From the NCBI GenBank assembly GCA_023475345.1, contig JAMCWD010000004.1, positions 1-64,000 on the forward strand: a DNA stretch of 64,000 nt, in the 5' to 3' direction. This stretch comes from Chloroflexota bacterium. GTDB taxonomy: Bacteria; Vulcanimicrobiota; JAMCWD01. Below, piece by piece: positions 1-64,000 of the stretch. The position numbers and the translations under genes were made by a program. Within the stretch, counting starts at the first letter, position 1; each line of letters starts with the position of its first letter. The notes under the pieces are model-generated. The model worked only from the letters and a program-made list of their open reading frames with translations, was not told where the DNA came from and searched no databases.

Positions 1-173
1 ATTTCATTTATATCTATTTTATTTCCAAAAATTTCTGAATAAGGCAAATAAGAAAGAAAACCATCCATTTCTTCATGTCTGGTCTTGCTTTCATCATAAT
101 TTAAACAACAACGCTTGTATTTTCGGCCGCTTCCGCAATGGCACTTATCATTTACGCCGATTTTTTTAGTCAA
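1..173 (-). CDS. SEC-C motif protein, N-terminal part (runs off left edge)
   Basis: The minus strand reads from a TTG at 173 through to the window edge without a stop, giving 57 codons. Near the N terminus it carries CHCGSGRKYKRCC, the classic SEC-C zinc-binding motif seen at the C terminus of SecA and in many small uncharacterised proteins. The TTG has a GGGGG stretch about six bases upstream, which is why I chose it. Here the motif is N-terminal and is followed by unrecognised sequence, so this is not SecA. The function is unknown. Zinc binding is the only supported property. The gene is incomplete at its C-terminal end. Confidence 0.75.
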   Translation of the reverse strand, partial: MTKKIGVNDKCHCGSGRKYKRCCLNYDESKTRHEEMDGFLSYLPYSEIFGNKIDINE

Positions 174-288
174 ATCAAACCCCCTAACTAAAAATCGAGA
201 TGCAATACATTTAAATAATTTTATGTCTATTATAATTATATAAAATCCGGTACGCAAGTTTTATTCCTAACTTAACGCATAAAACAAA

Positions 289-319
289 GGCTCCTCGCCG
301 CTTTGTAGCGGGAGGAGCC
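289..319 (-). terminator. Rho-independent terminator of the envelope protein gene
   Basis: GGCTCCTC (289-296) pairs with GAGGAGCC (312-319), and an inner CCGC/GCGG extends the stem around a six-base loop. On the minus strand it is followed by a T-rich run (CTTTGTTTTAT). It lies just beyond the stop codon of the gene that ends at 344. Confidence 0.75.
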
Positions 320-343
320 GTACCGGGGAGGGGAGCCGGGCGA

Positions 344-1576
344 TCAATGGCAGTAGCTTGCTTCAGGCTTTACAACGGACATCTTTGCGCTCTTCGCCGT
401 TGCCGCCATTATTATCCCCAGTATTGAAAGCGCAAGCGCCGTAACTATTATGCCTGCGTATTCCGGGAACAAAAGCGCAAGCGATGGAACACCGAGAAGC
501 AGCATCAGGCACACGCCGCCGACCGATACCGCAAACCTTGTGCTAACAACTTTCCACAGGTAGATTAAAACAAAGCCTGCGATAACTATTATCGAAACAG
601 GCAGCGCATAAGAGATATCCATGTATGCGCTCAGATATGCGGACACGGGATAGAAGAAGGCGTAAGCCGCCGTCGTCAGTATAACGGGGAGAGTCCTGGC
701 CTTCATCCCGAATAACGCCGACCCGCCGATAAGCCCGCCGAGGAAAATCAGGCACAGGGCCGGGGCGTAGCCGAACAGCTTCCCGAAATTTGCAAGCTGT
801 GTCCCTGCGGGAAGCTGGACCCCTATGTCCATATTTGTAACCAGGTTTTCAAGGCTCCATGTATATGCCATACCGTCGGCATCTTTGCTCTTGCTTACGG
901 GAGGAAGACAGCCTTCGGGCACTTCGACTTTTTTCGTGCCTTTGACCTTGAGGTCGAAGCATAACTTTTTCATCCGCTCACCTTTCGGAAGAGCATAAGT
1001 ATAACGGCCCATGCCCAGAGCGTTATACGTTACATTTAATTTTTTTGCTTCATCGGGCAGGAACAGGCCGCTCCAGGTTATGTTGTTTATAGTGTAGGTG
1101 ACATCGGGAGGCTCCACGCCGTCAACAAGGAGTCGGAGATTCGATATGACGCCGCCGTCACCGGGAAGCGGCATGTAAAATTGAATGTATGCTTTCTCGT
1201 TATAAGGATTTTTCAGGATGAATTCGCCTGCAAAGTCGGCGTTGTAGTAATTTTTCCTCCCGTCAACCGGAGTATAATCCAGGACGAGATTGATCACGCT
1301 TTCCGTTGCGGCTATGCCGGGCAGGTTCTGCCTGTAAGAATCGGCGGGCATGATCCTTGCCCCGCCGTATCCCATCTCATCATACTTCATCGCCCGGATT
1401 TCACAATTGGACTGGACCAATTCTTTGATCCTCACATCGGGTGAATGTGCCGTATTTTTTGTAAGGTTATGAACGCCGTAAAATAACATGTTCCCGTAAT
1501 CCCCGCCGAACTTCAAGGTAAATATCAGCAGGAAGATCCCCGCCAGAGCCGCCAGCAGATATTTCTTCTTATCCAT
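344..1576 (-). CDS. Membrane protein with large extracytoplasmic domain, CreD-like topology
   Basis: This 410-residue protein has one N-terminal membrane segment (about residues 6-24), a soluble domain of some 240 residues probably outside the cytoplasm, and about five hydrophobic segments at the C terminus. That layout and the tone of the C-terminal helices recall the CreD inner-membrane family, but I see no diagnostic CreD motif, so the family link is tentative. I prefer the ATG at 1576 because AGGGGG lies eight bases upstream. A GTG at 1609 is possible but has a weaker site. A strong terminator follows the gene. It stands alone, with no two-component CreBC partner nearby. Confidence 0.6.
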   Translation of the reverse strand: MDKKKYLLAALAGIFLLIFTLKFGGDYGNMLFYGVHNLTKNTAHSPDVRIKELVQSNCEIRAMKYDEMGYGGARIMPADSYRQNLPGIAATESVINLVLDYTPVDGRKNYYNADFAGEFILKNPYNEKAYIQFYMPLPGDGGVISNLRLLVDGVEPPDVTYTINNITWSGLFLPDEAKKLNVTYNALGMGRYTYALPKGERMKKLCFDLKVKGTKKVEVPEGCLPPVSKSKDADGMAYTWSLENLVTNMDIGVQLPAGTQLANFGKLFGYAPALCLIFLGGLIGGSALFGMKARTLPVILTTAAYAFFYPVSAYLSAYMDISYALPVSIIVIAGFVLIYLWKVVSTRFAVSVGGVCLMLLLGVPSLALLFPEYAGIIVTALALSILGIIMAATAKSAKMSVVKPEASYCH

Positions 1577-1640
1577 TTCATCAACCCCCTTCAGAATGTT
1601 TTCACCCACTCTGTCGCGGGGGATGGGATTTTTATTCCGG

Positions 1641-1677
1641 GAGGCGAAAAATAATTTTCATCGGACATCTGATTTTA
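1641..1677 (+). repeat. Short degenerate copy of interspersed element R1
   Basis: The core GCGAAAAATAATTTTCATCGG followed by ACATCTGATTTTAT matches the cores of elements at 19732-19823 (minus) and 61061-61155 (plus). Only the 3-prime half is recognisable here. It lies in the 230-base gap between the envelope gene and the zinc-ribbon gene. Confidence 0.5.
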
Positions 1678-1805
1678 TGTTATCATTGGAGCAGGGTATT
1701 TGTCGGCCCCGCCGGTTCTACAAAAGGGAAAAAGGCATCGGTAAAAGAAGTATAAGTATAGTTCCAGGTTCAATTTGAAATGAGGGGAAGAAAAGAGGGG
1801 TTCTT

Positions 1806-2009
1806 ATGGCAAAGAAAGGCTGGGAAAAAGAAAAGCCTGCCTGCCCGAAGTGCGGCTCCAAAGAAGTTATTCCGATCCTTTACGGCTACCTTTCCAAGGA
1901 AGCATGGGAAATGGAAGACGCCGGAGAAGTCGAATTCGGCGGCCTTGACCTGGATAATGACAATAATCCCGGCTGGCATTGTAAGAAATGCGGCAACCGC
2001 TGGAAATAA
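1806..2009 (+). CDS. Small zinc-ribbon protein
   Basis: The gene encodes 67 residues with two knuckles, CPKC near residue 13 and CKKC near residue 58, spaced as in a rubredoxin-type zinc ribbon. The middle is acidic (EDAGEVEFGGLDLDNDN). An AGGGG ribosome-binding site precedes the ATG. It is short but has good start context and a clean metal-binding pattern, so I take it as real. The role is unknown. The fold is used for nucleic-acid or protein contacts, and nothing here decides between them. Confidence 0.7.
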   Translation: MAKKGWEKEKPACPKCGSKEVIPILYGYLSKEAWEMEDAGEVEFGGLDLDNDNNPGWHCKKCGNRWK

Positions 2010-2197
2010 GCCTGAAGTTTTATCCTGAAAGCCTCTTCCTGCAGAAGCTCAAGCCGCTCGATCCCTGACCCGGCTTGTAAACTAATTTGTAAATCGAAAA
2101 TTATCTCCCGCCTGACCCGCCCCGCTTAACGAACATTTTATTCGGATCTTAAATTTTCCTGAAGGCATAGGGGCATGAATGACGAAATCAGCTTCCC

Positions 2198-3169
2198 ATG
2201 AAACCCGTAGGAATAACAACTACCATACCCGTTGAAGCGGTCTTTGCTGCCGGTTATACGCCTGTGGATCTGAATAACATCTTTATAACAGACATGCATG
2301 CCGGTGGACTTGTCGAGGCCGCAGAAAGGCGTGGCTTCCCCAGGAGCCTGTGCTCATGGGTCAAAGGGATATACGGCGCGCTCATCGCCAGGGACGATAT
2401 AAACTTTGTAATAGCGGTTACGGAGGGCGACTGCAGCAATACGGTGTCTCTCCTGGAAACCTTGAAACATGCCGGGAAAGAAGTGATAACTTTCGCTTAC
2501 CCGTACGACCGCGACCCGGCGATGCTTAGATGCGAGATTGAAAAATTGGCGGCAAAGCTGGGCACGACGCCGGGCGAAGCTGAAAAAATAAGAGAAAATT
2601 TGCTCCCGCTCAGAAAAAAACTCCACGAGCTGGACAGGATGACATGGGAGGACAACGTCGTTACGGGCGGGGAAAATCACATTTACCAGGTTACGGCGAG
2701 TGATTTTAACTGCGATCCCGTAAAGTTTGAAAAAGATCTCGACGAATTTGTCGAGGCGGCGCGGGGACGGGCGCCCTTTTCCGGCATCCGGCTGGGGTAT
2801 GCAGGCGTGCCCCCGATTTTTTCTGATATATATTCTTTCCTTGAAGAGCGCGGGGCACATGTGGTGTTTAACGAGATGCAGCGCCAGTTTACAATGCCCT
2901 CCGGCGGCGAAACCATCGTGGAGCAGTATCTCAATTATACTTACCCGTATGATATGAAGGGCCGGGTTGCAGATATAAGATCCGAAATCGAAAAAAGGGA
3001 AATCGGCGGCCTCATCCATTATGTACAATCTTTCTGCCATCACCAGATTGAAGATATCGTGCTGCGGGAAAGCGTGGATGTCCCTGTCCTGACAATGGAG
3101 GGAGACAGGCCCGGACCGCTTGACGGCAGAAGCCGCCTCCGGCTTGAAGCATTCCTTGAGACGCTTTGA
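2198..3169 (+). CDS. 2-hydroxyacyl-CoA dehydratase subunit D-family protein
   Basis: The 323-residue protein belongs to the HgdB/FldC-type family, whose members hold a [4Fe-4S] cluster and, with an ATP-dependent activator, dehydrate 2-hydroxyacyl-CoAs; relatives act in benzoyl-CoA reduction. Conserved features visible are GFPRSLC (C52), EGDC (C79) and a late Cys in QSFCHH, a spacing that fits a three-cysteine cluster site. The N terminus (VGITTTIPVEAVFAAGYTPVDL) is typical. Neither the partner subunit nor the HgdC-type activator is adjacent, so this is an orphan member and its substrate cannot be inferred. The ATG lacks a good Shine-Dalgarno sequence. A terminator follows. Confidence 0.8.
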   Translation: MKPVGITTTIPVEAVFAAGYTPVDLNNIFITDMHAGGLVEAAERRGFPRSLCSWVKGIYGALIARDDINFVIAVTEGDCSNTVSLLETLKHAGKEVITFAYPYDRDPAMLRCEIEKLAAKLGTTPGEAEKIRENLLPLRKKLHELDRMTWEDNVVTGGENHIYQVTASDFNCDPVKFEKDLDEFVEAARGRAPFSGIRLGYAGVPPIFSDIYSFLEERGAHVVFNEMQRQFTMPSGGETIVEQYLNYTYPYDMKGRVADIRSEIEKREIGGLIHYVQSFCHHQIEDIVLRESVDVPVLTMEGDRPGPLDGRSRLRLEAFLETL

Positions 3170-3210
3170 CAAGGGGATAATGACTTCGAAATTATTTTAA
3201 AAGCGGATTT

Positions 3211-3238
3211 AAAATCGGTCTCCATGTCCGATTTTTTT
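3211..3238 (+). terminator. Rho-independent terminator after the dehydratase-family gene
   Basis: AAAATCGG (3211-3218) pairs with CCGATTTT (3228-3235) around a nine-base loop, and a run of T continues to 3238. It lies about 40 bases after the stop codon. Confidence 0.8.
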
Positions 3239-3270
3239 GAGGGTAAATCCGGGCGACGTGCAAAAGAAAT

Positions 3271-3745
3271 CCTCTTCGAACTTTAGCCGCGAAGAACCGA
3301 AATATCGCAACAAAGTCCCTCTTTGCTATTAGTCCCCGAAGGGGGCCAGGGGGTTGGGGGATGTTGAGTTTCCGCTTGTTCCGTTATTTATTTAACCGCA
3401 GAGGCCGCAGAGTTTTACGCAGAGCACGCAGAGGGTTAACGCAGGGATTTACAGGGTTCTTGTTTCAAGCCCCCTGGTAGGGGCGGGGTTTCCCCGCCCG
3501 CCAATTTTCTAGTTTCTAGTCCACCCACCTCGGCCTTTCGACTGCGCTCAAGGCCATCTCTCCGGCGGAGGGGAATTCAGTTGTGCAGGAATGTCAACTT
3601 CAGCCTTAAACCTGCATGATACCGAAACGAAGTCCCCCTTTGAAGGGGGATGTCGCTTCACCGCTTTGCTTCGTATAACAGCCGTAACGGGGGGATGTCG
3701 AGCAGGCACAAATTTCCGCAATAAATCACACAGATCCGGCAGAGA
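3271..3745. repeat. Gap filled with degenerate interspersed repeats
   Basis: No gene is supported between 3239 and 3759. The stretch holds a copy of the GAACTTTAGCCG family (3277 on), a copy of the AACCGCAGAG family (3391-3460), and a composite ending in the hairpin-forming AAGTCCCCCTTTGAAGGGGG and GGGATGTCG (about 3632-3706). The same modules recur near 16.3, 16.55, 19.9 and 36.8 kb. Short open frames here are translations of repeat sequence. Confidence 0.7.
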
Positions 3746-3759
3746 AAACTATACAGGCG

Positions 3760-4044
3760 CTAATCGGTATCTTCCATCTCCGATAAAATTACACTGTCTA
3801 TTTCGGAATTCGAAGTACCCGGCTCCTGACTTGTTCCATATTTAGCCTGTCCGGACCTTGCCGTTGTTTTAAAGCGATCCCTGTCCAGCACCTGGGCGCA
3901 GTCAATACAAAATATTCTATCGTTTATTACTTCCGAATGACTCCTGCATACCATAAGACCGCAGGCAATACAACTGCCTATAGGTCGCGCGCCGCACATC
4001 GAACTCCAGTCGGCCCCGGCCATTACCTCACAATAGCTGAGCAT
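3760..4044 (-). CDS. Small cysteine-rich protein with B-box-like zinc site
   Basis: The 94-residue protein has a Cys/His array, CGARPIGSCIACGLMVC, then SH, then CIDC, matching the spacing of B-box-type zinc fingers sometimes found at the N terminus of bacterial membrane proteases. The ATG has GGGGGAAGGG just upstream. The C-terminal third is polar and low in complexity. It is the third minus-strand gene after a small membrane protein and the AAA-TIR gene, separated from the latter by about 125 bases, so co-transcription is possible but not shown. The function is unknown; it could be a protein-interaction adaptor. Confidence 0.6.
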   Translation of the reverse strand: MLSYCEVMAGADWSSMCGARPIGSCIACGLMVCRSHSEVINDRIFCIDCAQVLDRDRFKTTARSGQAKYGTSQEPGTSNSEIDSVILSEMEDTD

Positions 4045-4170
4045 GGCCCTTCCCCCCGTCTATTATCCTGAAAATATTATATCACATTATCAGGCATGTA
4101 GATAGAATAAGCATGAGTCCATAACATACCGGACTGAGACTTGTTTTCACAGACAGCATCCAGGGATGTT

Positions 4171-5709
4171 TTATAGATCGGCGCCTGTTGTAGGCGTTTG
4201 TTCCAATTTCTTTTTCATTATTTCCGCGATTTCTTCGATATTTAGTTCTCGAAGATCCAGATATGCAATATCTTTGTTTAGACCTACAATATGAACATCA
4301 TCAACAATCACAGGGAGTAGATATTCAGATGTTCTCTTATTCTGGGCTTCTTTGCCAATTTCGAATTCAAAGGCAGGCCAGTCTTTTTCTGGATAATCCT
4401 CAGATAAAAAGATAACCATAAATTGAGCTTCATTGGCATAAATATTAGCAAGATACTCTCTTAGATTTTTCCCCCATAAAGTTTCTTGTTCATCAAAATC
4501 ATAGAATACACTATAATTGCTTTCTTCCAAAATATCCTTAAATCTTTCAGCAATTTCTCTTATCTTTCCTGAGAAAGAAACTGCTACATCATAAGAATAT
4601 TGTGAACTACGAAGGCGAATATTTCTTTTGATTTCGTCCCAATTTACAAGCGATAAGAAAAGCTTAAAAGATGGATCTTCAATTGAAATTGTTCTTGAAA
4701 CAGGCTCGCAATAAAGGGCATCGGACAATCCACGATCTTCAATAACAGATTGCAAATATTTTAAACAATTATAGAATGAAGTGTTTTTCTTGCTCCTTTC
4801 CTTAGGATCACTAACTGAACGAACAATCGATTCTTGTAATTCCTCATAAGAAATTTCGCTCTTTTGAAGCCTCCCAATAGTTCTAATAATATCAAAATAG
4901 GTGTTATGAACAGATCGGGCGTTTTGCTTGCCTTTTGCTAAGCCTATAACTTTATTTTGATATTTACCTTTATAACTTCGAATTACAGCGTCTTTAATAT
5001 CTTCCATGGTGCATTCAATGATTTGACTTTCCTCTAAAGTATTTTCGATGTTATTTCTTATACATGCGATCCTGCAAATAGCTTGTATGGCAGATGGAAT
5101 ACCCTGTGAAGCTTCAATAAAATCTTCTTTAGTATTTTCAGAAAATTGAAAGTTTAGAGCTTCTTCCCCTAAACTGATAATTATCCTAACGAAATTGTCG
5201 TCTTGGATTTTCATTTCATACAAATCATTTCTTATACCTAATTCTTGATCAAGATCAAGTAAAGGTCGAGTAGTTGAAGCTATACCAATAAGAAATAGAC
5301 GAATACCTTTTTCGTGCCAAAGCTTCATTTTATATCCAATTTGAGTTCTAACATCAGAATTTAAATGGTGAAAGTCGTCTATTATTAAGATACCACTTGC
5401 CTGAAGCCAATCGCATATAACTTCATCGCGTGTTTGGCCCCAAAAAATTTTTGCAAATAAATTTTGCAGTGTTTTTTCCTCAGAGTATTCTCTTCCAGAA
5501 ATCCAATGATAATTCCCGCTATGCAATCCTGCTTTTTCTAAGGTTTTCCTGGCAAGAGTAGTTTTTCCAGAACCTGAAGGGCCACTTAATGTTATATGCT
5601 TACCCTTAGTTTTAAGTGACCCAAGCAAGTCTGTAAATTCTTTCGGTTCTACGAATGTTACCGTGGGGATATAAGCCTCATTGAATACATCGTCAAGCTT
5701 GTAATTCAT
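4171..5709 (-). CDS. AAA/STAND-type ATPase with C-terminal TIR domain (candidate anti-phage protein)
   Basis: This 512-residue protein starts with an ATPase module: Walker A GPSGSGKTT (43-51) and Walker B LIIDDFHHL (108-116), of the kind seen in TniB/ORC/STAND ATPases. A middle of about 170 residues may sense or oligomerise. The C terminus from residue 373 (YDVAVSFSG) is a TIR domain with W444 and E448 in the W-x3-E arrangement; that Glu is the likely NADase residue. Bacterial TIR domains commonly deplete NAD+ or make signals upon infection, so abortive defence is the likely role. The gene is much richer in A+T than its surroundings (18 of 60 G/C in 4441-4500; 35 of 60 in 7141-7200), which suggests horizontal transfer. 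GGAGG precedes the ATG. No other defence gene is adjacent. Confidence 0.85.
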   Translation of the reverse strand: MNYKLDDVFNEAYIPTVTFVEPKEFTDLLGSLKTKGKHITLSGPSGSGKTTLARKTLEKAGLHSGNYHWISGREYSEEKTLQNLFAKIFWGQTRDEVICDWLQASGILIIDDFHHLNSDVRTQIGYKMKLWHEKGIRLFLIGIASTTRPLLDLDQELGIRNDLYEMKIQDDNFVRIIISLGEEALNFQFSENTKEDFIEASQGIPSAIQAICRIACIRNNIENTLEESQIIECTMEDIKDAVIRSYKGKYQNKVIGLAKGKQNARSVHNTYFDIIRTIGRLQKSEISYEELQESIVRSVSDPKERSKKNTSFYNCLKYLQSVIEDRGLSDALYCEPVSRTISIEDPSFKLFLSLVNWDEIKRNIRLRSSQYSYDVAVSFSGKIREIAERFKDILEESNYSVFYDFDEQETLWGKNLREYLANIYANEAQFMVIFLSEDYPEKDWPAFEFEIGKEAQNKRTSEYLLPVIVDDVHIVGLNKDIAYLDLRELNIEEIAEIMKKKLEQTPTTGADL

Positions 5710-5765
5710 AATGATTCCTCCGGTGTTTTAATAAATTTCTCACCAAATTTTTTCTCTTAACAAGC

Positions 5766-6017
5766 TCACCGCGCAAACCTGTTATACAACCAGGCCAGGA
5801 GTGCGCCGCAGACGGCTCCGTCAAAAAGCGCCCAGATGACGCCGATTATCATGCCGGTTACCGTTGTATCGTACCCCGGATAAATGGACGCCCAGACGAA
5901 GATAAACTCGTTCCCGTATGTGCCCGTAGTAATCAAATTTATCAATGAAATGCATAAAATCGATAACGCCCATAATATCGCAAAAGCTATGGCCGCCCCT
6001 TTGATGTTTAATTTCAT
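5766..6017 (-). CDS. Small membrane protein with two to three membrane segments
   Basis: The 83-residue protein opens with MKLNIKGAAIAFAILWAL and has hydrophobic segments at about residues 8-30 and 53-78, with a possible weak one between. Similar small proteins are sometimes auto-annotated as bacteriophage holin, but that label rests on size and hydrophobicity, and no lysis genes are nearby. A strong GGGGGAGGG site precedes the ATG. It ends 56 bases before the AAA-TIR gene on the same strand, so the two could share a transcript, though its composition is less AT-rich. The function is unknown. Confidence 0.65.
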   Translation of the reverse strand: MKLNIKGAAIAFAILWALSILCISLINLITTGTYGNEFIFVWASIYPGYDTTVTGMIIGVIWALFDGAVCGALLAWLYNRFAR

Positions 6018-6088
6018 ATTGCCCTCCCCCTTCTTAAATCCTATAAAAGCAGGATTCTACTTGTTTTGTTAAAATCCTATACATGCTA

Positions 6089-6123
6089 GAGACTGGAGAC
6101 TGGAGACTGGAGACTGGAGACTA
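6089..6123. repeat. Five tandem copies of a 7-base unit
   Basis: GAGACTG is repeated five times head to tail, with the last copy ending GAGACTA. A single related motif recurs at 6249-6262 and near 54165, so the unit belongs to a dispersed sequence as well as to this small tract. Confidence 0.85.
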
Positions 6124-6202
6124 GAACCCCTCACAGGAGGGGAAGTATTCTGCGGCGCTTCTCCCAGGGGAATTGGTTTCGGTTCCGCAGAGGTTTGAGG
6201 CT

Positions 6203-6314
6203 GAAGCTCACGTCCCTGCACTGGATCCCCGCCTTCGCGGGGATGACGAGACTGGAGACTAAACCTGAAGCTCGCATTATTGCACTGGATACCTGCCTTC
6301 GCAGGTATGACAAG
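6203..6314 (+). repeat. Two adjacent copies of a GCACTGGAT inverted-repeat element
   Basis: Two units share CTGAAGCTC, TGCACTGGAT and an inverted repeat: CCCCGCCTTCGCGGGG in the first, ACCTGCCTTCGCAGGT in the second, each followed by ATGAC. In the second the stem bases have changed on both sides, so pairing is kept. A third copy lies at 19807-19856. The translated peptide HWIPAFAGMT is an artefact of this repeat. Nothing else is seen in 6018-6368. Confidence 0.75.
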
Positions 6315-6368
6315 GTTGGAAGATGGGCGGGCGGGGAAATCCTGCCCCAACAACTGGAGGAGTCGAAT

Positions 6369-6773
6369 ATGAACGGTAAAAGAATTTTAATGGCCAAGCT
6401 GGGCCTTGACGGGCACGACCGCGGCGTAAAAGTTGTAGCACGCGCCCTCCGGGACGCCGGATTCGAAGTCATATACACCGGGCTGAGACATTCCCCGGAG
6501 CAGGTTGCCGAATCGGCGCTCCAGGAAGATCCCGCTTTAATCGGGGTGAGCATTTTATCGGGAGCGCACATGGCGCTCATACCCCGCCTCATGGAAGAGA
6601 TGAAAAAGAGAAATATCTCCGGCATCCCGGTTTTCCTGGGCGGGATAATCCCCGATGACGACCGGGAAGATCTTATTAAAATGGGGGTCAGTCATATATA
6701 CGGCCCTGGAAGCACTACGAAAGAAATAATCTCAGGGGTAACGGAGCTTTCCGCCGGGAGAACCCCTGCATGA
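6369..6773 (+). CDS. Methylmalonyl-CoA mutase-type B12-binding subunit (stand-alone C-terminal domain)
   Basis: This 134-residue protein is the complete cobalamin-binding domain of an acyl-CoA mutase: GLDGHDRG holds D14-x-H16-x2-G19, with H16 the lower cobalt ligand, followed by GVSILSG and FLGGIIP, which line the nucleotide tail. In many bacteria and archaea this domain is a separate small subunit. The ATG at 6369 follows GGAGGAG. An upstream in-frame extension would only translate the repeat and is rejected. Its stop overlaps the start of meaB (ATGA), so the two are translationally coupled. The large catalytic subunit is not in this window. Confidence 0.88.
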   Translation: MNGKRILMAKLGLDGHDRGVKVVARALRDAGFEVIYTGLRHSPEQVAESALQEDPALIGVSILSGAHMALIPRLMEEMKKRNISGIPVFLGGIIPDDDREDLIKMGVSHIYGPGSTTKEIISGVTELSAGRTPA

Positions 6774-7738
6774 AATTCGGCGAGCTTGTTTCGGGCATAA
6801 AAAAAGGCGACAGGCTTGCCCTCGGAAAGGCCCTCAGCATCATTGAAAACGAAGACCCCGGCTCTCTTGAACTGCTTGCAGGGACCGGCGATATAAAAAC
6901 TTCCACATGGACGGTCGGGATAACAGGACCTCCCGGCTCCGGCAAAAGCACACTCCTCGATAAATTGATAAAGCTCATAAGGGATGACGGGAAAAGCATC
7001 GGCGTGCTGGCGGTTGACCCTACAAGCCCCTTTTCAGGCGGAGCCATACTGGGCGACAGGATACGGATGCAGAGACATACAACGGATAACGGCGTTTTCA
7101 TAAGGAGCATGGCAAGCAGGGGGAGCCGCGGGGGGCTTGCGCTCCACAGCCGGGAAGCCGCCTGCCTGATGAGGGCCTTCGGGTTCGATTATCTTTTCAT
7201 AGAAACCGTCGGGACAGGCCAGCTCGAGCTTGACGTGATGTCGGCATCGGATACGTGTATCGTCCTTCAGACGCCCGGCTCCGGCGACGACATACAGATG
7301 ATAAAGGCGGGGATACTGGAGATAGGGGATATTTACGTCGTTAACAGGGCGGATCACGAATGCGCGGTGGAATTCGCATCGGCCCTTTCCAACGACCTGG
7401 AATCCAGGCCTTTGCGGGACGGCTGGTCCCCGCCCGTCATGCTGACCGTTGCAATAGACGGGACGGGCGTGCCTGCGGTACTCCATGCAATCGAAGAACA
7501 TAAAAAGCACATGTTAAGCCTGCCGGACAGGAAGGAAAAAGAAGAAAAGAAGCTGGAAGAGGAACTTCTCCGTATAATGATGATGACCATCGAATCCAGG
7601 CTCAAAAAAGTTCTTCCCGGCAGATCCGAATACAGGGCGGTTATGGAGAAGCTGGCTTCGTGCGAAATCGACCCATACTCCGCTTCCAAAATTTTAACAA
7701 ATCTTATCCTGAAGGAGGATTTCAATGAGCCCGCTTGA
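6770..7738 (+). CDS. meaB: Methylmalonyl-CoA mutase-associated GTPase MeaB
   Basis: The 322-residue protein is a G3E-type P-loop GTPase: Walker A GPPGSGKST (53-61), then the family signature VDPTSPFSGGAILGDRIRM and the IETVGTGQ segment. MeaB/MMAA chaperones gate delivery of adenosylcobalamin to the mutase and release of damaged cofactor. Position directly after the B12-binding subunit and before the adenosyltransferase supports this assignment over the ureohydrolase-like name ArgK used in older records. It overlaps both neighbours by a few bases, indicating one operon. The length is normal for the family. Confidence 0.93.
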   Translation: MKFGELVSGIKKGDRLALGKALSIIENEDPGSLELLAGTGDIKTSTWTVGITGPPGSGKSTLLDKLIKLIRDDGKSIGVLAVDPTSPFSGGAILGDRIRMQRHTTDNGVFIRSMASRGSRGGLALHSREAACLMRAFGFDYLFIETVGTGQLELDVMSASDTCIVLQTPGSGDDIQMIKAGILEIGDIYVVNRADHECAVEFASALSNDLESRPLRDGWSPPVMLTVAIDGTGVPAVLHAIEEHKKHMLSLPDRKEKEEKKLEEELLRIMMMTIESRLKKVLPGRSEYRAVMEKLASCEIDPYSASKILTNLILKEDFNEPA

Positions 7739-8255
7739 CCGGGGACAGATCCAGATATATACAGGCAGCGGGAAAGGCAAAACTACCGCCGCGCTGGGCC
7801 TTGCATTGCGGGCGCTGGGCAGGGGCCTGTCGGTTTACATGATCCAGTTTTTGAAGGGCGACACGGAATACGGCGAATTGAAAGCACTTGAGAAATTTTC
7901 GGACATGACCGTGGAGCAGTTCGGCAGAGCCGATTTCGTCAACCTGGAAAGCCCTGATCCCATAGATATAAAGCTTGCCGGGGAAGCCCTGGCGAGGGCC
8001 GGAGAAATAATAGGCTCCGGCAAATACGACATCGTTATCCTTGACGAAGCATGTGTAGCGGTGGGGTGGGGGCTGATAAAGATTGAAGACCTGGAAGAAT
8101 TGTTAAAAAACAAGCCTCCCGTTGTAGAGCTTATTCTGACGGGGCGTTCGTGCCCATGGGAGATAATCAAGAAAGCCGACCTGGTTACCGAAATGAAAGA
8201 AATCAGGCATTATTACAAGAAAGGCGTTCCTGCAAGGATCGGGATAGAGTATTAA
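7725..8255 (+). CDS. cobO: Cob(I)alamin adenosyltransferase, CobA/CobO/BtuR type
   Basis: The 176-residue protein has the P-loop TGSGKGKTT (13-21), MIQFLKGD and VILDEACVAVGWG characteristic of the CobA/BtuR family, which transfers the adenosyl group of ATP to reduced corrinoid to give adenosylcobalamin. GAAGGAGG lies just upstream, and the start overlaps the end of meaB. The context argues for supplying cofactor to the mutase encoded by the first gene of the operon. CobO and BtuR names cover the same enzyme family, and no biosynthetic cob genes are adjacent, so corrinoid salvage is equally likely. Confidence 0.92.
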   Translation: MSPLDRGQIQIYTGSGKGKTTAALGLALRALGRGLSVYMIQFLKGDTEYGELKALEKFSDMTVEQFGRADFVNLESPDPIDIKLAGEALARAGEIIGSGKYDIVILDEACVAVGWGLIKIEDLEELLKNKPPVVELILTGRSCPWEIIKKADLVTEMKEIRHYYKKGVPARIGIEY

Positions 8256-8261
8256 GCTGAA

Positions 8262-9470
8262 GTGCCGGATATAATAAAGCTTTCTCTTATTTTCGTCGTC
8301 GTAATTTTTCTCCTGTACAGGAAATGGAACCTGGGGGTCGTCCTCCTGCTTGCGTCCGCGGCCCTGGGGCTGATTTATTTTATCCCGCCCGTGAAGGCGG
8401 GCCTCATCATAATAAAAGCCAGCATCATGCCGGAAACCCTGGGCCTGGTGTTCCTCCTGATTCTTATAGCGATCATGGAATACCTGATGAAGGCGGGGCA
8501 GGGAGTCCGGCGCATAATCGAATCTCTCCGGCGGCTGGTCCCCAGCAGGCGCCTGCTTTTCATCATAATGCCCGCATTCTGGGGGATGCTGCCTTCGCCG
8601 GGCGGAGCGCTTTTTTCCGCGCCGTATTTAGTCGAGCTTGACCCTGACAACATAGTAAGTCCAGGGAGGAAATGTTTCCTGAATTACTGGTTCCGCCACA
8701 TCTGGGAATATATCTTTCCGATCTATCCCGCGGTTATTCTCTCCGCGGCTATTCTCCATATCCCGTACAGGAGCATATTCCTGACGTTTTTCCCGCTCAC
8801 GCTTGCGGCCATAGCAGGCGGCCTCCTGTTCGGCTTCCTGGGGATGAAGCTGCCGGAGAAGATAAAGCCCGAAGGGCTGAGCAAAAGATCCGCCGCATTC
8901 ATCCTGCTCAGGGAAATCGCCCCGATCCTGATTCTTCTGATCCTTGTGCTGGCGGCAAAAATACAACTGCTGCCTGCCCTGGGGATAGTCGTCGCCGGAC
9001 TTTTCATAATCATAAGGCCGGATCTCAAAAAATGGCCTACCATCCTGAAGCATTCCATAACGCTGAATACCACAGTCCTTATATTCGGCACGATTTCGTT
9101 CCAGGAAATGCTGAAGTCAACCGGGTGCCTGGGATCTGTCTCCGCGTTCCTTTCCGCGCAGGGCATGCCGGAAAGCATGATATTCATAATCCTCCCGATG
9201 ATTATAGGCATCCTGACCGGCTCATCGCCTGCAATGGTGGCTATTTCGTTCCCCATCCTTCTGAGCCTCCGGCCCGAAGCAGCCCCCGGCATGTTCGCAA
9301 TGGCGTTCGGGGCTGGTTTTTCCGGCGTCATGCTCTCGCCTCTCCACCTGTGTCTTGCGCTCACGCTGGATTATTTCAAAACGACACTCGGCGCCGTTTA
9401 CCGGATTATATGGGCGCCCGTACTGGTAGTTATACTTACAGGCATAGCGTTGTGGCTGACAGGCAAATAG
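8262..9470 (+). CDS. DUF401 family integral membrane protein (first of a tandem pair)
   Basis: The 402-residue, strongly hydrophobic protein has about ten membrane segments. The segments near GMLPSPGGALFSAPYL and GSSPAMVAISFP are typical of DUF401, a family I recall as belonging to the ion-transporter group of permeases; no substrate has been established. It begins at a GTG six bases after cobO and is therefore in the B12 operon. A paralogue follows. The neighbourhood suggests transport of an organic acid linked to methylmalonyl/propionyl metabolism, but that is inference from position only. Confidence 0.75.
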   Translation: MPDIIKLSLIFVVVIFLLYRKWNLGVVLLLASAALGLIYFIPPVKAGLIIIKASIMPETLGLVFLLILIAIMEYLMKAGQGVRRIIESLRRLVPSRRLLFIIMPAFWGMLPSPGGALFSAPYLVELDPDNIVSPGRKCFLNYWFRHIWEYIFPIYPAVILSAAILHIPYRSIFLTFFPLTLAAIAGGLLFGFLGMKLPEKIKPEGLSKRSAAFILLREIAPILILLILVLAAKIQLLPALGIVVAGLFIIIRPDLKKWPTILKHSITLNTTVLIFGTISFQEMLKSTGCLGSVSAFLSAQGMPESMIFIILPMIIGILTGSSPAMVAISFPILLSLRPEAAPGMFAMAFGAGFSGVMLSPLHLCLALTLDYFKTTLGAVYRIIWAPVLVVILTGIALWLTGK

Positions 9471-9566
9471 CCTGAACAGGAAATCCCGTCTCCATCCACG
9501 AATCAAAATTTTGTTGAACAATTATCATGGCGCGGTTTGTCGGCAGTGAGCGGGGTGTGATATAAA

Positions 9567-10859
9567 ATGCAGACTATCGTAAGGATCATAATGGTTTTCA
9601 TCCTGATATTGATCCCACTTTTCCTTTACCGCAGGAAGAGATGGGACATGGGAATCATGATGTTCATTGCGGCGGCGGCCGTGGGATTCATATATTTTTA
9701 TTCGCCGCTCAAAGTCTCTCAAATCATATTCGGCGCCTGCATAATGCCCGAAGTTCTTTATGCCGTGCTTTCCCTGATCCTGATAACCCTCCTGGGATTG
9801 CTTATGAATGTCAAAGAACAGGGTAAAAAAATAATCGATGCCGTTTACACCGTTGTGCCCGATAAAAGGATCTTATATATGGCCGCGCCCTTTATATCGG
9901 GCCTTGTGCCTTCGTCCGCAGAGATCGAAGGCGGCGAAGAACATATAAAAGAAACCGATCCTTCGAATTCCGTAACGCCGGAGCATAAAGCGTTTTTCGA
10001 TTACTGGTACAGGAACGTATGGATCTTTATCATCCCTTTATTCCCGGCTTTTATCCTCCTGCTCACGGTTCTTAAAATCACGTACCGGGATCTCTTCCTG
10101 ACAATGTTCCCGCTTTCGATAATTGCGTTTTTATGCGGGCTTCTGGGATTCATAAAAATGAAAAAGCCCTCCGGCGGGGTTTCACCGGGCATGACCAAAA
10201 AAGAGGCGGCGCTGTTTTTGCTGAAAGAAACCGCCCCGCTATTGCTCGTCCTTTTATGCATCGTTGCTTTTAATCTCAATGTAGCGGCAGGCCTTGGAAT
10301 AGCGGCGGCCGCGGTATTCATATCAACGCGCCCGTCTTTTAAAAACCTGTTCCCGATGATCAAAAAATCGATCACGTTGAACAATACGATGCTTGTTTTC
10401 GGCATGGCGGCGCTGCTTGGAATGTTAGACGCCACCGAAAGCCTGAAGCCGGTTTCCGTCTTTCTTTCATCGCGCGGCCTGCCCGATTCCGGCCTGATGT
10501 TTTTCATCCCGTTCGCCGCGGGATACCTCATGGGGTCAATCCCCGTATCGACTGCTTTCATATTCCCGGTAATTATGGGGATGTATCCTATGGGAGTTCC
10601 GGGACGGTACGTCATTATAAACAGGCTCTCCGATTACTTCCCCTGGATCCTCAACCTCAGCCCCCAGACAGGCCTGGGGATCTTCGCGCTGGCATTTGTG
10701 GGGATAATATCCGGGGCCATGTTTTCTCCTCAAAACAAATCCTTAAAGAGGGTGCTTGATAAATACGGTTGTACCTTTGAAAATTTCCAGAAAATATTGT
10801 GGATACCCGTATTGATCCTGATACTTGCCGCCGTATTTTTTGCCATGGCGGGAAACTGA
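9567..10859 (+). CDS. DUF401 family integral membrane protein (second of a tandem pair)
   Basis: This 430-residue paralogue of the preceding gene shares the N-terminal LYRRKRWDMGIMMFIAAAAV pattern, the SGLVPSSAE loop and the YWYRNVWIFIIPLFPA helix. In the loop equivalent to PSPGGALFSAP the sequence is SSAEIEGGEEHI, with more acidic residues, hinting at a different substrate. A cytoplasmic-type segment, ANRLSDYFPWILN-like, is inserted before the last helices. The 96-base gap from the first copy contains no obvious terminator. Tandem duplication followed by divergence is the simplest origin. Confidence 0.72.
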   Translation: MQTIVRIIMVFILILIPLFLYRRKRWDMGIMMFIAAAAVGFIYFYSPLKVSQIIFGACIMPEVLYAVLSLILITLLGLLMNVKEQGKKIIDAVYTVVPDKRILYMAAPFISGLVPSSAEIEGGEEHIKETDPSNSVTPEHKAFFDYWYRNVWIFIIPLFPAFILLLTVLKITYRDLFLTMFPLSIIAFLCGLLGFIKMKKPSGGVSPGMTKKEAALFLLKETAPLLLVLLCIVAFNLNVAAGLGIAAAAVFISTRPSFKNLFPMIKKSITLNNTMLVFGMAALLGMLDATESLKPVSVFLSSRGLPDSGLMFFIPFAAGYLMGSIPVSTAFIFPVIMGMYPMGVPGRYVIINRLSDYFPWILNLSPQTGLGIFALAFVGIISGAMFSPQNKSLKRVLDKYGCTFENFQKILWIPVLILILAAVFFAMAGN

Positions 10860-10886
10860 TTATTAAAATTGCCGGGAGGGTGATAA

Positions 10887-11720
10887 ATGAAACTTGGCGA
10901 CTTTTGTCTCGACCTTCTTTCCGAAGGACGGTTCAAATTCGACGGCGGGGTGATGTACGGGGCGGTCCCGAAAAAGCTGTGGGAGAAGTGTATTTGCCCC
11001 GACGAAGACAACTGCGTCCCGCTTGAAATGAGCATGCTGCTGGCAAGGACTCCCGCAGGCAATGTACTTATCGAGGCGGGGATAGGCCCCAACTGCCCTC
11101 CGAAATACCACAAGATCTATAAAATTGAAAGAACGTCATCGGTGAAAGAAGAGCTGAAAAAATGCGGATGCTCCCCTGAGGATGTGGATTACATAGTTCT
11201 TACCCACCTCCATTTCGATCATTCCGGCGGGATAGGCAGTCCCGGCAGGGAAGGCATCGTCTGCCCCAATGCAAAGATTGTCGTACATGAAAAAGAGTGG
11301 CGGTATGCCCGGAACCCCCATATAAGAGACGACGGCGCATATATAGCCGAAGATATCGACATGATCGAAAAATCCGGGAAACTCATGCTCGTGAGCGAAG
11401 ATACCGAAATACTGCCGGGAATAAAATTGGTTCATACGGGCGGGCATTCCCCCGGGCACATGGTTGTCGTTGTAGAATCAAGCGGCGAAAAGGCGTGCTT
11501 TGCAGGCGACATCATCTCTCTCCCCGGCAACGAAAGGCTGCTCTGGGTGCTGGGCCTCGATTACGACCCTATAGAAAGCATCGATGCAAAGCAAAAATTG
11601 CTTCAGCAAATGATTGAGGAAAAATGGCTGATTTTCCCCGGCCACACTCCTTACTGCGGATACATAATCGAAGGAGAGAAATACCCGGAGCTTATCCGGG
11701 CCGGGTCCTTGCGGCTGTGA
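10887..11720 (+). CDS. MBL-fold metallo-hydrolase, lactonase-like
   Basis: The 277-residue protein carries the metallo-beta-lactamase signature THLHFDHSGG (HxHxDH), a later GGHSPGH histidine, FAGDII and a final FPGH, so all usual zinc ligands are present. The N-terminal GGVMYGAVPKKLWEK is typical of a subgroup that includes AHL-lactonase-like and related hydrolases. GGGAGG precedes the ATG. The gene lies 27 bases after the second DUF401 gene and is probably the last of the B12 operon; the next gene converges six bases away. The substrate is unknown. Quorum quenching should not be assumed. Confidence 0.8.
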   Translation: MKLGDFCLDLLSEGRFKFDGGVMYGAVPKKLWEKCICPDEDNCVPLEMSMLLARTPAGNVLIEAGIGPNCPPKYHKIYKIERTSSVKEELKKCGCSPEDVDYIVLTHLHFDHSGGIGSPGREGIVCPNAKIVVHEKEWRYARNPHIRDDGAYIAEDIDMIEKSGKLMLVSEDTEILPGIKLVHTGGHSPGHMVVVVESSGEKACFAGDIISLPGNERLLWVLGLDYDPIESIDAKQKLLQQMIEEKWLIFPGHTPYCGYIIEGEKYPELIRAGSLRL

Positions 11721-11725
11721 AAGGC

Positions 11726-12937
11726 TCAGGCGGCGCCGGGCTTATTGTTCCGGACGGTTTCTTTACCGAAGAAAATTATTATCGGCAGGCCGCATAAAAC
11801 TACGATCCCAGCGACCAGGTACATCGGCGTGAAGCCCGCCGCCTCCGCTATTATCCCGTAAATTATCGATCCCATGAACTGGCCGGTGTCGCTGGCGGCG
11901 GTGAATATGCTCATGGCCGAGCCACGGTATTCTTCAGGGATGACTTCCAGTGCAAGCGCGGTCATTGTTGGGTAAATAAGCCCGTGCCCCATCCCCAGGA
12001 GCACGCCCCCGACAATGCTCATCAGGAAGGGGAAAATCCCTATCCCCCCTACACCGAGGCCGATAAACACGAGGGCGGGGACGATTATCAATTTCCTGCC
12101 GTACCTGTCCGAAAGCCTGCCTGTTATTATCCTGGTCAATATGGAGGAGAGAGCGTAAGCGGTGAAAAAAGACCCGACCTCGTCTATTTTCATCGAAGCC
12201 GCAAACGGTGCGAGGAAAGAAAATACCGAGCTTGAAGCCGTCCCGAAAATAAAGGCCACCGACATGACAGGGAGAGACGCCCTGTCAAAAAGAAGACTGA
12301 AAAAAGATCTGCTTCCTTCTTCGCGCGGGGGTAAAAACGAATCTTTCGGCAGCATCAGCCCGAGCAGGAACCCGGCAAGACAACAGGCTGCGGCAACCGC
12401 GAAGATCCCGGCGAACGAAAATTTTGCAACTACGATTTCGCCGATTAACGGGCCTGCCGCCATCGGGGCAAGGCCTGCGATGCCGAAGATCCCGATCCCT
12501 TCTCCCAGGCGGTCGGGGGGCGAATGTCTCGACGTCCAAGTAAAAATCCCGGTGAAGAACGACCCGTAAAATGCGCCCTGCATCACGCGGAGAATCCCCA
12601 TGATAAAGCCTGCCGGGGGCAATATCATGTATGCGATGCTGACTGAAAAAAGCCCCGCCAGCCCCGCAAGAACAAAGAACCGGGCGTCCCGTTTGTCCAT
12701 CTTTTTCCCGAGCCGGACTTTTATCAAAATGGCGCTTATGGAAAATACTCCCATGACCAGGCCGATATCGGAAAGTGAAAAACCGTTTTTCTCAAGGTAA
12801 AGCGGGAACAGCACGAATATGTAATAGCTCGTCATTCCTAAAAACAAAATCGAACACGCGATGAAATATGACGGCGTATAAAGCTTCCTGTTATTTCCTT
12901 CTATAATGTCAGCAGGCATGTTTTCCATATCAGGCAT
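11726..12937 (-). CDS. MFS transporter
   Basis: The 403-residue protein has about twelve hydrophobic segments and Major Facilitator hallmarks: the loop 2-3 motif in GVFSISAILIKVRLGKKMDKRDARF and the loop 8-9 counterpart GRLSDRYGRK. The N-terminal tail is short and polar. It is convergent with the B12 operon and leaves a five-base gap. No neighbour hints at the substrate; drug or small-metabolite efflux are the common roles of this size class. The stretch 12938-13138 upstream holds no gene I can support. Confidence 0.8.
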   Translation of the reverse strand: MPDMENMPADIIEGNNRKLYTPSYFIACSILFLGMTSYYIFVLFPLYLEKNGFSLSDIGLVMGVFSISAILIKVRLGKKMDKRDARFFVLAGLAGLFSVSIAYMILPPAGFIMGILRVMQGAFYGSFFTGIFTWTSRHSPPDRLGEGIGIFGIAGLAPMAAGPLIGEIVVAKFSFAGIFAVAAACCLAGFLLGLMLPKDSFLPPREEGSRSFFSLLFDRASLPVMSVAFIFGTASSSVFSFLAPFAASMKIDEVGSFFTAYALSSILTRIITGRLSDRYGRKLIIVPALVFIGLGVGGIGIFPFLMSIVGGVLLGMGHGLIYPTMTALALEVIPEEYRGSAMSIFTAASDTGQFMGSIIYGIIAEAAGFTPMYLVAGIVVLCGLPIIIFFGKETVRNNKPGAA

Positions 12938-13138
12938 GTTCCGTATCGTGTTTCGATTTAATTAAATTGAAGTCATTGATATTATCTGTCCGCCGGGGGA
13001 TTCCTTTAACGGCGGTGTTTATTTGAAAGGAGTAGCTATCTTTTGTAGCGGATTCAGCAGAGGCTCCTGTTCAGGATGGTGAAGTCTTTCCTGTGCGAAT
13101 CTTAGCAATGTGATCTCGTAACCCCCGGGGCCCGTGCG

Positions 13139-14158
13139 TCATTGGTATTTAATCCTGAACATCAATATTTCAGGGTTTGTAAAGAACCTGAACCTCAATT
13201 GCCCGGCCCCCTGTGATATCAGGACTTTTCCCTGGGGGAAATCGAATTCGCCCCAGTTGATATTAAGCCTTGTTACGAAATACGACGGGTGGAAAAACGG
13301 GGCCTTCACCTGGCCGCCATGGGAGTGCCCGAAAACCCAGACGCCTGCTTTATACTTACAGGGCGGCGGATCTCTCAATAAAACATCGGGGTTGTGCGAA
13401 AACACAAGCCGGAAACCGTCCCCCGGCACGTTCTTAAACGTCTTTTCGTGATCACAGCGTCCCGACCATAAATCGTCAATCCCTATCAATACCAGGTTCC
13501 GCGCCGGTTCCATCCATTCGTTATGTAGTACCTTTATCCCGTAGCCATCGAATATCTTTTCGATTTTTTTGGAAATGTCTTTGCCGGGGAAGCCGTAATC
13601 GTGGTTCCCGAGGACCGCATATACTCCCAGCGGTGCTTTCAAATCTTTGAAAGGCTCATATATATCGGCCAGGTCTTCCGGGTCCTCGAAAACGTAATCA
13701 CCGCCGAGAAGCACCATATCGGGCTTCAGGCCGTTGGTTTTATCAACCAGCTTCCGTATCCACCGCTTATCCTTTTTATCCATCACGTGAAAATCCGTCA
13801 TGAAAGCAACAACGATTTCTCTTTTGTCTTTGCCGCCTGAATCAGCGGGGATAACGCCTGCGTTCCATACCCTCAGATAATTCGGGAAGAAAAAAAGCCC
13901 CAGCGAAAGCGCCAGGAGCACCGGGTAAACCGTCAGCCTTATAAGCCAGGCGATACAGGAGATTATCGCGTCTTTAGGTTTCTTGTTTTTAAACTGGAGA
14001 TATATTAAAATCCCGAACAGTATGAGTACTACAATTACCGGGACAATGTTCGACTTGAGAAACGGGCCCAGAGGCCCTATCCCGCCATGCAGATTATTCC
14101 AGAAAACTTCCATCTTTATCGTATCCGTCTCCCGGCGGCCGCCGAAAAATAATATCAT
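13139..14158 (-). CDS. Membrane-anchored metallophosphoesterase, YkuE-like
   Basis: The 339-residue protein has two N-terminal membrane helices (about 30-50 and 60-85) and then a calcineurin-like phosphoesterase domain. Visible metal-binding motifs are TDFH, GGDYVFE, GNHDYG and the C-terminal GHSHGGQ. YkuE-type members process lipid or cell-envelope phosphates, and some are relatives of the UDP-2,3-diacylglucosamine hydrolases. The start is uncertain. The first ATG has no ribosome-binding site; an internal ATG 45 bases on (14113) has GGGAG at a long distance. The C-terminal segment is basic and aromatic. Confidence 0.8.
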   Translation of the reverse strand: MILFFGGRRETDTIKMEVFWNNLHGGIGPLGPFLKSNIVPVIVVLILFGILIYLQFKNKKPKDAIISCIAWLIRLTVYPVLLALSLGLFFFPNYLRVWNAGVIPADSGGKDKREIVVAFMTDFHVMDKKDKRWIRKLVDKTNGLKPDMVLLGGDYVFEDPEDLADIYEPFKDLKAPLGVYAVLGNHDYGFPGKDISKKIEKIFDGYGIKVLHNEWMEPARNLVLIGIDDLWSGRCDHEKTFKNVPGDGFRLVFSHNPDVLLRDPPPCKYKAGVWVFGHSHGGQVKAPFFHPSYFVTRLNINWGEFDFPQGKVLISQGAGQLRFRFFTNPEILMFRIKYQ

Positions 14159-14232
14159 CCATTATAACATCAGCAGCGATAAATTTGCCAGGCTCAAGCT
14201 CGGATTACAGAAGGAAGATCCCCTGAAAAATT

Positions 14233-16134
14233 CTAAGGGTTGTCCCCGCCTCTAAGGCTGAACAGGATCTTTTTCTGGCCGACATCCCATATTTTCAAAT
14301 AGCCGTCTTCAGAACATGAAGCCAGGTATTTTCCGTCTGGAGAAAACGCGATGGAATTTATCCCCTGGGTATGCCCGTTCAATTCGGTGTAATATTTCAT
14401 CCGGGGCATCTCCCATATCCTGATAACGCCGTCACCGAAGCCGCCTGCCGCCAATTTCCCATCCTTGCTGTAGTCGATGGCCTTGACGACCACATCGACA
14501 TTGCCTGCGGAAACCGCATCGGTTATCTCGTTTTTCTCTCCGTCCCATACCCTGATATTGCCGTTATCGCAGGGGATGAGGAGTTTCTTGTCAACAGGCG
14601 AAAATTTCACCGCCCATACCTCGTCCTTGCTGCCGGGAGCATTTTTCCGGTTGGAAAATGTAAATACCTGTTCTTTGCTGTGAATGTTCCAGATTTTTAC
14701 GGTTTCATCTTCAGATGAAGCGGCCAGGAAAGATGGGTTCGGCGAAAAATCAACCCCCGTGATAGGCCCTTGGAACCCGGAAAAAGTATAGGCCAGTTTC
14801 CCGGTCTTTACATCCCAGAGATTTACTTCATTCTCCTCGCCGCCTGCCGCGATGTACTTTCCATCGGATGAAACGGCTACACAATTAATATCTTCATCGC
14901 TCGTTTTCAACTCCTGCTCCAATTTGCCGGAATTAACATCCCACAACTTCACCGCGCCATCCCATGAAGCAGTTACAAGGAACTTTCCATCCGGGGAAAA
15001 TGATATCCCTTTTATATCATCCAGGTGGGCGTCGATGGTTGAAATTATCTTGAATTCAGGAACCTTCCGCAGGACAGCTTTTCCATCTTCCCCTCCCGTA
15101 GCCATGATCTTGCCGTCGGGTGAAAATGCCAGGGAGAGGACCGCATCGGTTCTTCCCCTGATTTCCTTCACCAGGGAAGCATTTTCGGTATTCCAGATTT
15201 TTATGGATGCGTCTTCCGACCCGGTAGCCAGAAATTTTCCGTCCACGGAGAATTCGACACTGTTGACGATCCTTGTATGGGCCGGGAACGCCTTTACAGG
15301 TTTTTCCTGGAACGGCTTCCAGATTTTGACCCAGCCGTCGGACCCCGTGGTAGCAATAAACTCCCCACTGGGCGAGAAGGCCAGGCTTCTTATATTATCA
15401 TCGCTTGCCTTTGTCTGCCATACAATTTTCAAAGGCTCCCTGGTAAGAAGATACAGGTTCCCTTCTTCGCCGGATACGGCAATATATTTCCCGTCGGGAG
15501 AGAATTTGGCTTTGCTTATTTCTTCCGGCGTGAGAAGCTTGCCGATCAGTTTGTAGTCTTTCCCGTCCCACAGGCAGATAGTCTTGTCGGCGGATGCCGA
15601 AGCGAAGTATTTCCCATCCCTGGAAACAGTCAACGTTGTAACTATTTTCTTATGTTCTCTCAATGTTTCTACAGGAGAGCCGCACTGCTCGTGCCAGATC
15701 TTGATCGTACAATCATCGGAGGCCGAGGCGTCTATCCCGCCTTCGGGGAAACTGACAACTTCCGTTATCCATCCTTCATGATCACCGGAAGAGAAAGGTT
15801 TCTTTTCACCCATTACCTGTACCGATTCCCCCTTCCTGAGATCCCAGATCCTGATCGTATTGTCACAGGAACCGGATACCAGCTTGTTTTTGTCAGGGGG
15901 GAAGCTGATTGTCATAACATCGGACGTGTGCCCCTTCAATGTCTGGATAAGCTTCCAGCTCCCCACTTCCCAGATTTTTATTATCCCGTCTTCAGAACCC
16001 GATGCCATGATTTTTCCATCCGGGGAGAATGTAACCGTGCATACATCAGTGGCATGCCCGGGAAAATCTCCGGCAGTTGCCGGGGCAATAATCAACCCAA
16101 CAAATATCAAGGCAAAAATAAGTATTCTAAACAT
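14233..16134 (-). CDS. Secreted WD40 repeat protein, copy 1
   Basis: After a clear signal peptide (MFRILIFALIFVGLIIAPATAG) the 633-residue protein is made almost wholly of WD40 repeats, about fourteen, with repeated phrases such as FSPDGK, GSEDG, IKIWD and LKGH. That would give two seven-bladed propellers or one large one acting outside the cytoplasm. No enzymatic domain is fused. A GGGGGAG site precedes the ATG. A paralogue with the same architecture lies at 20116-22014. Such proteins are scaffolds for protein contacts, and the partner is unknown. Confidence 0.85.
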   Translation of the reverse strand: MFRILIFALIFVGLIIAPATAGDFPGHATDVCTVTFSPDGKIMASGSEDGIIKIWEVGSWKLIQTLKGHTSDVMTISFPPDKNKLVSGSCDNTIRIWDLRKGESVQVMGEKKPFSSGDHEGWITEVVSFPEGGIDASASDDCTIKIWHEQCGSPVETLREHKKIVTTLTVSRDGKYFASASADKTICLWDGKDYKLIGKLLTPEEISKAKFSPDGKYIAVSGEEGNLYLLTREPLKIVWQTKASDDNIRSLAFSPSGEFIATTGSDGWVKIWKPFQEKPVKAFPAHTRIVNSVEFSVDGKFLATGSEDASIKIWNTENASLVKEIRGRTDAVLSLAFSPDGKIMATGGEDGKAVLRKVPEFKIISTIDAHLDDIKGISFSPDGKFLVTASWDGAVKLWDVNSGKLEQELKTSDEDINCVAVSSDGKYIAAGGEENEVNLWDVKTGKLAYTFSGFQGPITGVDFSPNPSFLAASSEDETVKIWNIHSKEQVFTFSNRKNAPGSKDEVWAVKFSPVDKKLLIPCDNGNIRVWDGEKNEITDAVSAGNVDVVVKAIDYSKDGKLAAGGFGDGVIRIWEMPRMKYYTELNGHTQGINSIAFSPDGKYLASCSEDGYLKIWDVGQKKILFSLRGGDNP

Positions 16135-16200
16135 TTTTCTCCCCCTTTTAAATATTACTGTATTGGATATTATAATAAAATATTACTATTTTAGTCAAGT

Positions 16201-16597
16201 TTGGTTGTATTCAGAGACAACGCAATTAAAAACTTGACGACGGGCAAAACAAAGTCCCCTTGAACTTTAGCCTCAAATCTGCAAAGCAGCAAAACAAAGT
16301 CCCCCTTAATGAAAGGGGGTGGCCGAAGGCCGGCCCGCGACGAGCTCGGCCGAGTCGGGGATGTCGGGCAGGCACTTGCTTCCATTTTTTAAACCGCGGA
16401 GGACGCAGAGGATCTTCGCAGAGAGCGCAGAGTTTTACAGGGTTTGTTTGTTAAAAGATGTGAGCTTAAGCCTCAAACCTGCATATCGGCAAAACCGTCA
16501 TACCAGCGAAGGCTGGTATCCATTCCAGCAATGAATCCTTTGAACTTTAGCCGCAACGAACCGGAATACCAGAACGAAAATCCCCCTTCGTCAAGGG
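16201..16597. repeat. Repeat-rich gap upstream of the insertion sequence
   Basis: This stretch has no supported gene. It contains CCTTGAACTTTAGCC with AAAGTCCCCCTTAATGAAAGGGGG (about 16258-16320), a GC-rich inverted segment, GGGGATGTCGGGCAGGCAC, the AACCGCGGAGGACGCAGAG family (16387-16446), an inverted repeat ACCAGCGAAGGCTGGT (about 16501) and a further TTGAACTTTAGCCGCAACGA copy (16540 on) whose CCCCCTT...AAGGGGG hairpin is cut by the insertion sequence. Confidence 0.7.
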
Positions 16598-17863
16598 TGT
16601 ATGGTGTCAACAGATAGGTAACACTCGTTGTCAGGACATGGGTAACACTTTTTTGGGCTGAAGTTCAGCGTTTTTCGACAATTTCACCTGGCATATCAAC
16701 CTGCCCATGAACATTATCGTCCAGACTCCTCCCCCCTCATGGCGCGCGCTTACACGCCAGCCTACAAGCCCCTGGCCAACGTTAAACTGATGACCCAGCA
16801 GATACACCTTTCCCGACATATCCACCCGCCTGTGAACCAATCCGTCCCCTTCAATTACCATGTTCCTGTCCGGTTCCTTAAATCTTCTGTTAGACACTTC
16901 ATATCGGCATGCAGGAACGTCTCCGCCCAGCGCCCAATGTGGACGGATTTCATTATAAACATTGCGATACTCTTCGAGGCATTTATTCCAATCCGATATC
17001 GTGTTATATCTGTTTGATGACAGGCATTCCTTTTTCAGAGTCTTGTTGAAACGTTCCAGTTTCCCCTGCGTTTGAGGATGGTTGTATCTGCTTCTGACAT
17101 GATTAATATTCAAAGCCCATAAATAAATGGTGAATCTCCCCGCATACATATGACTTGTTCCGAATGATGAGCCGTGGTCCGTTAATATCTCTTTAGGCAG
17201 TCCGTTTCTAAGCGCGGCGTCCCTGAAGCCTGTTATCGCGCTCTTTATGTCGGGACTTTCGAACATCTGCAAGCCCAGGCAATAACGCGAGTGGTCATCC
17301 AGTACGGGCATCGGCCAGAACCTGGCTCCCGAATCTGTCTCTACCGGCGAAGTGAAATCTATCTGCCACAACTCGTTGGGCCGTCCCCTTTCAAATCGCT
17401 GCATCTCTTCGGCTACATCTACCTTCTCCGGGATGTTTACAAGACCGTTTCGCTTTAATATCCTGTGAACCGTTGTCACGCAGGGCTTCTCGCTTTCAAT
17501 ATCCAGAAGGCGGTGAAGCTTTCTTGCGCCCCATGCAGTGTATATTTTCTTCAGTTCCATAATTTGCGATTCGATTTCTTCGCTGGTTTTGTTCGGGCTG
17601 CGCCGCGGCTTTCTTGAACGGTCATGAAGACCGTTTACGCCGCTTTCTTCGTAGCGGCTGAGCCACTTGTAACCAGTTTTATAACTGACGCCAAACCGGG
17701 CGCAAAGGTCAGAAAATGGGATGATTTTTTGTTCCGCCAACTCACAAAATGCTTTTCTTTCATCCACGACTGAAGTGACCCTCCATGACATTTTTTCTTC
17801 CCCCGAATCTTTTTTCGGGAAATTTATATAACCACAAACCGTTACCTATGTCATGGTACCACA
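16598..17863. mobile_element. IS481-family insertion sequence with terminal inverted repeats
   Basis: The element is about 1266 bp and holds one transposase gene. Both ends start TGT and converge on CATAGGTAAC (right) and AGATAGGTAAC (left, ending 16622), so the tips are imperfect inverted repeats. It is flanked by CAAGGG at 16592-16597 and 17864-17869, a likely 6-base target duplication. Removing it restores a repeat of the local family (CCCCCTTCGTCAAGGGGG). The boundaries could shift by one or two bases. Confidence 0.8.
16631..17791 (-). CDS. IS481-family transposase
   Basis: The 386-residue protein has an N-terminal helix-turn-helix (DLCARFGVSYKTGYKWLSRY), the linker HDRSRKPRRSPNKT and an rve-type DDE catalytic core: WQIDF with the first Asp, ILTDHGSSFG with the second, and HPQTQGKLERFNKTLK with the Glu. 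The reading frame is intact and a GGGGGAAG site precedes the ATG, so the element may still be active. The product cuts and rejoins the TGT-ended inverted repeats that flank it. Confidence 0.93.
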   Translation of the reverse strand: MSWRVTSVVDERKAFCELAEQKIIPFSDLCARFGVSYKTGYKWLSRYEESGVNGLHDRSRKPRRSPNKTSEEIESQIMELKKIYTAWGARKLHRLLDIESEKPCVTTVHRILKRNGLVNIPEKVDVAEEMQRFERGRPNELWQIDFTSPVETDSGARFWPMPVLDDHSRYCLGLQMFESPDIKSAITGFRDAALRNGLPKEILTDHGSSFGTSHMYAGRFTIYLWALNINHVRSRYNHPQTQGKLERFNKTLKKECLSSNRYNTISDWNKCLEEYRNVYNEIRPHWALGGDVPACRYEVSNRRFKEPDRNMVIEGDGLVHRRVDMSGKVYLLGHQFNVGQGLVGWRVSARHEGGGVWTIMFMGRLICQVKLSKNAELQPKKVLPMS

Positions 17864-17994
17864 CAAGGGGGAATAAAAGGGGGTTGTCGCGCAAGTAAAA
17901 CTCCCGCATTAAATTTGGATAGAGCCAGAGAGAGGGCAAAAAAACAGAGCGGTGATCCAGTCTCTGGTGGATCCCCACTGGGGCACGGGAATTT

Positions 17995-19632
17995 TTACAA
18001 CTGTTTTTTCTTATCAACCTTTAAAAATTCTTCAATACTTTTCCCCTGGTCGGGAAGAAACTGCCTGAATTCATAAGCCTCTTTGACACAACGGAGACCT
18101 TTTTCCTGCTCGCCGATATTCAGAAGAGCAAGTCCCAGATTTAATACTGTCATAGCATAATCAGCCGGGTATTCATCTTTCTTTCTGATTTCAAGCGCTT
18201 CATTAAAACAATCTATTGCCCTTCTTATATTGGCCGTTCTTTCCTCCGGGGTGGATGAAGGCAGGTCGCCGTAGGCAGTCCCCAGATTATTCCGGGCCAT
18301 GGCATATTCAACCGGATATTTATCCTTCTTGCAGATTTCAATTGCCGCGTTGTAGCAATCTATTGCCCTTCTTATATTGGCCGTTCTTTCCTTCGGAGTG
18401 GATGAAGGCAGGTCGCCGTAAGCATTCCCCAGATTATTCTGGGTCATGGCATATTGAACCGGGTATTCATCTTTATTGAGAATCTCAAGGGCTTCATTAA
18501 AACAATCTATTGCCTTTTCTACATTGCCTGATCTCTCCTCCGGGGTGGATGAAGGCAGGCGCATGTAGGCAGTCCCCAGGTTATTCTGTGTACCGGCATA
18601 ATCAACCGGGTATTCATCTTTATTGAGAATCTCAAGTGCTTCATTAAAACAATCTATTGCCTTTTCTACATTGCCTGATCTCTCCTCCGGGGTGGATGAA
18701 GGCAGGACGCTGTAGGCAGTCCCCAGATTATTCTGTGTCATGGCATATTGAACCGGGTATTCATCCTTCTTTCTGATTTCAAGCGCTTCATTAAAGCAAT
18801 CTATTGCCCTTCTTATATTGGCCGTTCTTTCCTCCGGGGTGGATGAAGGCAGATCCATGTAGGCAGTCCCCAGGTTATTCTGGGTACCGGCATAATCAAC
18901 CGGATATTCATCCTTCTTGAGAATCTCAAGGGCGGCTTTACAATTCTCCACAGCATGCCGTACATTTTCTCCTATTGCCTTTCCGTCAGAGGAAGGTCTA
19001 TGGAGGTATGTGATCCCTACGTTTGTCAGGGCGAAAGCTTCCCCTGCCCTGTCCCCGGCTTTTCGGGCTTCGCTGAGAGCCGCCCCGTAATATTCCGCCG
19101 CCTTAAGGTATTTCCGTAACTCATAGTAGCAATTGCCAATCTGGATATTGAGCGCGCCCCGCTTTTCATGGTCCGGTTCCAAATCCAGAGCCGCCATAAA
19201 AACATTTGCCGCCTCCTGAAATTTGCCTTTCTCAAGATATGCCCGCCCTTCCTCAAAATACTCCTTGACGCCTCTGGCTTTGGATTTTATCACCCCATCC
19301 TGGTAATCAACCGGGCTTATATTAACTATTGCTCCTTTCTCCGCATGTATGTTATATATGCTTACAGGCCCACTGTTCCTGGTAATTGCCTGTGCAGGGG
19401 AATCGGAACCTCTTGTTTCTACCTTGATAGAAGAAGTCGGCGGTGTTAATCTGTTTATCCCGAAAATTATTCCAAATATTATTATGAGTAAACTAAATAT
19501 ACTAATGATAACCTTGACAATGAGGGGTGGTAATATTTTTTCTCGCCAAATTTTTTTATCAAAGAGGTAGCTCTTGATAGACTTCAGCATCTTTTTGTTT
19601 GGTATGATTTTTTTAAAAGATTCAAAGCCCAT
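17995..19632 (-). CDS. Membrane-anchored TPR protein with near-identical repeats
   Basis: The 545-residue protein begins in the cytoplasm, has a single membrane helix (about 37-60), then tetratricopeptide repeats. Residues 261-505 are five head-to-tail copies of a 49-residue unit, LPSSTPEERxxNIxxAIDCF...YPVxYAMTQNNLGTAY, of kinesin-light-chain type; degenerate units flank them. The corresponding 147-base DNA repeats (18118-18852) are nearly identical, so the array is young or kept uniform by recombination. GGACAGGGGC precedes the ATG. It lies between two WD40 paralogues and the IS. The role is probably a protein-binding scaffold; no effector domain is attached. Confidence 0.85.
   Translation of the reverse strand: MGFESFKKIIPNKKMLKSIKSYLFDKKIWREKILPPLIVKVIISIFSLLIIIFGIIFGINRLTPPTSSIKVETRGSDSPAQAITRNSGPVSIYNIHAEKGAIVNISPVDYQDGVIKSKARGVKEYFEEGRAYLEKGKFQEAANVFMAALDLEPDHEKRGALNIQIGNCYYELRKYLKAAEYYGAALSEARKAGDRAGEAFALTNVGITYLHRPSSDGKAIGENVRHAVENCKAALEILKKDEYPVDYAGTQNNLGTAYMDLPSSTPEERTANIRRAIDCFNEALEIRKKDEYPVQYAMTQNNLGTAYSVLPSSTPEERSGNVEKAIDCFNEALEILNKDEYPVDYAGTQNNLGTAYMRLPSSTPEERSGNVEKAIDCFNEALEILNKDEYPVQYAMTQNNLGNAYGDLPSSTPKERTANIRRAIDCYNAAIEICKKDKYPVEYAMARNNLGTAYGDLPSSTPEERTANIRRAIDCFNEALEIRKKDEYPADYAMTVLNLGLALLNIGEQEKGLRCVKEAYEFRQFLPDQGKSIEEFLKVDKKKQL
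18118..18852 (-). repeat. Five tandem 147-base coding repeats
   Basis: Each unit starts at CTGCCTTCATCC on the minus strand (Leu-Pro-Ser-Ser) and encodes 49 residues. Units two and three of the array share the SGNVEKAIDCF variant; the others share TANIRRAIDC. The pattern suggests duplication of blocks rather than of single units. Confidence 0.85.
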
Positions 19633-19731
19633 TTTGCCCCTGTCCCTTCCCGTTTCAATCCAGTATTCAATACCACAATTTATATCATTATCCCTTTTTT
19701 ATGGGCAATTTAAGGCAACATAATATATACA

Positions 19732-19823
19732 AAAAATCAGTACTGTCCAATAAAAAATAACTTTTCACCCCCGGCCGCATTTAGTTTATTGCGGGTCGTC
19801 GAATATAGCCTGAAGCTTACATT
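19732..19823 (-). repeat. Interspersed element R1, full copy
   Basis: Read on the minus strand this goes AATGTAAGCTTCAGGC, CCCGCAATAAAC, GGGGGTGAAAAGTT, then TTTTTTATTGGACAGTACTG. The same blocks in the same order and nearly the same spacing occur at 61061-61155 on the plus strand, and the last block also at 1641-1677. Confidence 0.7.
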
Positions 19824-20100
19824 ACTGCACTGGATTCCCGCCTGCGCGGGAATGACGTCCTGTCAGTTTTTTCTTGTATATTGCAGTACAGAATTGCAGG
19901 CTTCAGTCTCAAACCCGCATGACAGCACAACAAATTCCCCCTTGAACTTTAGCCGTAACGAATCGAAATACTGAAATGTACGTACTTTACACTTTGGACA
20001 GGGAATGACGCGCTATAGCGTTTCGTATAGGTTCCTGCGAATGCGGAACAATCAACTCCGTCGTCATCCCCGCGAAAGCGGTTGTCTGAAAAAAAACATG
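19824..20100. repeat. Repeat-rich gap downstream of the second WD40 gene
   Basis: No gene is supported between 19633 and 20115. The gap contains the third GCACTGGATTCCCGCC / GCGGGAATGACG inverted-repeat copy (about 19829-19857), a CTTCAGTCTCAAACCCGCATGACAG module, TTGAACTTTAGCCGTAACGA (19942 on) and a further CGTCATCCCCGCGAAAGCGG remnant near 20060. Confidence 0.65.
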
Positions 20101-20115
20101 GATCGGCAAAAAAAT

Positions 20116-22014
20116 CTAAGGATTATCTCCGCCTCTGAGGTTATACAGGATCTTTTTTTTCATAACATCCCATATTTTCCAATAGCCGTCTTCGGAACAT
20201 GTTACAAGGTATTTTTTATCGGGAGAAAACGCAAGGGAGTTGATTTCCTGGGTATGTCCTTTCAATTTTGCATAAGGCTTCATGCCGGGCATTTTCCAGA
20301 TCATTACCAGCCCATCCCCCAGCCCCGCCGCGACAAGGCTCCCATCAGCGCTGACATCGACAGCCTTGACCACTACATCGCCAACCGAAATATCTTCAAT
20401 TATACGGCCGCTTTTGATATCGGCCGTCTTCAGCTTCCCGTCATCACATGCTATCAAAAGATCCCCCGATGGCAGAAATTTAACCGCCCACAACTCGTCC
20501 TTTCCCGATGAGCCTTCCTTATGATTCGAGAATTCAAATACGGGCCTCATATCGGCCAGATCCCATACAACAGCCGTTTCATCGATGGAGCATGCCGCCA
20601 GGAACTTCGAATCGGCGGAAAAATCAATCCCGAAAACCTGATCCTTAAACGCCGAAAACGAAGCCAGCAATCTGCCCGTCCCTGCGTCCCGGAGATTGAC
20701 TTTATTATCTTCGAAGCCTGCGGCTATGAATTTGCCGTCCGGAGAAATCGCTGTACAATGAATGTCGTCTTCCTGGCTTTCCAACTGCTTCTTCAGCCTG
20801 CCGGAGGACGCATCCCACAATTTAAGCTTCCCGTCCCATGATGCGGTGGCCAGAAATTTGCCGTCGCGGGAGAACGCCATGCCTTTAATATCGTCCTTGT
20901 GGCCGTCTATCCCGGAAACTATGTTGAACCCGGGCACTTTCCGGAAACGGATTTTTCCATCCTCGTCGCCGGTAACCAGGTATCCGCCTTTCGGCGTAAA
21001 TGCCACCGAAACCACATCATCCGACCTGCCCTTTATGTGCCTGACGAGTGAATATTTTTTCAGATCCCAGATTTTTATCGATGAATCTTCGGAGCCGGTG
21101 GCCAGGTATTTCCCGTCAGGCGAAAAGGCTACGCTGTTGACGATCATATCGTGGGCCTTGAACGATTTTATCAATTTATCATTGCCCGCGCTCCATATCT
21201 TCACGAGGCCGTCCGCCCCGGCCGTGGCTATGTATTTGCCGCCGGGGGAATATGTAAGGCTCCTGATATTTTCATCGTGTGCTTTTATTTTCTTTTCAAA
21301 TTTCAGGGAGCCGTTCGAAAAGGTGAAGAAGTCCAGTGTCCCTTCTTCCGTTACCGCCGCGACATATCTCCCATCGGGGGAAAACCGGAGCTTGTTTATC
21401 TTTCCGGGAAACTTCGTCTTGAAAATTTGCCTGTATTTAACCCCGTCCCACAGGCGGACCGTCATATCCTCCGATGCCGATGCGATATATTTCCCATCGG
21501 GGGACATGGCGATGGTGGTAACTTTCCCGTTGTGTCCCTTTAGTGTTGTAAGCAGTTCCCCGTTTTTTACATCCCATATTTTTATGGTTTTATCGTCGGA
21601 TGCCGAGGCAACCCTTTTGCCGTCGGAAAAAAAGAGCACGCCGGTTATCCAGCCCCCGTGCTCGCCCTGTGAAAAAGGGCTTTTCCTGCTTATAAATTTT
21701 ACAAATTTTCCTTCGCGCAGATCCCAAAGCCTGACGGTATTGTCGCATGAGCCGGAAACTATAAACCTGCTGTCGGGCGATATCGTTGTTGACATGACAT
21801 CGGCCCTGTGGCCCCGGAGGGTGCTTAAAAGCTTCCATGTGCCCGTGTCCCAGATCTTAATGGTGCTGTCCTCGGAACTCGAAACAAGATATTTCCCGTC
21901 GGGAGAAAATATCACGGAGCAGACATCGTTGGTATGTCCGGAAAAACCGGCGCCATAGATCCCCGATATCAGCAGCACAAAAAAAATAGTGATCAGAAAC
22001 AATGTTTTTTTCAT
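20116..22014 (-). CDS. Secreted WD40 repeat protein, copy 2
   Basis: This paralogue of the gene at 14233-16134 has about the same length and the same order of repeats (for example GHTNDVCSVIFSPDGK near the start and LKGHTQEINSLAFSPDKK near the end), diverged throughout. I place the start at the ATG at 22014 so that the protein opens with the signal peptide MKKTLFLITIFFVLLISGIYG; an in-frame ATG 45 bases upstream would spoil it. About fourteen WD repeats fill the mature protein. It is divergent from the next gene, with a shared upstream region of 150 bases. Confidence 0.85.
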   Translation of the reverse strand: MKKTLFLITIFFVLLISGIYGAGFSGHTNDVCSVIFSPDGKYLVSSSEDSTIKIWDTGTWKLLSTLRGHRADVMSTTISPDSRFIVSGSCDNTVRLWDLREGKFVKFISRKSPFSQGEHGGWITGVLFFSDGKRVASASDDKTIKIWDVKNGELLTTLKGHNGKVTTIAMSPDGKYIASASEDMTVRLWDGVKYRQIFKTKFPGKINKLRFSPDGRYVAAVTEEGTLDFFTFSNGSLKFEKKIKAHDENIRSLTYSPGGKYIATAGADGLVKIWSAGNDKLIKSFKAHDMIVNSVAFSPDGKYLATGSEDSSIKIWDLKKYSLVRHIKGRSDDVVSVAFTPKGGYLVTGDEDGKIRFRKVPGFNIVSGIDGHKDDIKGMAFSRDGKFLATASWDGKLKLWDASSGRLKKQLESQEDDIHCTAISPDGKFIAAGFEDNKVNLRDAGTGRLLASFSAFKDQVFGIDFSADSKFLAACSIDETAVVWDLADMRPVFEFSNHKEGSSGKDELWAVKFLPSGDLLIACDDGKLKTADIKSGRIIEDISVGDVVVKAVDVSADGSLVAAGLGDGLVMIWKMPGMKPYAKLKGHTQEINSLAFSPDKKYLVTCSEDGYWKIWDVMKKKILYNLRGGDNP

Positions 22015-22092
22015 ATAAACCAATCTTATCAGAAGATGAAAATACAATTCAACTCGCACGGCATTTTTTTAACATCTTTTTAACATTTTCAC

Positions 22093-22123
22093 TTGATATT
22101 TTTATTCCGGCACGTGCTATAAT
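22093..22123 (+). promoter_or_regulatory. Sigma-70-type promoter for the Vps62-like gene
   Basis: The minus-35 box is TTGATA (22093-22098) and the minus-10 box is TATAAT (22118-22123), preceded by TGC (extended minus 10). The spacer is 19 bases, a little long. Transcription would begin near 22130, giving a short leader to the ATG at 22169. Confidence 0.65.
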
Positions 22124-22168
22124 AAAAATTGGAAAGATGGCCGAAACTATCTTTTGAGAGGTATTGTT

Positions 22169-23308
22169 ATGAAGATTAATAAGATGGGCGGGGAGGAGAA
22201 CCTCCTCACAACTCAGCAAATCAAAAACGAGCCTGTCAAAAAGGCGGAGGGCGCTTCCGCCCCGGCTATAACAGACAGCGTATCGTTATCTTCCAAAAAG
22301 AGCCTCAAAACTTCAGATACTCCCGCACCGGAGCTTTCTATGGCGACAGAAGAAACCAGGGTATCGATACCCTGGAATGCGCCTCCTTACGGGAAATCCG
22401 AATATTATCAGCCCCACCTGGTAATGAGCAGCAAGAAACCGTGGTCGAAAGGGGAACGGCTTGCCCCCGTAAAGATGAACTTCGACGGGGACTGGAACAT
22501 CCTCAACAACAAGGAAAATTACAAGAAAGATTATTACGGCAACGATAAAGTAAACCAGATTTCCAAAGAACAGGGCACCGTTTACACCCACGAGATGTTC
22601 TCCGAGGTCAACGGGGAAAAATACAAAGTTTACCAGTACTGGTATTACTGGGCCGAAAACCCGTTTTACATAGATCAGCACGAGCACGACCTCCAGTACG
22701 TCCAGGTGTATGTAAAAGAAAACGGCCAGCCCAAATGGGTATTTACCAATTCCCACATGAACATCATCCCGTACCTTGCTTATGGGAAAAAGTCGGAAGA
22801 GGGAGATGTCAACATGGGGAAAGTCTGGGAGAATAGTGATCTTTACAACATGGAAAAATCCGGAGAGAAGGGGAGCGTCCCGGAGCAAGTCTGGGAGAAT
22901 GCTAACCTTTACGATATGGAAAGATCCGGAGAGGGAAATAACATCATTTACCGTCCCAGCCAGGTTAAGTGGAAAGGCTCCCACCCGGTGGTGTATGTGG
23001 CCCAGAACAGCCATGCGCTTGCGGCAAGCAAGAAAGACTTCGCAATTTACGATAAGACCAACAAGCCTTATGTATTCGAGGGGACGCTGCCCAATGTCGT
23101 TTCGCTGGATGATCCTAATGATAAAGACAACCCGTTCCCCGGCTACAAGGATGAGCACGGGCTTTTGAACAAGGACGGGGATCTGAAGCATCACGGCTTT
23201 TTCCAGAACCCGTTCGTCAAGGTGAAGGGCATACCGGACAGGGTTGCTTTCAAGGAAGGCGCCCATGCGGTATATCTGAGCGGCGGCAAGGCATTCCCCG
23301 AACCGTAG
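22169..23308 (+). CDS. Orphan protein with Vps62-like features, unusual N-terminal leader
   Basis: The 379-residue protein is acidic, rich in Tyr, Trp and Asn, and has no signal peptide. The centre (YWYYWAENPFYIDQHEHDLQ, then VQVYVKENGQPKWVFTNSHMN) recalls the His/Asp-rich core of Vps62/NPP1-like proteins. A repeated phrase VWENxxLYxMExSGE occurs twice (about residues 220-260), with an insertion between core halves. The N-terminal 50 residues (MKINKMGG...DSVSLSSKK) resemble a disordered leader and share a pattern with the subtilase at 59553. I chose the ATG at 22169 because GAGAGG lies seven bases upstream. It has its own promoter and terminator. The function is unknown. Confidence 0.6.
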   Translation: MKINKMGGEENLLTTQQIKNEPVKKAEGASAPAITDSVSLSSKKSLKTSDTPAPELSMATEETRVSIPWNAPPYGKSEYYQPHLVMSSKKPWSKGERLAPVKMNFDGDWNILNNKENYKKDYYGNDKVNQISKEQGTVYTHEMFSEVNGEKYKVYQYWYYWAENPFYIDQHEHDLQYVQVYVKENGQPKWVFTNSHMNIIPYLAYGKKSEEGDVNMGKVWENSDLYNMEKSGEKGSVPEQVWENANLYDMERSGEGNNIIYRPSQVKWKGSHPVVYVAQNSHALAASKKDFAIYDKTNKPYVFEGTLPNVVSLDDPNDKDNPFPGYKDEHGLLNKDGDLKHHGFFQNPFVKVKGIPDRVAFKEGAHAVYLSGGKAFPEP

Positions 23309-23338
23309 AGACAAATAGAATAAGGTTCCGAAAGCAAA

Positions 23339-23369
23339 ACAGGGGCGGTTTATACGCCCCTGTTTTTTT
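23339..23369. terminator. Bidirectional terminator between the Vps62-like gene and pnp
   Basis: ACAGGGGCG (23339-23347) pairs with CGCCCCTGT (23355-23363) around a seven-base loop. It is followed by seven T on the plus strand and by TTTTGCTTT on the minus strand, so it can end transcription of both converging genes. Confidence 0.9.
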
Positions 23370-23389
23370 GTTTATTTAAGGATTTATAG

Positions 23390-25633
23390 TTATCTCCTGT
23401 TGTATGGACGCCGCGATCCTCCCCCGCGGCCTCCGAACCCGCCGGATCTCGGCGGACGTGATTCCCTTTCGTCGGGGAGGTCTTCTTCGCCCGGCACGAG
23501 GCCGATCCTTGTAAGGCTGATTTTGCCTGTGGGATCGACTTCTTTTACACGGACAAGAACCTCGTCGTCCATCTTCAGCATGTCTTCCACTTTATCCACG
23601 TGGCGTTTGCTCATCTGCGAGATATGGAGGAGGCCGTCTCTCCCCGGGAATATTTCGACGACGGCGCCGAAGCTCATTATGCGGGTAACTTTCCCCATAT
23701 ATACTTCGCCGACTTCCACTTCCCGAGTTATCTCTTCGATAATCGTTTTTGCGGCTTCGACGGCCTTGGGGTCCACCCCCGCGATATAAACGGAGCCGTC
23801 CTGCTCGATATCGATCTTGACGCCTGTATCGGCGATGATCTTGTTTATCACTTTGCCGCCGGTGCCGATGACGTCCCTGATCTTTTCAGGGTCGATGTGG
23901 ATTGTTATTATCCGCGGAGCATAAGGCGACAGTTCAGCTCTCGGCTCTGAAAGGACAGAGTTCATGTGATCCAGGATGAAAAGACGTCCTTCCTTTGCCT
24001 GGTGGAGAGCCTTTTCCAGGATATCGTACGATATGCCTTTAACCTTGATATCCATCTGCAATGCGGTGATGCCGTCTTTTGTCCCGGCTACTTTGAAATC
24101 CATCTCGCCTAAAGCGTCTTCCACGCCCTGTATATCCGAAAGGATGACGTGCCTGTCGTCTTTCAGGATCAGTCCCATTGCTATACCGGCAACGGCTTTC
24201 TTAATAGGCACCCCTGCGTCCATCAGCGAGAGGCTGCTTGAACAGGTGCTTGCCATAGAAGTCGAGCCGTTCGATTCGAGCACTTCCGAAACGAGCCTCA
24301 GGGTATAAGGGAATTCTTCTTCCGAAGGAAGCACAGGTATGAGCGCCCTTTCAGCCAGCGCCCCGTGTCCTATCTCTCTGCGTCCGGGTCCCCTCATCGG
24401 GCGGACTTCTCCGACGCTGAAAGGCAGGAAGTCGTAATGGTGCATGTAACGTTTTGTCTCTTCTATCCCCAGCCCGTCGATTATCTGCTCGTCGGACAAG
24501 GTACCCAGCGTGGCTATATTCAGCACCTGGGTTTCCCCCCGGGTGAATAACGCTGAGCCGTGGGTCCTGGGGAGCAGTCCCACTTCAGAAGATAAAGGTC
24601 TGATCTCGGTCGGGGTCCTGCCGTCCGGCCTGACTCCTTCATCGACTATCATGGTCCTGAGCACTTCTTCGCCGATTTTTTTGATTATTACGGCGATGTC
24701 GTGTGATTTTTCCTCGGACATTATTTCCATTATGCGTTCTTTTTCAGAACCTTCAAGCTTCACGGCGGCGATGGCCAGGGCTTCTTTTTCAAGATCTTCG
24801 AAGGCTTTCTCGCGCTCGTGCTTGTCATGCATCCTCATGATTTCACGGATTTTCTCGGTCAGGTATTTTCTTGCGAATGCTTCCATGTCGAGGTCCGGGA
24901 CGGCAAGCGGGAATTCCCGCTTCTCTTTGCCGCATTTTTCACTCAGCTCCACGATCATTTCTATAATCTGCCTGTTGATATCCTGGGCAAGCTTGAAAGC
25001 TTCAAGCATGTCTTTTTCCGGGATCTCGTCCGAGCCTGCTTCCACCATCATGATATTGTCTTTAGTGCTGGCAAGTATGAGGTTGAGGTCGCTTTCACCC
25101 AACTGCTGATAAGTGGGATTGACGATAAGCTCACCGTTTATGCGGCCTATCCTTGACGCTGCTATCGGCTCCGGGAAAGGGATGTCCGATAAAGTGAGCG
25201 CTGCGGATGCGCCGATAAGCGCCGGTATGTCGGTATCGTTCTCGTTGTCGGAAGAAAGCGCCATGGCGACGACTTGAACGTCATGGCGGAAACCTTCAGG
25301 AAAAAGCGGCCGTATAGGCCGGTCGATAAGGCGCATCGTAAGGATGCTTTTTTCCGGGGGGCGGCCTTCACGCTTGAAAAAACCGCCGGGTATTTTGCCT
25401 CCCGCGTACATCTTCTCTTCGTAATCCACAAGCAACGGGAAGAAATCCGCTCCTTCCTTTGCTTTGTAGGCGGCCGTTGCCGTGCATAATACGACGGTAT
25501 CCGCATAAGAACAGATTACGGCGCCTCCCGACTGTTTTGCTACTTTTCCCGTTTGAAGAACCATCTTTCTGCCTGCAATTTCTCTTTCAACGGAAAAAAT
25601 TTTAGGCCGGGAATCGGATTTTACTGACTCCAT
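23390..25633 (-). CDS. pnp: Polyribonucleotide nucleotidyltransferase (PNPase)
   Basis: The 747-residue protein is a full-length PNPase. It has a first RNase PH domain, a helical linker, a second catalytic RNase PH domain containing FTRGETQ, ESNGSTSMA and MDAGVPIK, then KH (IIADTGVKIDIEQDG) and S1 (GAVVEIFPGRDGLLHIS) RNA-binding domains. The C-terminal tail is Gly/Arg-rich (GGFGGRGGGSRR). PNPase degrades RNA 3-prime to 5-prime using phosphate and is a degradosome partner. AAGGAG precedes the ATG. It lies downstream of rpsO in the classical rpsO-pnp arrangement. Confidence 0.97.
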   Translation of the reverse strand: MESVKSDSRPKIFSVEREIAGRKMVLQTGKVAKQSGGAVICSYADTVVLCTATAAYKAKEGADFFPLLVDYEEKMYAGGKIPGGFFKREGRPPEKSILTMRLIDRPIRPLFPEGFRHDVQVVAMALSSDNENDTDIPALIGASAALTLSDIPFPEPIAASRIGRINGELIVNPTYQQLGESDLNLILASTKDNIMMVEAGSDEIPEKDMLEAFKLAQDINRQIIEMIVELSEKCGKEKREFPLAVPDLDMEAFARKYLTEKIREIMRMHDKHEREKAFEDLEKEALAIAAVKLEGSEKERIMEIMSEEKSHDIAVIIKKIGEEVLRTMIVDEGVRPDGRTPTEIRPLSSEVGLLPRTHGSALFTRGETQVLNIATLGTLSDEQIIDGLGIEETKRYMHHYDFLPFSVGEVRPMRGPGRREIGHGALAERALIPVLPSEEEFPYTLRLVSEVLESNGSTSMASTCSSSLSLMDAGVPIKKAVAGIAMGLILKDDRHVILSDIQGVEDALGEMDFKVAGTKDGITALQMDIKVKGISYDILEKALHQAKEGRLFILDHMNSVLSEPRAELSPYAPRIITIHIDPEKIRDVIGTGGKVINKIIADTGVKIDIEQDGSVYIAGVDPKAVEAAKTIIEEITREVEVGEVYMGKVTRIMSFGAVVEIFPGRDGLLHISQMSKRHVDKVEDMLKMDDEVLVRVKEVDPTGKISLTRIGLVPGEEDLPDERESRPPRSGGFGGRGGGSRRPYNRR

Positions 25634-25741
25634 TTGTTTTGTCTCCTTTTAAAAATAATAGTATAAGAGAGCAAGCATGTCCCAAACAAGGGCAATATAG
25701 AACTAAGGGATTGAGCTCGTGCTGAAAATGTTGTAGTTTTA

Positions 25742-26005
25742 TTACTTGCGGAGATTGAGCTTCTCGATAATACCGCGATAGCGCGATATTTCTTTCTTTT
25801 TCAGGTAATTCAGCAGACGGCGTCTTTTGCCAACCATCATCAAAAGTCCGCGCCGGGAATGAAAATCCTTTTTGTGGGTTTTGAGATGTTCTGTTAAATG
25901 GTTGATTCTCTCCGTAAGGACCGCGATCTGAATTTCAGGACTGCCTGTGTCTTCATCGCTCCTTTTGTGTACATCGATAATCTCTTTTTTTGCTTCCTTG
26001 AGCAT
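25742..26005 (-). CDS. rpsO: 30S ribosomal protein S15
   Basis: The 87-residue product matches S15 across its length: [51 protein letters not shown]. It binds 16S rRNA near the platform and helps S6/S18 assembly. The start has AAGGAAG close by and AGGAGG slightly farther off. It is the first gene of rpsO-pnp and is driven by the promoter at 26128-26156, with a leader of about 115 bases that includes a stable small hairpin. S15 often represses its own mRNA, so leader control is plausible. Confidence 0.97.
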
Positions 26006-26056
26006 CTTCCTTTGGGCCTCCTTCTGGCTCCGTCGCAGGCTCTCTCATAAAAATAT

Positions 26057-26070
26057 CCGCCTCGCGGCGG
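26057..26070 (-). promoter_or_regulatory. GNRA-capped hairpin in the rpsO leader
   Basis: On the minus strand CCGCC-GCGA-GGCGG forms a five-pair GC stem with a GCGA tetraloop, about 50 bases before the S15 start codon. Ribosomal protein S15 represses its own mRNA in several phyla through differing leader structures. Whether this hairpin takes part is inference. Confidence 0.45.
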
Positions 26071-26127
26071 CTTCTGGCTAACCTGCGATTCCTCTTAAAT
26101 TCTTTACCTCTCTTTTATACAATGCAC

Positions 26128-26156
26128 ATAATAGCATATATCCCGGAGATTGTAAA
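26128..26156 (-). promoter_or_regulatory. Promoter of rpsO-pnp
   Basis: On the minus strand TTTACA (26151-26156) and TATTAT (26128-26133) are separated by exactly 17 bases, and TGC directly precedes the minus-10 box. Transcription would start near 26121. Confidence 0.75.
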
Positions 26157-26209
26157 CCACATAATAGATATTTTTTAGGCTTTCCCTTGTGGGAAACCCG
26201 AAAAAACGA

Positions 26210-28264
26210 TTATTCCGCGAAGTACGGGAAATGGAACCCCATATCGACTATCCCCGTATCGGGGGTTCCGTGCTGTGTTTCCCATGCGCCGCCGTTCAGG
26301 TTCCCCGTATAGCCGGGATCCCCGGCATCAATGCAGAGAGACGTGCCCTGCAGATGGTAATCGGCAAGCTGAAAATCGAAAAATTGGGGATCTTCCGCAA
26401 AACAACCGATCCCGTTCCATCCCCAGGTAGAAAAGTCGGCGAATCCGCCGGAGGCGGGGATGTTGTTGTTATACGCGTTGTCCGGCGTATTGACCTGGAG
26501 GTCGGTATATCCGAACATGGGCGCTGCGCCGTCCGCAGCATAGATTCCGCCTCCATTAAGGTATGCAAAATTATTGGTTATAATGCAGTTTGTAATTGCG
26601 GGATCGCTTGCGGAACAGTAAAGCCCGCCCCCTCTAAGGGCCGCGTTATTATATGCTATGGTACAATTTGTAATTGTGGAAGAGGAGTTGGTGGAAAGAT
26701 AAACCCCTGCGCCTTCGGAGCCGGAGTTTTGGTAAATCAGGCAATTGATTATAGCAGGAGCGGCGTTGTTGGAGCAAATCCCGCCGCCGTAATAAGCAGA
26801 ATTGCCGGTCAAAATACAATCTGAAATCACCGGGCCGCCCCCGTTGACATAAATTCCGCCGCCGCTGTCAGTGCCCGATACGACGCCGTTTTGTATCGTG
26901 AAGCCCGAAATCTCGGTCTGGTTGCCGGCGGATGTGAACAATACACATCGAAGCTCGTAGGTGCCGTCAATAATGGACACGTATGAAACGGGATTACGCA
27001 TGGTGAAGCCTGCGTTGTATCCGCCTCTCAGCCGGACGCCGTTCTTCATATCGATTGGGAGGGTCTCGCCGCCGCCGACGTTATAAGTGCCCTCGGCCAC
27101 TACAATGGCCGTCCCGAAAGCAGCAATGCCCATTGCCTTGGTAATAGTTTTGAATGGCAGGTTGATTGAGCCGTCATTGTCATCGCTGCCATTGTTCATA
27201 TCCACGTAAAGCGTCGGCTTGACGGTGAAGATTATTTCATTATTGCTTGCAGTCCCGTTTACAGTAACGACTACGGGGCCGGTGGCGGCGATATCGGGCA
27301 CCCTGCAGGTTATTTGAGTGTCAGACCATGACGTCGCGGGCATGGCAATTTCACCGTTGAAAGTTATGTCGCTTGTGCCCTGGGATTCGTCGAAGCCTGT
27401 GCCGTTTATGGTTACAACATCGGCCCTGTAGCCAGAAGACGGGCTTAAACCGTCAATTACAGGCCCGGTGAAATTAATAATCATGCTGTTATTCCAACTG
27501 AAAAACCAGTACCCGTACCAGGGCTGGAACACATTATTCCCGTTATCCGCCCTGAGCTGGTACCAGAAGCCGTTATTGAAATAAAAGAGCATTGCATAGC
27601 CCCAGGCGGAGCCGGGGTCTGTCTGGTAAGAGGTGGCGTTAGTGAAGTTTCTTTTCGAAGCCCCGTTGGTGATTGTTATTTTTGAAAAATCCTTCGGGTC
27701 GCGGATAGGACATGCGAAAAGGTTCCAGCCTATCCCCAGTCCAATAGATGAAGCGGTGGGAGGCGAGCCTGTCGCAGAGATGTCGGCGGCCGACTCGGCA
27801 TATTCCCAGAAACCTTTCGAGCAGTCGACGGTTTCCGGTATCGTCGGGTTTACAAGCTGGTAATCGGAGCCGTCCCACCCGTACAGGTAATAAGTGAAAC
27901 CGGTTGTCGCCGTCAGAGAATCGAACGGGAAAGACATGGTGTTCCACCCGGTGGCGAAGTTATGGTTCTGCGTATCCCTTGTAAGGCCGGCGGGGGGAGG
28001 GTCAAGCGCTTTTTCCATATCGAGCGGAGGAGGCGGTTCAACCCGCCTGCCGGATGAATCGAGAATAACCGCACCCGGCGGCAGCGGGATCCGTGGGTCG
28101 AATGTTACTTCAGGCTGCGGGTTTACCAGGCCGGGGCTGCTGGAGACGGTCCCTTTTTGATGGGTCCCGCAGCCCGAAACGATAACTGCAAGGACAATGA
28201 GAAAGACAACCATGCCAGCGAGCATGAGAATAACAGGCCGCAGGCCGTTATTACCCTTTCTCAA
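26210..28264 (-). CDS. Surface lipoprotein: paired GW-N domain, TIG domain, beta-helix
   Basis: The 684-residue protein starts at a TTG with AAGGAGG upstream. It has a signal peptide with lipobox VSGC. Residues about 105-280 form two halves, each with a GWNxxxxP(F/I) phrase and a GFWEY or YGYWFFSW end. One TIG/IPT domain (GPVIDGLSPSSGYRADVVTING) follows. The second half is a right-handed beta-helix (repeats such as GGGIYVNGGGPVISDCILTGN). It resembles surface proteins that bind or degrade polysaccharide, but no catalytic motif is visible. The N-terminal domain and TIG units are shared with the next gene. Confidence 0.8.
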   Translation of the reverse strand: MRKGNNGLRPVILMLAGMVVFLIVLAVIVSGCGTHQKGTVSSSPGLVNPQPEVTFDPRIPLPPGAVILDSSGRRVEPPPPLDMEKALDPPPAGLTRDTQNHNFATGWNTMSFPFDSLTATTGFTYYLYGWDGSDYQLVNPTIPETVDCSKGFWEYAESAADISATGSPPTASSIGLGIGWNLFACPIRDPKDFSKITITNGASKRNFTNATSYQTDPGSAWGYAMLFYFNNGFWYQLRADNGNNVFQPWYGYWFFSWNNSMIINFTGPVIDGLSPSSGYRADVVTINGTGFDESQGTSDITFNGEIAMPATSWSDTQITCRVPDIAATGPVVVTVNGTASNNEIIFTVKPTLYVDMNNGSDDNDGSINLPFKTITKAMGIAAFGTAIVVAEGTYNVGGGETLPIDMKNGVRLRGGYNAGFTMRNPVSYVSIIDGTYELRCVLFTSAGNQTEISGFTIQNGVVSGTDSGGGIYVNGGGPVISDCILTGNSAYYGGGICSNNAAPAIINCLIYQNSGSEGAGVYLSTNSSSTITNCTIAYNNAALRGGGLYCSASDPAITNCIITNNFAYLNGGGIYAADGAAPMFGYTDLQVNTPDNAYNNNIPASGGFADFSTWGWNGIGCFAEDPQFFDFQLADYHLQGTSLCIDAGDPGYTGNLNGGAWETQHGTPDTGIVDMGFHFPYFAE

Positions 28265-28316
28265 TTCAGCACCCTCCTTATGCAGTGCAGAAAAATCATA
28301 TATTCAATTTTCAGTG

Positions 28317-30305
28317 TTATTCTACGTAGAAGAATACATCGCTGTTGCTCTGGATGCCGTCAACTGTAACAATTACGGGGCCTGGTCCGGCGCCTGTCGG
28401 CACCTGGCACTCGATACGGGTCGAGCACCAGCTTGTTATCGTAGTTGCATCGATTCCGTAGAATCTGACAGTACTTGCCCCCTTCACCGCGCCGAAGCCC
28501 ATGCCGTAAATCGTTACCGGGGTGCCTATAGCGCCTGTCGAAGGATTGATGCTCCCGACGGAAGGAGGCAGCCCGGGAGGAGTCGTTACCGTGAAGCTGA
28601 AATCGTTGTTGCTCGTGCCGTCTCTTGTAATTACCGTAACCGGGCCGGTAGTTGCGCCTGAGGGAACTCTACAGACGATCTCGTTATCTACCCATGATGT
28701 GTAATTGGATGCTGAAGCCCCGTTAAATTTAACAACGCTGGTTCCCTGGACGGCGCCGAAATATGCGCCTGTTATCGTTACGGAAGTATCGGCAGGCCCC
28801 GATGTCGGGGTGAGACTTGTAATCTGGGGAAGCAGTGAGAACAGTACGCCGTTGCTTGTCCCGAATGAAGTTGTAATCATTACCGGGCCTGTTAGTGCAA
28901 AATCAGGCACTAAGCATTCAATCTGCGTGTCCGACCAGACAGTCGCACATGCTTCGACGCCGGAATTAAATTTCAACAGGCTCGTCCCCTGGAATTCTCC
29001 GAAGTTGAAACCGTTTATGGTTACCGTATCCCCGACGAAGCCTGCAACGGGAATGATATTGACAATATGAGGAGTTATACCGAAGAAGAAATCGTTGCTC
29101 TTGCCGGTGGGTGCATACACCGTAACAGGCCCTGTTACAGCGCCGAACGGAACTGCACAGACGATCTGGGTGGTGGTCCATGTAGTGACTGAAGGCGATG
29201 CCGTCCCGCTGAACTCAACCGAGCCTGTATCCTGGATAGGTCCGAAGTTTATACCGTTTATGGTTACTGCCGAGTCAAACGGGCCAAAGGGTGGGTTGAT
29301 ATCGTTTATATAAGGAGTCGGGTCAACAGTAAATATGATATTGTTATTGCTCGTGCCCTGAGTTGTAGTTACAACAACAGGCCCTGTTACGGGAGCCAGG
29401 GGCACCTGGCAGACTATCTGCGTATCTGACCATGAGGCTATTGAAGGCGAATTGGTGAAACCCTCCCCGCTGGAAAAACCAACGAGGCTTGTCCCCCGGG
29501 TATCGCCGAAATTATGGCCGAGTACCGTAACATTGGATAAAGGACGTGCGGTCGAAGGATCAATTGCATCGACAATCGGATTTCCGAAATTTAAGGTCAT
29601 ATCGTCATGCCAACTGAAAATCCAGTAACCGTACCACGGCTGAAAAGAATTTACACCGACATCGCATCTATACTGCTGCCAGCATCCGTTTACAAAAGTA
29701 AATATCATAGCATAGGCGAAGTGTGTTCCGGGAGAGTCCTGGTACGAAGTCGCATCGGCCAGTCTCCTGGTTTCGCCGTTATACGTGAGCGAAATTTTTG
29801 CAAACGCCCCCGGGTTTCTAAACGGATAGGCGAAAAAGTTCCACCCGGCATGCAGGGGGATTTTTTCAATGCTCTCGTTATAAGTTCCGGTTCCGGAAAC
29901 ATCCGCGCCCACGTCGGAATAAGTCCAGAAGCCGTCCGTACAATTTATTGCCCCGACATCGGTCGGGTCTATAAGCTGGTAAGTCGTACCGTTCCATTTA
30001 TAAAGGTAATATGTGAATCCGCCCGTTGACGTCAGTGAATCGAACGGGAACGACATACAATTCCACCCCGGGTCGAAAGTATGATTTTCCGTATCTCCAA
30101 CCCTCGCGGAGGGCGGCACGTATTTTCCCAGAGGCACCGCCGCCGGTGGAATCGGAGGGGACGGCGTAAATACCACTTCATTGTCAGCCTGTTGTATTAA
30201 GGCTGTTCCCGAGCCGCCCGCCCCGCCGCCACAACCGGGAAGCAAAGCAAGGCTTAGAGCCATGACTATAAAAACACTTACCCAGGCCAGTTTCCGCTTG
30301 TTCAT
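28317..30305 (-). CDS. Surface lipoprotein: paired GW-N domain followed by five TIG domains
   Basis: I place the start at 30305, since GGGAGGG precedes that ATG and the signal peptide MNKRKLAWVSVFIVMALSLA with lipobox LLPGC follows. The 662-residue protein has the same two-part GWN/FxPF domain as the preceding gene (WNCMSFPFDSL, GWNFFAYPFRNP, YGYWIFSWHDD). Five TIG/IPT repeats follow, each about 85 residues (for example PPFGPFDSAVTINGINFG, PTSGPADTSVTITGAYFG). TIG domains are Ig-like and common in surface adhesins. There is no anchor apart from the lipid. Confidence 0.82.
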   Translation of the reverse strand: MNKRKLAWVSVFIVMALSLALLPGCGGGAGGSGTALIQQADNEVVFTPSPPIPPAAVPLGKYVPPSARVGDTENHTFDPGWNCMSFPFDSLTSTGGFTYYLYKWNGTTYQLIDPTDVGAINCTDGFWTYSDVGADVSGTGTYNESIEKIPLHAGWNFFAYPFRNPGAFAKISLTYNGETRRLADATSYQDSPGTHFAYAMIFTFVNGCWQQYRCDVGVNSFQPWYGYWIFSWHDDMTLNFGNPIVDAIDPSTARPLSNVTVLGHNFGDTRGTSLVGFSSGEGFTNSPSIASWSDTQIVCQVPLAPVTGPVVVTTTQGTSNNNIIFTVDPTPYINDINPPFGPFDSAVTINGINFGPIQDTGSVEFSGTASPSVTTWTTTQIVCAVPFGAVTGPVTVYAPTGKSNDFFFGITPHIVNIIPVAGFVGDTVTINGFNFGEFQGTSLLKFNSGVEACATVWSDTQIECLVPDFALTGPVMITTSFGTSNGVLFSLLPQITSLTPTSGPADTSVTITGAYFGAVQGTSVVKFNGASASNYTSWVDNEIVCRVPSGATTGPVTVITRDGTSNNDFSFTVTTPPGLPPSVGSINPSTGAIGTPVTIYGMGFGAVKGASTVRFYGIDATTITSWCSTRIECQVPTGAGPGPVIVTVDGIQSNSDVFFYVE

Positions 30306-30379
30306 TTTTTTACCCTCCCTGATCATCCTTGAATTTTATCTTAATTTATATTTTGGCGAATATGCGCCTTCGTGACTGA

Positions 30380-32824
30380 TTAGGGCTCTTCATATATGAA
30401 GTCTTTATCCTCATTGCTACGTATTCCATCGACGGTTACCGTTACAGGCCCGGTAGAACCGCCATCAGGAGCAACGCAAACAATCTGATTGTCAACCCAA
30501 CTATTTATCGCTGCAGCGATGCCGTTAAACTCCACGGTGTCCTGGGAATTTCCGAAGTTCAAGCCGTAAATCGTTACGATGGTTCCGGCAGGGCCGCTTG
30601 AAGGTGAAATGTTTCCCACGGAAGGCGGGAATTCCGGCGGGCCTGTAACTGTGAATGTTTTATCGTTATTGCTCGATCCGTCATTAGTCGTCAAAACCAC
30701 CGGCCCTGTCGATGCGGAAGGCGGGACTGCACACATCACACAGGTATCGGTCCATGAAAGATAAGAAGCGGCATTTACACCGTTGAAAGAAACTGTGCTT
30801 GTTCCCCTTGCAAAACCGAAGGCGGTTCCGGTAACTGTAACATTTGTGTCTGCAGGCCCCGATCCGGGCGACACGTTCAATATGTGGGGAATCACGGTAT
30901 ATGTCTTGTCGTTATTGCTCTGCCCGTATTGTGTAATGACTACCACTGGGCCGGATATCGCCCCGTCGGGGACCTGGCATGTGATCAGGCAGTCATTCCA
31001 GTATGTGATTATCGCATAAGCGCCGCCGTTGAACATTAAGACGCCGTCTCCCTGTGAAGCGCCGAAATTCGACCCGGTGATCGTCGTGTTACTTCCGATG
31101 TAGCCGGAGTCCGGCCCTATGCTCGTTATTGCAGGAGTTACGCCGAAAATTACGTCGTCGTTGCTTGTTCCCTGTGTTGTAGTTACGACTACCGGCCCGG
31201 GCGACGCCGATGCGGGAACCTGGCATATTATCGAAGTGTCGCTCCACGATGATGCAAGAGATGCATCGACGCCGTTGAAACTTACAACACTTGCTCCCTG
31301 TGTCGGTCCGAAATTAACGCCGTTTATAGTTACGGTTGACAGTACGGGACCGCATGGCGGGTTCACGCTGAATATGTAAGGCGTTTCGTCAACTGTAAAT
31401 ATTACATCCGTATTGCTTGGGCCGGTGCTCGTAGTAACGACTACCGGGCCTGTCGCCGCTCCGACGGGAACCCGGCAGATTATCTGCTGATAATTCCATG
31501 AGATGACATTTGCGGCTGTGACTTCGGTCCCGTTGAATGAGAGACTGTTCCCGGTATGCGAGTAGCCGAAATAATCTCCACTGACGGTAACAACGGTCAG
31601 GGGTCTTCCGGAACCGGGGGAGACTGATTCCACCAGCGGGTCTTTGGCGGCGGAAGGATAAAGGATAATAGCCTGCATCCCCGTGGGTATGACCGCCCGG
31701 CCGACTTGTGCATACGGGTCAACCGTCCTGCTGTAAGGGTCTATGTTTATTTGATCCGCCGGGAAGGCCCATACGGCTATTATGATATCTTCAGTGCCGT
31801 CAGGGAAGGTATTTGCCGGAATTGTTGCGCCGGTATTGCTTGAAAGCGAGCTTATGAATTTATTCAAAAGGTTGGGACATGCAAAATTCATGTCGCGGGT
31901 GTCCACGGATGACCAGTAGTGAGTATATATGGGGTTTCCCGATGATGATTCCTGCAGGCGGTATGCTTCGCATAAATATTTGTAAGATCCCCCGAGCGGC
32001 TGCCATGTAACGGCTATGTCCGAGTCAAGAGGCGGCTCGGACTGAGACGAAGGGCTCGATATCTGAGGAGCCTGGGGGTACCCGGCATCGGATGTAACGA
32101 CCTTGCTGAGCGTTCCGGTATTGTCCTGGAAAGTATAATCGCCCGGTACTGAAGCGGAGCTTAATGACGCCCTGGCTTCAAAATAAGAACCGGTGCCCCT
32201 GCCTCCCAGCACCGCCCCGGTTTGAGAAGACGGGGGATAGCCGTATGAATAATTCTGAACATATATCGAGCCGCCGGGACCGAGATCCCCCATGGAATAT
32301 CTTGCGCCGTCGGGTGTCTGCACGCTCAGCGAGCCTGACCACCTGTTCATCGATACCATGTTCATGGCCACATCCAGTTCTTCTACAGGCGTCTGGGCGG
32401 TCAGCCATTGTGAGCGAACCGGGTGAACTATAAGCCAGTAGGCGTTTTCATTGTTAACGGTTATCGTAACTTTCGGGTTGTTCCCGGCGATTACATTTAC
32501 GACGCTGCTCCCGTAACCTATTTGATTGTTATTTTCATCGAACTGTTCGATTTTTACGAGTTTGTTTCCCAGCGGGACATTTTCAATGGTTACGCTTGTA
32601 TTGGGAGGAATGATCCTGACCGATGGAACTACAGGCTGCAGGGTTACGGGATCGGCAATGACAACTTCATAATAAGCCGCAGGAGAGTAAGATTTTCCGG
32701 ATGGCATATCGATTAAAAGAGTCCCTGTCCCGGCGGAAGCGCCGGAGCCTCCCCCCGAGCCACAGCCGCTTAAAATAACAAGCAGGAAGAAGATGAATAT
32801 AAGTAACGACCGGCACCTTCTCAA
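30380..32824 (-). CDS. Surface lipoprotein with five or more TIG domains
   Basis: The 814-residue protein starts at a TTG preceded by GGGAGGG and has a short signal peptide with lipobox ILSGC. The N-terminal 400 residues are unlike those of the two neighbours and include Ig-like and beta-rich segments (GTGTLLIDMPSGKSYSPAAY, PPNTSVTIENVPLGN). The C-terminal half is at least five TIG/IPT repeats. It is a third member of a local family, lying just upstream of the two others and downstream of the pseudopilin genes, all on the minus strand. Confidence 0.8.
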   Translation of the reverse strand: MRRCRSLLIFIFFLLVILSGCGSGGGSGASAGTGTLLIDMPSGKSYSPAAYYEVVIADPVTLQPVVPSVRIIPPNTSVTIENVPLGNKLVKIEQFDENNNQIGYGSSVVNVIAGNNPKVTITVNNENAYWLIVHPVRSQWLTAQTPVEELDVAMNMVSMNRWSGSLSVQTPDGARYSMGDLGPGGSIYVQNYSYGYPPSSQTGAVLGGRGTGSYFEARASLSSASVPGDYTFQDNTGTLSKVVTSDAGYPQAPQISSPSSQSEPPLDSDIAVTWQPLGGSYKYLCEAYRLQESSSGNPIYTHYWSSVDTRDMNFACPNLLNKFISSLSSNTGATIPANTFPDGTEDIIIAVWAFPADQINIDPYSRTVDPYAQVGRAVIPTGMQAIILYPSAAKDPLVESVSPGSGRPLTVVTVSGDYFGYSHTGNSLSFNGTEVTAANVISWNYQQIICRVPVGAATGPVVVTTSTGPSNTDVIFTVDETPYIFSVNPPCGPVLSTVTINGVNFGPTQGASVVSFNGVDASLASSWSDTSIICQVPASASPGPVVVTTTQGTSNDDVIFGVTPAITSIGPDSGYIGSNTTITGSNFGASQGDGVLMFNGGAYAIITYWNDCLITCQVPDGAISGPVVVITQYGQSNNDKTYTVIPHILNVSPGSGPADTNVTVTGTAFGFARGTSTVSFNGVNAASYLSWTDTCVMCAVPPSASTGPVVLTTNDGSSNNDKTFTVTGPPEFPPSVGNISPSSGPAGTIVTIYGLNFGNSQDTVEFNGIAAAINSWVDNQIVCVAPDGGSTGPVTVTVDGIRSNEDKDFIYEEP

Positions 32825-32958
32825 AATTTCCCTCCCTCAACCACCTGAATCTAACTGAAGGCAAAAATATTTTTCTATAAGTCCGGGATTTTCCCTTTTA
32901 AATTTTTTCAGTTCTTCATTTTTTTAAATATTTTATTTAACATGGAAGAAAAAATGCA

Positions 32959-33336
32959 TTACTGGGCAATAACATTTGAAAGCGTGACGGACCTCACCCT
33001 GTCCCATACCTTCACGGTAACCTGGTCCAGCTTCGTTGTAGTTGTGCCGTAAGGTTTTACAGTTATCTGGAAATTGCAATCGGAGTATCCCTTGTCGGAA
33101 AAATTTCCTGTTTTTGCAATAGTCTTATCGGTAATATATTCCTCCATCTTGCTCTGTGTAAGCTGGACAAGCAGTATCTTCCTGTTTGCCTGCTTCAGCG
33201 CATCCATGCCTCTCGTAAAGAGCAGGAAAACAAACATCAGGGCCATGGAAAGAAGAATGATCGCCACGATCACTTCTATCAGCGTCATGCCCTTTGATTT
33301 ATTTTTTATTTTTCGTCTTTGTGTTTCTCGTACCAT
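32959..33336 (-). CDS. Type II/IV pseudopilin, PilV/GspI-like
   Basis: The 125-residue protein has the class III prepilin signal KSKG|MTLIEVIVAIILLSMAL, with cleavage expected after the Gly and Glu at position 5 of the mature protein. The C-terminal globular part is short. It is the last gene of a four-gene pseudopilin operon and overlaps the preceding gene by 31 bases. Confidence 0.82.
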   Translation of the reverse strand: MVRETQRRKIKNKSKGMTLIEVIVAIILLSMALMFVFLLFTRGMDALKQANRKILLVQLTQSKMEEYITDKTIAKTGNFSDKGYSDCNFQITVKPYGTTTTKLDQVTVKVWDRVRSVTLSNVIAQ

Positions 33337-33842
33337 TTGTAGATGTATGCCTCATTGGTGGTTACGCTTACAAGCACCTGGAAACAGATCGTCCTGGTAG
33401 CCATGATCGACCCGTTGGGATTTGCCAGGAACCCCTGGGATTCCATGTATAAAAGGTAAACCTGGTTGGGGAAAATATCCGGGTTCGTCGTCATGTCGGT
33501 GCTCAGCCGCAGGACGTACAGCGTCTCATAGTTACCCATGTTTACGCGGCCCATGGTTCCCGAGCCCCAGTATGAACTCTGGAAAAAGTCGTATTTGCTC
33601 GTATTCAAGCCGTCCTTTATCAAAGCCAGGGCGTATTGAGTGCCGGCATCTGCAGTATAAAGTGATGCCAGGCCATACTCTTTCTCTCCGGCCATCTTGT
33701 ATTGAATCCCCACGGTATCGGTGAATGAAATCCCCATTACTAAAAGCAAAAACAAAAGGCACATTACCAGGGGTATTATCACGCCCCTTTGCCTGTTTCT
33801 CTTAATAAGGTCCTTGTTACGGAGCCGTCGTGATCTGTACAT
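33306..33842 (-). CDS. PilX-like minor pilin
   Basis: The 178-residue protein has an N-terminal basic stretch followed by QRGVIIPLVMCLLFLLLVMGISFT, the pattern of PilX-type minor pilins, which often lack the Phe and the Glu-5 of major pilins. The body (YTADAGTQYALALIKDG) also fits the PilX N-terminal family. It overlaps the genes on both sides. The start at 33842 has only a weak GGGA site. Confidence 0.7.
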   Translation of the reverse strand: MYRSRRLRNKDLIKRNRQRGVIIPLVMCLLFLLLVMGISFTDTVGIQYKMAGEKEYGLASLYTADAGTQYALALIKDGLNTSKYDFFQSSYWGSGTMGRVNMGNYETLYVLRLSTDMTTNPDIFPNQVYLLYMESQGFLANPNGSIMATRTICFQVLVSVTTNEAYIYKWYEKHKDEK

Positions 33843-34353
33843 TTGTTTTTGATCCCTGTCCTACTTTTATATACCTTTTAGCGCCGTCACAATTGACGGT
33901 TATAGTGCCTGTCCAGTCATAACTCGGGTCAGCCAGGAAATAAATCCTGTCGCTGCGGTGCCCCGAATCGGGCGTAACGGTAAAAGTTACCTGCATGCCC
34001 AGTTGTTCGCCGGGATTTACCGCCTTCCTCACCGAATTTGAGTTCAGTATTCTTGTAAGGGGATCGATTTCGTAAGTTGCATAAGTATCGCTTGTGGAAA
34101 AAATAATGCCGACAGAAGAGCCTGCCCCTACCAGATCTCCCGACACGTAATTGGCATCCATCGTTACGGCCCTTTCCATCATGTACCTGATGTCCTGGGC
34201 CAGCATTTCCGCCGCGCGAAGCGCCGCTTGGTTCTTCCTGTTCTTGGAGAAATACGCAGCCGTAAGGCCGGTCAGTATCGCAATAATCGCTACTACGACC
34301 AGGATCTCCATCAGGGTAAACCCTTTTTGTTTTTTGTTTTCAATCTTGTTCAT
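33817..34353 (-). CDS. Pseudopilin, GspH/FimT-like
   Basis: The 178-residue protein carries a textbook class III signal KQKG|FTLMEILVVVAIIAILTG. The globular part contains segments AALRAAEMLAQDIRYMMERAV and DRIYFLADPSYDWTGTITV, consistent with the GspH/FimT fold of minor pilins. Its ATG overlaps the stop of the GspF-like gene (four bases). Confidence 0.85.
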   Translation of the reverse strand: MNKIENKKQKGFTLMEILVVVAIIAILTGLTAAYFSKNRKNQAALRAAEMLAQDIRYMMERAVTMDANYVSGDLVGAGSSVGIIFSTSDTYATYEIDPLTRILNSNSVRKAVNPGEQLGMQVTFTVTPDSGHRSDRIYFLADPSYDWTGTITVNCDGAKRYIKVGQGSKTNVQITTAP

Positions 34354-35561
34354 AATAACATAATCATCTGGTATAAAGGCATAAATACCGCCAGCATTAT
34401 AAAGCCCACTACAAATGCAAGGAAGACAATTGTTGCGGGCTCAAGCAGCTTCCATAACGAATCCGCCGAATACACCGCATCCATTTCCAGTATCTCGGCC
34501 AGCTTCTCAAGAAGCAATTTGAGTTCCCCCGATTCCTCCCCTACGGCTATCATGTCCGGCACAGCGCTGGGGATAAAGCTGAATTCCCTGAGCCGGCTGG
34601 ACATTTCAAGCCCTGATTTCATCCCCTTGGTACAGTATGCTATAGCTTCTCTCATTAAGGAATCGTCGAAAATCTCCGATATAATTATAAGACATTCCGC
34701 AAGAGGTATTCCTGCTGAATATAGCGTTGCAAGCGTTGCGCAAAAGCGCGACATGGTGGTTTTAAGAATAACATTTCCTATCAAAGGCAGCTTTATTCTC
34801 AATTTATCCCTTGCAAGCCGTCCCTGCGGCGTCCTTATATAATTGATAGCGACAAAAATAATTATAAGCACTATTACCGCTACTATCAACATCTTTGCCG
34901 GGCTGGTGAAAATCTGGGTGAAGCCTATGAGGATTTTCGTAATCAGGGGCAGTTCGATATGCATTTTCTCGTAAATGCTCATGAAATTGGGAACGAAAAA
35001 TAATGTCATTGCAAAGACCGCTGCAAGCGATACTATTATTACGAATATCGGGTAAGTCAGGGCGGACTGGAGGCGTTTTTTATTCCTGTATTCGCTTTCC
35101 TGGAGGTCCGCAAGCATGTCCAGCATCTCCGGCAGCATGCCTGAACCTTCCCCGGCTTTTGTCATCGCAATCGTAAGAGGATTGAATATCCTGGGATGTT
35201 TGCTCAATGCGTGATGGAAAGTAACCCCTCTTGAAACATCTATCGCCGTCGTGCTCAGCGCGTTGTGCAGGAACTGGTTCGTTATGTGCTTCGCTATGGT
35301 ATTTAATGCGCGGTCCAGCCCCACCCCCACGCGGATCATCGTTGCAAGCTGACGGTTTACTATCGCAAGACTCTGCTCATCTACAAAATGTATATAATCA
35401 GGAATCGATATTTCTATAGATTTTTTAGGCTCAAGACGCAGCAGGGTCAGGTCAGTATCCCTTAGAATCTTTTCCTTCGCGATCTCAAGTGTGTCTGCTG
35501 TTATTTCCGACTTTATATGACGCCCTTTTGAATCTAATGCCTGATAACTGAATTTGGGCAT
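34350..35561 (-). CDS. Type II secretion/type IV pilus inner-membrane protein, GspF/PilC-like
   Basis: The 403-residue protein has the two GspF domain repeats, three main membrane helices and family phrases such as LATMIRVGVGLDRALN, AGEGSGMLPEMLDMLADLQE, and later ATLYSAGIPLAECL and VGEESGELKLLLEKLAEI. It forms the platform on which the ATPase acts. It is the first gene of the four-gene operon. No GspE/PilB ATPase, secretin or prepilin peptidase is in the window, so those would have to be elsewhere. Confidence 0.92.
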   Translation of the reverse strand: MPKFSYQALDSKGRHIKSEITADTLEIAKEKILRDTDLTLLRLEPKKSIEISIPDYIHFVDEQSLAIVNRQLATMIRVGVGLDRALNTIAKHITNQFLHNALSTTAIDVSRGVTFHHALSKHPRIFNPLTIAMTKAGEGSGMLPEMLDMLADLQESEYRNKKRLQSALTYPIFVIIVSLAAVFAMTLFFVPNFMSIYEKMHIELPLITKILIGFTQIFTSPAKMLIVAVIVLIIIFVAINYIRTPQGRLARDKLRIKLPLIGNVILKTTMSRFCATLATLYSAGIPLAECLIIISEIFDDSLMREAIAYCTKGMKSGLEMSSRLREFSFIPSAVPDMIAVGEESGELKLLLEKLAEILEMDAVYSADSLWKLLEPATIVFLAFVVGFIMLAVFMPLYQMIMLL

Positions 35562-35753
35562 ATTCCCGCGCTGAGAGCCTCCCCCTGAATAATGGTGATT
35601 ATTATACCGGTCTCATCCGAATATAAACAGGTACCTTTTCTTCTCAGCCGAGGATGTTCCTTCGTCAGGAATAAAATAATTTAATGCCGGATCTTGTAAG
35701 GAAAAGAGTTTTCCCCCGCCCGGAACAATGTTGTAGTTTTTACCCGGCTCTTT

Positions 35754-36068
35754 TCAGCTTAATGCCCCGCTCAAGCTGTATTCGTTATTCTGGATCGCTT
35801 CCACATGGGCGTCATAATATACCCGCGTTATCCGTGGAGAAAGAACCAGCGAAGACAATGCTTTCGACGGCAGATCGGCGGAAAAAGCATTGATGATATA
35901 AAGGTCGTCCTTGACCTTCCCGCCAAGAGATTGAACTACCTGGCGATCTTCGTCCTTCAATCCGTCAAGCGTCTGGATTATCAGGGGAAGCACCTGGTCA
36001 TCCTCGTTTTCTACCAGGCTCTGCAGTATCGGGTCGAGTTTTTGCTTGATAAGTTCTGTGTCTTCCAT
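35754..36068 (-). CDS. Stand-alone protease propeptide (I9)-like protein
   Basis: The 104-residue protein has the pattern of a subtilase prodomain. An acidic N-terminal half is followed by VQSLGGKVKDDLYIINAFSA and LPSKALSSLVLSPRITRVYYDA, matching the usual inhibitor I9 core (GGKV...yxIINgFSAxLp...L...pxVxxVexD). It has no signal peptide and no protease attached. Stand-alone I9 inhibitors are known from fungi. A GGAGG site precedes the ATG. A subtilase lies 24 kb away (59553-60884). A functional link is a hypothesis only. Confidence 0.65.
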   Translation of the reverse strand: MEDTELIKQKLDPILQSLVENEDDQVLPLIIQTLDGLKDEDRQVVQSLGGKVKDDLYIINAFSADLPSKALSSLVLSPRITRVYYDAHVEAIQNNEYSLSGALS

Positions 36069-36309
36069 GATAGGCCTCCATCGATGATACGATAATAATT
36101 TCAGTTTGCTTATGAATGTCTTAGTAATTTAGCTTTAAATGCGCCCGGGGTCAATAGCCAAATCTTCGCCGGTTGTTAATTTATTGTAAACATTTTAAAA
36201 GGAGGATTTCCGGAGAATGATCTTTAAAAAGGGCCTGTAATGGTTGATTTTAAAAGCAAAAATGTTAACATTTTTTTTACAAAACGGAAACAAAATGGTT
36301 CCATGTGCA

Positions 36310-36318
36310 TGATATAAT
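36310..36318 (+). promoter_or_regulatory. Extended minus-10 promoter
   Basis: TGATATAAT gives a perfect TATAAT (36313-36318) with TG one base upstream. No matching minus-35 box is visible at the usual distance, which is typical of extended minus-10 promoters. It directs a short leader into the small gene at 36357. Confidence 0.6.
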
Positions 36319-36356
36319 GACAGTGGATTAAGGTACCCGTGAAAGGGGTTGAAAAT

Positions 36357-36695
36357 ATGTTAGGTGACGGCGATACAATTCAACAGATGGTAACAAGGAG
36401 CGGTGCTGACATTGCTCAGATTGGCATCAGTTCCCAGGAGTTGGGAGGAGTCGGGGCTCTTGACGGAGGGACATCTTCGGTTCTCGGCCCGGATTTTCGC
36501 AGTCCCTGGCTCAGGGACCAGGTCTCGCTCAGCCTCGAAGCCCAGATCGCAATGATTGAAACGCGGGCGAATTACAAGCTGACACTGGCGGACCTCGGAT
36601 ACACCAACCGCCAGAAGGTTCTGGAACTGAGGCCGGGCATCTATTGTAAAGTAGAGCCCACCGGCTGCTACAAGCTGGCGTACAACGACAGGTAA
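36357..36695 (+). CDS. Small orphan protein with own promoter and terminator
   Basis: The 112-residue protein from the ATG at 36357 (AAAGGGG upstream; a GTG at 36339 is the alternative) has a Gly/Ser-rich first half (GGVGALDGGTSSVLG) and a more ordered second half, RSPWLRDQVSLSLEAQIAMI and ETRANYKLTLADLGYTNRQ. I do not recognise a family. The tight monocistronic unit, with an extended minus-10 promoter, good start and terminator, argues that it is a real, independently regulated gene. It has no signal peptide or membrane segment. Confidence 0.65.
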   Translation: MLGDGDTIQQMVTRSGADIAQIGISSQELGGVGALDGGTSSVLGPDFRSPWLRDQVSLSLEAQIAMIETRANYKLTLADLGYTNRQKVLELRPGIYCKVEPTGCYKLAYNDR

Positions 36696-36739
36696 CTCCA
36701 ATAAAAAATAAAAAACATTATAAACTTTAGTTATTAAAG

Positions 36740-36771
36740 TGAAGGCTCTTTTATGGGTCTTCATTTTTTTT
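36740..36771 (+). terminator. Terminator of the small orphan gene
   Basis: TGAAGGCTC (36740-36748) pairs with GGGTCTTCA (36755-36763), allowing one wobble and one mismatch, and is followed by eight T. From 36772 to 37034 I see only a degenerate TTTAGCCGTACCACGATAC repeat remnant and no gene. Confidence 0.7.
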
Positions 36772-37034
36772 GCGCTGAATTCATGCGGGAGTTTAGCCGT
36801 ACCACGATACGGGGCAGGAATGACCGGGAGTTTGTTTTCCTTATAATATCCATGCGGAAATGACGGTAATATCAGAGTCCGGGGTTTGTGCCACTCATCG
36901 GGCATGCGGAGCGGAATAAATTCCGCAGATCCGATATTCTCTCCACTCTTGCCTGGAGCGGGCCCGATTTATTGGGCCTCCGACAGGTTCAAGCTCATAA
37001 TTCCGGAAGAAAAACTTTGAATAAAAAAATCCGG

Positions 37035-37062
37035 TTGAAAAGAAAATTCCCTGTGTTATAAT
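37035..37062 (+). promoter_or_regulatory. Promoter of the HtrA-like protease gene
   Basis: TTGAAA (37035-37040) and TATAAT (37057-37062) are separated by 16 bases, with TGT preceding the minus-10 box. Transcription would start near 37069. This rules out a TTG at 37065 as the translation start. Confidence 0.75.
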
Positions 37063-37103
37063 GTTTGAATGATTTCATTCATACGATTCGGGAGGTGAGG
37101 CAA

Positions 37104-38183
37104 TTGTTTTTTCATCGGGATAATGTTAATCCTCATCAATATGAGCTAAAAAGAAAATCAGGCAGGGTCTTAATCCCGCTTGTTTTATCAATTTTATTTT
37201 TCCTCGGCGGCCTGATTTTTTTCCTGTCTGTCCCCAGGGCGGCGTATAGTTACGACGGCGACACCGAAAGCCGCATAATCAGCGCCGTTAAGAGGAATAT
37301 GCGTTCAGTCGTCAACATAACCACCGGGCGCCCCGGCGTCACAAGTACCGGCGTCGGCTCCGGCATCATCATACGCCGGGACGGCTTCATCCTCACCAAC
37401 GCGCATGTCATAAAAGGCGCATCCATAATCAAAGTAACGATGTCCGACGATACTACATATAACGCTACAATATGGCGGGCCAGCGCGGAAAAGGATATGG
37501 CGATCCTTAAGATCGACGCGTCCAACCTGCCGGTTCCCAAATTCGGAGACTCCGATAAACTCCAGTTGGGCCAGATAGTTATAGCGATAGGCAATCCTTA
37601 CCGTTTTAAGTGGACGATAACACAGGGTGTCATATCTGCTCTCAACCGTGAAATCAACGCAAGGGGTATAAAATATACGGATTTAATCCAGACGGATGCC
37701 GCAATCAATAAGGGGTCTTCCGGCGGGGCTTTGATAAATACGAGCGGCGAGGTAATCGGGGTAAATACTCTCGTTTATACCGGAAGCGCGGAGCTTTATG
37801 CCCAGGGGCTTTCATTTGCGATACCTATAAATTCTGCGATGGAAATCGCCAGAGAGCTGTTATCGAGCCAGAAAGCAGGGACTCCCAAGCCCTGGCTGGG
37901 AATTTCAGGCAGGGACGTCAGTGAGCAGCTTTACAAGCAACTCAGCCTTCCTGCGCGTTACGGTGTTTACGTGACCCAGGTATCCCCGAACAGCCCGGCG
38001 TCACGCGCAAAAGTCCAGCCGGGTGACGTGATAGTATTTGCCGGAAACGAACAGATGACCGGGGTTAAAGACCTCAAGCGGATATTAAGCAATTGTATTC
38101 CGGGCCAGCGCCTTGAAATAACTTTCTGGAGGAGCGGGAAAAAACTTACCACGTCTGCGATAATAGACCAGCTAAGCCAGTAG
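37104..38183 (+). CDS. HtrA/DegP-type serine protease with one PDZ domain
   Basis: The 359-residue protein has an N-terminal membrane anchor (residues about 22-46), a trypsin-like domain with the triad H101 (TNAHV), D131 (DMAIL) and S206 (GSSGGA), and one PDZ domain (GVYVTQVSPNSPASRAKVQPGD). It should act in the periplasm on misfolded proteins. The start is the TTG at 37104. GGAGG lies eight bases upstream and the promoter ends at 37062, so the earlier TTG is excluded. The usual GNSGG motif is GSSGG here. It is followed by argS nine bases later. Confidence 0.9.
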   Translation: MFFHRDNVNPHQYELKRKSGRVLIPLVLSILFFLGGLIFFLSVPRAAYSYDGDTESRIISAVKRNMRSVVNITTGRPGVTSTGVGSGIIIRRDGFILTNAHVIKGASIIKVTMSDDTTYNATIWRASAEKDMAILKIDASNLPVPKFGDSDKLQLGQIVIAIGNPYRFKWTITQGVISALNREINARGIKYTDLIQTDAAINKGSSGGALINTSGEVIGVNTLVYTGSAELYAQGLSFAIPINSAMEIARELLSSQKAGTPKPWLGISGRDVSEQLYKQLSLPARYGVYVTQVSPNSPASRAKVQPGDVIVFAGNEQMTGVKDLKRILSNCIPGQRLEITFWRSGKKLTTSAIIDQLSQ

Positions 38184-38192
38184 GAGAAATAA

Positions 38193-39863
38193 ATGTACGT
38201 TCAACAGGTTGAAAATTTTCTAAAATCGAAAATAGGCGAGATGATAAAAAGCGGCGCCCTGCCGCAGGAAGCGGGAGAAATCCCGGTCATTGCCGATAAG
38301 CCGAAAGAAAAGAGCCACGGGGATTATTCGACGAATTTCGCGCTGATAGCGGCGAAAAAACTGAAGAGAAAGCCTCTGGAAGTTGCATCGGAATTGATAA
38401 GCGGGCTCAGGCCGCTTCCCGATTATATCGAGGATGCCCGCATCGAGGGAGCGGGGTTTGTTAATTTCAATATTTCCCGCAAGGGCCTCTTCGACCTTAT
38501 AGATCGGATAATTGACAACCCTGAAGATTACGGCCGTTGTAACGAAGGTAACGAAGAAAAGTTCCAGGTGGAATTCGTTTCGGCGAATCCCGTGGGGCCT
38601 CTTCATGTAGGGCACGGGCGGTGGGCGGCCCTGGGCGACAGCCTGGCAAGCCTTTTGTCCGCCGCGGGATATAATGTCAGCCGTGAATTTTACCTGAACG
38701 ACCGGGGGACGCAGATGGAGATATTCGCCCGCTCCATAGACGCCCGCTCCATGCAGCGGGAAGACCCCGCTTACCCTTTCCCGGAGGACGGTTACCAGGG
38801 AAGTTATATTATCGAGCTTGCAGAGATTTTAAGAAAAAAATTCGGTAATGAGCTTGGCCGCAAACCGCTTGAAGAGCGGCTTTCAATCCTGGGAGAAGCA
38901 GGGTACGAGTACATGCGGGATCAGATAAAGACAACCCTTGAAAACATGGGTGTCCGCTTCGATGTATGGAAGAGCGAAAGAGATATTTATAATGACGGAT
39001 GGGTGAAAAAGGCGGTGGAATCGCTGAAGGCCGCTGGGGTTACGTACGAGGAAGAAGGCGCGCTGTGGTTCGATGCGGAGCGTTTCGGCGACCGGAGACC
39101 CAGCGTCCTTATCAGGTCAAACGGCGAGCCTACGTATTTCACTGTTGACATAGCATACCACATGGAAAAGTTCAGCCGTGGCTTCGATCATGTTTTGAAT
39201 TTATGGGGAGCGGATCACGGCGGCCATGTAAAACGGCTCCACGGGGCGCTTTCCGCGCTGGGAATCGATCCGGGGAGGCTGGAGGTTTTGCTGGGGCAGA
39301 TGGTGAACCTGAAGCGTGGCGGTGAGCCTGTCAGGATGTCCAAGAGATCTGGAGAGATGGTAACATTCAGCGAACTCCTGGAAGAAGTCGGCAAGGACGC
39401 GGCGCGTTTTCTTTTCCTGACCAAGAGCGCAAATTCCACGCTGGATTTCGATATCGAGGCGGCCGTGGCGAAGAACCTTGAAAACCCTGTATATTATGTC
39501 CAGTACGCTCATGCGCGCCTGTGCTCGCTTTTTTCAATGGCTGAAAAAGAAGGTATAAAGATCGAAAACTTCGGGGGCATATCGCTTGAGCCTCTTAGAG
39601 AACCGGGCGAGATGGATCTTTTGAGGCACATGGAAACTTTCCCGTTCGTGGTGAGAGAAAGCGCAAGGGGACGGGCTCCGCATCATCTCACGCATTACCT
39701 TGCGGAGCTTGCTTCTTATTTCCATTCATTTTATAATCATTACCGGATCCTGGGTACCGAGGAAAGCCTGCGCGACGCACGCCTGAAACTTTGCAGGGCG
39801 CTCAAGACGGTCATATCCAACTGCTCTTCCTTCCTGGGAGTGAATATGCCGGAAAAAATGTAA
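38193..39863 (+). CDS. argS: Arginyl-tRNA synthetase
   Basis: The 556-residue protein is a class I synthetase: the HIGH-like motif HVGHG in SANPVGPLHVGHGRWAALGD, the KMSKS-like MSKR (VRMSKRSGEM), an N-terminal Arg-tRNA synthetase domain and the C-terminal DALR anticodon-binding domain. AGGAG precedes the ATG. It immediately follows the protease gene and probably shares its transcript. The length is normal. Confidence 0.97.
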   Translation: MYVQQVENFLKSKIGEMIKSGALPQEAGEIPVIADKPKEKSHGDYSTNFALIAAKKLKRKPLEVASELISGLRPLPDYIEDARIEGAGFVNFNISRKGLFDLIDRIIDNPEDYGRCNEGNEEKFQVEFVSANPVGPLHVGHGRWAALGDSLASLLSAAGYNVSREFYLNDRGTQMEIFARSIDARSMQREDPAYPFPEDGYQGSYIIELAEILRKKFGNELGRKPLEERLSILGEAGYEYMRDQIKTTLENMGVRFDVWKSERDIYNDGWVKKAVESLKAAGVTYEEEGALWFDAERFGDRRPSVLIRSNGEPTYFTVDIAYHMEKFSRGFDHVLNLWGADHGGHVKRLHGALSALGIDPGRLEVLLGQMVNLKRGGEPVRMSKRSGEMVTFSELLEEVGKDAARFLFLTKSANSTLDFDIEAAVAKNLENPVYYVQYAHARLCSLFSMAEKEGIKIENFGGISLEPLREPGEMDLLRHMETFPFVVRESARGRAPHHLTHYLAELASYFHSFYNHYRILGTEESLRDARLKLCRALKTVISNCSSFLGVNMPEKM

Positions 39864-39959
39864 GTTGTATTTATCTTATATAAAGGGGAAGGATTTCCAA
39901 GCTTAAATGTGAAATATGTTCAGGGGCGAAAGTTTCGCTCCGGCGGTTAAGGAGGGGTC

Positions 39960-41930
39960 ATGTCCAGAATCCTTGTTATTGAGGAAGAGAAAGATCTCAG
40001 GGAAAATTTAAAAAGCTGGCTTAAAGATGAAAACATTTCCGTCATAGCCATCGATAATCATGATCAGGCGCTGGATTATATAAAGAGAGAAAAATTCGAC
40101 CTGCTGGTGCTCGATATGACTCATCACCTTGAAGAAGAGGTCAAGCTTCTGAACAAAGTCCGCGAAAGCCAGCACGCATCGCTCGTCCCGGTCTTCTGCC
40201 TGAAAGATTCTTCCCAGGACGACGAGATACTGGAGCAAAGCACCCTGGCGGTGGAAGACTATATGAGCACCCCTCTTAGCAAGGAAGAATTTATATTCCG
40301 CATAAAGCTAAGGCTCAAGAGGGTGAGGGAATACCGGCGATTGAAAGCCGATGCGAAAAAGCTGGACGCTCTTTTCAAAATCGGTTCGATAGCCCATTCA
40401 AGCATGAAGCTGGATGATTCGGCAGCCGCGCTGCTTCCGCTGATGGTGAAATTCCTCCACGGAAAAAGCGCAGCCATCTTCATTAAAAACGAAGTGGAAG
40501 AGCTTGAAGTGATCTCTTCGTATGGTCCGGCTTACAGGGGAGATCTCCCTTCGATAATGCGCAACATTACCCGCGATACCCTGCGTAAGAATGAAATCAG
40601 GTTCATAAAGGACATTACCACTGAATCCAAATTTGAAAAGATGAAGCTTGAAAACCCGCAGGACTTCTCGTCAATCGTATCCATACCGCTCATTTCCAGC
40701 AGCGACGTTATAGGCGCTGTAGAAGTATATAACGCGCCTACAGAAATATTTACCGACCCGGAGTGGTACGATTTCATCCGTTCCCTGGCCTCGGAATCCT
40801 CTAGGCTTATATCGCTGAGCAAAAAATTCACCACCGTCCAGAAAAGCCTCCAGGACTCGATGGGCGAACTTTCCATCATATATGAAATCAGTGACGCACT
40901 GGGCTCGACTCTCAACCTGGACGAGCTTTTAAAATTGATAGTAAGGAACGGGCTCCGGTCCTTCGATGCCCAGGTCGCTTCTCTCATGCTTATCAACAAG
41001 GAAACCAGCCTGCTGGAAATCAGGTACGCGGAGGGCTTGAAGCCTGAAATCATAGACAGCGTCAGGATAAAGCTCGGCGAAGGGATAGCGGGCCGCGTTG
41101 CAAAAACGGGCCAGCCTTTGCTCCTTGTTGACGTTATGGGCGTTGACCAGCCGGACATAGAGAAAGATATCAAGTCAGCGTTGTCGGTGCCTTTAAAAAT
41201 CAAGGAAGAAGTCATCGGCGTCTTGAACGTATCGAAAACATCCCGCTACCGTTTTTCGGAAAACGACCTGAAGCTTCTTTTCAACCTGGCGGGTCTTGCC
41301 GCGCAGGCAATTGAAAAGGCGGAGTTATATTCGGAGATCAGCGGTTCTCTCGAAGAGATCAAAGAATCGTATATGTCAACGGTGAAGGCCCTTGCGGGCG
41401 CCATCGAAGCCAAAGACCCATATACCCAGGGCCACGTTGACAGGGTGGCCAAGTACGGGCTGGCGATAGCGATGGAATTGAATCCCGACCTGCTGAAGGA
41501 AGATATGTTCCGTTACGCTCTCGTCCTCCATGACGTCGGCAAAATAGGCGTCCCCGACAGCATCCTTTCAAAGCCCGGCCCGCTTACGGACGAGGAACGC
41601 GAAGTAATAGAGATGCATCCCGAAGCTGGCGCCAAGATAATATCACCCGTAAAATTCCTGAAGCAGGCCGTTGATATGGTAAAGTTCCACCAGGAAAGGT
41701 GGGACGGCAAGGGCTATCCGCGCGGGCTTAAAGATGACGAAATACCCCTTGTAGCCAGGATTATCGCGGTTGCCGATACTTTCGACGCCATCACTTCCGA
41801 CCGGCCGTACCGCAAAGGGCGGGATATCAATTACGCGGTGGCGGAAATCAAGCGCAATTCCGGCACCCAGTTCGACCCGACCATAGTCAAGGCGTTCCTT
41901 TCAGCGGTGGATAAGAAACTTATTCCCTAG
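39960..41930 (+). CDS. Receiver-GAF-GAF-HD-GYP signalling protein
   Basis: The 656-residue protein has an N-terminal receiver-like domain (1-120), two GAF domains (about 130-290 and 310-455) and a C-terminal HD-GYP domain (about 470-650) with H524-D525 (HDVGKIGVPD) and HQERWDGKGYP (H577). HD-GYP domains hydrolyse cyclic di-GMP. The receiver keeps the Asp at 52 but has Thr at 104, where the conserved Lys of YxxKP is expected. AAGGAGG precedes the ATG. It likely couples small-molecule binding to c-di-GMP turnover. Confidence 0.87.
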   Translation: MSRILVIEEEKDLRENLKSWLKDENISVIAIDNHDQALDYIKREKFDLLVLDMTHHLEEEVKLLNKVRESQHASLVPVFCLKDSSQDDEILEQSTLAVEDYMSTPLSKEEFIFRIKLRLKRVREYRRLKADAKKLDALFKIGSIAHSSMKLDDSAAALLPLMVKFLHGKSAAIFIKNEVEELEVISSYGPAYRGDLPSIMRNITRDTLRKNEIRFIKDITTESKFEKMKLENPQDFSSIVSIPLISSSDVIGAVEVYNAPTEIFTDPEWYDFIRSLASESSRLISLSKKFTTVQKSLQDSMGELSIIYEISDALGSTLNLDELLKLIVRNGLRSFDAQVASLMLINKETSLLEIRYAEGLKPEIIDSVRIKLGEGIAGRVAKTGQPLLLVDVMGVDQPDIEKDIKSALSVPLKIKEEVIGVLNVSKTSRYRFSENDLKLLFNLAGLAAQAIEKAELYSEISGSLEEIKESYMSTVKALAGAIEAKDPYTQGHVDRVAKYGLAIAMELNPDLLKEDMFRYALVLHDVGKIGVPDSILSKPGPLTDEEREVIEMHPEAGAKIISPVKFLKQAVDMVKFHQERWDGKGYPRGLKDDEIPLVARIIAVADTFDAITSDRPYRKGRDINYAVAEIKRNSGTQFDPTIVKAFLSAVDKKLIP

Positions 41931-41949
41931 AACCTTAAGGAGGTTATCG

Positions 41950-42198
41950 ATGGGCATCAAGGCTATAAAAGAGAAAGTCCCGGTCATCATATTAGCGGCA
42001 GGTTATCGCGTAGAAGGTGAGATGCATGTTGCTCCCGGCGGAAGGTTGCTGGACGAAATAAACCGGGAGAGAGATTTTCTTCCGTTGACCAATGCAACTA
42101 TTTACGACGTAACGGGAGAAGTGCCGCTCGATACACTGGAATTCCTCGCGGTGAATAAAGATATGACCGTGATGGTCGCACCTGCAATACCCAGTTAA
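41950..42198 (+). CDS. Small conserved-looking protein, DUF6812-like
   Basis: The 82-residue protein (MGIKAIKEKVPVIILAAGYR) contains VEGEMHVAPGGRLLDEIN and ERDFLPLTNATIYD, which I recall from a small family labelled DUF6812; the function is unknown. AAGGAGG precedes the ATG. It lies 20 bases after the HD-GYP gene and 17 before a UlaG-type hydrolase, so the three form one operon. Confidence 0.7.
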   Translation: MGIKAIKEKVPVIILAAGYRVEGEMHVAPGGRLLDEINRERDFLPLTNATIYDVTGEVPLDTLEFLAVNKDMTVMVAPAIPS

Positions 42199-42214
42199 AA
42201 AAAGGAGGCGGAAA

Positions 42215-42895
42215 ATGATAACAGTTCGGTATCTGGGGATCAGTTCTTTCCTTATAACGACCAGTAAAAAAACAACTATACTGATAGATCCTTTTGCTGA
42301 ATATATACCGCTGAAATTCCCCGAAATAGCGACCGATGTCGTCGTAGTTTCTCACGAACACCGGGCTCATAATGCAGCATGGCGCATCGGCGGGAACCCG
42401 AAGATCGTAAAACGAACTTCAGATTTCCAGGTAGAACATGAACTGCCCGTGGAAAGAACTAAAGAAAAACTTGTATTCAAGGGGATCCCTACGGCACACG
42501 ATAAGTTCTCCGGCCGCCAGCGCGGTCCGAATACAGTATTCTGTTTCGAGCTTGAAGGCATCAGGTTCTGCCACCTGGGCGACCTGGGACACCTGCTTAC
42601 GGATGAGCACCGCCGCAAAATCGGGAAAGTCGATGTCCTTTTCATCCCCGTGGGCGGCAAAAATACCATCTCTTCAACCGAAGCAACCCTGGTAGTCAAT
42701 CAGCTTAACCCAAAGATTGTTTTCCCCATGCATTACCTATTCCCAAAGATCATTGGCCTCAACATTGCAGATGAAGAGTTGAGCAAATTCGCGGAAAAAA
42801 TGGAAAACGTCAAAGACGAAAGCACAATGGCCGTAAACCTGGAACTTGCAAAACTCCCCGAAAAGACCGAGGTCATTTTGCTTAAATTCGAATAA
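42215..42895 (+). CDS. MBL-fold hydrolase, UlaG-like
   Basis: The 226-residue protein matches the UlaG/metal-dependent hydrolase branch of the metallo-beta-lactamase superfamily: an N-terminal GISSFLI..TILIDPFAE, SHEHRAHNA, HLGDLGH and FPMHYLF. AAAAGGAGG precedes the ATG. Family members act on phosphodiesters or lactones; this one is unassigned. Co-transcription with a c-di-GMP phosphodiesterase is suggestive only. Confidence 0.8.
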   Translation: MITVRYLGISSFLITTSKKTTILIDPFAEYIPLKFPEIATDVVVVSHEHRAHNAAWRIGGNPKIVKRTSDFQVEHELPVERTKEKLVFKGIPTAHDKFSGRQRGPNTVFCFELEGIRFCHLGDLGHLLTDEHRRKIGKVDVLFIPVGGKNTISSTEATLVVNQLNPKIVFPMHYLFPKIIGLNIADEELSKFAEKMENVKDESTMAVNLELAKLPEKTEVILLKFE

Positions 42896-42917
42896 TGCCC
42901 GCCGGCATCTGTCTTTA

Positions 42918-44003
42918 ATGAAAACAAATTTTCGGAAGCTTATAATAACCGGCCTGCTTACAGGCTGGTTTATTTTTGGCCCGGCATTCGCATCGAAAAT
43001 TATCAACGGCACGGTTATCGGCAATAATGACGGCAAAACCGTAACCGTAAACGTACAGCCGGGTCTGAACACCGTTTTCGGCCTTGAAAATATAACCCTG
43101 ACCGATTCCGAAGGAGCGCCTCTCTCGCCTTATGCCGTCCTCCCCGGGGACACATTGTCGGTAACCGTTAATGACGACGGTTCGGTCGGCAGGATACGTG
43201 ACGATATACGATCCTCAAGCGGCATAATCGTATCGAACCATAACTATAAAATAATATTCGAAGACGGCTCCGCTTTCGTCATTCCCGAAGGCGCCTCCGT
43301 TCGGATAAACGGCCTGGAAGCCGACCTTTCAAGGGTACGGCCCGGCATGAGGGCTTTCGTCCGCACGCCTCCCGACGATAACAGCGCATTAGCCCTGGAT
43401 GTATATACAACGGCGGAAAGCCTGCCGCAGGCCCCCGGGGTAAGAATCAAGGAAATAAATACCGACTATCTTCAGCCTCTTAAGAGTGGGGACGAAATTA
43501 AAATAAGGGTAACAGGCACTCCAGGTTGTTCTGTTTTGCTTGACCTGCCGGGCGGGTTTCATAAAATGCCGGCGAAAGAAATTTTACCGGGGATATATGA
43601 AGCATCATTCAGGATTCCGGCGGGGCTGAACCTCAGGCAGACCTGTTTCATCGCGTTTCTCTGTAAAGGCGGCGTGTGTTCCGGTGCTGTTTCCCGGCCT
43701 CTGGATATCGCCGCCGACCCGCCGAAAATATTCAACATGGTGCCTGCTCCGGGAAGCGATGTCAGGACAAGATTGCCTGTAATATCAGCCGCTATCTCAT
43801 GTCCGGGCACTCTTGTAATGCAAGAAGGAATCTCCGTCCAACTGGACGAAAGACCCATTACTTCAGGTTCGATAAGGACTCCGGCTGGAGTGGTTTTCAG
43901 GCCTGTTGAGCCGCTTGCGCCCGGCAGGCATACCGTGAAAATCCAGGTATCGGACCTGGCGGGAAATAAAGCAGTTTACACCTGGGATTTCAATATCAGG
44001 TAA
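42918..44003 (+). CDS. Secreted beta-rich protein of unknown function
   Basis: From the ATG at 42918 the 361-residue protein begins with the signal peptide MKTNFRKLIITGLLTGWFIFG. An earlier in-frame ATG would overlap the hydrolase gene and hide the signal, so I reject it. The mature part is beta-rich with several Ig-like segments (VTVNVQPGLNTVFGLEN, VVFRPVEPLAPGRHTVKIQV) and ends with a segment like a bacterial Ig fold. I see no enzyme motif. Confidence 0.65.
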   Translation: MKTNFRKLIITGLLTGWFIFGPAFASKIINGTVIGNNDGKTVTVNVQPGLNTVFGLENITLTDSEGAPLSPYAVLPGDTLSVTVNDDGSVGRIRDDIRSSSGIIVSNHNYKIIFEDGSAFVIPEGASVRINGLEADLSRVRPGMRAFVRTPPDDNSALALDVYTTAESLPQAPGVRIKEINTDYLQPLKSGDEIKIRVTGTPGCSVLLDLPGGFHKMPAKEILPGIYEASFRIPAGLNLRQTCFIAFLCKGGVCSGAVSRPLDIAADPPKIFNMVPAPGSDVRTRLPVISAAISCPGTLVMQEGISVQLDERPITSGSIRTPAGVVFRPVEPLAPGRHTVKIQVSDLAGNKAVYTWDFNIR

Positions 44004-44148
44004 CCCTGGATATACCGGCCCTGATAAGCGGGGATTTGCCGGGGCAGATTAATAAAGATTATGAAGGAACTAATTTAACGGCAGTATGCCGGCGTTCCGG
44101 CGGGAACCGCGCTTTTTGAAACCCGGGGTTGAATTTAAGAGGGACAGG

Positions 44149-47100
44149 ATGTCGTTCGCACATTTGCATGTACATACCGAATACAGCCTCCTTGACGGAG
44201 TCTGTCGGATAGATGACCTTGTCAATAGATCGAAAGAGCTCGGGCTGCCCGCAATCGCCATGACCGACCACGGCGTTATGTTCGGGGCGGTGGAATTTTA
44301 CGAGAAAGCCCGCAACGCAGGAATCAAGCCGATTATAGGCTGCGAGGTATATGTCGCCCCGCGCACCATGTTCGACAAGGAACATAAAATAGATGACAGG
44401 CTGAGGCACCTCCTGCTCCTCGTTAAGGATCAGGAAGGCTATAAGAACCTTTTGAAAATCGTAACCAGGTCACACCTGGACGGCTTTTATTACAAGCCCC
44501 GCGTCGATAAACAACTCCTCTCACAGCATGCGAAAGGCCTTATAGCCAGTACCGCATGTCTTCAGGGAGAAATTCCACAGCACCTTTTGAAAGGCAGCGA
44601 GAACGCGGCGGAAACTTGCCTCGAAACTTACAGGGACATCTACGGCCGTGACAATGTTTATATCGAATTGATGGACCACGACCTGCCGGAAGATCAGGAG
44701 TTGAACAGGAAGCTGGTAAGCCTGGCGAAAAAATCCGGCACGCCGCTTGTAGCCACTAATGACGTACATTATTTAAACGAAGAAGACGCCTATTTCCATG
44801 ATATAACGCTTTGCGTAGGCACGCAGAGCACGATAGATCAGCCCGACAGGTTTTCTTTCCAGGGGAAAGGGTACCACCTGCGCAGCCCTCTGGAGATGGC
44901 CGAGTTGTTCGGCGAAATCCCCGAGGCCGTCCAGAACACGCTGGTTATTGCGGACCGCTGTAATTTCGAAATGGACCTGGATACATTACACCTGCCGGAT
45001 TTTCACCCGCCGGACAATATGACGACTGAAGATTATCTCCGTAAATTGTGCATGGAAGGGCTTGAGGAAAAATATCCCGGAGGCACGCCGCCGGAAGTCA
45101 TGGAACGGCTTGAATACGAGCTGAGCGTGATAAACCAGATGGGCTACCCGGCATATTTTTTAATCAACTGGGACTTCATATCTTATGCCCGCAGGAACGA
45201 TATCCCCGTCGGGCCGGGCAGGGGGAGCGCCGCAGGCTCCCTTGTCGCATACCTGCTCGGCATAACCCAGATCGACCCTTTGAAATACGGGCTTATCTTC
45301 GAAAGGTTTCTCAACCCGGGCCGGAAATCCATGCCGGATATAGATACCGACTTCTGTAAGCTCCGCCGGGGCGAAGTTATAAAATACGTTACGGAAAAAT
45401 ACGGCTCCGAAAACGTATCGATGATAGGCACTTTCGGGAGGATGAAGGCCCGCGGCTCCGTCCGTGATGCGGGACGGGCGCTCAACCTCCCACTCCAGTT
45501 CGTTGACAGGATAGCAAAGCTTATTCCCGGCGGCCCCAAGGTTACCATAGCCGAAGCAAGGAGCAACCCGGAGCTTGCAAGAGAAATTACCACGGATGAG
45601 CAGGCAAGGAAGCTGCTCGTTGTCGCCGAAGGCCTGGAAGGTCTTGCAAGACACGCATCCACGCACGCGGCGGGGGTCGTCATCTCCAAGGAGCCGATCT
45701 ACAACTACTGCCCCCTCCAGAGGATCAAGCAGGAAGAAGTTGTTACCCAGTACGAGATGACCTCCATCGATAAGATCGGCCTTTTGAAAATGGATTTCCT
45801 GGGTCTTCGGAACCTTACGGTCATCCAGTATTGTACCGAATGGATAAAGAAGAATCACGGGATAGAAATAGACCTCAACAAGATCCCCCTTGACGACGAA
45901 GAGGCTTTCAGGCTGGTCCAGGAAGGGAGAACGGTAGGCATATTCCAGTTTGAAAGCACCGGCATGAGAAGGTACCTGAAGGATCTCAAGCCGACACGTC
46001 TGGAAGACCTTATAGCCATGAATGCGCTTTACCGCCCGGGACCCCTGGGCGGGGGCGTAGTTGACGATTTCATCAAAAGATGTCACGGCAAAAGTGCGAT
46101 AACCTACATCCATCCGCTGTTGGAGCCTATTCTCAAGGAAACTCACGGCCTCATAGTGTACCAGGAACAGGTGATGTTCATAGCAAACCGGCTGGCGGGC
46201 TTCTCCATGGCACAGGCCGATGACCTCAGGAAAGCCATGGGGAAAAAGAAAGCCGAGGTCATGCAGGAGCAGAAGGAGCGGTTCGTTAACGGTTGTGCGG
46301 AAAAAGGCGTATCGAAAGCCGATGCGGAGAAGATCTTCAACTTTATCGAATATTTTGCCGGGTATGGCTTCAATAAAAGTCATTCCGCAGCGTATGCACT
46401 GGTGGCTTACTGGACGATATACCTGAAGGCCCATTATCCCAACGAGTTCATGGCGTCGTTATTGACAGGCTTCATCGATTCCACCGACAGGATAGCCGAG
46501 ATCATAAGGGAGATAAAAGATATGGGGATCAGGATTTTTCCCCCCGATGTCAATAAGAGCGGCTATGAATTCATCCCGACGGGAGAAGGTATAATCTACG
46601 GGCTGGGGGCTTTGAAAAATGTCGGCGAGGCTGCGGCAAAAGCAATCGTGGAGGAAAGGGAGACAAACGGCAAATACAACGACCTGATTGATCTTTGCAG
46701 GCGGGTGGAAAGTCATCATGCCAATAAAAGGGTATTGGAAAGCCTGATCAAAAGCGGCAGTATGGATTCTCTGGGCATGAACCGGGCATCGCTCCTTGAA
46801 AACCTTGAAACGGTAATGGCAGACGCGGAAAGGAAGCGGAGACATGAAGGCCAGGATCAGATATCGCTTTTCGGAGAAGACGGTGTCCAATTCCACTACG
46901 AAATATTGCCGGACATGGAGCCTGCCAGGCTGCTGAAGCTGGAAAAAGAATCCATCGGCTTTTACCTTACAAAACATCCGATGGACGAGGTCCAGAAATT
47001 TATTTCCCGGCTGAAGCTGAATACCATCAATTCGCTCGAAGATCTCCAATCGGGAGAGCAGGTACGTGTAGGCGGCCTCATATCCGCCATAAAGAAAAAA

Positions 47101-47595
47101 GTAACGAAATCCAACAAGACAATGGCGTTCCTGACGCTGGAGGATCTTACCGGGATTATGGAAGTAACAGTGCTCCCGGTAATTTATGATAAATACGCGA
47201 ACCTCATAGAAGAAGACAAATTGATAGCGGTTATAGGAAAACTGGAAAAAGCCGACGCCGCTGAAGCCGCCGGGGAGGAAACCGCCCCCCGGCGTGAAAT
47301 TAAACTGAGAGCTGACGAGATCCATGACCTGGGAGACGGGATAAGTCAGTTAAAGAAAAACAGGACTAAGAAATATCTACACTTGAGAGTCGAACAGGAA
47401 CATTATGAGCGCCTGCCTGAACTGGAAGAAATCATATCGGGGAATCCCGGTCAACTGCCGGTTTACCTCCACATAGCATCGCCGGGGAGAGAAACAGTGC
47501 TTGAGCTTGATCCTAAATTCAAGGTGTCGGATACCAGAACTTTAAGGAACGCCCTCCAGGAAATTCTTGGGACGGGTTGTATCTGGAAAGAATGA
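44149..47595 (+). CDS. dnaE: DNA polymerase III alpha subunit
   Basis: The 1148-residue protein starts at the ATG at 44149 (GAGGGACAGG upstream), giving MSFAHLHVHTEYSLLDG, the PHP-domain start typical of DnaE. The polymerase core holds GPGRGSAAGSLVAYLLGIT and PDIDTDFC, then the fingers, a tandem HhH region and the OB fold (VGGLISAIKKKVTKSNKTMA). This is the replicative DnaE1 type by length. It overlaps the following MFS gene by four bases. Confidence 0.97.
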   Translation: MSFAHLHVHTEYSLLDGVCRIDDLVNRSKELGLPAIAMTDHGVMFGAVEFYEKARNAGIKPIIGCEVYVAPRTMFDKEHKIDDRLRHLLLLVKDQEGYKNLLKIVTRSHLDGFYYKPRVDKQLLSQHAKGLIASTACLQGEIPQHLLKGSENAAETCLETYRDIYGRDNVYIELMDHDLPEDQELNRKLVSLAKKSGTPLVATNDVHYLNEEDAYFHDITLCVGTQSTIDQPDRFSFQGKGYHLRSPLEMAELFGEIPEAVQNTLVIADRCNFEMDLDTLHLPDFHPPDNMTTEDYLRKLCMEGLEEKYPGGTPPEVMERLEYELSVINQMGYPAYFLINWDFISYARRNDIPVGPGRGSAAGSLVAYLLGITQIDPLKYGLIFERFLNPGRKSMPDIDTDFCKLRRGEVIKYVTEKYGSENVSMIGTFGRMKARGSVRDAGRALNLPLQFVDRIAKLIPGGPKVTIAEARSNPELAREITTDEQARKLLVVAEGLEGLARHASTHAAGVVISKEPIYNYCPLQRIKQEEVVTQYEMTSIDKIGLLKMDFLGLRNLTVIQYCTEWIKKNHGIEIDLNKIPLDDEEAFRLVQEGRTVGIFQFESTGMRRYLKDLKPTRLEDLIAMNALYRPGPLGGGVVDDFIKRCHGKSAITYIHPLLEPILKETHGLIVYQEQVMFIANRLAGFSMAQADDLRKAMGKKKAEVMQEQKERFVNGCAEKGVSKADAEKIFNFIEYFAGYGFNKSHSAAYALVAYWTIYLKAHYPNEFMASLLTGFIDSTDRIAEIIREIKDMGIRIFPPDVNKSGYEFIPTGEGIIYGLGALKNVGEAAAKAIVEERETNGKYNDLIDLCRRVESHHANKRVLESLIKSGSMDSLGMNRASLLENLETVMADAERKRRHEGQDQISLFGEDGVQFHYEILPDMEPARLLKLEKESIGFYLTKHPMDEVQKFISRLKLNTINSLEDLQSGEQVRVGGLISAIKKKVTKSNKTMAFLTLEDLTGIMEVTVLPVIYDKYANLIEEDKLIAVIGKLEKADAAEAAGEETAPRREIKLRADEIHDLGDGISQLKKNRTKKYLHLRVEQEHYERLPELEEIISGNPGQLPVYLHIASPGRETVLELDPKFKVSDTRTLRNALQEILGTGCIWKE

Positions 47596-48809
47596 TACTC
47601 GGAGAGCGGGATCTGCCCCGCAAAACATGGCTTCTGGGATGGGTGAGCTTCTTTTCGGAAGTAAGCGGCAACATGATTTATCCGCTGCTCCCCGTCTTTT
47701 TTATGGTTATCCTGCAGATACCCGTATTATACATCGGGATCATCGAAGGTGTATCCAATGCCGCCGGGACTTTGCTCCCCGTATTTTATTCCCGTCTTCT
47801 GAAGGGGATAAAGAAAAGAAAAGACATGCTTTACATGGGATACGGCATTACGGCGTTCGCGAGGCCTCTTTTCTTTTTCGTCATAACATTCCCGCAGGCA
47901 TTGCTCATAAGGATGGTGGAATTTACCGGCACAGGCTTCGGCAGGCCTGCTTCCGAAGATGTGCTGGCGGTGGGTGCCAATCCCGCGTTGAACAACCGCA
48001 TACAGGTTTCATTTAAAACCAAGATGCTGTTGGGCGCCATACTTGGCCCGCTGCTTGCTTATTCGCTGTTCATATATTTCATGGGAAATTACAGGGCGGT
48101 TTTCTGGCTTGCCGTAATCCCTGCAATCATCGGCCTCCTTATTATCGGAAGCCTCAAGCCCTCCGAGACGGAGGGAGACTCCGCCGAACCTGTTTCTGCG
48201 CCCGCAGTGTTCACCTTCCGCATAAGGGATTATGGAAAATATTTCCGCCGCTTCCTTCTTGTCTCAATGCTCGGCTCGCTTGCAAATTATTCTTATTTTT
48301 TCGTGTTCATACTGGGCACCGTCAACAATATCCTGCCCGAAAACCTGGTCCTGTTATGGGCCGGGGCCAATATAGCCGCCACGGCCAGCCTGCTGTTCTT
48401 TTCAAAAATATCACAACGGGTTTCTAAATATGAATCCTTGACGTTGAGTTACGTACTGCTCGCGCTTATCTGGTACGGTTTCTCTAACTGTGTCAAACTC
48501 CCGCCAATCTACTTCATGACGTCTTTTTCCGTCCTGATGCTGGGGCTGGGTTTTTATAACGGCCTGAGCGGCGGGCTGCTTTCCTCACTGGCCGGGGAAC
48601 TGGCGCCCCCGGGATTCGAGAAGCGGGCAAAGCTCACATTGAGCTTTTATCTTGGAATAATGCTGCTTTTATCGAATATTCTCGCCGGGTTGACATGGAA
48701 ATGGGCAGGCCCGGAATATACTTTCTGGATCGGCACCGCAACTTCTTCTTTATGCGGCCTTTTGATGATCTTCACCAATATCGGCGGCAAAAGTAAGACA
48801 AAAACCTAA
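47592..48809 (+). CDS. MFS transporter
   Basis: The roughly 405-residue protein has about twelve membrane helices and begins in the ATGA overlap with the dnaE stop; a TTG at 47577 is an alternative start. The family motif is weaker than in the transporter at 11726. The cytoplasmic loop holds KPSETEGDSAEPVSAP. Coupling to dnaE is probably a chance of operon layout. The substrate is unknown. Confidence 0.78.
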   Translation: MILGERDLPRKTWLLGWVSFFSEVSGNMIYPLLPVFFMVILQIPVLYIGIIEGVSNAAGTLLPVFYSRLLKGIKKRKDMLYMGYGITAFARPLFFFVITFPQALLIRMVEFTGTGFGRPASEDVLAVGANPALNNRIQVSFKTKMLLGAILGPLLAYSLFIYFMGNYRAVFWLAVIPAIIGLLIIGSLKPSETEGDSAEPVSAPAVFTFRIRDYGKYFRRFLLVSMLGSLANYSYFFVFILGTVNNILPENLVLLWAGANIAATASLLFFSKISQRVSKYESLTLSYVLLALIWYGFSNCVKLPPIYFMTSFSVLMLGLGFYNGLSGGLLSSLAGELAPPGFEKRAKLTLSFYLGIMLLLSNILAGLTWKWAGPEYTFWIGTATSSLCGLLMIFTNIGGKSKTKT

Positions 48810-48881
48810 CCCTAATTTACTAGATCACATTCACTAACCGAGGTGGGTGATTTATGCAGTGAATCTCATCCCTTAAACTGA

Positions 48882-48909
48882 TTGTTCATATAGATTAAAT
48901 AATTATAAT
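48882..48909 (+). promoter_or_regulatory. Promoter for the small RNA candidate
   Basis: The minus-10 box is a perfect TATAAT (48904-48909). The minus-35 box is weak (TTGTTC, 48882-48887) with a 16-base spacer. Transcription would begin about 48916, at or within the outer stem of the RNA. Confidence 0.5.
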
Positions 48910-48912
48910 AAT

Positions 48913-49024
48913 AATTAAGAAGTCGTCAACGCTGAAGATCCCCAAGTAAGGGTTCCCAAACCCTGAAAGTCTCGGCTCAAAGCTATCTCCTTCCCCTCTT
49001 CGGCAAGACGGCTTCTTAATTTTT
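48913..49024 (+). ncRNA. Candidate small structured RNA (novel)
   Basis: A 15-pair outer stem joins AATTAAGAAGTCGTC (48913-48927) to GACGGCTTCTTAATT (49007-49021). Inside it an 8-pair stem GCTGAAGA/TCTTCGGC (48931-48938 with 48997-49004) and a hairpin AGGGTT-CCCA-AACCCT (48949-48964) are visible. Each of the two long stems has one G-U wobble on the plus strand, which would be an A-C mismatch on the minus strand, so the plus strand is the RNA. The outer stem runs into a run of T (49020-49024), as in a terminator. It does not match tRNA, SRP RNA, 6S or any riboswitch I know. Confidence 0.65.
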
Positions 49025-49080
49025 GTACGGAAAATACAACGCCGCTATGGAACAGGCTTTTGCCGGGGCCGGGCATCGGT

Positions 49081-49140
49081 TTTAACCGCAGAGTTCGCAG
49101 AGGATTCCCACCGAGATCACAGAATTTTTATAGTGTTTAT
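49081..49140 (+). repeat. AACCGCAGAG interspersed repeat
   Basis: TTTAACCGCAGAGTTCGCAG followed by AGGATTCCCACCGAGATCACAGAA belongs to the same family as 3391-3460 and 16387-16446. The rest of 48810-49237, apart from the small RNA candidate and its promoter, holds nothing I can support. Confidence 0.7.
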
Positions 49141-49237
49141 GAGTTATATCAAAAATCTTCTACAATGATATAACATGGAACCATAAAGGGGACGAGGATT
49201 CGGCATGAGAGCTTTAACCGCAGGCTCCCGCGGGGGA

Positions 49238-50377
49238 TTACTTTTTCTTAAGCCTTTCAATCGTCCCGTTAAGGTATTTTTCAAGGTAAGCGTCTTTATC
49301 CCTGCGGGCATATACAAGGGACTTCTCAAATGCCTCCAGCGCCCCGGACTTTTGTCCCATCTTTTCAAGCGCTTCTCCCATAGTCGCCCAGGCATACGGG
49401 AACTCCGGCGATATTTCGATGGATTCGGTACAACAGGTAAGGGCTTCTTCCGGCCTGCCCGTCCTGACCAGGATGTCGCCTTTATTGTTCCATGCAGTAG
49501 AGTCTTTCGGGTTCAGGGCGATGATCCTGTCATAGCACTTCAGCGCTTCCCCGTATATGCCGAGCCTGTCCAGCGCCGCCGCCTTGCCGTATAACGATGC
49601 GCTGCCTGAGTCCAATTCTATCGACCTGTCGAAATTCTTTACAGCCTCGTCTTTCTTTTTCAGGCTTAAAAAAGTTACGCCCCTGTTGAACCACGAAATA
49701 TCGTTCCGGGGGTTTATCGAAACCGCCATGTCGTAATATTTTAGAGCTTCGGCGCTTTTGCCCAGCTTTTCCAGTACAAGGCCCTTGCTGGAAAGAGCAT
49801 CGGAGTTTTCGGGATCTATTTTCAGGGATTTATCCAGTGATAAAAGCGCGTCCTTATACCGGCCCAGCCTGACGAGCATAAGCCCTTTTTTTGCAAACGC
49901 CGAGGGATCTTCGGGGGCGATGGCGGCCGCCGTCTCATAATTTTTCAAAGCCTGTCCTTTATGACCCATCATCGCCAGGGCGTCCCCCTTGATACACCAG
50001 CTTTCCGGGTTGTCCGGGTTCAGGGCGATGGATTTGTCGAAGCTGTTTATTGCTTCAAAACTTTTCCCGAGCATTACCAGGGCGAAGCCCTTCTTGCGCC
50101 ATGCCTCGATATATTCGGGATTTAGCTCGATGGCCTTATCGTAACATTCGAGGGCCGCGTTGTATTTGCCGAGCCGGTAAAACGATTCCCCTTTTTTATA
50201 CCATGTTCCGGCATCCTGCGGCCCGGGCTTTTCGCCGGACGGAACGGCCTGTTGCTGGGCTTTTTGCGAAAACAGGCACCCTGGCAATTTGAAATTTTCC
50301 CCGCCGGTTTTCCCCTGGCATCCGGCGGACAAGATCAAAGTTAGAACAAGCAAAATCGAAATCCATCTGATATTCAT
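49238..50377 (-). CDS. TPR lipoprotein
   Basis: The 379-residue protein has a signal peptide with lipobox LSAGC and about nine 34-residue tetratricopeptide repeats (for example AWRKKGFALVMLGKSFEAI, ALSSKGLVLEKLGKSAEAL). It is a membrane-tethered scaffold, and nothing indicates the partner. It stands alone, divergent from the channel gene. Confidence 0.85.
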   Translation of the reverse strand: MNIRWISILLVLTLILSAGCQGKTGGENFKLPGCLFSQKAQQQAVPSGEKPGPQDAGTWYKKGESFYRLGKYNAALECYDKAIELNPEYIEAWRKKGFALVMLGKSFEAINSFDKSIALNPDNPESWCIKGDALAMMGHKGQALKNYETAAAIAPEDPSAFAKKGLMLVRLGRYKDALLSLDKSLKIDPENSDALSSKGLVLEKLGKSAEALKYYDMAVSINPRNDISWFNRGVTFLSLKKKDEAVKNFDRSIELDSGSASLYGKAAALDRLGIYGEALKCYDRIIALNPKDSTAWNNKGDILVRTGRPEEALTCCTESIEISPEFPYAWATMGEALEKMGQKSGALEAFEKSLVYARRDKDAYLEKYLNGTIERLKKK

Positions 50378-50503
50378 GCTTTATAATTTGCCTTTGTGAG
50401 TTCAACTTCCTTTTAATTTGGTAAATAGCAGGCAATAGCAGAAGGTTTGAAGGTGGAGAATATCGAATTTTATAAGACATAATATTATTGCGGGTGTTAA
50501 TTT

Positions 50504-51271
50504 ATGGCTGAGAAAAGAAATGAGTTATTTCTTGGTGTCCTTCTGCTGGGTCTGATCCTGGCCGTGATAATGTGGTTCAGATCACATGAAGGATACAACG
50601 TTCTCCTTACATGGGCGGTTGTTTGTGCGACTGCGGTGGTCGTTTCCATGATTGAGGACAGGCGCCTGCAGGAAAACAGGTATGCATCCCCTGTGTTATT
50701 CGTATTATTGATAATGCTGATAGGGGAATCAAATTTTCTTCATATAAGGGACAGGGAATTGATAGTTTCCTTCCTCTGTCTTTATTCGACAATATATTTC
50801 ATGTTATTTATTTTTAAAGGCATAGCGTATTCGGCGAAACAAAGGGTCAAGGTTACTCATTTTTACATAATCAACCAGATCATCCTGACAGCGGGGTCGG
50901 GGATCATTGTTTTTGCGATTACTTATACTGAGCTTTTCAGGATCAATCCCGAACTGTTCGTGGGAGCCAATCTGGGAACCCGGTGGATTGTCCAGTTCTT
51001 CAATTTTCTGTATTTTACCCTGGTTACATTTGCTACCGTGGGATACGGCGATATACATCCCGGGTTCCTTGTAACCAGGCTGCTGGTTTCTTTGCAGATC
51101 TTTTTTGCTTTCATTACATTCGGCTACAGCATATCTCTTGTCGCCCACCTCCTGGATGAAGCCGAAAAAAGCGGACAACTCCCGGTGGGTGGCAACATGT
51201 TGGGGCATCGTACAAAACACAGAAAAAAAGAAGAGCAGGCCGGAACAGGGCCAGCCGAAACATCCCGATAA
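50504..51271 (+). CDS. Potassium channel
   Basis: The 255-residue protein has four to six membrane helices and a pore with the selectivity filter TVGYGD (residues 178-183). The pore helix and last helix (LLVSLQIFFAFITFGYSISL) follow. The N-terminal four helices lack a clear voltage-sensor pattern of spaced Arg. The C-terminal tail is short and basic. No RCK domain is fused. Confidence 0.85.
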   Translation: MAEKRNELFLGVLLLGLILAVIMWFRSHEGYNVLLTWAVVCATAVVVSMIEDRRLQENRYASPVLFVLLIMLIGESNFLHIRDRELIVSFLCLYSTIYFMLFIFKGIAYSAKQRVKVTHFYIINQIILTAGSGIIVFAITYTELFRINPELFVGANLGTRWIVQFFNFLYFTLVTFATVGYGDIHPGFLVTRLLVSLQIFFAFITFGYSISLVAHLLDEAEKSGQLPVGGNMLGHRTKHRKKEEQAGTGPAETSR

Positions 51272-51485
51272 GCCAGCGGTTTTAAATTTAAACGGCGGCC
51301 CGGCAGGTTTTGGAGTCATGATCTTCGCGATAGAAGGGTCTTCGTTATAAAAGGTTGTCAACGGCCGGCATATCTGTTATCATAATCTGCCGGATAATCC
51401 CCGGGAAAGTCCGCAGAGAAAGGAATCCCTGCCTTCGGGGCGAATCTTACCAGTTTATAATCTTAAGAAGTATTGGAAAATTAAC

Positions 51486-54149
51486 ATGAAATTAAATATA
51501 TGCAATAACCGCTGCCTGCGCCCGGCAGGAGTCCTGCTGATTGTTCTATTGCTGGCGGCCATGGTTTTTCAGGGCATGGCTTATGCCGAAGACAAATCCG
51601 CAGGAAGCCCCGCCCAGCAGCAGATCCCTGCTCCCGCCGCCGAATCGAAGACAGAGAAGCCGGAAGTTATAAAAATCTCCCCGCAGCCTGCCGGCATACA
51701 ACCGGGTAAAATTGAAACCGTGCCGGTTCCCCCCGCCCCCCCGGAATGGAACACTACCGAAGGGACGAAGAAAGAAAAAGCCACGGCGGAAGCATTCATC
51801 AAGCCTCACAAAGTCCCCCTCCTCCCGCTGAAAGAAAATGGCTTTTACCTCATATACTGGGGCGACGTCCTTTTCGGCATCTCCGCTTATAATGTAGAAA
51901 AAAGGCTCACCCTCCTGGATGAAACATTCACCCAGGTAAGATCGTTTTCGACCCTTAAAGTGGGCTTTGAAAAAGTTTCCGAGCAGAATTTCGAAACCAA
52001 GACGGTTATCAAGGACAAAAGCGGACTTCCCGAAACATTTGTCTGCCTCCAGGGGGACACGTCAGCCCAGGGGAACCTGGAAGCCCTGTTCTCCGATAAT
52101 TTTGTAGCGCAGAAAGTTGCGCTCGGCGGTGAGGGGAAAAGTTATTATGTCCCGTTGACCGGGCCTGTCCTGATATATGCCGATAACATCTGGGGCAGGA
52201 TAAATTCGTTTGTGGAGCAGTACAGGCTCATCCTCGAATATGCCGGAAAAACCGGCGGATACATAGAAGTATATGATCCAATATTGAGGAGCGCCGGCTC
52301 GGTATATGTGGATTTCAAAGGTATCGAAAAGGCGGAGATTAACGGGAAGTCCTATTCGGCAAGGAAATTTGAGCTTATCGATCCCTTCAGGGAGCATACT
52401 TTCATTATACTCCAGGACGGAAAGACCGGTCAGATCCTCAGCATCAAACAGCAAAACGGCCCTTTGAAAATCGAGCTTGCATCACAGAAAAAGGCGGATG
52501 ATCTGTTTAAGTCGCCGGGACTTGATCTCTGGGCCATGCGTGTCATCCAGTCCCCGATTTACTTTACAAGCCCCGAAAAGATAGATTCCCTGACCGTCAA
52601 TATAAACCTCGATGCCACCGACCTTTCGTTTTTAAATCACCATGTGATTGGCTTCAAGCAGGAGTTCACGGGCGAATCTTCCGGGATGCACGCGGCGGGA
52701 GCGGTGAACATAAAAACTTCAACGGTCAAAATAGAAAGCGGCGGCAAGTATCCCATGCCCGAAGTGTCCGAAGAGATCAGGCAGTACCTTGTACCGCTCA
52801 TGGGCATTGAGTCCGATGACCCGATAGTCAAGAACCGCGCACTGGAGATGACATGGGGCAAAGACGATACGTGGGCGATAGCGAAAGGGACATGCGAATG
52901 GGTGCATGATAACATCAAGGAGGGCATATCCCTGCCTTCTGCAAAGCTTACCATGGAAAGCCTCATGGGAGGGTCGGAAGCCAGGTCGCTTTTATTCATC
53001 GCGTTATGCAGGGCGTCGGGTCTTCCTGCAAGGAAGGTCCAGGGCCTTATATTTGCCACCGGCAGGATAATTCCCCATATATGGGCGGAAGTGTTCCTTG
53101 AAAAACACGGCTGGGTTCCGATGGATCCCAGCACCGGGGAGTACGGCGGCCTCAGCGCGGTTCACCTGTCCATCGGGCAGAACGGGGAACTGGTTTCCCA
53201 GAAGGAATTTAATGTTACGGCTTTTTCGCCCGTCCCCGAGGAAAGCGTCTCCCACATCGTACGCGAAATGGTCTGGCCGGTAGGCGAGGAGCGGGTTTAC
53301 CGCCTGATGAGAGACGGCGAATTTGCCGGGCAGGAAAAATCTCACCTTGCAACCATGGGATTTTACGATGATAAAGAAAGCTACACCATGTACAGCAGTG
53401 TTACAGGGGAGGAAGGAGACCCCAGGATCCTGCTGAGCAGGACCCAGTTCGATTCCGAAGGTCTGCCTCTCGAATTCATTATGGAGCGGGGGCTTGTCAA
53501 GGAATTTCCAGCTAAAGAAGCCGGGGCGGGTGTCGAGAATACCGGGACACAGGGCGTGCAGGCTGAAGCGGGATCGGCGGCGGTCGGAAGCGGCAGCGGG
53601 GCGGAGGCAGGCGCCGCGCCTAAATTCAGCGGCAGCGGGACTGAAGCGGAGGCTACGGCCGGGTTTACGGTAAGCGCCGGGGTAACCGGGGACATAGAGA
53701 AAGGAATCCTGAAGGAAGATAAATACTTCTCATCGATTGTCAATATTCAGCCGATATCAAAATATGTTTTTGAACAAAACGTTATTAAGGCACAATTTTC
53801 ATCGGGGATCAATCCCTGGAATATTCCCTATTCCAACGGCACTTATATTGCCGACGGGCGGATTTTCGGCCACTGGGCCATGGCCGTCGAGCAGGCAAAG
53901 CTGACAAAGCCCGGCATGACCGCCGAGCTGACCCTGTTCGATTCACAGTCTTTGAGTTTCGAAACCATTACGCTGAATACCGGGCAGCTCCAGGAAATCA
54001 CCATAAATGACAAAACTCAGGAGGCATATCCCGTAACGTCCAGCGACGGCAAGCTCTTTTACACCGATGCCGACGGCCGCGTGGTTAAGATGTTGTGGGA
54101 TAAAGCCGGGCTCCAGGTGGACCTGATAGAAGTCAACTTCAAGTATTAA
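51486..54149 (+). CDS. Secreted transglutaminase-like protein with Ser in place of the catalytic Cys
   Basis: After a signal peptide (about residues 1-36) the 887-residue protein has an N-terminal domain of 330 residues, a transglutaminase-like core, a Gly/Ala/Ser-rich linker (about 680-740) and a C-terminal domain. The core shows GGSEARSLLFIALCRASGLP, where transglutaminases have GDC-T-x-H-A; by alignment Ser497 takes the place of Cys. H531 (HIWAEV) and D547 (MDPS) are kept. The enzyme may thus be inactive or altered. A weak GGAAAA site precedes the ATG. Confidence 0.75.
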   Translation: MKLNICNNRCLRPAGVLLIVLLLAAMVFQGMAYAEDKSAGSPAQQQIPAPAAESKTEKPEVIKISPQPAGIQPGKIETVPVPPAPPEWNTTEGTKKEKATAEAFIKPHKVPLLPLKENGFYLIYWGDVLFGISAYNVEKRLTLLDETFTQVRSFSTLKVGFEKVSEQNFETKTVIKDKSGLPETFVCLQGDTSAQGNLEALFSDNFVAQKVALGGEGKSYYVPLTGPVLIYADNIWGRINSFVEQYRLILEYAGKTGGYIEVYDPILRSAGSVYVDFKGIEKAEINGKSYSARKFELIDPFREHTFIILQDGKTGQILSIKQQNGPLKIELASQKKADDLFKSPGLDLWAMRVIQSPIYFTSPEKIDSLTVNINLDATDLSFLNHHVIGFKQEFTGESSGMHAAGAVNIKTSTVKIESGGKYPMPEVSEEIRQYLVPLMGIESDDPIVKNRALEMTWGKDDTWAIAKGTCEWVHDNIKEGISLPSAKLTMESLMGGSEARSLLFIALCRASGLPARKVQGLIFATGRIIPHIWAEVFLEKHGWVPMDPSTGEYGGLSAVHLSIGQNGELVSQKEFNVTAFSPVPEESVSHIVREMVWPVGEERVYRLMRDGEFAGQEKSHLATMGFYDDKESYTMYSSVTGEEGDPRILLSRTQFDSEGLPLEFIMERGLVKEFPAKEAGAGVENTGTQGVQAEAGSAAVGSGSGAEAGAAPKFSGSGTEAEATAGFTVSAGVTGDIEKGILKEDKYFSSIVNIQPISKYVFEQNVIKAQFSSGINPWNIPYSNGTYIADGRIFGHWAMAVEQAKLTKPGMTAELTLFDSQSLSFETITLNTGQLQEITINDKTQEAYPVTSSDGKLFYTDADGRVVKMLWDKAGLQVDLIEVNFKY

Positions 54150-54208
54150 AGCCGGTAATTAGTGGCTGGAGACTAGAATCAACTGATCCAGCCTCCAGTA
54201 TCAAGTCT

Positions 54209-54883
54209 CTAGTTTCTCGTTTCCAGATGCGAGGGCCCGATGTTCTTCCTCTCAAGATCCATGCTGTGAGGAAAGAAAAGATACCAGATGAGCTTGCTGT
54301 ATTCGCTGTAAACGGCCTTGATCCCGCGCTTGTGGTGCCAGCAGTCTTCTATTTTGAACCATGAATCGCGTACGGGGAAGGAGATGACATCCATCCCGCT
54401 CTCTTTCGCCAATTTTTTAAAAATGATCGACGCCCTCCTCGAATGGTATGGGGAGGTAACGAGTATAAAATCTTTTATCCCGTGACCTTTCATTATTTCA
54501 AGCGAAAAAATGGCGTCCTCGCCCGTATCCTGGGAACGGTCTTCCTCAAAGATAACTCCCGGCGGCACGCCTAGCTTCACGGCCTGCTGTTTCATCAGGG
54601 AAGAAAGCGGTATCCCGGCTTCTCCCAGGCCGCCCGACATGAGCATCTTAGGCGCCCACCCTTCTTTAAACAGCCTGACCCCTTCGACGACCCTCTCGCC
54701 TCTTTCTCCCGCCAGTACGACAATACAACCGGATTTTTCGAGAGGCTCCCTCAATACAAGGAAGGATGCGGCTCCGTTCAGGATCGGTTTTCTGAAGATG
54801 AAGAATATGAGTATAACGGCCAGGATAATCAGAATTAATATGATAAGCCATTTCAGGCAGCCCGATGTTTTTTTACCTGTCAT
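54209..54883 (-). CDS. YdcF/SanA-like DUF218 protein
   Basis: The 224-residue protein starts at the ATG at 54883 (GGGGTG upstream), has an N-terminal membrane helix (about 8-35) and the DUF218 pattern CIVVLAGERGERVVEGVRLF, LMSGGLGE, SQDTGEDA and TSPYHSRRA. ElyC/SanA/YdcF members act in envelope homeostasis. It converges with the transglutaminase-like gene, and a terminator separates it from the ABC operon. Confidence 0.82.
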   Translation of the reverse strand: MTGKKTSGCLKWLIILILIILAVILIFFIFRKPILNGAASFLVLREPLEKSGCIVVLAGERGERVVEGVRLFKEGWAPKMLMSGGLGEAGIPLSSLMKQQAVKLGVPPGVIFEEDRSQDTGEDAIFSLEIMKGHGIKDFILVTSPYHSRRASIIFKKLAKESGMDVISFPVRDSWFKIEDCWHHKRGIKAVYSEYSKLIWYLFFPHSMDLERKNIGPSHLETRN

Positions 54884-54896
54884 AATCACCCCGTGC

Positions 54897-54924
54897 AAAA
54901 GGGCTGAAGATTCAGCCCTTTTTT
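54897..54924 (-). terminator. Terminator after the Gld-like operon
   Basis: GGGCTGA and TCAGCCC (54901-54917) form a tight stem with short A and T runs on either side. On the minus strand it ends transcription from the DUF4340 gene before the YdcF start. Confidence 0.7.
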
Positions 54925-54951
54925 AATAGAGATTTTCGTATCGGCCTTAAC

Positions 54952-56325
54952 TTATTTTTTCTTGTTCGGAGCCGGTTCAGGCTTCAGGAAATTGATTTCG
55001 CCCGCCGCGTCGTAGATGTCTTTCTCGTCAATAAGGCAAACGTCGTCGCGGCCTTTGACTTTGGCATAGAAGCCCTTCCCTTCGGGCGCCCTGAAGCCGA
55101 CGGCCGCCTCTTCCAGGACATTTCCTTTTTTATCCTTGAAAACAAGCCTGTATTTGCCGGGAATAAGACCCATCTCTTCAAGTTTTTTGGAGTCTGTTAC
55201 CTTCCCCAGGTCTTCGGCGTATTTCATCCGGCTCCACCTTCCCAGGATATTATCCACCGCATAAGCTTTGTCAGGGGGAGAATCTTTGGGGACGGTTACA
55301 TTCCATGTGGATTTATCTTTTTTCTTTATCCTTACGGCGCTTAATTCGGCGTCCGGTATGGAGATCTCGATTTGATCGACATTGTTCTGGTCGTATGTAA
55401 AGACATGTTTGTCGATGAAATCATCCTCGCCTGAGAATAATTTATCCCCCTTGTCGCGGGGGATGAGGAACTTTTCGTCCAGGGTTTTGCGCCAACCTAT
55501 GTAATTTGCGCCGTCTTTGGAAAGCTTGATGATTCTTAAAACTTCAGGCTCTGCTTTGCCTTCCTCCCATACCGTAACTTCGAGCATATACTTATCGCCG
55601 GCTGATGCGGACGGGAGGAAATCTTTCAGCACGGGGTTATGCAGGTTCCATAAGTAATCGCCGACCACCTGGGGGTCGGCGTTTCTCATGAAAGGTTTCA
55701 GGATCTCCCACTTTTTGCCGGTTTTCTTTAACTCGATCTCTTTCCCCGGGTATTTGATCGCGATCTGTGCCGCTTTTGCGGTATCCATGTTTAAAAGCGA
55801 TGTCAGCCTGAACGCGTCTGGAGCCTTGTCCAGGTAGTAGCCGATATAATCGGGCGACAGGACCACCTGCCTGCTTCCGGAGCGCTGAGCGTAATAGTTT
55901 TTATCGGTCGGCGTCCTGTCTCCGAAGGATACGGAATAATGGCTCCCCGGAGAAGATACGATAAGCTCACTCTGGGGTTTCTCAAGACCGAAATCCGAAA
56001 GATTTCCGGTTTCTTCCTCAATGACTTCCTTTTGTGAAAGCCCGGTGATCTGGTCCAGGAAACCGTCAACTTCATCTTCCGAAGGGATGTACCGTCCGGG
56101 TTCCAGCATGAGCCAGGAATTGTCTTTTTGTTTTTCAAAAACTATGTTGTAGCCCTGTTTTATCAACTTTACCGACGTGATTTCATCCTTTTTCAGGGGG
56201 AAGAAAAGCTGGGTTTTTTCTTTTGCCTTTTCCTTTCTTTCCTGATAGACTTTATCATAAGCATAGAAAAAACCGCCCAGCAAAACAAAGATAATCAGGA
56301 TAATAAGGGTCCTCCTGTGGATCAT
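54952..56325 (-). CDS. DUF4340 protein
   Basis: From the ATG at 56325 (AGGAGGAG site) the 457-residue protein has an N-terminal membrane helix (about 5-25) and a large extracytoplasmic part with DUF4340 segments (NSWLMLEPGRYIPSEDEVD, YYAQRSGSRQVVLSPDYIG). An in-frame upstream extension is rejected, as it overlaps the preceding gene. DUF4340 proteins are regularly encoded with GldF/GldG-type ABC genes. Confidence 0.85.
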   Translation of the reverse strand: MIHRRTLIILIIFVLLGGFFYAYDKVYQERKEKAKEKTQLFFPLKKDEITSVKLIKQGYNIVFEKQKDNSWLMLEPGRYIPSEDEVDGFLDQITGLSQKEVIEEETGNLSDFGLEKPQSELIVSSPGSHYSVSFGDRTPTDKNYYAQRSGSRQVVLSPDYIGYYLDKAPDAFRLTSLLNMDTAKAAQIAIKYPGKEIELKKTGKKWEILKPFMRNADPQVVGDYLWNLHNPVLKDFLPSASAGDKYMLEVTVWEEGKAEPEVLRIIKLSKDGANYIGWRKTLDEKFLIPRDKGDKLFSGEDDFIDKHVFTYDQNNVDQIEISIPDAELSAVRIKKKDKSTWNVTVPKDSPPDKAYAVDNILGRWSRMKYAEDLGKVTDSKKLEEMGLIPGKYRLVFKDKKGNVLEEAAVGFRAPEGKGFYAKVKGRDDVCLIDEKDIYDAAGEINFLKPEPAPNKKK

Positions 56326-56327
56326 CC

Positions 56328-57668
56328 CTATCTCCTCCTGATAAAGATTATTATGGCTATTATTGTCAGAAGCAGAGGCAGGAATACCAGCCCGAAGAAG
56401 AAGACGCCGTACTTTTGTTTTGTATTGAAGAAAACAGGCGTATTTTCCTCGGCCTTGGGCCTTATGGATATGAGATCTTCCTGCTGTGTAAGCCAGCCCA
56501 TACAATTAAGGAAGAAGTCCCGGTTGCCCGAAAGCCCGATAGAACCGTTGGCTATGAAATCGGTGCTCCCCAAGACCACGATCCGGGCTTCTTTTTTGCC
56601 GTCGGCTACCTGGTAACTTCCGGCGGCGGCTACTTCGAGCGGGCCGCGCTTATCCTTTCGGGGATCAACCTTTATCTGGCCGTTTATTTCCTTCCGGTTC
56701 TTGTCGATACCCCAGGTGTATTGAGATGTCCTTGCAACCCACTTCACATACGAAGCAGGGGGGCCGCCTCCGGCTTTCATCGAACGGCATATCGGGAAAA
56801 AGCATGCGAGGTTGAAGTCGGCGGTTATGGGGAAGCTCTGGTCGTATTCGGCAACCATCGCTACATAATAGTTTGCTCCCACCATCTGGCTGCTGGGGTC
56901 GATAATAATATCATCATCGACCTGGAAACCGTATGCCGTGAGGAAATCCGTAACCTGTTTCGGCGTATTAATATCTATAAGGAAAACAGCTCTCCCGCCT
57001 GTATTGAAGTAATTTTTTATCCCTTCCAACTCCTCCGGCTGGAATTTTGTTAAAGGCCCTGCGACGACTAAAAGCGAAACCCTCTCGGGAACGCTCTGTC
57101 TGCGCATCAGCAGGAAGTCTTCGACTTCATAATTTTCTTTTTCAAGGGCTTCTTTTAAGGCCGTAAGCCCCTGTTGCCCCGGTATGTTGAGACCTCTTTC
57201 GCCGTGTCCTTTCAGGAAATAAACCAGCCTTTTTTCTTTTCTCGTAGCCTTGATTATCGTGTTTATCAGCTTTTCTTCGGACACCTGCATTAACTTTTCG
57301 CGGTTCTTTCCGCATAAAACGAATACGGTGCCGGGCTGGGAGATTTCGTATTCACGGGCGAGGCGAGGGTCCTTGTTGGGGTCTATGAATTCATATTTAA
57401 TCATGGGCGAATAGTATGCGAACTGCTTGAAGATGTCCTCCGCAGACCTTTCCGTCCCCTTGATATAGAACGCCTTTATCAGCAGTTCGTCTTTTAAATT
57501 CTTAAGTATTTTAACCGATTGGGGGGCCAGCGTGAAACGCTTGTTTGCCGTTAAATCCCACTGGTGGTGATATTTCGTGCCCAGGATGCCCAGGATTACG
57601 GCTATCCCGAGGACCAGGACCAGAGATATTGCAGTGTTTATGTTATAGTGAAGAGATCTTTTTTTCAT
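56328..57668 (-). CDS. GldG-like ABC auxiliary protein
   Basis: The 446-residue protein has an N-terminal helix, a long extracytoplasmic domain and a C-terminal helix, matching the ABC-type auxiliary family found with GldG (TANKRFTLAPQSVKILKNLK, FLKGHGERGLN, AVFLIDINTP). An AGGAGG site precedes the ATG. It overlaps or abuts both neighbours. Confidence 0.85.
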   Translation of the reverse strand: MKKRSLHYNINTAISLVLVLGIAVILGILGTKYHHQWDLTANKRFTLAPQSVKILKNLKDELLIKAFYIKGTERSAEDIFKQFAYYSPMIKYEFIDPNKDPRLAREYEISQPGTVFVLCGKNREKLMQVSEEKLINTIIKATRKEKRLVYFLKGHGERGLNIPGQQGLTALKEALEKENYEVEDFLLMRRQSVPERVSLLVVAGPLTKFQPEELEGIKNYFNTGGRAVFLIDINTPKQVTDFLTAYGFQVDDDIIIDPSSQMVGANYYVAMVAEYDQSFPITADFNLACFFPICRSMKAGGGPPASYVKWVARTSQYTWGIDKNRKEINGQIKVDPRKDKRGPLEVAAAGSYQVADGKKEARIVVLGSTDFIANGSIGLSGNRDFFLNCMGWLTQQEDLISIRPKAEENTPVFFNTKQKYGVFFFGLVFLPLLLTIIAIIIFIRRR

Positions 57669-57680
57669 ATCGGGCGCCTC

Positions 57681-58445
57681 CTAACCTTTCCACTTTCTGG
57701 ATTCGAGTGTCAGGAAAGTACAGAAAAGGAAGAAACAGGAGACAAGCAGGAAGAACACTACATCGGTCGTATCTATGATGCCTTTTGAGAAGTTCTGCAT
57801 GTGTTCTATGAAGCCCAGGTTGCCCAGGAATTCGAAAACCGTCCCGCTGTACAACTGTTTAAGCCATCCAAGGATCCAGAATATAAGCGAAGCGCCGAAC
57901 GCCGCGAGCACTGAGATAACCATGCTGTCGCTAAGGCTCGACGCCCACAACCCTATCGACAGGAATGCGGCAAGGAGCAGGAATACCCCGACATATCCGC
58001 TTATCACCATCCCCCACTCCATCTTGGGCACAAAAATCGACAGTATTGACGGGTATAGGACACTGAGGCCCACCATTATGCCGCCCACGATGTAAACTGC
58101 AAAGAATTTCCCCAGGACAAGCTGGAAATCGGTGATGGGGTAAGTAAACAGTAGTTCGATGCTGCCGAGCCTTTTTTCTTCGGCTAAGCTCCTCATGGTC
58201 AGTATGGGAATAAGTATCAGGAACAGGAAGGCGAAGTTTTCAAAAAGCGGCCTGAGCACCATTTGTCCTGCGCTTACCTTATCAATGTACATGGGCGAGC
58301 GCAGGGCGTTTATGCTGAGCTTGCTGAAGTAAGACATCAGGTTGATGAAAAGGAACCCGAGAATGAAAAGGAATATCGCCATTAAGACATAAGCGAGCGG
58401 AGAGGAAAAATAACCTCTTAATTCTTTTCTTAAGATTGCAGTCAC
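57681..58445 (-). CDS. ABC-2 type permease, GldF-like
   Basis: The 254-residue protein has six membrane helices and the ABC-2 pattern LRKELRGYFSSPLAYVLMAI and MRSLAEEKRLGSIELLFTYP. It begins at a GTG overlapping the stop of the ATPase gene. Together with the ATPase and GldG-like protein it forms an exporter. Confidence 0.87.
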   Translation of the reverse strand: MTAILRKELRGYFSSPLAYVLMAIFLFILGFLFINLMSYFSKLSINALRSPMYIDKVSAGQMVLRPLFENFAFLFLILIPILTMRSLAEEKRLGSIELLFTYPITDFQLVLGKFFAVYIVGGIMVGLSVLYPSILSIFVPKMEWGMVISGYVGVFLLLAAFLSIGLWASSLSDSMVISVLAAFGASLIFWILGWLKQLYSGTVFEFLGNLGFIEHMQNFSKGIIDTTDVVFFLLVSCFFLFCTFLTLESRKWKG

Positions 58446-59386
58446 TATTCCTCACCTCTTTCTTCGACCAGCTTTATAAATACGTCTTCAAGAGTAACTT
58501 CCTGGGGACGAAGCTCCAGGAGACTCCAGCCTTTCCCCACTATCAGGGGAGCAATTTCTTTTCTCAGGTCAAGGCCTTTCTTTGTTTCTATCCGGTAGGC
58601 CACAAGGCTGCCCGTGACAGGGCTTCTCTGTACCCCGGTTACACCGTCGAGCTTTTCAAGCACGTCGGTAACTTCCTCTTCAGGCCCTTCGACTTCGAGG
58701 AGTACGACATCCATCTGCTTGACCCTGGCAGTCAGGTTTTCAGGGGTATCCACCGCTATTATCCGCCCCTGGTTGATTATGATGACCCTCTGGCAGGTGG
58801 CTTTTGCTTCGGGAAGTATATGGGTGCTGAGGATGACGGTACACTTACCCTGCATTTCTTTAATAAGGTTTCGTATTTCGATAATCTGCTGGGGGTCCAG
58901 CCCCACCGTAGGCTCATCGAGAATCAAGACTTCGGGATTATTAATGATGGCCTGGGCAAGGCCGACGCGCTGGCGGAAGCCCCTGGAAAGCTGGCCGATC
59001 AATTTCTTCTCTACCTTTTTGAGGTTGCAGGCGGAGAGGACCTCTTCTTTTCTTTTCTTCCTATCCCCGTGGGGTATGCCTTTTGCGGCTGCGACGAAAT
59101 CCAGGTATGCCCATACCGGAAAATCGGGATAGAGCGGGAGGTGTTCGGGCAGGTAACCGATCCTTCTGCGCACTTCCATCGATTGGCTGAGGATATCGTA
59201 GCCAGCGACTTTTGCCTCCCCGCTGTTGGGGGGGAAGTATCCTGTGAGGATCCGCATAGTGGTGGTCTTTCCTGCGGCGTTCGGGCCGAGGAACCCCAGG
59301 ATTTCGCCTTTTTCCGCTTCGAATGTTACGTCCTCGACGGCCCTGACCCTGCCGAAATATTTAGTAAGACCCTGTGCCGAGATCAT
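58445..59386 (-). CDS. ABC transporter ATP-binding protein, GldA/NatA-like
   Basis: The 313-residue protein has Walker A GPNAAGKTT, LSRGFRQRVGLAQA as signature, Walker B LILDEPTVGL and a C-terminal extension of about 90 residues. The ATG at 59386 is preceded by GAGGTGA; a GTG three bases upstream is too close to it. It is the first gene of the four-gene operon. Confidence 0.92.
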   Translation of the reverse strand: MISAQGLTKYFGRVRAVEDVTFEAEKGEILGFLGPNAAGKTTTMRILTGYFPPNSGEAKVAGYDILSQSMEVRRRIGYLPEHLPLYPDFPVWAYLDFVAAAKGIPHGDRKKRKEEVLSACNLKKVEKKLIGQLSRGFRQRVGLAQAIINNPEVLILDEPTVGLDPQQIIEIRNLIKEMQGKCTVILSTHILPEAKATCQRVIIINQGRIIAVDTPENLTARVKQMDVVLLEVEGPEEEVTDVLEKLDGVTGVQRSPVTGSLVAYRIETKKGLDLRKEIAPLIVGKGWSLLELRPQEVTLEDVFIKLVEERGEE

Positions 59387-59500
59387 CACATCACCTCTTT
59401 TCTTTTCCGATTATTTTAATAAACCCGATAGGTTTCGGGCGAATAACGGGACAAATATTAATTTTAATTCTTATTCTGCAGCAGGTACGACCTTCCTGCC

Positions 59501-59536
59501 TGAAATAAAAGAGAGCCTGATTAAAGGCTCCCTTTT
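59501..59536 (-). terminator. Terminator after the subtilase gene
   Basis: AAAAGAGAGCC (59507-59517) pairs with GGCTCCCTTTT (59526-59536) with one wobble. On the minus strand it is followed by TTTTATTTC. This separates the subtilase from the ABC operon. Confidence 0.8.
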
Positions 59537-59552
59537 GAAAAAACCGGTTTTA

Positions 59553-60884
59553 TCAGGCAAGCTTCTTTAAAGCTTCCTGTGGGTCTATAAGTCCTGCTCC
59601 CTGAGTATTTTCGTCATAATCCCTGACCTTGTCGGCGGTTTTCATAAGAGCTTCTTTTATCTGTAAGGGCTTAATCCCGGGCTTTGTCTGAACCAGAAGC
59701 GCCGCCACGCCTGCCGTCATCGGGGTGGCCATGGAAGTGCCGGAGTGTGAGATGTAGCCGTCATTGTCCGCATTGGGCGCGGTGATATTCACGCCGGGAG
59801 CTAAGACGTCGGGCTTGACGATGTTGTCGTACTTTGTCGGGCCGCGGCTCGAGAAAGATGCGACACTGTCGTCGTCATGCTTTACAGTTCCCTTGTCATC
59901 GAGGGCGCCGACGGTGATCACGTCGGGAGCATTGCCGGGCGTACCGATAGATCCCTTCGAGGGGCCGGAATTTCCGGCTGCAACCACCGTAACTATGCCC
60001 TTCTTAACGGCGGCTTCGACTGCCTGTACCACCGGGTCGTCTTTATATGATTCCGAAATGCTCCCGCCCAGGGACATGCTGATGACTTTAATATCGTACT
60101 TTTCCTTGTTGTCAACCGCCCACTGGATGCCTTTTATAACGTCAGAAAATGAGCCGGAGCCGTTGCCGTCAAGGACTTTCACTCCCACGAGGCTGGCTTC
60201 CGGGGCTGCACCCGTATATTTTCCGCCGGAGGATTTGCCCGAGCCTGCGGCTATGCCGGAACAATGAGTTCCGTGTCCCTGGTCGTCATAAGCATCTTTT
60301 TTATCGTTTACAAAATCCTTAAACCCTATGATCCTGTCCTTGATGTCGGGATGCTGTGCTATGCCGGTATCGATAACGGCTATCGTTACTCCCTTGCCGG
60401 TTATTCCCTGTTCCCAGAGCTTGTCGAGGGAAAGGGTCTTGGTCGCCGTATCCAGGAGAATGCCCACCTCACCGTTTTTCATGGGCGGCGGCTGGGGAAC
60501 GGAAACTTTGCCGTCAACGTAAACTTTTACGTCTTCTCCCATTTCGCCGATCTTTTTCAGCACGTTTGAATCCGGGTTGACTTCGGCGGATATGCCCTTG
60601 ATAAGCTTGAGGTCGGATTTAAATTCGCTGTCGCTGCTTTTTGAAATAAGCTTTTTGATCCTTTCAAGCTTCGCCTTGTCTTCGGTTGAAACTATAATCC
60701 CAAGTTTGCCCTGATTATTTAAATCGGAATTTTTGAATTTAAGCTTCCCTATGGATACCATATCCTCGGGTTCATTGCTTTTCGTCTCTTTAGCCTTCTG
60801 AGCCCCTACACCGATATGGCTTGCATTCCTGACAAGTTCTGCGTCTCTTTTTCCGATACCGTCTATCGGTCCTATCCTGTCCAT
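59553..60884 (-). CDS. Subtilisin-like serine protease (S8), without recognisable signal peptide
   Basis: The 443-residue protein from the ATG at 60884 (AGGAGG upstream) has the triad D172 (VIDTG), H204 (GHGTH) and S384 (SGTSMA), with N305 (AAGN) as oxyanion residue. The N-terminal region (about 60-127) resembles a degenerate I9-type propeptide. There is no hydrophobic signal; the first 50 residues are polar (MDRIGPIDGIGKRDAE...EDMVSIGK). It may be cytoplasmic or exported by another route. Confidence 0.9.
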   Translation of the reverse strand: MDRIGPIDGIGKRDAELVRNASHIGVGAQKAKETKSNEPEDMVSIGKLKFKNSDLNNQGKLGIIVSTEDKAKLERIKKLISKSSDSEFKSDLKLIKGISAEVNPDSNVLKKIGEMGEDVKVYVDGKVSVPQPPPMKNGEVGILLDTATKTLSLDKLWEQGITGKGVTIAVIDTGIAQHPDIKDRIIGFKDFVNDKKDAYDDQGHGTHCSGIAAGSGKSSGGKYTGAAPEASLVGVKVLDGNGSGSFSDVIKGIQWAVDNKEKYDIKVISMSLGGSISESYKDDPVVQAVEAAVKKGIVTVVAAGNSGPSKGSIGTPGNAPDVITVGALDDKGTVKHDDDSVASFSSRGPTKYDNIVKPDVLAPGVNITAPNADNDGYISHSGTSMATPMTAGVAALLVQTKPGIKPLQIKEALMKTADKVRDYDENTQGAGLIDPQEALKKLA

Positions 60885-61060
60885 AAAGTAAATCCTCCTA
60901 AAATATTTATTGCAACAAATATACAAACTGAGATATATTATAACTTCAATGAGCGCTGCTGTAAAGACAAAGAGAGGCCGAATATATTAACAAATTATTA
61001 AATTTTCTAAAAGATTTAATAATATTCATGCGCCGGAACGGAGATGGATACTGTACCGTG

Positions 61061-61155
61061 GATGCGGGCTTCAGGCTTTAACAATGCCCGATAAACCAGG
61101 GCCTGATTCAGGGGGTGAAAAAGTAATTTTTTATCGGACAGTGCCGGTTTTATTC
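61061..61155 (+). repeat. Interspersed element R1, full copy
   Basis: Blocks GATGCGGGCTTCAGGC, CCCGATAAACC, GGGGGTGAAAAAGT and TTTTTTATCGGACAGTGCCGG occur in the same order as in the minus-strand copy at 19732-19823. It lies in the gap between the subtilase and the PAS gene; the rest of 60885-61224 holds nothing I can identify. Confidence 0.7.
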
Positions 61156-61224
61156 ATATAATTAAAACAACTAAAATACAGGTAATATATGCACTTTGTC
61201 CTGTTAAATGAAACATTTTTCCTA

Positions 61225-61253
61225 TTTACACTTGTCTTTGATTGTTATAAAAT
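61225..61253 (+). promoter_or_regulatory. Promoter of the PAS sensor gene
   Basis: TTTACA (61225-61230) and TAAAAT (61248-61253) are 17 bases apart, each differing from consensus at one position. Transcription would begin near 61260, giving a leader of about 190 bases that includes a small GGGT-CAAT-ACCC hairpin (61262-61273). Confidence 0.6.
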
Positions 61254-61452
61254 GTAAGGTAAGGGTCAATACCCGTAAGTTCAAGTCTAAGTTATAAGGA
61301 TTAAGATTTTTATAACGGTGATAAGGGGGGTAGTGGCGTTATTTGATGTCATTTTTATGAAGCGGGTTTATTAGATTAATTTTAAAATGTTTCAATATGA
61401 GTATATTAGTTTTGTCTGTATTAACTGATTTATTCAACGGGTTTCTGGGGAG

Positions 61453-64000
61453 ATGAAGATGAAGAAGCAGGATAAGACGAAACATAAAACGAGCCGCGCA
61501 TCGAGCAATAAGGCCGGGCGCTCGATAACTAGTGAAGAGCCGGAACCCAATCCCGATGAAAGCCGGGAAGAAATCAACGACGCAAAAATTATTTACAACG
61601 CCCTTACCAGAACTTCGCCCGATGCGGTTTTCATTGCCGATCTTGAAGGAAAGATCCTACAGGCATCCGATAAGGCGCTTGATCTCTTCGGTTATGAAAA
61701 TCTTTCAGATTTGCGAGGTGTGAGCTTTTTAAACCTGGTGGTTCCCGATCAACATGAAGAAGCAATGAATGATTTCAGGGAATCGATAAAGACGGGTCTG
61801 ACAAGAGGCTATGAATGTACAATGTTAAGAAAAGACGGCTCCCAATTCACAGGCGAAGCCAGCGCCACCCTGACCATGGATGTTTCAGGCTCGCCTGAAT
61901 ATTTTATAGCCATTATACGGGATATAACCGATAGAGTAAAATTTGAAAGCGCCGTTCGCGAGCAAAATGCTTTTTTACAACAGCTTATAGACAGTATCCC
62001 GAGTCCTATTTTTTATAAGGATAAAAATTTGCGGTATGTCGGTTGTAATAAGGCTTTTGAGGAATTTATCGGCTTGAGCAGGGATAAGATTATCGGGAAA
62101 ACAGTTTACGATGTTTCGCCGAAAGATCTTGCCGACAAGTATCATGAGAAGGATAAAGAGCTGCTGAACAGTCCGGATGTTCAGGTATATGAAGAATCAG
62201 TATCCAATGCCGGCGGGACGAGGCATGCAGTAATATTTAGAAAAGCAGCTTATAGAAATGCCGCAGGCGAAATAATCGGCCAGATAGGCATTATCCATGA
62301 TGTTACGAAGCTGAGGCAGGCGGAGAAAGCGCTTACTAAGGAAAGGGATGCCGCCCGGAAATATCTTGACCTTGCCGGAGTTTTAATTGTTGCTATTGAT
62401 CAGAAGGGCAAAATAATCCAGGTAAACAGGGAAGCCTGTAAAGTCCTCGGCTACAACGAGGAAGAAATAACCGGGAAAAGCTGGTTTAAGAACTTTATTC
62501 CCGGAAGAATCAGGAAAGAAGTGAAAGCTGTATTCAGTAAGATAATGGCCGGAGAATTGGAAGGGAGCGAATATTTTGAAAACTATGTTTTGACGAAATC
62601 CGGCGAAGAGAGGCTGATAGCCTGGCATAATACATATTTAACGGATGAAGACGGCAGAATCATAAGCACTTTAAGTTCCGGCCTTGATATAACGGAGGAA
62701 AGGAAAGGGCATGAAAAATTCAGAAAAGCCATGCTCCGGCAAAAAGCGCTGCTTGATAACATACCCGATATGGCATGGCTGAAAGACAAAGACAGCCGGT
62801 TTATAGCCGTAAACGAGGCTTTCGGAAAATTATTCGGATATGCGCCGGATGATATAGCAGGAAAGACTGATTTTGATATATGTCCCGAGGAGCTTGCAGA
62901 AAGATTCAGGAAAGACGATAAGGAAGTAATGAAGTCCGGGAGGCGCAAGCAGGTTGAAGAGCCCCTGGCTGATAAGGACGGAAACTTTAGTTCATTCATT
63001 GAAACCATTAAAACCCCCATTTATGACGATAACGGCGAAATAATCGGCACTACCGGGATCTCAAGGGATATAACGGAGCGTAAAAAAATGGAGGAAGCGC
63101 TCCGGGAGTCGGAAGACAGGTACAGGACAATCTTTGAAAATACCGGGACCGCAACGGTAATCCTTGAGGATGACATGACGATTAGTCTGGCGAACAAGGA
63201 GTTCGAAAAACTTTCCGGCTGTTCCAGGGAGGAAGTGGAAGGCAAAAGAAAGTGGACGGAATTTGTCGCAAAAGATGATCTGGAGAGAATGAAAAAATTA
63301 CACCGCCTGCGAAGAGATGGGCCGGGTATTGCTCCAAGAAATTACGAGTTCCGGTTCATTGACATTCAGGGCAATGTTAAGGATATCCTCCTGACCATCG
63401 ATTTGATTCCGGGGACAAAAAAGGGCGTGGCGTCCCTTCTGGACATCACCGAGAGGAAGAAGGCGGAGGAAGCGCTCCGGGAGTCGGAAGACAGGTACAG
63501 GACAATCTTTGAAAATACCGGAACCGCAATGGCAATCCTTGAGGATGACATGACGGTTGTCCTGGCAAACAGGGAATTAGAAAAACTTTCCGGCTGTTCC
63601 AGGGAGGAAGTGGAAGGCAAAAGAAAGTGGACTGAATTTATCGCAAAAGATGATCTGGAGAGAATGAAAAAAGCACACCGCCTGCGAAGAGATGGGCCGG
63701 GTATTGCTCCAAGAAATTACGAGTTCCGGTTCGTTGACATTCAGGGCAATGTTAAAGATATCCTCCTGACCATCGATATGATTCCGGGGACAAAAAAGAG
63801 CGTGGCGTCCCTTCTGGACATCACCGAGATTAAGAAGGCGGAGAAAGCACTTATAGAAAGCGAATCCCGATACCGGTTCCTGTTCGAAAACATGCTGGAA
63901 GGTTACTCTTTCTGCAAGATCGTGCTCGATGAGAACGATAAGCCCGTAGATTTTATATACCTGGAGGTAAACGACGCTTTTGAGAAGCTGACGGGGTTAA
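61453..64000 (+). CDS. Multi-PAS sensor protein, probably a histidine kinase or cyclase (runs off right edge)
   Basis: The reading frame is open from the ATG at 61453 to the edge, 849 codons. A short basic N terminus (MKMKKQDKTKHKTSRASSNK) is followed by at least six PAS/PAC units, with sequences such as GVLIVAIDQKGKIIQVNREA, YKDKNLRYVGCNKAF and DITERKK. Units five and six (63091-63465 and 63466-63840) are near-identical 125-residue copies. No membrane helix is visible, so the sensor is likely cytoplasmic. The output domain lies beyond the window. Confidence 0.85.
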   Translation, partial: MKMKKQDKTKHKTSRASSNKAGRSITSEEPEPNPDESREEINDAKIIYNALTRTSPDAVFIADLEGKILQASDKALDLFGYENLSDLRGVSFLNLVVPDQHEEAMNDFRESIKTGLTRGYECTMLRKDGSQFTGEASATLTMDVSGSPEYFIAIIRDITDRVKFESAVREQNAFLQQLIDSIPSPIFYKDKNLRYVGCNKAFEEFIGLSRDKIIGKTVYDVSPKDLADKYHEKDKELLNSPDVQVYEESVSNAGGTRHAVIFRKAAYRNAAGEIIGQIGIIHDVTKLRQAEKALTKERDAARKYLDLAGVLIVAIDQKGKIIQVNREACKVLGYNEEEITGKSWFKNFIPGRIRKEVKAVFSKIMAGELEGSEYFENYVLTKSGEERLIAWHNTYLTDEDGRIISTLSSGLDITEERKGHEKFRKAMLRQKALLDNIPDMAWLKDKDSRFIAVNEAFGKLFGYAPDDIAGKTDFDICPEELAERFRKDDKEVMKSGRRKQVEEPLADKDGNFSSFIETIKTPIYDDNGEIIGTTGISRDITERKKMEEALRESEDRYRTIFENTGTATVILEDDMTISLANKEFEKLSGCSREEVEGKRKWTEFVAKDDLERMKKLHRLRRDGPGIAPRNYEFRFIDIQGNVKDILLTIDLIPGTKKGVASLLDITERKKAEEALRESEDRYRTIFENTGTAMAILEDDMTVVLANRELEKLSGCSREEVEGKRKWTEFIAKDDLERMKKAHRLRRDGPGIAPRNYEFRFVDIQGNVKDILLTIDMIPGTKKSVASLLDITEIKKAEKALIESESRYRFLFENMLEGYSFCKIVLDENDKPVDFIYLEVNDAFEKLTGL

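Follow-up and report, generated by a model that had tools for sequence, protein, structure and literature searches.

A mobile protein that joins an ORC/Cdc6-like AAA+ ATPase to a C-terminal TIR domain, with a predicted role in antiphage defense

Background

Near the beginning of the window, by which we mean the whole 64,000-nucleotide stretch of DNA analyzed here (contig JAMCWD010000004.1), an AT-rich gene encoding both an ATPase and a TIR domain lies among ordinary metabolic genes. This locus raises two questions: what kind of ATPase has been joined to the TIR domain, and what might the combined protein do? The original prediction, made from the DNA sequence, was that a STAND ATPase senses infection and triggers NAD+ loss or signaling. 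In this report, we describe the predicted structure of the protein, its relatives and their genomic surroundings. We conclude that it is probably a functional defense gene, a prediction made from association, and that its ATPase is of a different kind than first proposed.

Results and discussion

An AT-rich gene between metabolic genes

The gene is an intact open reading frame (ORF) of 512 amino acids, from ATG to stop, that occupies exactly positions 4171-5709 on the minus strand and is present in one copy in the host genome. It is not a chance ORF, because near full-length relatives exist at 44-57% identity. Its GC content is 0.342, compared with 0.500 +/- 0.025 for the 34 other window ORFs of at least 200 amino acids (z = -6.4), and its GC3 in the same comparison is 0.253 versus 0.588 (z = -7.4), which bears out the earlier observation that its composition is sharply unlike that of its neighbors.

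The AT-rich stretch sets in at about position 5765, just upstream of the gene, and runs to the gene's 3' end; the dip in GC reaches slightly beyond it. This stretch and the gene are of about equal length, so the locus looks like the insertion of one gene among ordinary metabolic genes: 2-hydroxyglutaryl-CoA dehydratase lies on one side, and on the other side are a B12-binding protein, MeaB and CobO. The idea that the gene was gained by horizontal transfer is supported by base composition, by its patchy relatives and by the mobile copies described later. A search for a promoter of the gene gave no signal above that of shuffled sequences. Features of the gene and its product are listed in Table 1.

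Two pairs of inverted repeats surround the gene region (3583-3637 with 6167-6221, 55 nt at 76%; and 3477-3509 with 6319-6351, 33 nt at 85%), and both resemble dispersed intergenic repeats more than transposon ends. Downstream of MeaB and CobO are tandem DUF401-like membrane proteins (window positions 8262-9470 and 9567-10859), the first assigned by Pfam and the second from its similar length and sequence.

Table 1. Positions of the gene, its ribosome-binding signal and the domains and motifs of its product
Feature	Residues	Window coordinates	Strand	Basis
AAA+-winged helix-TIR protein, 512 aa (whole gene)		4171..5709	-	ORF reading, Pfam
Shine-Dalgarno GGAGG (plus-strand CCTCC), 7 nt before ATG		5717..5721	-	read from sequence
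AAA+ ATPase domain	20-165	5215..5652	-	Pfam AAA_22/AAA; AlphaFold2 model; best Foldseek match archaeal Cdc6
Walker A, GPSGSGKTT	43-51	5557..5583	-	alignment
Walker B, ILIIDD	107-112	5374..5391	-	alignment
Arginine-finger position, at end of helix before strand 5	R160	5230..5232	-	alignment; position from model
Helical lid, with GIPS (203-206)	171-218	5056..5199	-	model; alignment
Winged-helix domain	270-343	4681..4902	-	helix-strand-helix-helix-strand-strand in model; fold matches
EDP motif, closes winged helix	344-346	4672..4680	-	alignment
TIR domain	372-503	4201..4596	-	Pfam TIR_2; profile matches to BtTIR, AbTIR
Phe of SFxG	F379	4573..4575	-	invariant; candidate residue facing catalytic Glu
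Catalytic TIR motif, W-P-A-F-E	W444-E448	4366..4380	-	conservation; aligned with AbTIR WTNYE

Predicted domain anatomy

Pfam models AAA_22 (residues 36-143, E = 3.1e-7) and AAA (E = 2.7e-5) both match above their cut-offs. In an alignment of 12 sequences, G43, S45, G46, G48 and K49 of Walker A are invariant, as are D111, D112, F113 and H114 in the Walker B region, and these residues mark a predicted working ATPase. The ATPase motifs and R160 are invariant in both branches of the family, D345 and P346 are invariant in our alignments, and a basic loop, KGKQxAR (residues 259-265), is conserved.

An AlphaFold2 model built from twelve sequences (pLDDT 84) resolves the AAA+ domain, lid, winged helix and TIR domain, the last spanning residues 373-503 in the model. 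The top Foldseek match is archaeal Cdc6 (1fnn, E = 4.2e-10), followed by Orc and RFC subunits and RuvB, and 1fnn also ranked first with an earlier model built from seven sequences. Identity to Cdc6 over the fold match is about 17%. When the core was used in a sequence-only search of the PDB, only P-loop-level and weak RuvB matches were found; matches to repeated RecA domains in that search were rejected as artefacts of multi-domain scoring. In fold, the modeled ATPase core is ORC/Cdc6-like, consisting of AAA+ domain, lid and winged helix. The order ATPase, middle region, TIR had been correctly anticipated and is supported by Pfam and by the model; the identity of the middle region as a winged helix had been missed. 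We do not file the protein as a member of the Orc1/Cdc6 group, because a sensor-2 arginine is not evident: judged by eye, the position holds Ser or His within GIPS or GSFH.

The TIR domain is recognized by Pfam TIR_2 (PF13676) at residues 375-489 (E = 2.8e-14, above cut-off). Its profile also matches the NADases BtTIR (7.9e-12) and AbTIR (1e-10) across the catalytic motif, with W444 and E448 in register with the AbTIR motif. Residues S378, F379, W444 and E448 are invariant in 17 of 17 family members, and G381, R384 and V401-D404 are also kept; the intact W-x3-E motif, with its glutamate at position 448, was thus read correctly from the start. In ThsB proteins, a Phe faces the catalytic Glu to form an F/E pair (PMC12578639), and F379 might play the same part here. 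The model is weakest in the TIR domain, where pLDDT is about 52 around residues 441-460, E448 included. TIR NADases and TIR cyclases are indistinguishable from sequence in this case.

Other TIR genes were seen in the host genome (G000). One (contig C64, L050:436-2640, minus strand) encodes 734 amino acids in which a TIR domain is combined with a restriction-endonuclease-like N-terminus and a secretin-like or pilus-like C-terminal part, an odd set of domains. Another (C41, L053 near 1474-2518) is a TIR ORF of 106 amino acids whose TIR match contains one TGA; a coiled-coil ORF comes next, and the short TIR ORF is probably a broken gene. On contig C45 (L051:1492-3357), a protein with an N-terminal TIR domain, an apparent NB-ARC-type ATPase and TPR repeats is more classically TIR-NLR-like.

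A rare, patchy and mobile family

A scan of GTDB genomes found seven essentially full-length relatives at the level of identity given previously, in Pseudomonadota, Bacillota, Bacteroidota and the archaeon Methanoperedens. A second, more distant branch is carried by five plasmids (about 25-30% identity) and five viral contigs (21-30% identity). The order AAA+, winged helix, TIR is retained in all 17 of 17, and no partner gene is common to them all. Among the 149 genomes searched in the host phylum, none of the 148 others carries the gene, and around the Sphaerotilus and Peptococcaceae relatives, samples of 369 and 399 genomes contained no full-length match other than the known relative. Given a single carrier in the phylum and few matches in these samples, we therefore consider the family rare and patchy. 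In a phylogenetic tree, the Methanoperedens copy is sister to a Bacteroidales copy with support of 99/100, a pairing that fits transfer between domains of life.

The Contendobacter copy is an integron cassette, accompanied by an integron integrase (7.2e-139). The cassette has its left boundary, GTTAGCT, at position 5067 and an attC site running from AGCTAAC at 6627 to GTTATGC at 6678; the core sites match and the attC stem has a predicted energy of -16.3 kcal/mol. Two of the viral contigs share a baseplate-wedge gene (phrog_43) with our gene immediately upstream of it; the preceding gene is a tail-completion gene in one contig and a baseplate spike or assembly gene in the other. The remaining viral copies adjoin a terminase, a tail gene or an integrase. 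A search of IMG/VR with a profile of the core yielded twelve matches, of which seven were dropped as clamp loaders or other AAA proteins; an IMG/VR search by close patterns yielded nothing.

In the Marinobacter relative (L008:5992-7514), frame changes split the winged helix from the TIR domain, as a result of either gene decay or sequencing error.

The core also occurs without a TIR domain

The PADLOC search that the original prediction had suggested gave a match confined to the core, to a candidate system, PDC-S59, that the prediction had missed (residues 97-328 versus profile positions 143-378 of 428, 1.8e-21). A Niallia plasmid protein of 417 amino acids matches PDC-S59 almost end to end (residues 3-415 versus 5-403, 1.4e-31) and stops shortly past a VDP motif, with no TIR domain, and a second TIR-less PDC-S59-like protein occurs in another locus, L049. 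PDC-S59 thus shares the AAA+ and winged-helix core, but these standalone members finish at or soon after the DP motif, whereas the window protein continues into a TIR domain. The window protein can therefore be described as a PDC-S59-like core with a fused TIR domain. In the open-access literature, we found no paper describing this AAA+-TIR fusion, or naming or testing PDC-S59.

In L049:5518-8917, the TIR-less ATPase is followed by an 89-amino-acid ORF and then by what appears by eye to be a PIN-type nuclease-like gene, whose product might act in trans as a PDC-S59 effector.

Association with defense genes and a proposed mechanism

As a raw count, five relatives adjoin known defense genes. The neighbor is DRT4 in Aquabacterium, QatA with a QueC-like gene (Qat) in Peptococcaceae, and ThsA of Thoeris I (E = 2.4e-197) in Marinobacter. 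The Pantoea relative adjoins ThcA and ThcB4 (Thoeris III) as well as ThsB genes, and an EACC1-type caspase and a ThsB-like TIR gene are near the Curtobacterium relative. With an integron cassette, viral contigs and defense-gene neighbors, the relatives are typical defense cargo, and this association argues strongly for the predicted defense role of the window gene.

The Pantoea plasmid island (L047:653-8570) packs several TIR systems densely: the AAA-TIR gene, two ThsB-like genes, a CBASS-type phospholipase, ThcB4, ThcA and a macro-domain fragment.

Building on the domain anatomy, the invariance of the ATPase and TIR catalytic residues, the mobility of the gene and the company it keeps, we propose that the protein is a single-gene, mobile antiphage sensor and effector in which assembly of the AAA+ domains clusters the TIR domains into an active NADase, and we regard this reading as reasonably likely. 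In the resting state, the ATPase with its winged helix would hold the C-terminal TIR domain inactive. On infection, the ATPase-winged-helix part would recognize a cue, and assembly that depends on nucleotide and is mediated by the conserved arginine finger would gather several TIR domains. Clustering is expected to turn on NAD+ cleavage, because TIR active sites form between neighboring subunits; in SpbK, SARM1 and AbTIR, the TIR domains assemble into two strands and the active sites are composite (PMC12847820). The clustered domains would then cleave NAD+, with E448 as the catalytic residue, and the resulting depletion would halt or kill the cell and so end the infection. Assembly as the trigger, an NADase outcome and phage as the cue are steps that we infer, and the nature of the cue is a guess, because the protein has no recognizable sensor domain.

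Alternative explanations

The main rival is Thoeris-type signaling, in which the ATPase senses infection and the TIR domain makes cyclic ADP-ribose or a related messenger; this would activate a distinct effector, either in cis or in trans. This explanation draws on the Marinobacter, Pantoea and Curtobacterium neighborhoods, and on the profile searches, in which the nearest solved TIR relatives are BtTIR and AbTIR. Both of these proteins make 2'cADPR-type products. One ThsA can, moreover, be fed by two TIR proteins (PMC12578639). However, in Marinobacter and Pantoea, the Thoeris systems appear to have ThsB or ThcB genes of their own, and of the 15 relatives whose flanks could be read, 12 had no recognized Thoeris gene in the DNA examined. 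ThsB and ThcB models do not match the window protein, and one relative matches them weakly (6.9e-4). As had been predicted, the window gene stands alone, and neither a Thoeris nor a CBASS partner adjoins it; the statement that it is not part of Thoeris holds for this copy but overlooked the Thoeris systems beside its relatives. Membership of the window copy in Thoeris was rejected, because no effector was found, either close by or elsewhere in the assembled genome. A search of the host genome (86% complete), in which Marinobacter served as the positive control for ThsA, found no full-length ThsA or ThcA, only a match to a SIR2 part, and for this reason we consider messenger production unlikely for the window copy. 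The host genome has a caspase-like gene on another contig, and no TIR gene was found in the stretch read around it.

A more doubtful alternative retains the original assignment: that the protein is a true STAND or NLR-like receptor, of the Avs or TIR-NLR kind, that has lost its repeat sensor. STAND ATPases have an Arg after strand 4 (an hhhTTR-type sensor 1), a GxP motif at the lid and C-terminal superstructure-forming repeats. The lid motif is GIPS, GMPS or GVPS in the close branch, which recalls GxP, but it is of the GSFH type in the distant branch. At the sensor-1 position, TTR, SSK, SNK, TTK and AGN occur across the two branches, such that the STAND-type Arg is not conserved. Pfam STAND models give weak matches that fall below their cut-offs (nSTAND3, 22.7 bits versus 27.2; NB-ARC, 20.8 versus 23.5; NACHT, 15.2 versus 26.7). 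Neither Pfam nor the model reveals C-terminal repeats, and the TIR domain directly follows the winged helix. The plant NLR Sr35 does appear in the fold search, at rank 36, but every fold ranked above it is Cdc6/ORC, RFC or RuvB. Because the sensor-1 Arg is variable, repeats are absent and the arginine finger R160 is invariant, we do not retain the STAND label, and we regard a degenerate receptor of this type as improbable.

It is least probable of all that the gene is not antiviral and maintains or protects mobile elements, for example, by excluding competing plasmids or as an addiction module: it is frequent on plasmids and prophages and occurs in an integron, but it has no conserved antitoxin-like partner, several copies, including that in the window, lie on chromosomes where no mobile element was seen around them, and its neighbors are antiphage systems.

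Implications and comparison with known systems

If the proposed sensor-effector is active, bacterial TIR NADases would be coupled to an ORC/Cdc6-like ATPase and not just to NLR-type STAND switches, and the trigger would be contained within 370 residues that include no repeat sensor. It would be a small, testable, single-gene system kept in bacteria and one archaeon, and PDC-S59 could plausibly be understood as an interchangeable core for sensing. We also put forward, tentatively and with much less confidence than the proposal of clustering itself, a broader reading: a third TIR immune-receptor architecture, apart from NLR/STAND and ThsB, in which an ORC/Cdc6-type AAA+ switch might use its winged helix and the KGKQxAR loop to read an invader's nucleic-acid or replication signal, and toggle the C-terminal TIR domain, the same core also existing in TIR-less form as PDC-S59.

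Archaeal Cdc6/Orc1 is the best solved fold and has the same AAA+ domain plus winged helix and an Arg at the finger position. The window protein differs in its added TIR domain, in that a sensor-2 Arg is not seen, and in being encoded by a mobile rather than a core gene. Thoeris ThsB and ThcB proteins share a TIR domain with an F/E catalytic pair, putative in the window protein, and Thoeris genes adjoin some relatives of the window gene; unlike them, the window protein has its own ATPase, and ThsA or ThcA is not nearby. The TIR-NLR of P4-like satellites is also a single gene on mobile elements that combines a TIR domain with a P-loop NTPase, and consists of an N-terminal TIR domain, a STAND NTPase and C-terminal TPR repeats, the supposed sensor (PMC9122126); the window protein has its TIR domain at the C-terminus and lacks repeats. 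SpbK, likewise a single-gene TIR protein of a mobile element, triggers abortive infection (PMC12847820). Where SpbK has a small N-terminal sensing domain, the window protein has an AAA+ ATPase.

Follow-up and report, generated by a model that had tools for sequence, protein, structure and literature searches.

A folded structure lies in the spacer at positions 48810–49237 of the window, which is the whole stretch of 64,000 nucleotides analyzed here. Its most likely reading, although a tentative one, is a terminator-like 3'-end hairpin of the convergent MFS/TPR gene pair on either side of it. This is also the simplest reading, because the closing stem adjoins TTTTT between convergent genes that have no other terminator, as indicated by a scan for short-loop terminators (loop of 3–8 bases) across 48700–49300 that found none. 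The folded 3'-end region would belong to the plus-strand MFS transcript, and possibly to both convergent transcripts. RNA polymerase may terminate at the structure, or the hairpin may protect the end of the mRNA; in either case, the MFS message would be stopped or protected by an extended, branched hairpin with TTTTT at its end.

Fold and gene context

An earlier note on this DNA had described a 15-pair stem that closes a region with two further helices, followed by a T run, in a spacer between an MFS gene and a convergent TPR gene. Each of these elements was found (Table 1). The 15-pair stem folds at exactly the positions described, the helices inside it are an 8-pair helix and a 6-pair hairpin, accompanied by a weak 4-pair hairpin, and the MFS and TPR genes flank the spacer on the plus and minus strands, respectively. 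A plus-strand open reading frame at 49205–49594 was judged spurious based on its antisense overlap with the TPR gene. The 15-pair stem and the 8-pair helix are separated by a 3x2 internal loop, and the closing stem encloses a branched loop of 79 bases.

Table 1. Features of the structure and its surroundings, in window coordinates.
Feature	Position	Strand	Basis or remark
MFS transporter gene, upstream	47577–48809	+	Pfam MFS_1
TATAAT with weak -35 TTGTTC (48882–48887, 3/6)	48904–48909	+	sequence
TTGACG-16-TATAAT, 11/12, best nearby promoter match	48902–48929	-	reads leftwards, away from the structure
Closing stem, 5' arm AATTAAGAAGTCGTC	48913–48927	+	folds with 49007–49021, pair probability 0.75–1.0
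Inner 8-pair helix, 5' arm GCTGAAGA	48931–48938	+	pairs with 48997–49004, probabilities 0.88–1.0
6-pair hairpin AGGGTT-CCCA-AACCCT	48949–48964	+	probabilities 0.73–1.0
Weak 4-pair hairpin GGCT-CAA-AGCT	48974–48984	+	fold
C/U-rich loop ATCTCCTTCCCC	48985–48996	+	mostly unpaired; anti-Shine-Dalgarno-like by composition only
Inner 8-pair helix, 3' arm TCTTCGGC	48997–49004	+	fold
Closing stem, 3' arm GACGGCTTCTTAATT	49007–49021	+	fold, paired to 48913–48927
TTTTT tract adjoining the closing stem	49020–49024	+	sequence
TPR-repeat protein gene, convergent	49238–50377	-	

Several repeat-protein genes are present in the window, including a gene for a WD40 beta-propeller protein (20116–22059) located beside one for a TPR protein (17995–19632), both on the minus strand.

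Transcript ends and terminators

In Zymomonas, intrinsic terminators located between convergent genes are enriched among mapped transcript ends, and in E. coli, they often work in both directions (PMC7566282). One of the other strong spacer folds of the window, at 23326–23370, is evidently a bidirectional terminator and likewise lies between convergent genes; there, AACAGGGGCG...CGCCCCTGTTTTTTT at about 23338–23368 forms a compact GC-rich stem with a T tract. Further terminator-like hairpins among these folds are found at about 59510–59540 and 280–320. Of all spacer folds in the window, the strongest lies at 217–335 (z about -5.9 to -6.3), adjoins a TATAAT cluster, and consists of a closing stem CCGGTACG/CGTACCGG around the hairpin GGCTCCTC...GAGGAGCC. 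The terminator of the gene at 344–1609 (minus strand) is probably part of this fold.

The structure is a poor example of a terminator because of its branched loop and its A-U-rich base. It lacks the GC-rich, short-loop stem with an immediate U tract that defines intrinsic terminators, although its long-loop stem does adjoin TTTTT. Particularly, a strong terminator would have the opposite of the A-U-rich stem base found here beside the T tract, and the formation of this base requires the far 5' arm. In favor of a terminator, the sequence immediately past the stem on the minus strand is A/T-only.

Stability relative to shuffled sequences

Taken by itself, the segment 48900–49040 appears highly structured, with a folding energy of -40.9 kcal/mol compared with -22.4 +/- 3.1 kcal/mol for its own dinucleotide shuffles (z = -5.97). 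However, the structure was picked out of 64 kb, and the search space must therefore be counted. Stems of at least 15 pairs, with G-U permitted and loops of 20–130 bases, occur three times in the window, compared with about 2.3 expected from block-shuffled windows. When folds were scanned across the whole window and scored by dinucleotide-regressed z, the structure reached -4.55 to -4.69 and ranked fourth in the 64 kb, and a fold of equal or greater strength was present in two of seven dinucleotide-shuffled 64-kb windows (29%). When only spacers (7.5 kb) were considered, it ranked third in the window with a z of -4.52 (about -4.75 at optimal placement), and the latter value was reached in 2 of 24 shuffled spacer sets (about 8%). 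Given the small numbers of shuffles, these results correspond only roughly to family-wise chances of 0.1 (spacers) and 0.3 (whole window). The stability of the structure is thus marginal after allowing for the search space. More generally, a z of -6 for one hand-picked segment comes down to roughly 1 in 10 when all spacers in 64 kb are considered.

The fold by itself does not clearly exceed what chance would give in the window, which counts against the terminator reading. It also gives weight to a second explanation, namely that the structure has no function and is an accidental or decaying inverted repeat that folds well by chance in an A/T-rich spacer. Both the number of long stems and the strength of the fold are close to what shuffled sequences provide, and we consider this explanation a serious possibility, even if a somewhat unlikely one. 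Nonetheless, a chance of about 8% among the spacers alone leaves the structure somewhat unusual. Moreover, the fold statistic scores neither the two helices in register nor the fitting placement of the T tract.

Strand assignment and promoters

The wobble pairs had been proposed to fix the strand. The imperfect pairs of the long stems (U48923-G49011 and U48933-G49002) are indeed both G-U on the plus strand and A-C on the minus strand, but an outcome of two out of two for one strand or the other has a probability of 1/2. Furthermore, the folding energies of the minus and plus strands are close (-36.7 and -39.1 kcal/mol, respectively). Two wobble pairs say little about the strand.

A similar ambiguity applies to the upstream TATAAT, which had been regarded as promoter-like. 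The hexamer is present, but it is half of the palindrome ATTATAAT and also reads TATAAT on the minus strand (48907–48902), where the better -35 element is found. A palindromic TATAAT cannot assign the strand. The -35 box of the minus-strand TTGACG-16-TATAAT shares bases with the closing stem, in its 5' arm.

The minus-strand promoter offers an explanation that is partly independent of the others. The sigma-70-like site at 48929–48902 has no gene downstream and may give rise to a leftward transcript that is antisense to the MFS gene at its 3' end, in which case the inverted repeat would merely flank a promoter. The match to the consensus is 11 of 12, and the exact hexamers TTGACG and TATAAT at a spacing of 15–19 are expected only 0.02 times per window. 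In addition, 11/12 sites appear to be often real in this window, since three of the four others stand directly upstream of gene starts, at 60965(-), 16198(-), and 37035(+). Nevertheless, on the minus strand, the site is followed neither by a gene nor by a clear terminator or a conserved structure, and the palindrome makes the -10 elements of the two strands a single event rather than two. We regard such an antisense unit as quite improbable.

C/U-rich loops and a possible small RNA

Another explanation is a lineage-specific small RNA (sRNA) of about 105–110 nt, transcribed rightwards from the TATAAT at 48904–48909, with the closing stem and TTTTT serving as its 3' end. Several features are consistent with this explanation, including the well-defined fold of the plus strand, the G-U rather than A-C pairs that both long helices carry on that strand, and the fitting distances of the -10 element and the T tract. 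Unpaired C-rich regions are also present; UCCCC at 48939–48943 is unpaired, and AUCUCCUUCCCC at 48985–48996 is mostly unpaired in the ensemble. The staphylococcal sRNA IsrR uses single-stranded, C-rich regions for pairing with Shine-Dalgarno sequences (PMC9410917). The regions found here resemble those, and if the structure is an sRNA, its C/U-rich loops (UCCCC, UUCCCA, and AUCUCCUUCCCC) could pair with the ribosome-binding sites of target mRNAs.

Among 40 genes of this window, the pairing of AUCUCCUUCCCC with the 28-base region that ends at the start codon had a mean of -7.4 kcal/mol, compared with -5.6 kcal/mol in gene interiors. However, composition-matched shuffled loops paired equally well with gene starts (55/200 and 62/200). 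The pairing of the C/U loop to gene starts is a property of composition and not evidence for a specific seed. Other observations that weigh against an sRNA are the weak -35 element on the plus strand, with the only strong promoter pointing the opposite way, and the absence of a known family or a homolog in the collections searched. Overall, an sRNA of this kind is unlikely. An independent plus-strand RNA gene is not established, because the better half of the promoter faces the opposite direction, only two wobbles speak for the strand, and the stability is marginal.

The form of this idea in which the structure is an orphan regulatory RNA (about 110 nt) that occurs in this lineage alone, with its 5' and 3' ends joined in one stem and its C/U loops acting on ribosome-binding sites, is rather doubtful. 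For such an RNA, the 3' end and the body may be a single structure. If expressed, the RNA would join the other lineage-specific sRNAs and be of local interest.

Copy number and homologs

Both BLAST and a covariance model, the latter built from the single sequence, indicated that the structure is single-copy in its own genome. A miniature inverted-repeat transposable element (MITE) or other dispersed repeat was ruled out by this single copy; in a similar search, a genuine dispersed element from this genome returned 38 matches. That element, a structured repeat at 19790–19925 on the minus strand, is at least 136 nt long. Its 38 genome matches (E <= 0.01) include five near full length with 71–100% identity and similar flanks. 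It contains GTCATTCCCGCGCAGGCGGGAATCCAG, has a fold (z -5.2) as strong as that of the structure at 48913–49024, and explains a weak Rfam match to FtrB (E 0.05). The GTCATTCCCGCGCAGGCGGGAATCCAG part resembles the Neisseria dRS3-type ATTCCC...GGGAAT repeats.

A different dispersed repeat, TTTAACCGCAGAGNNCGCAGAGG, is found in the same spacer as the structure (49085–49103), as well as at 3395–3413 and 16393–16411. With at most one mismatch, it has 11 copies in the genome, whereas the reversed control pattern has none. After several of these copies comes a further hairpin-like stretch that they have in common, GGGGCGGGGTTTCCCCGCCC.

When applied to 149 genomes of the phylum and to 388 relatives, the covariance model matched only the structure itself. 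BLAST against 98 relatives returned only scattered pieces of about 15–31 bases that do not line up. Against phages, it returned only one chance A/T match of 21 bases, and against plasmids, it returned nothing. Three exact patterns had no match in viral contigs. Synteny provided no additional help, as the nearest relative of the MFS protein in the collections searched is only 26–27% identical, and a search via DnaE led to only three loci in Clostridia (42–44%). The relatives searched by BLAST share only the phylum with this lineage. The lack of homologs, the single copy, and the presence of a dispersed repeat copy in the same spacer are all in line with a structure that has no function. However, none of the collections searched contains a close relative of the lineage, and the missing homologs are therefore uninformative.

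Comparison with known RNA families and systems

The earlier note knew of no RNA family that the structure matches, and this agrees with the Rfam search, in which no family reached its gathering threshold and the matches at E <= 10 were at chance level, none of them convincing. The small bacterial SRP RNA (RF00169) was rejected as a candidate because that of this genome sits elsewhere (C60:6171-6270). The 6S RNA (RF00013) was rejected because its covariance model has no match in the window; the same model detected nothing in the 86%-complete genome. The structure and 6S RNA both have an open region enclosed by a long closing stem, but the family has 187 positions compared with 110 nt here, and the structure has neither the long terminal stem nor an Rfam match.

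Trans-acting C-rich sRNAs, such as the staphylococcal IsrR, are similar in length (about 110 nt), in their several unpaired C-rich stretches, and in their promoter-like and terminator-like ends. The structure shares no sequence with these, lacks a separate terminator hairpin, and has no homolog in the collections searched.

Compared with an intrinsic bidirectional terminator of convergent genes, which corresponds to the reading that we tentatively prefer, the structure has a branched loop of 79 bases instead of 3–8, an A-U-rich stem base, and a tract of only five T. Its likeness to such terminators lies in an inverted repeat that is followed by a T tract and located in the spacer between two convergent genes.
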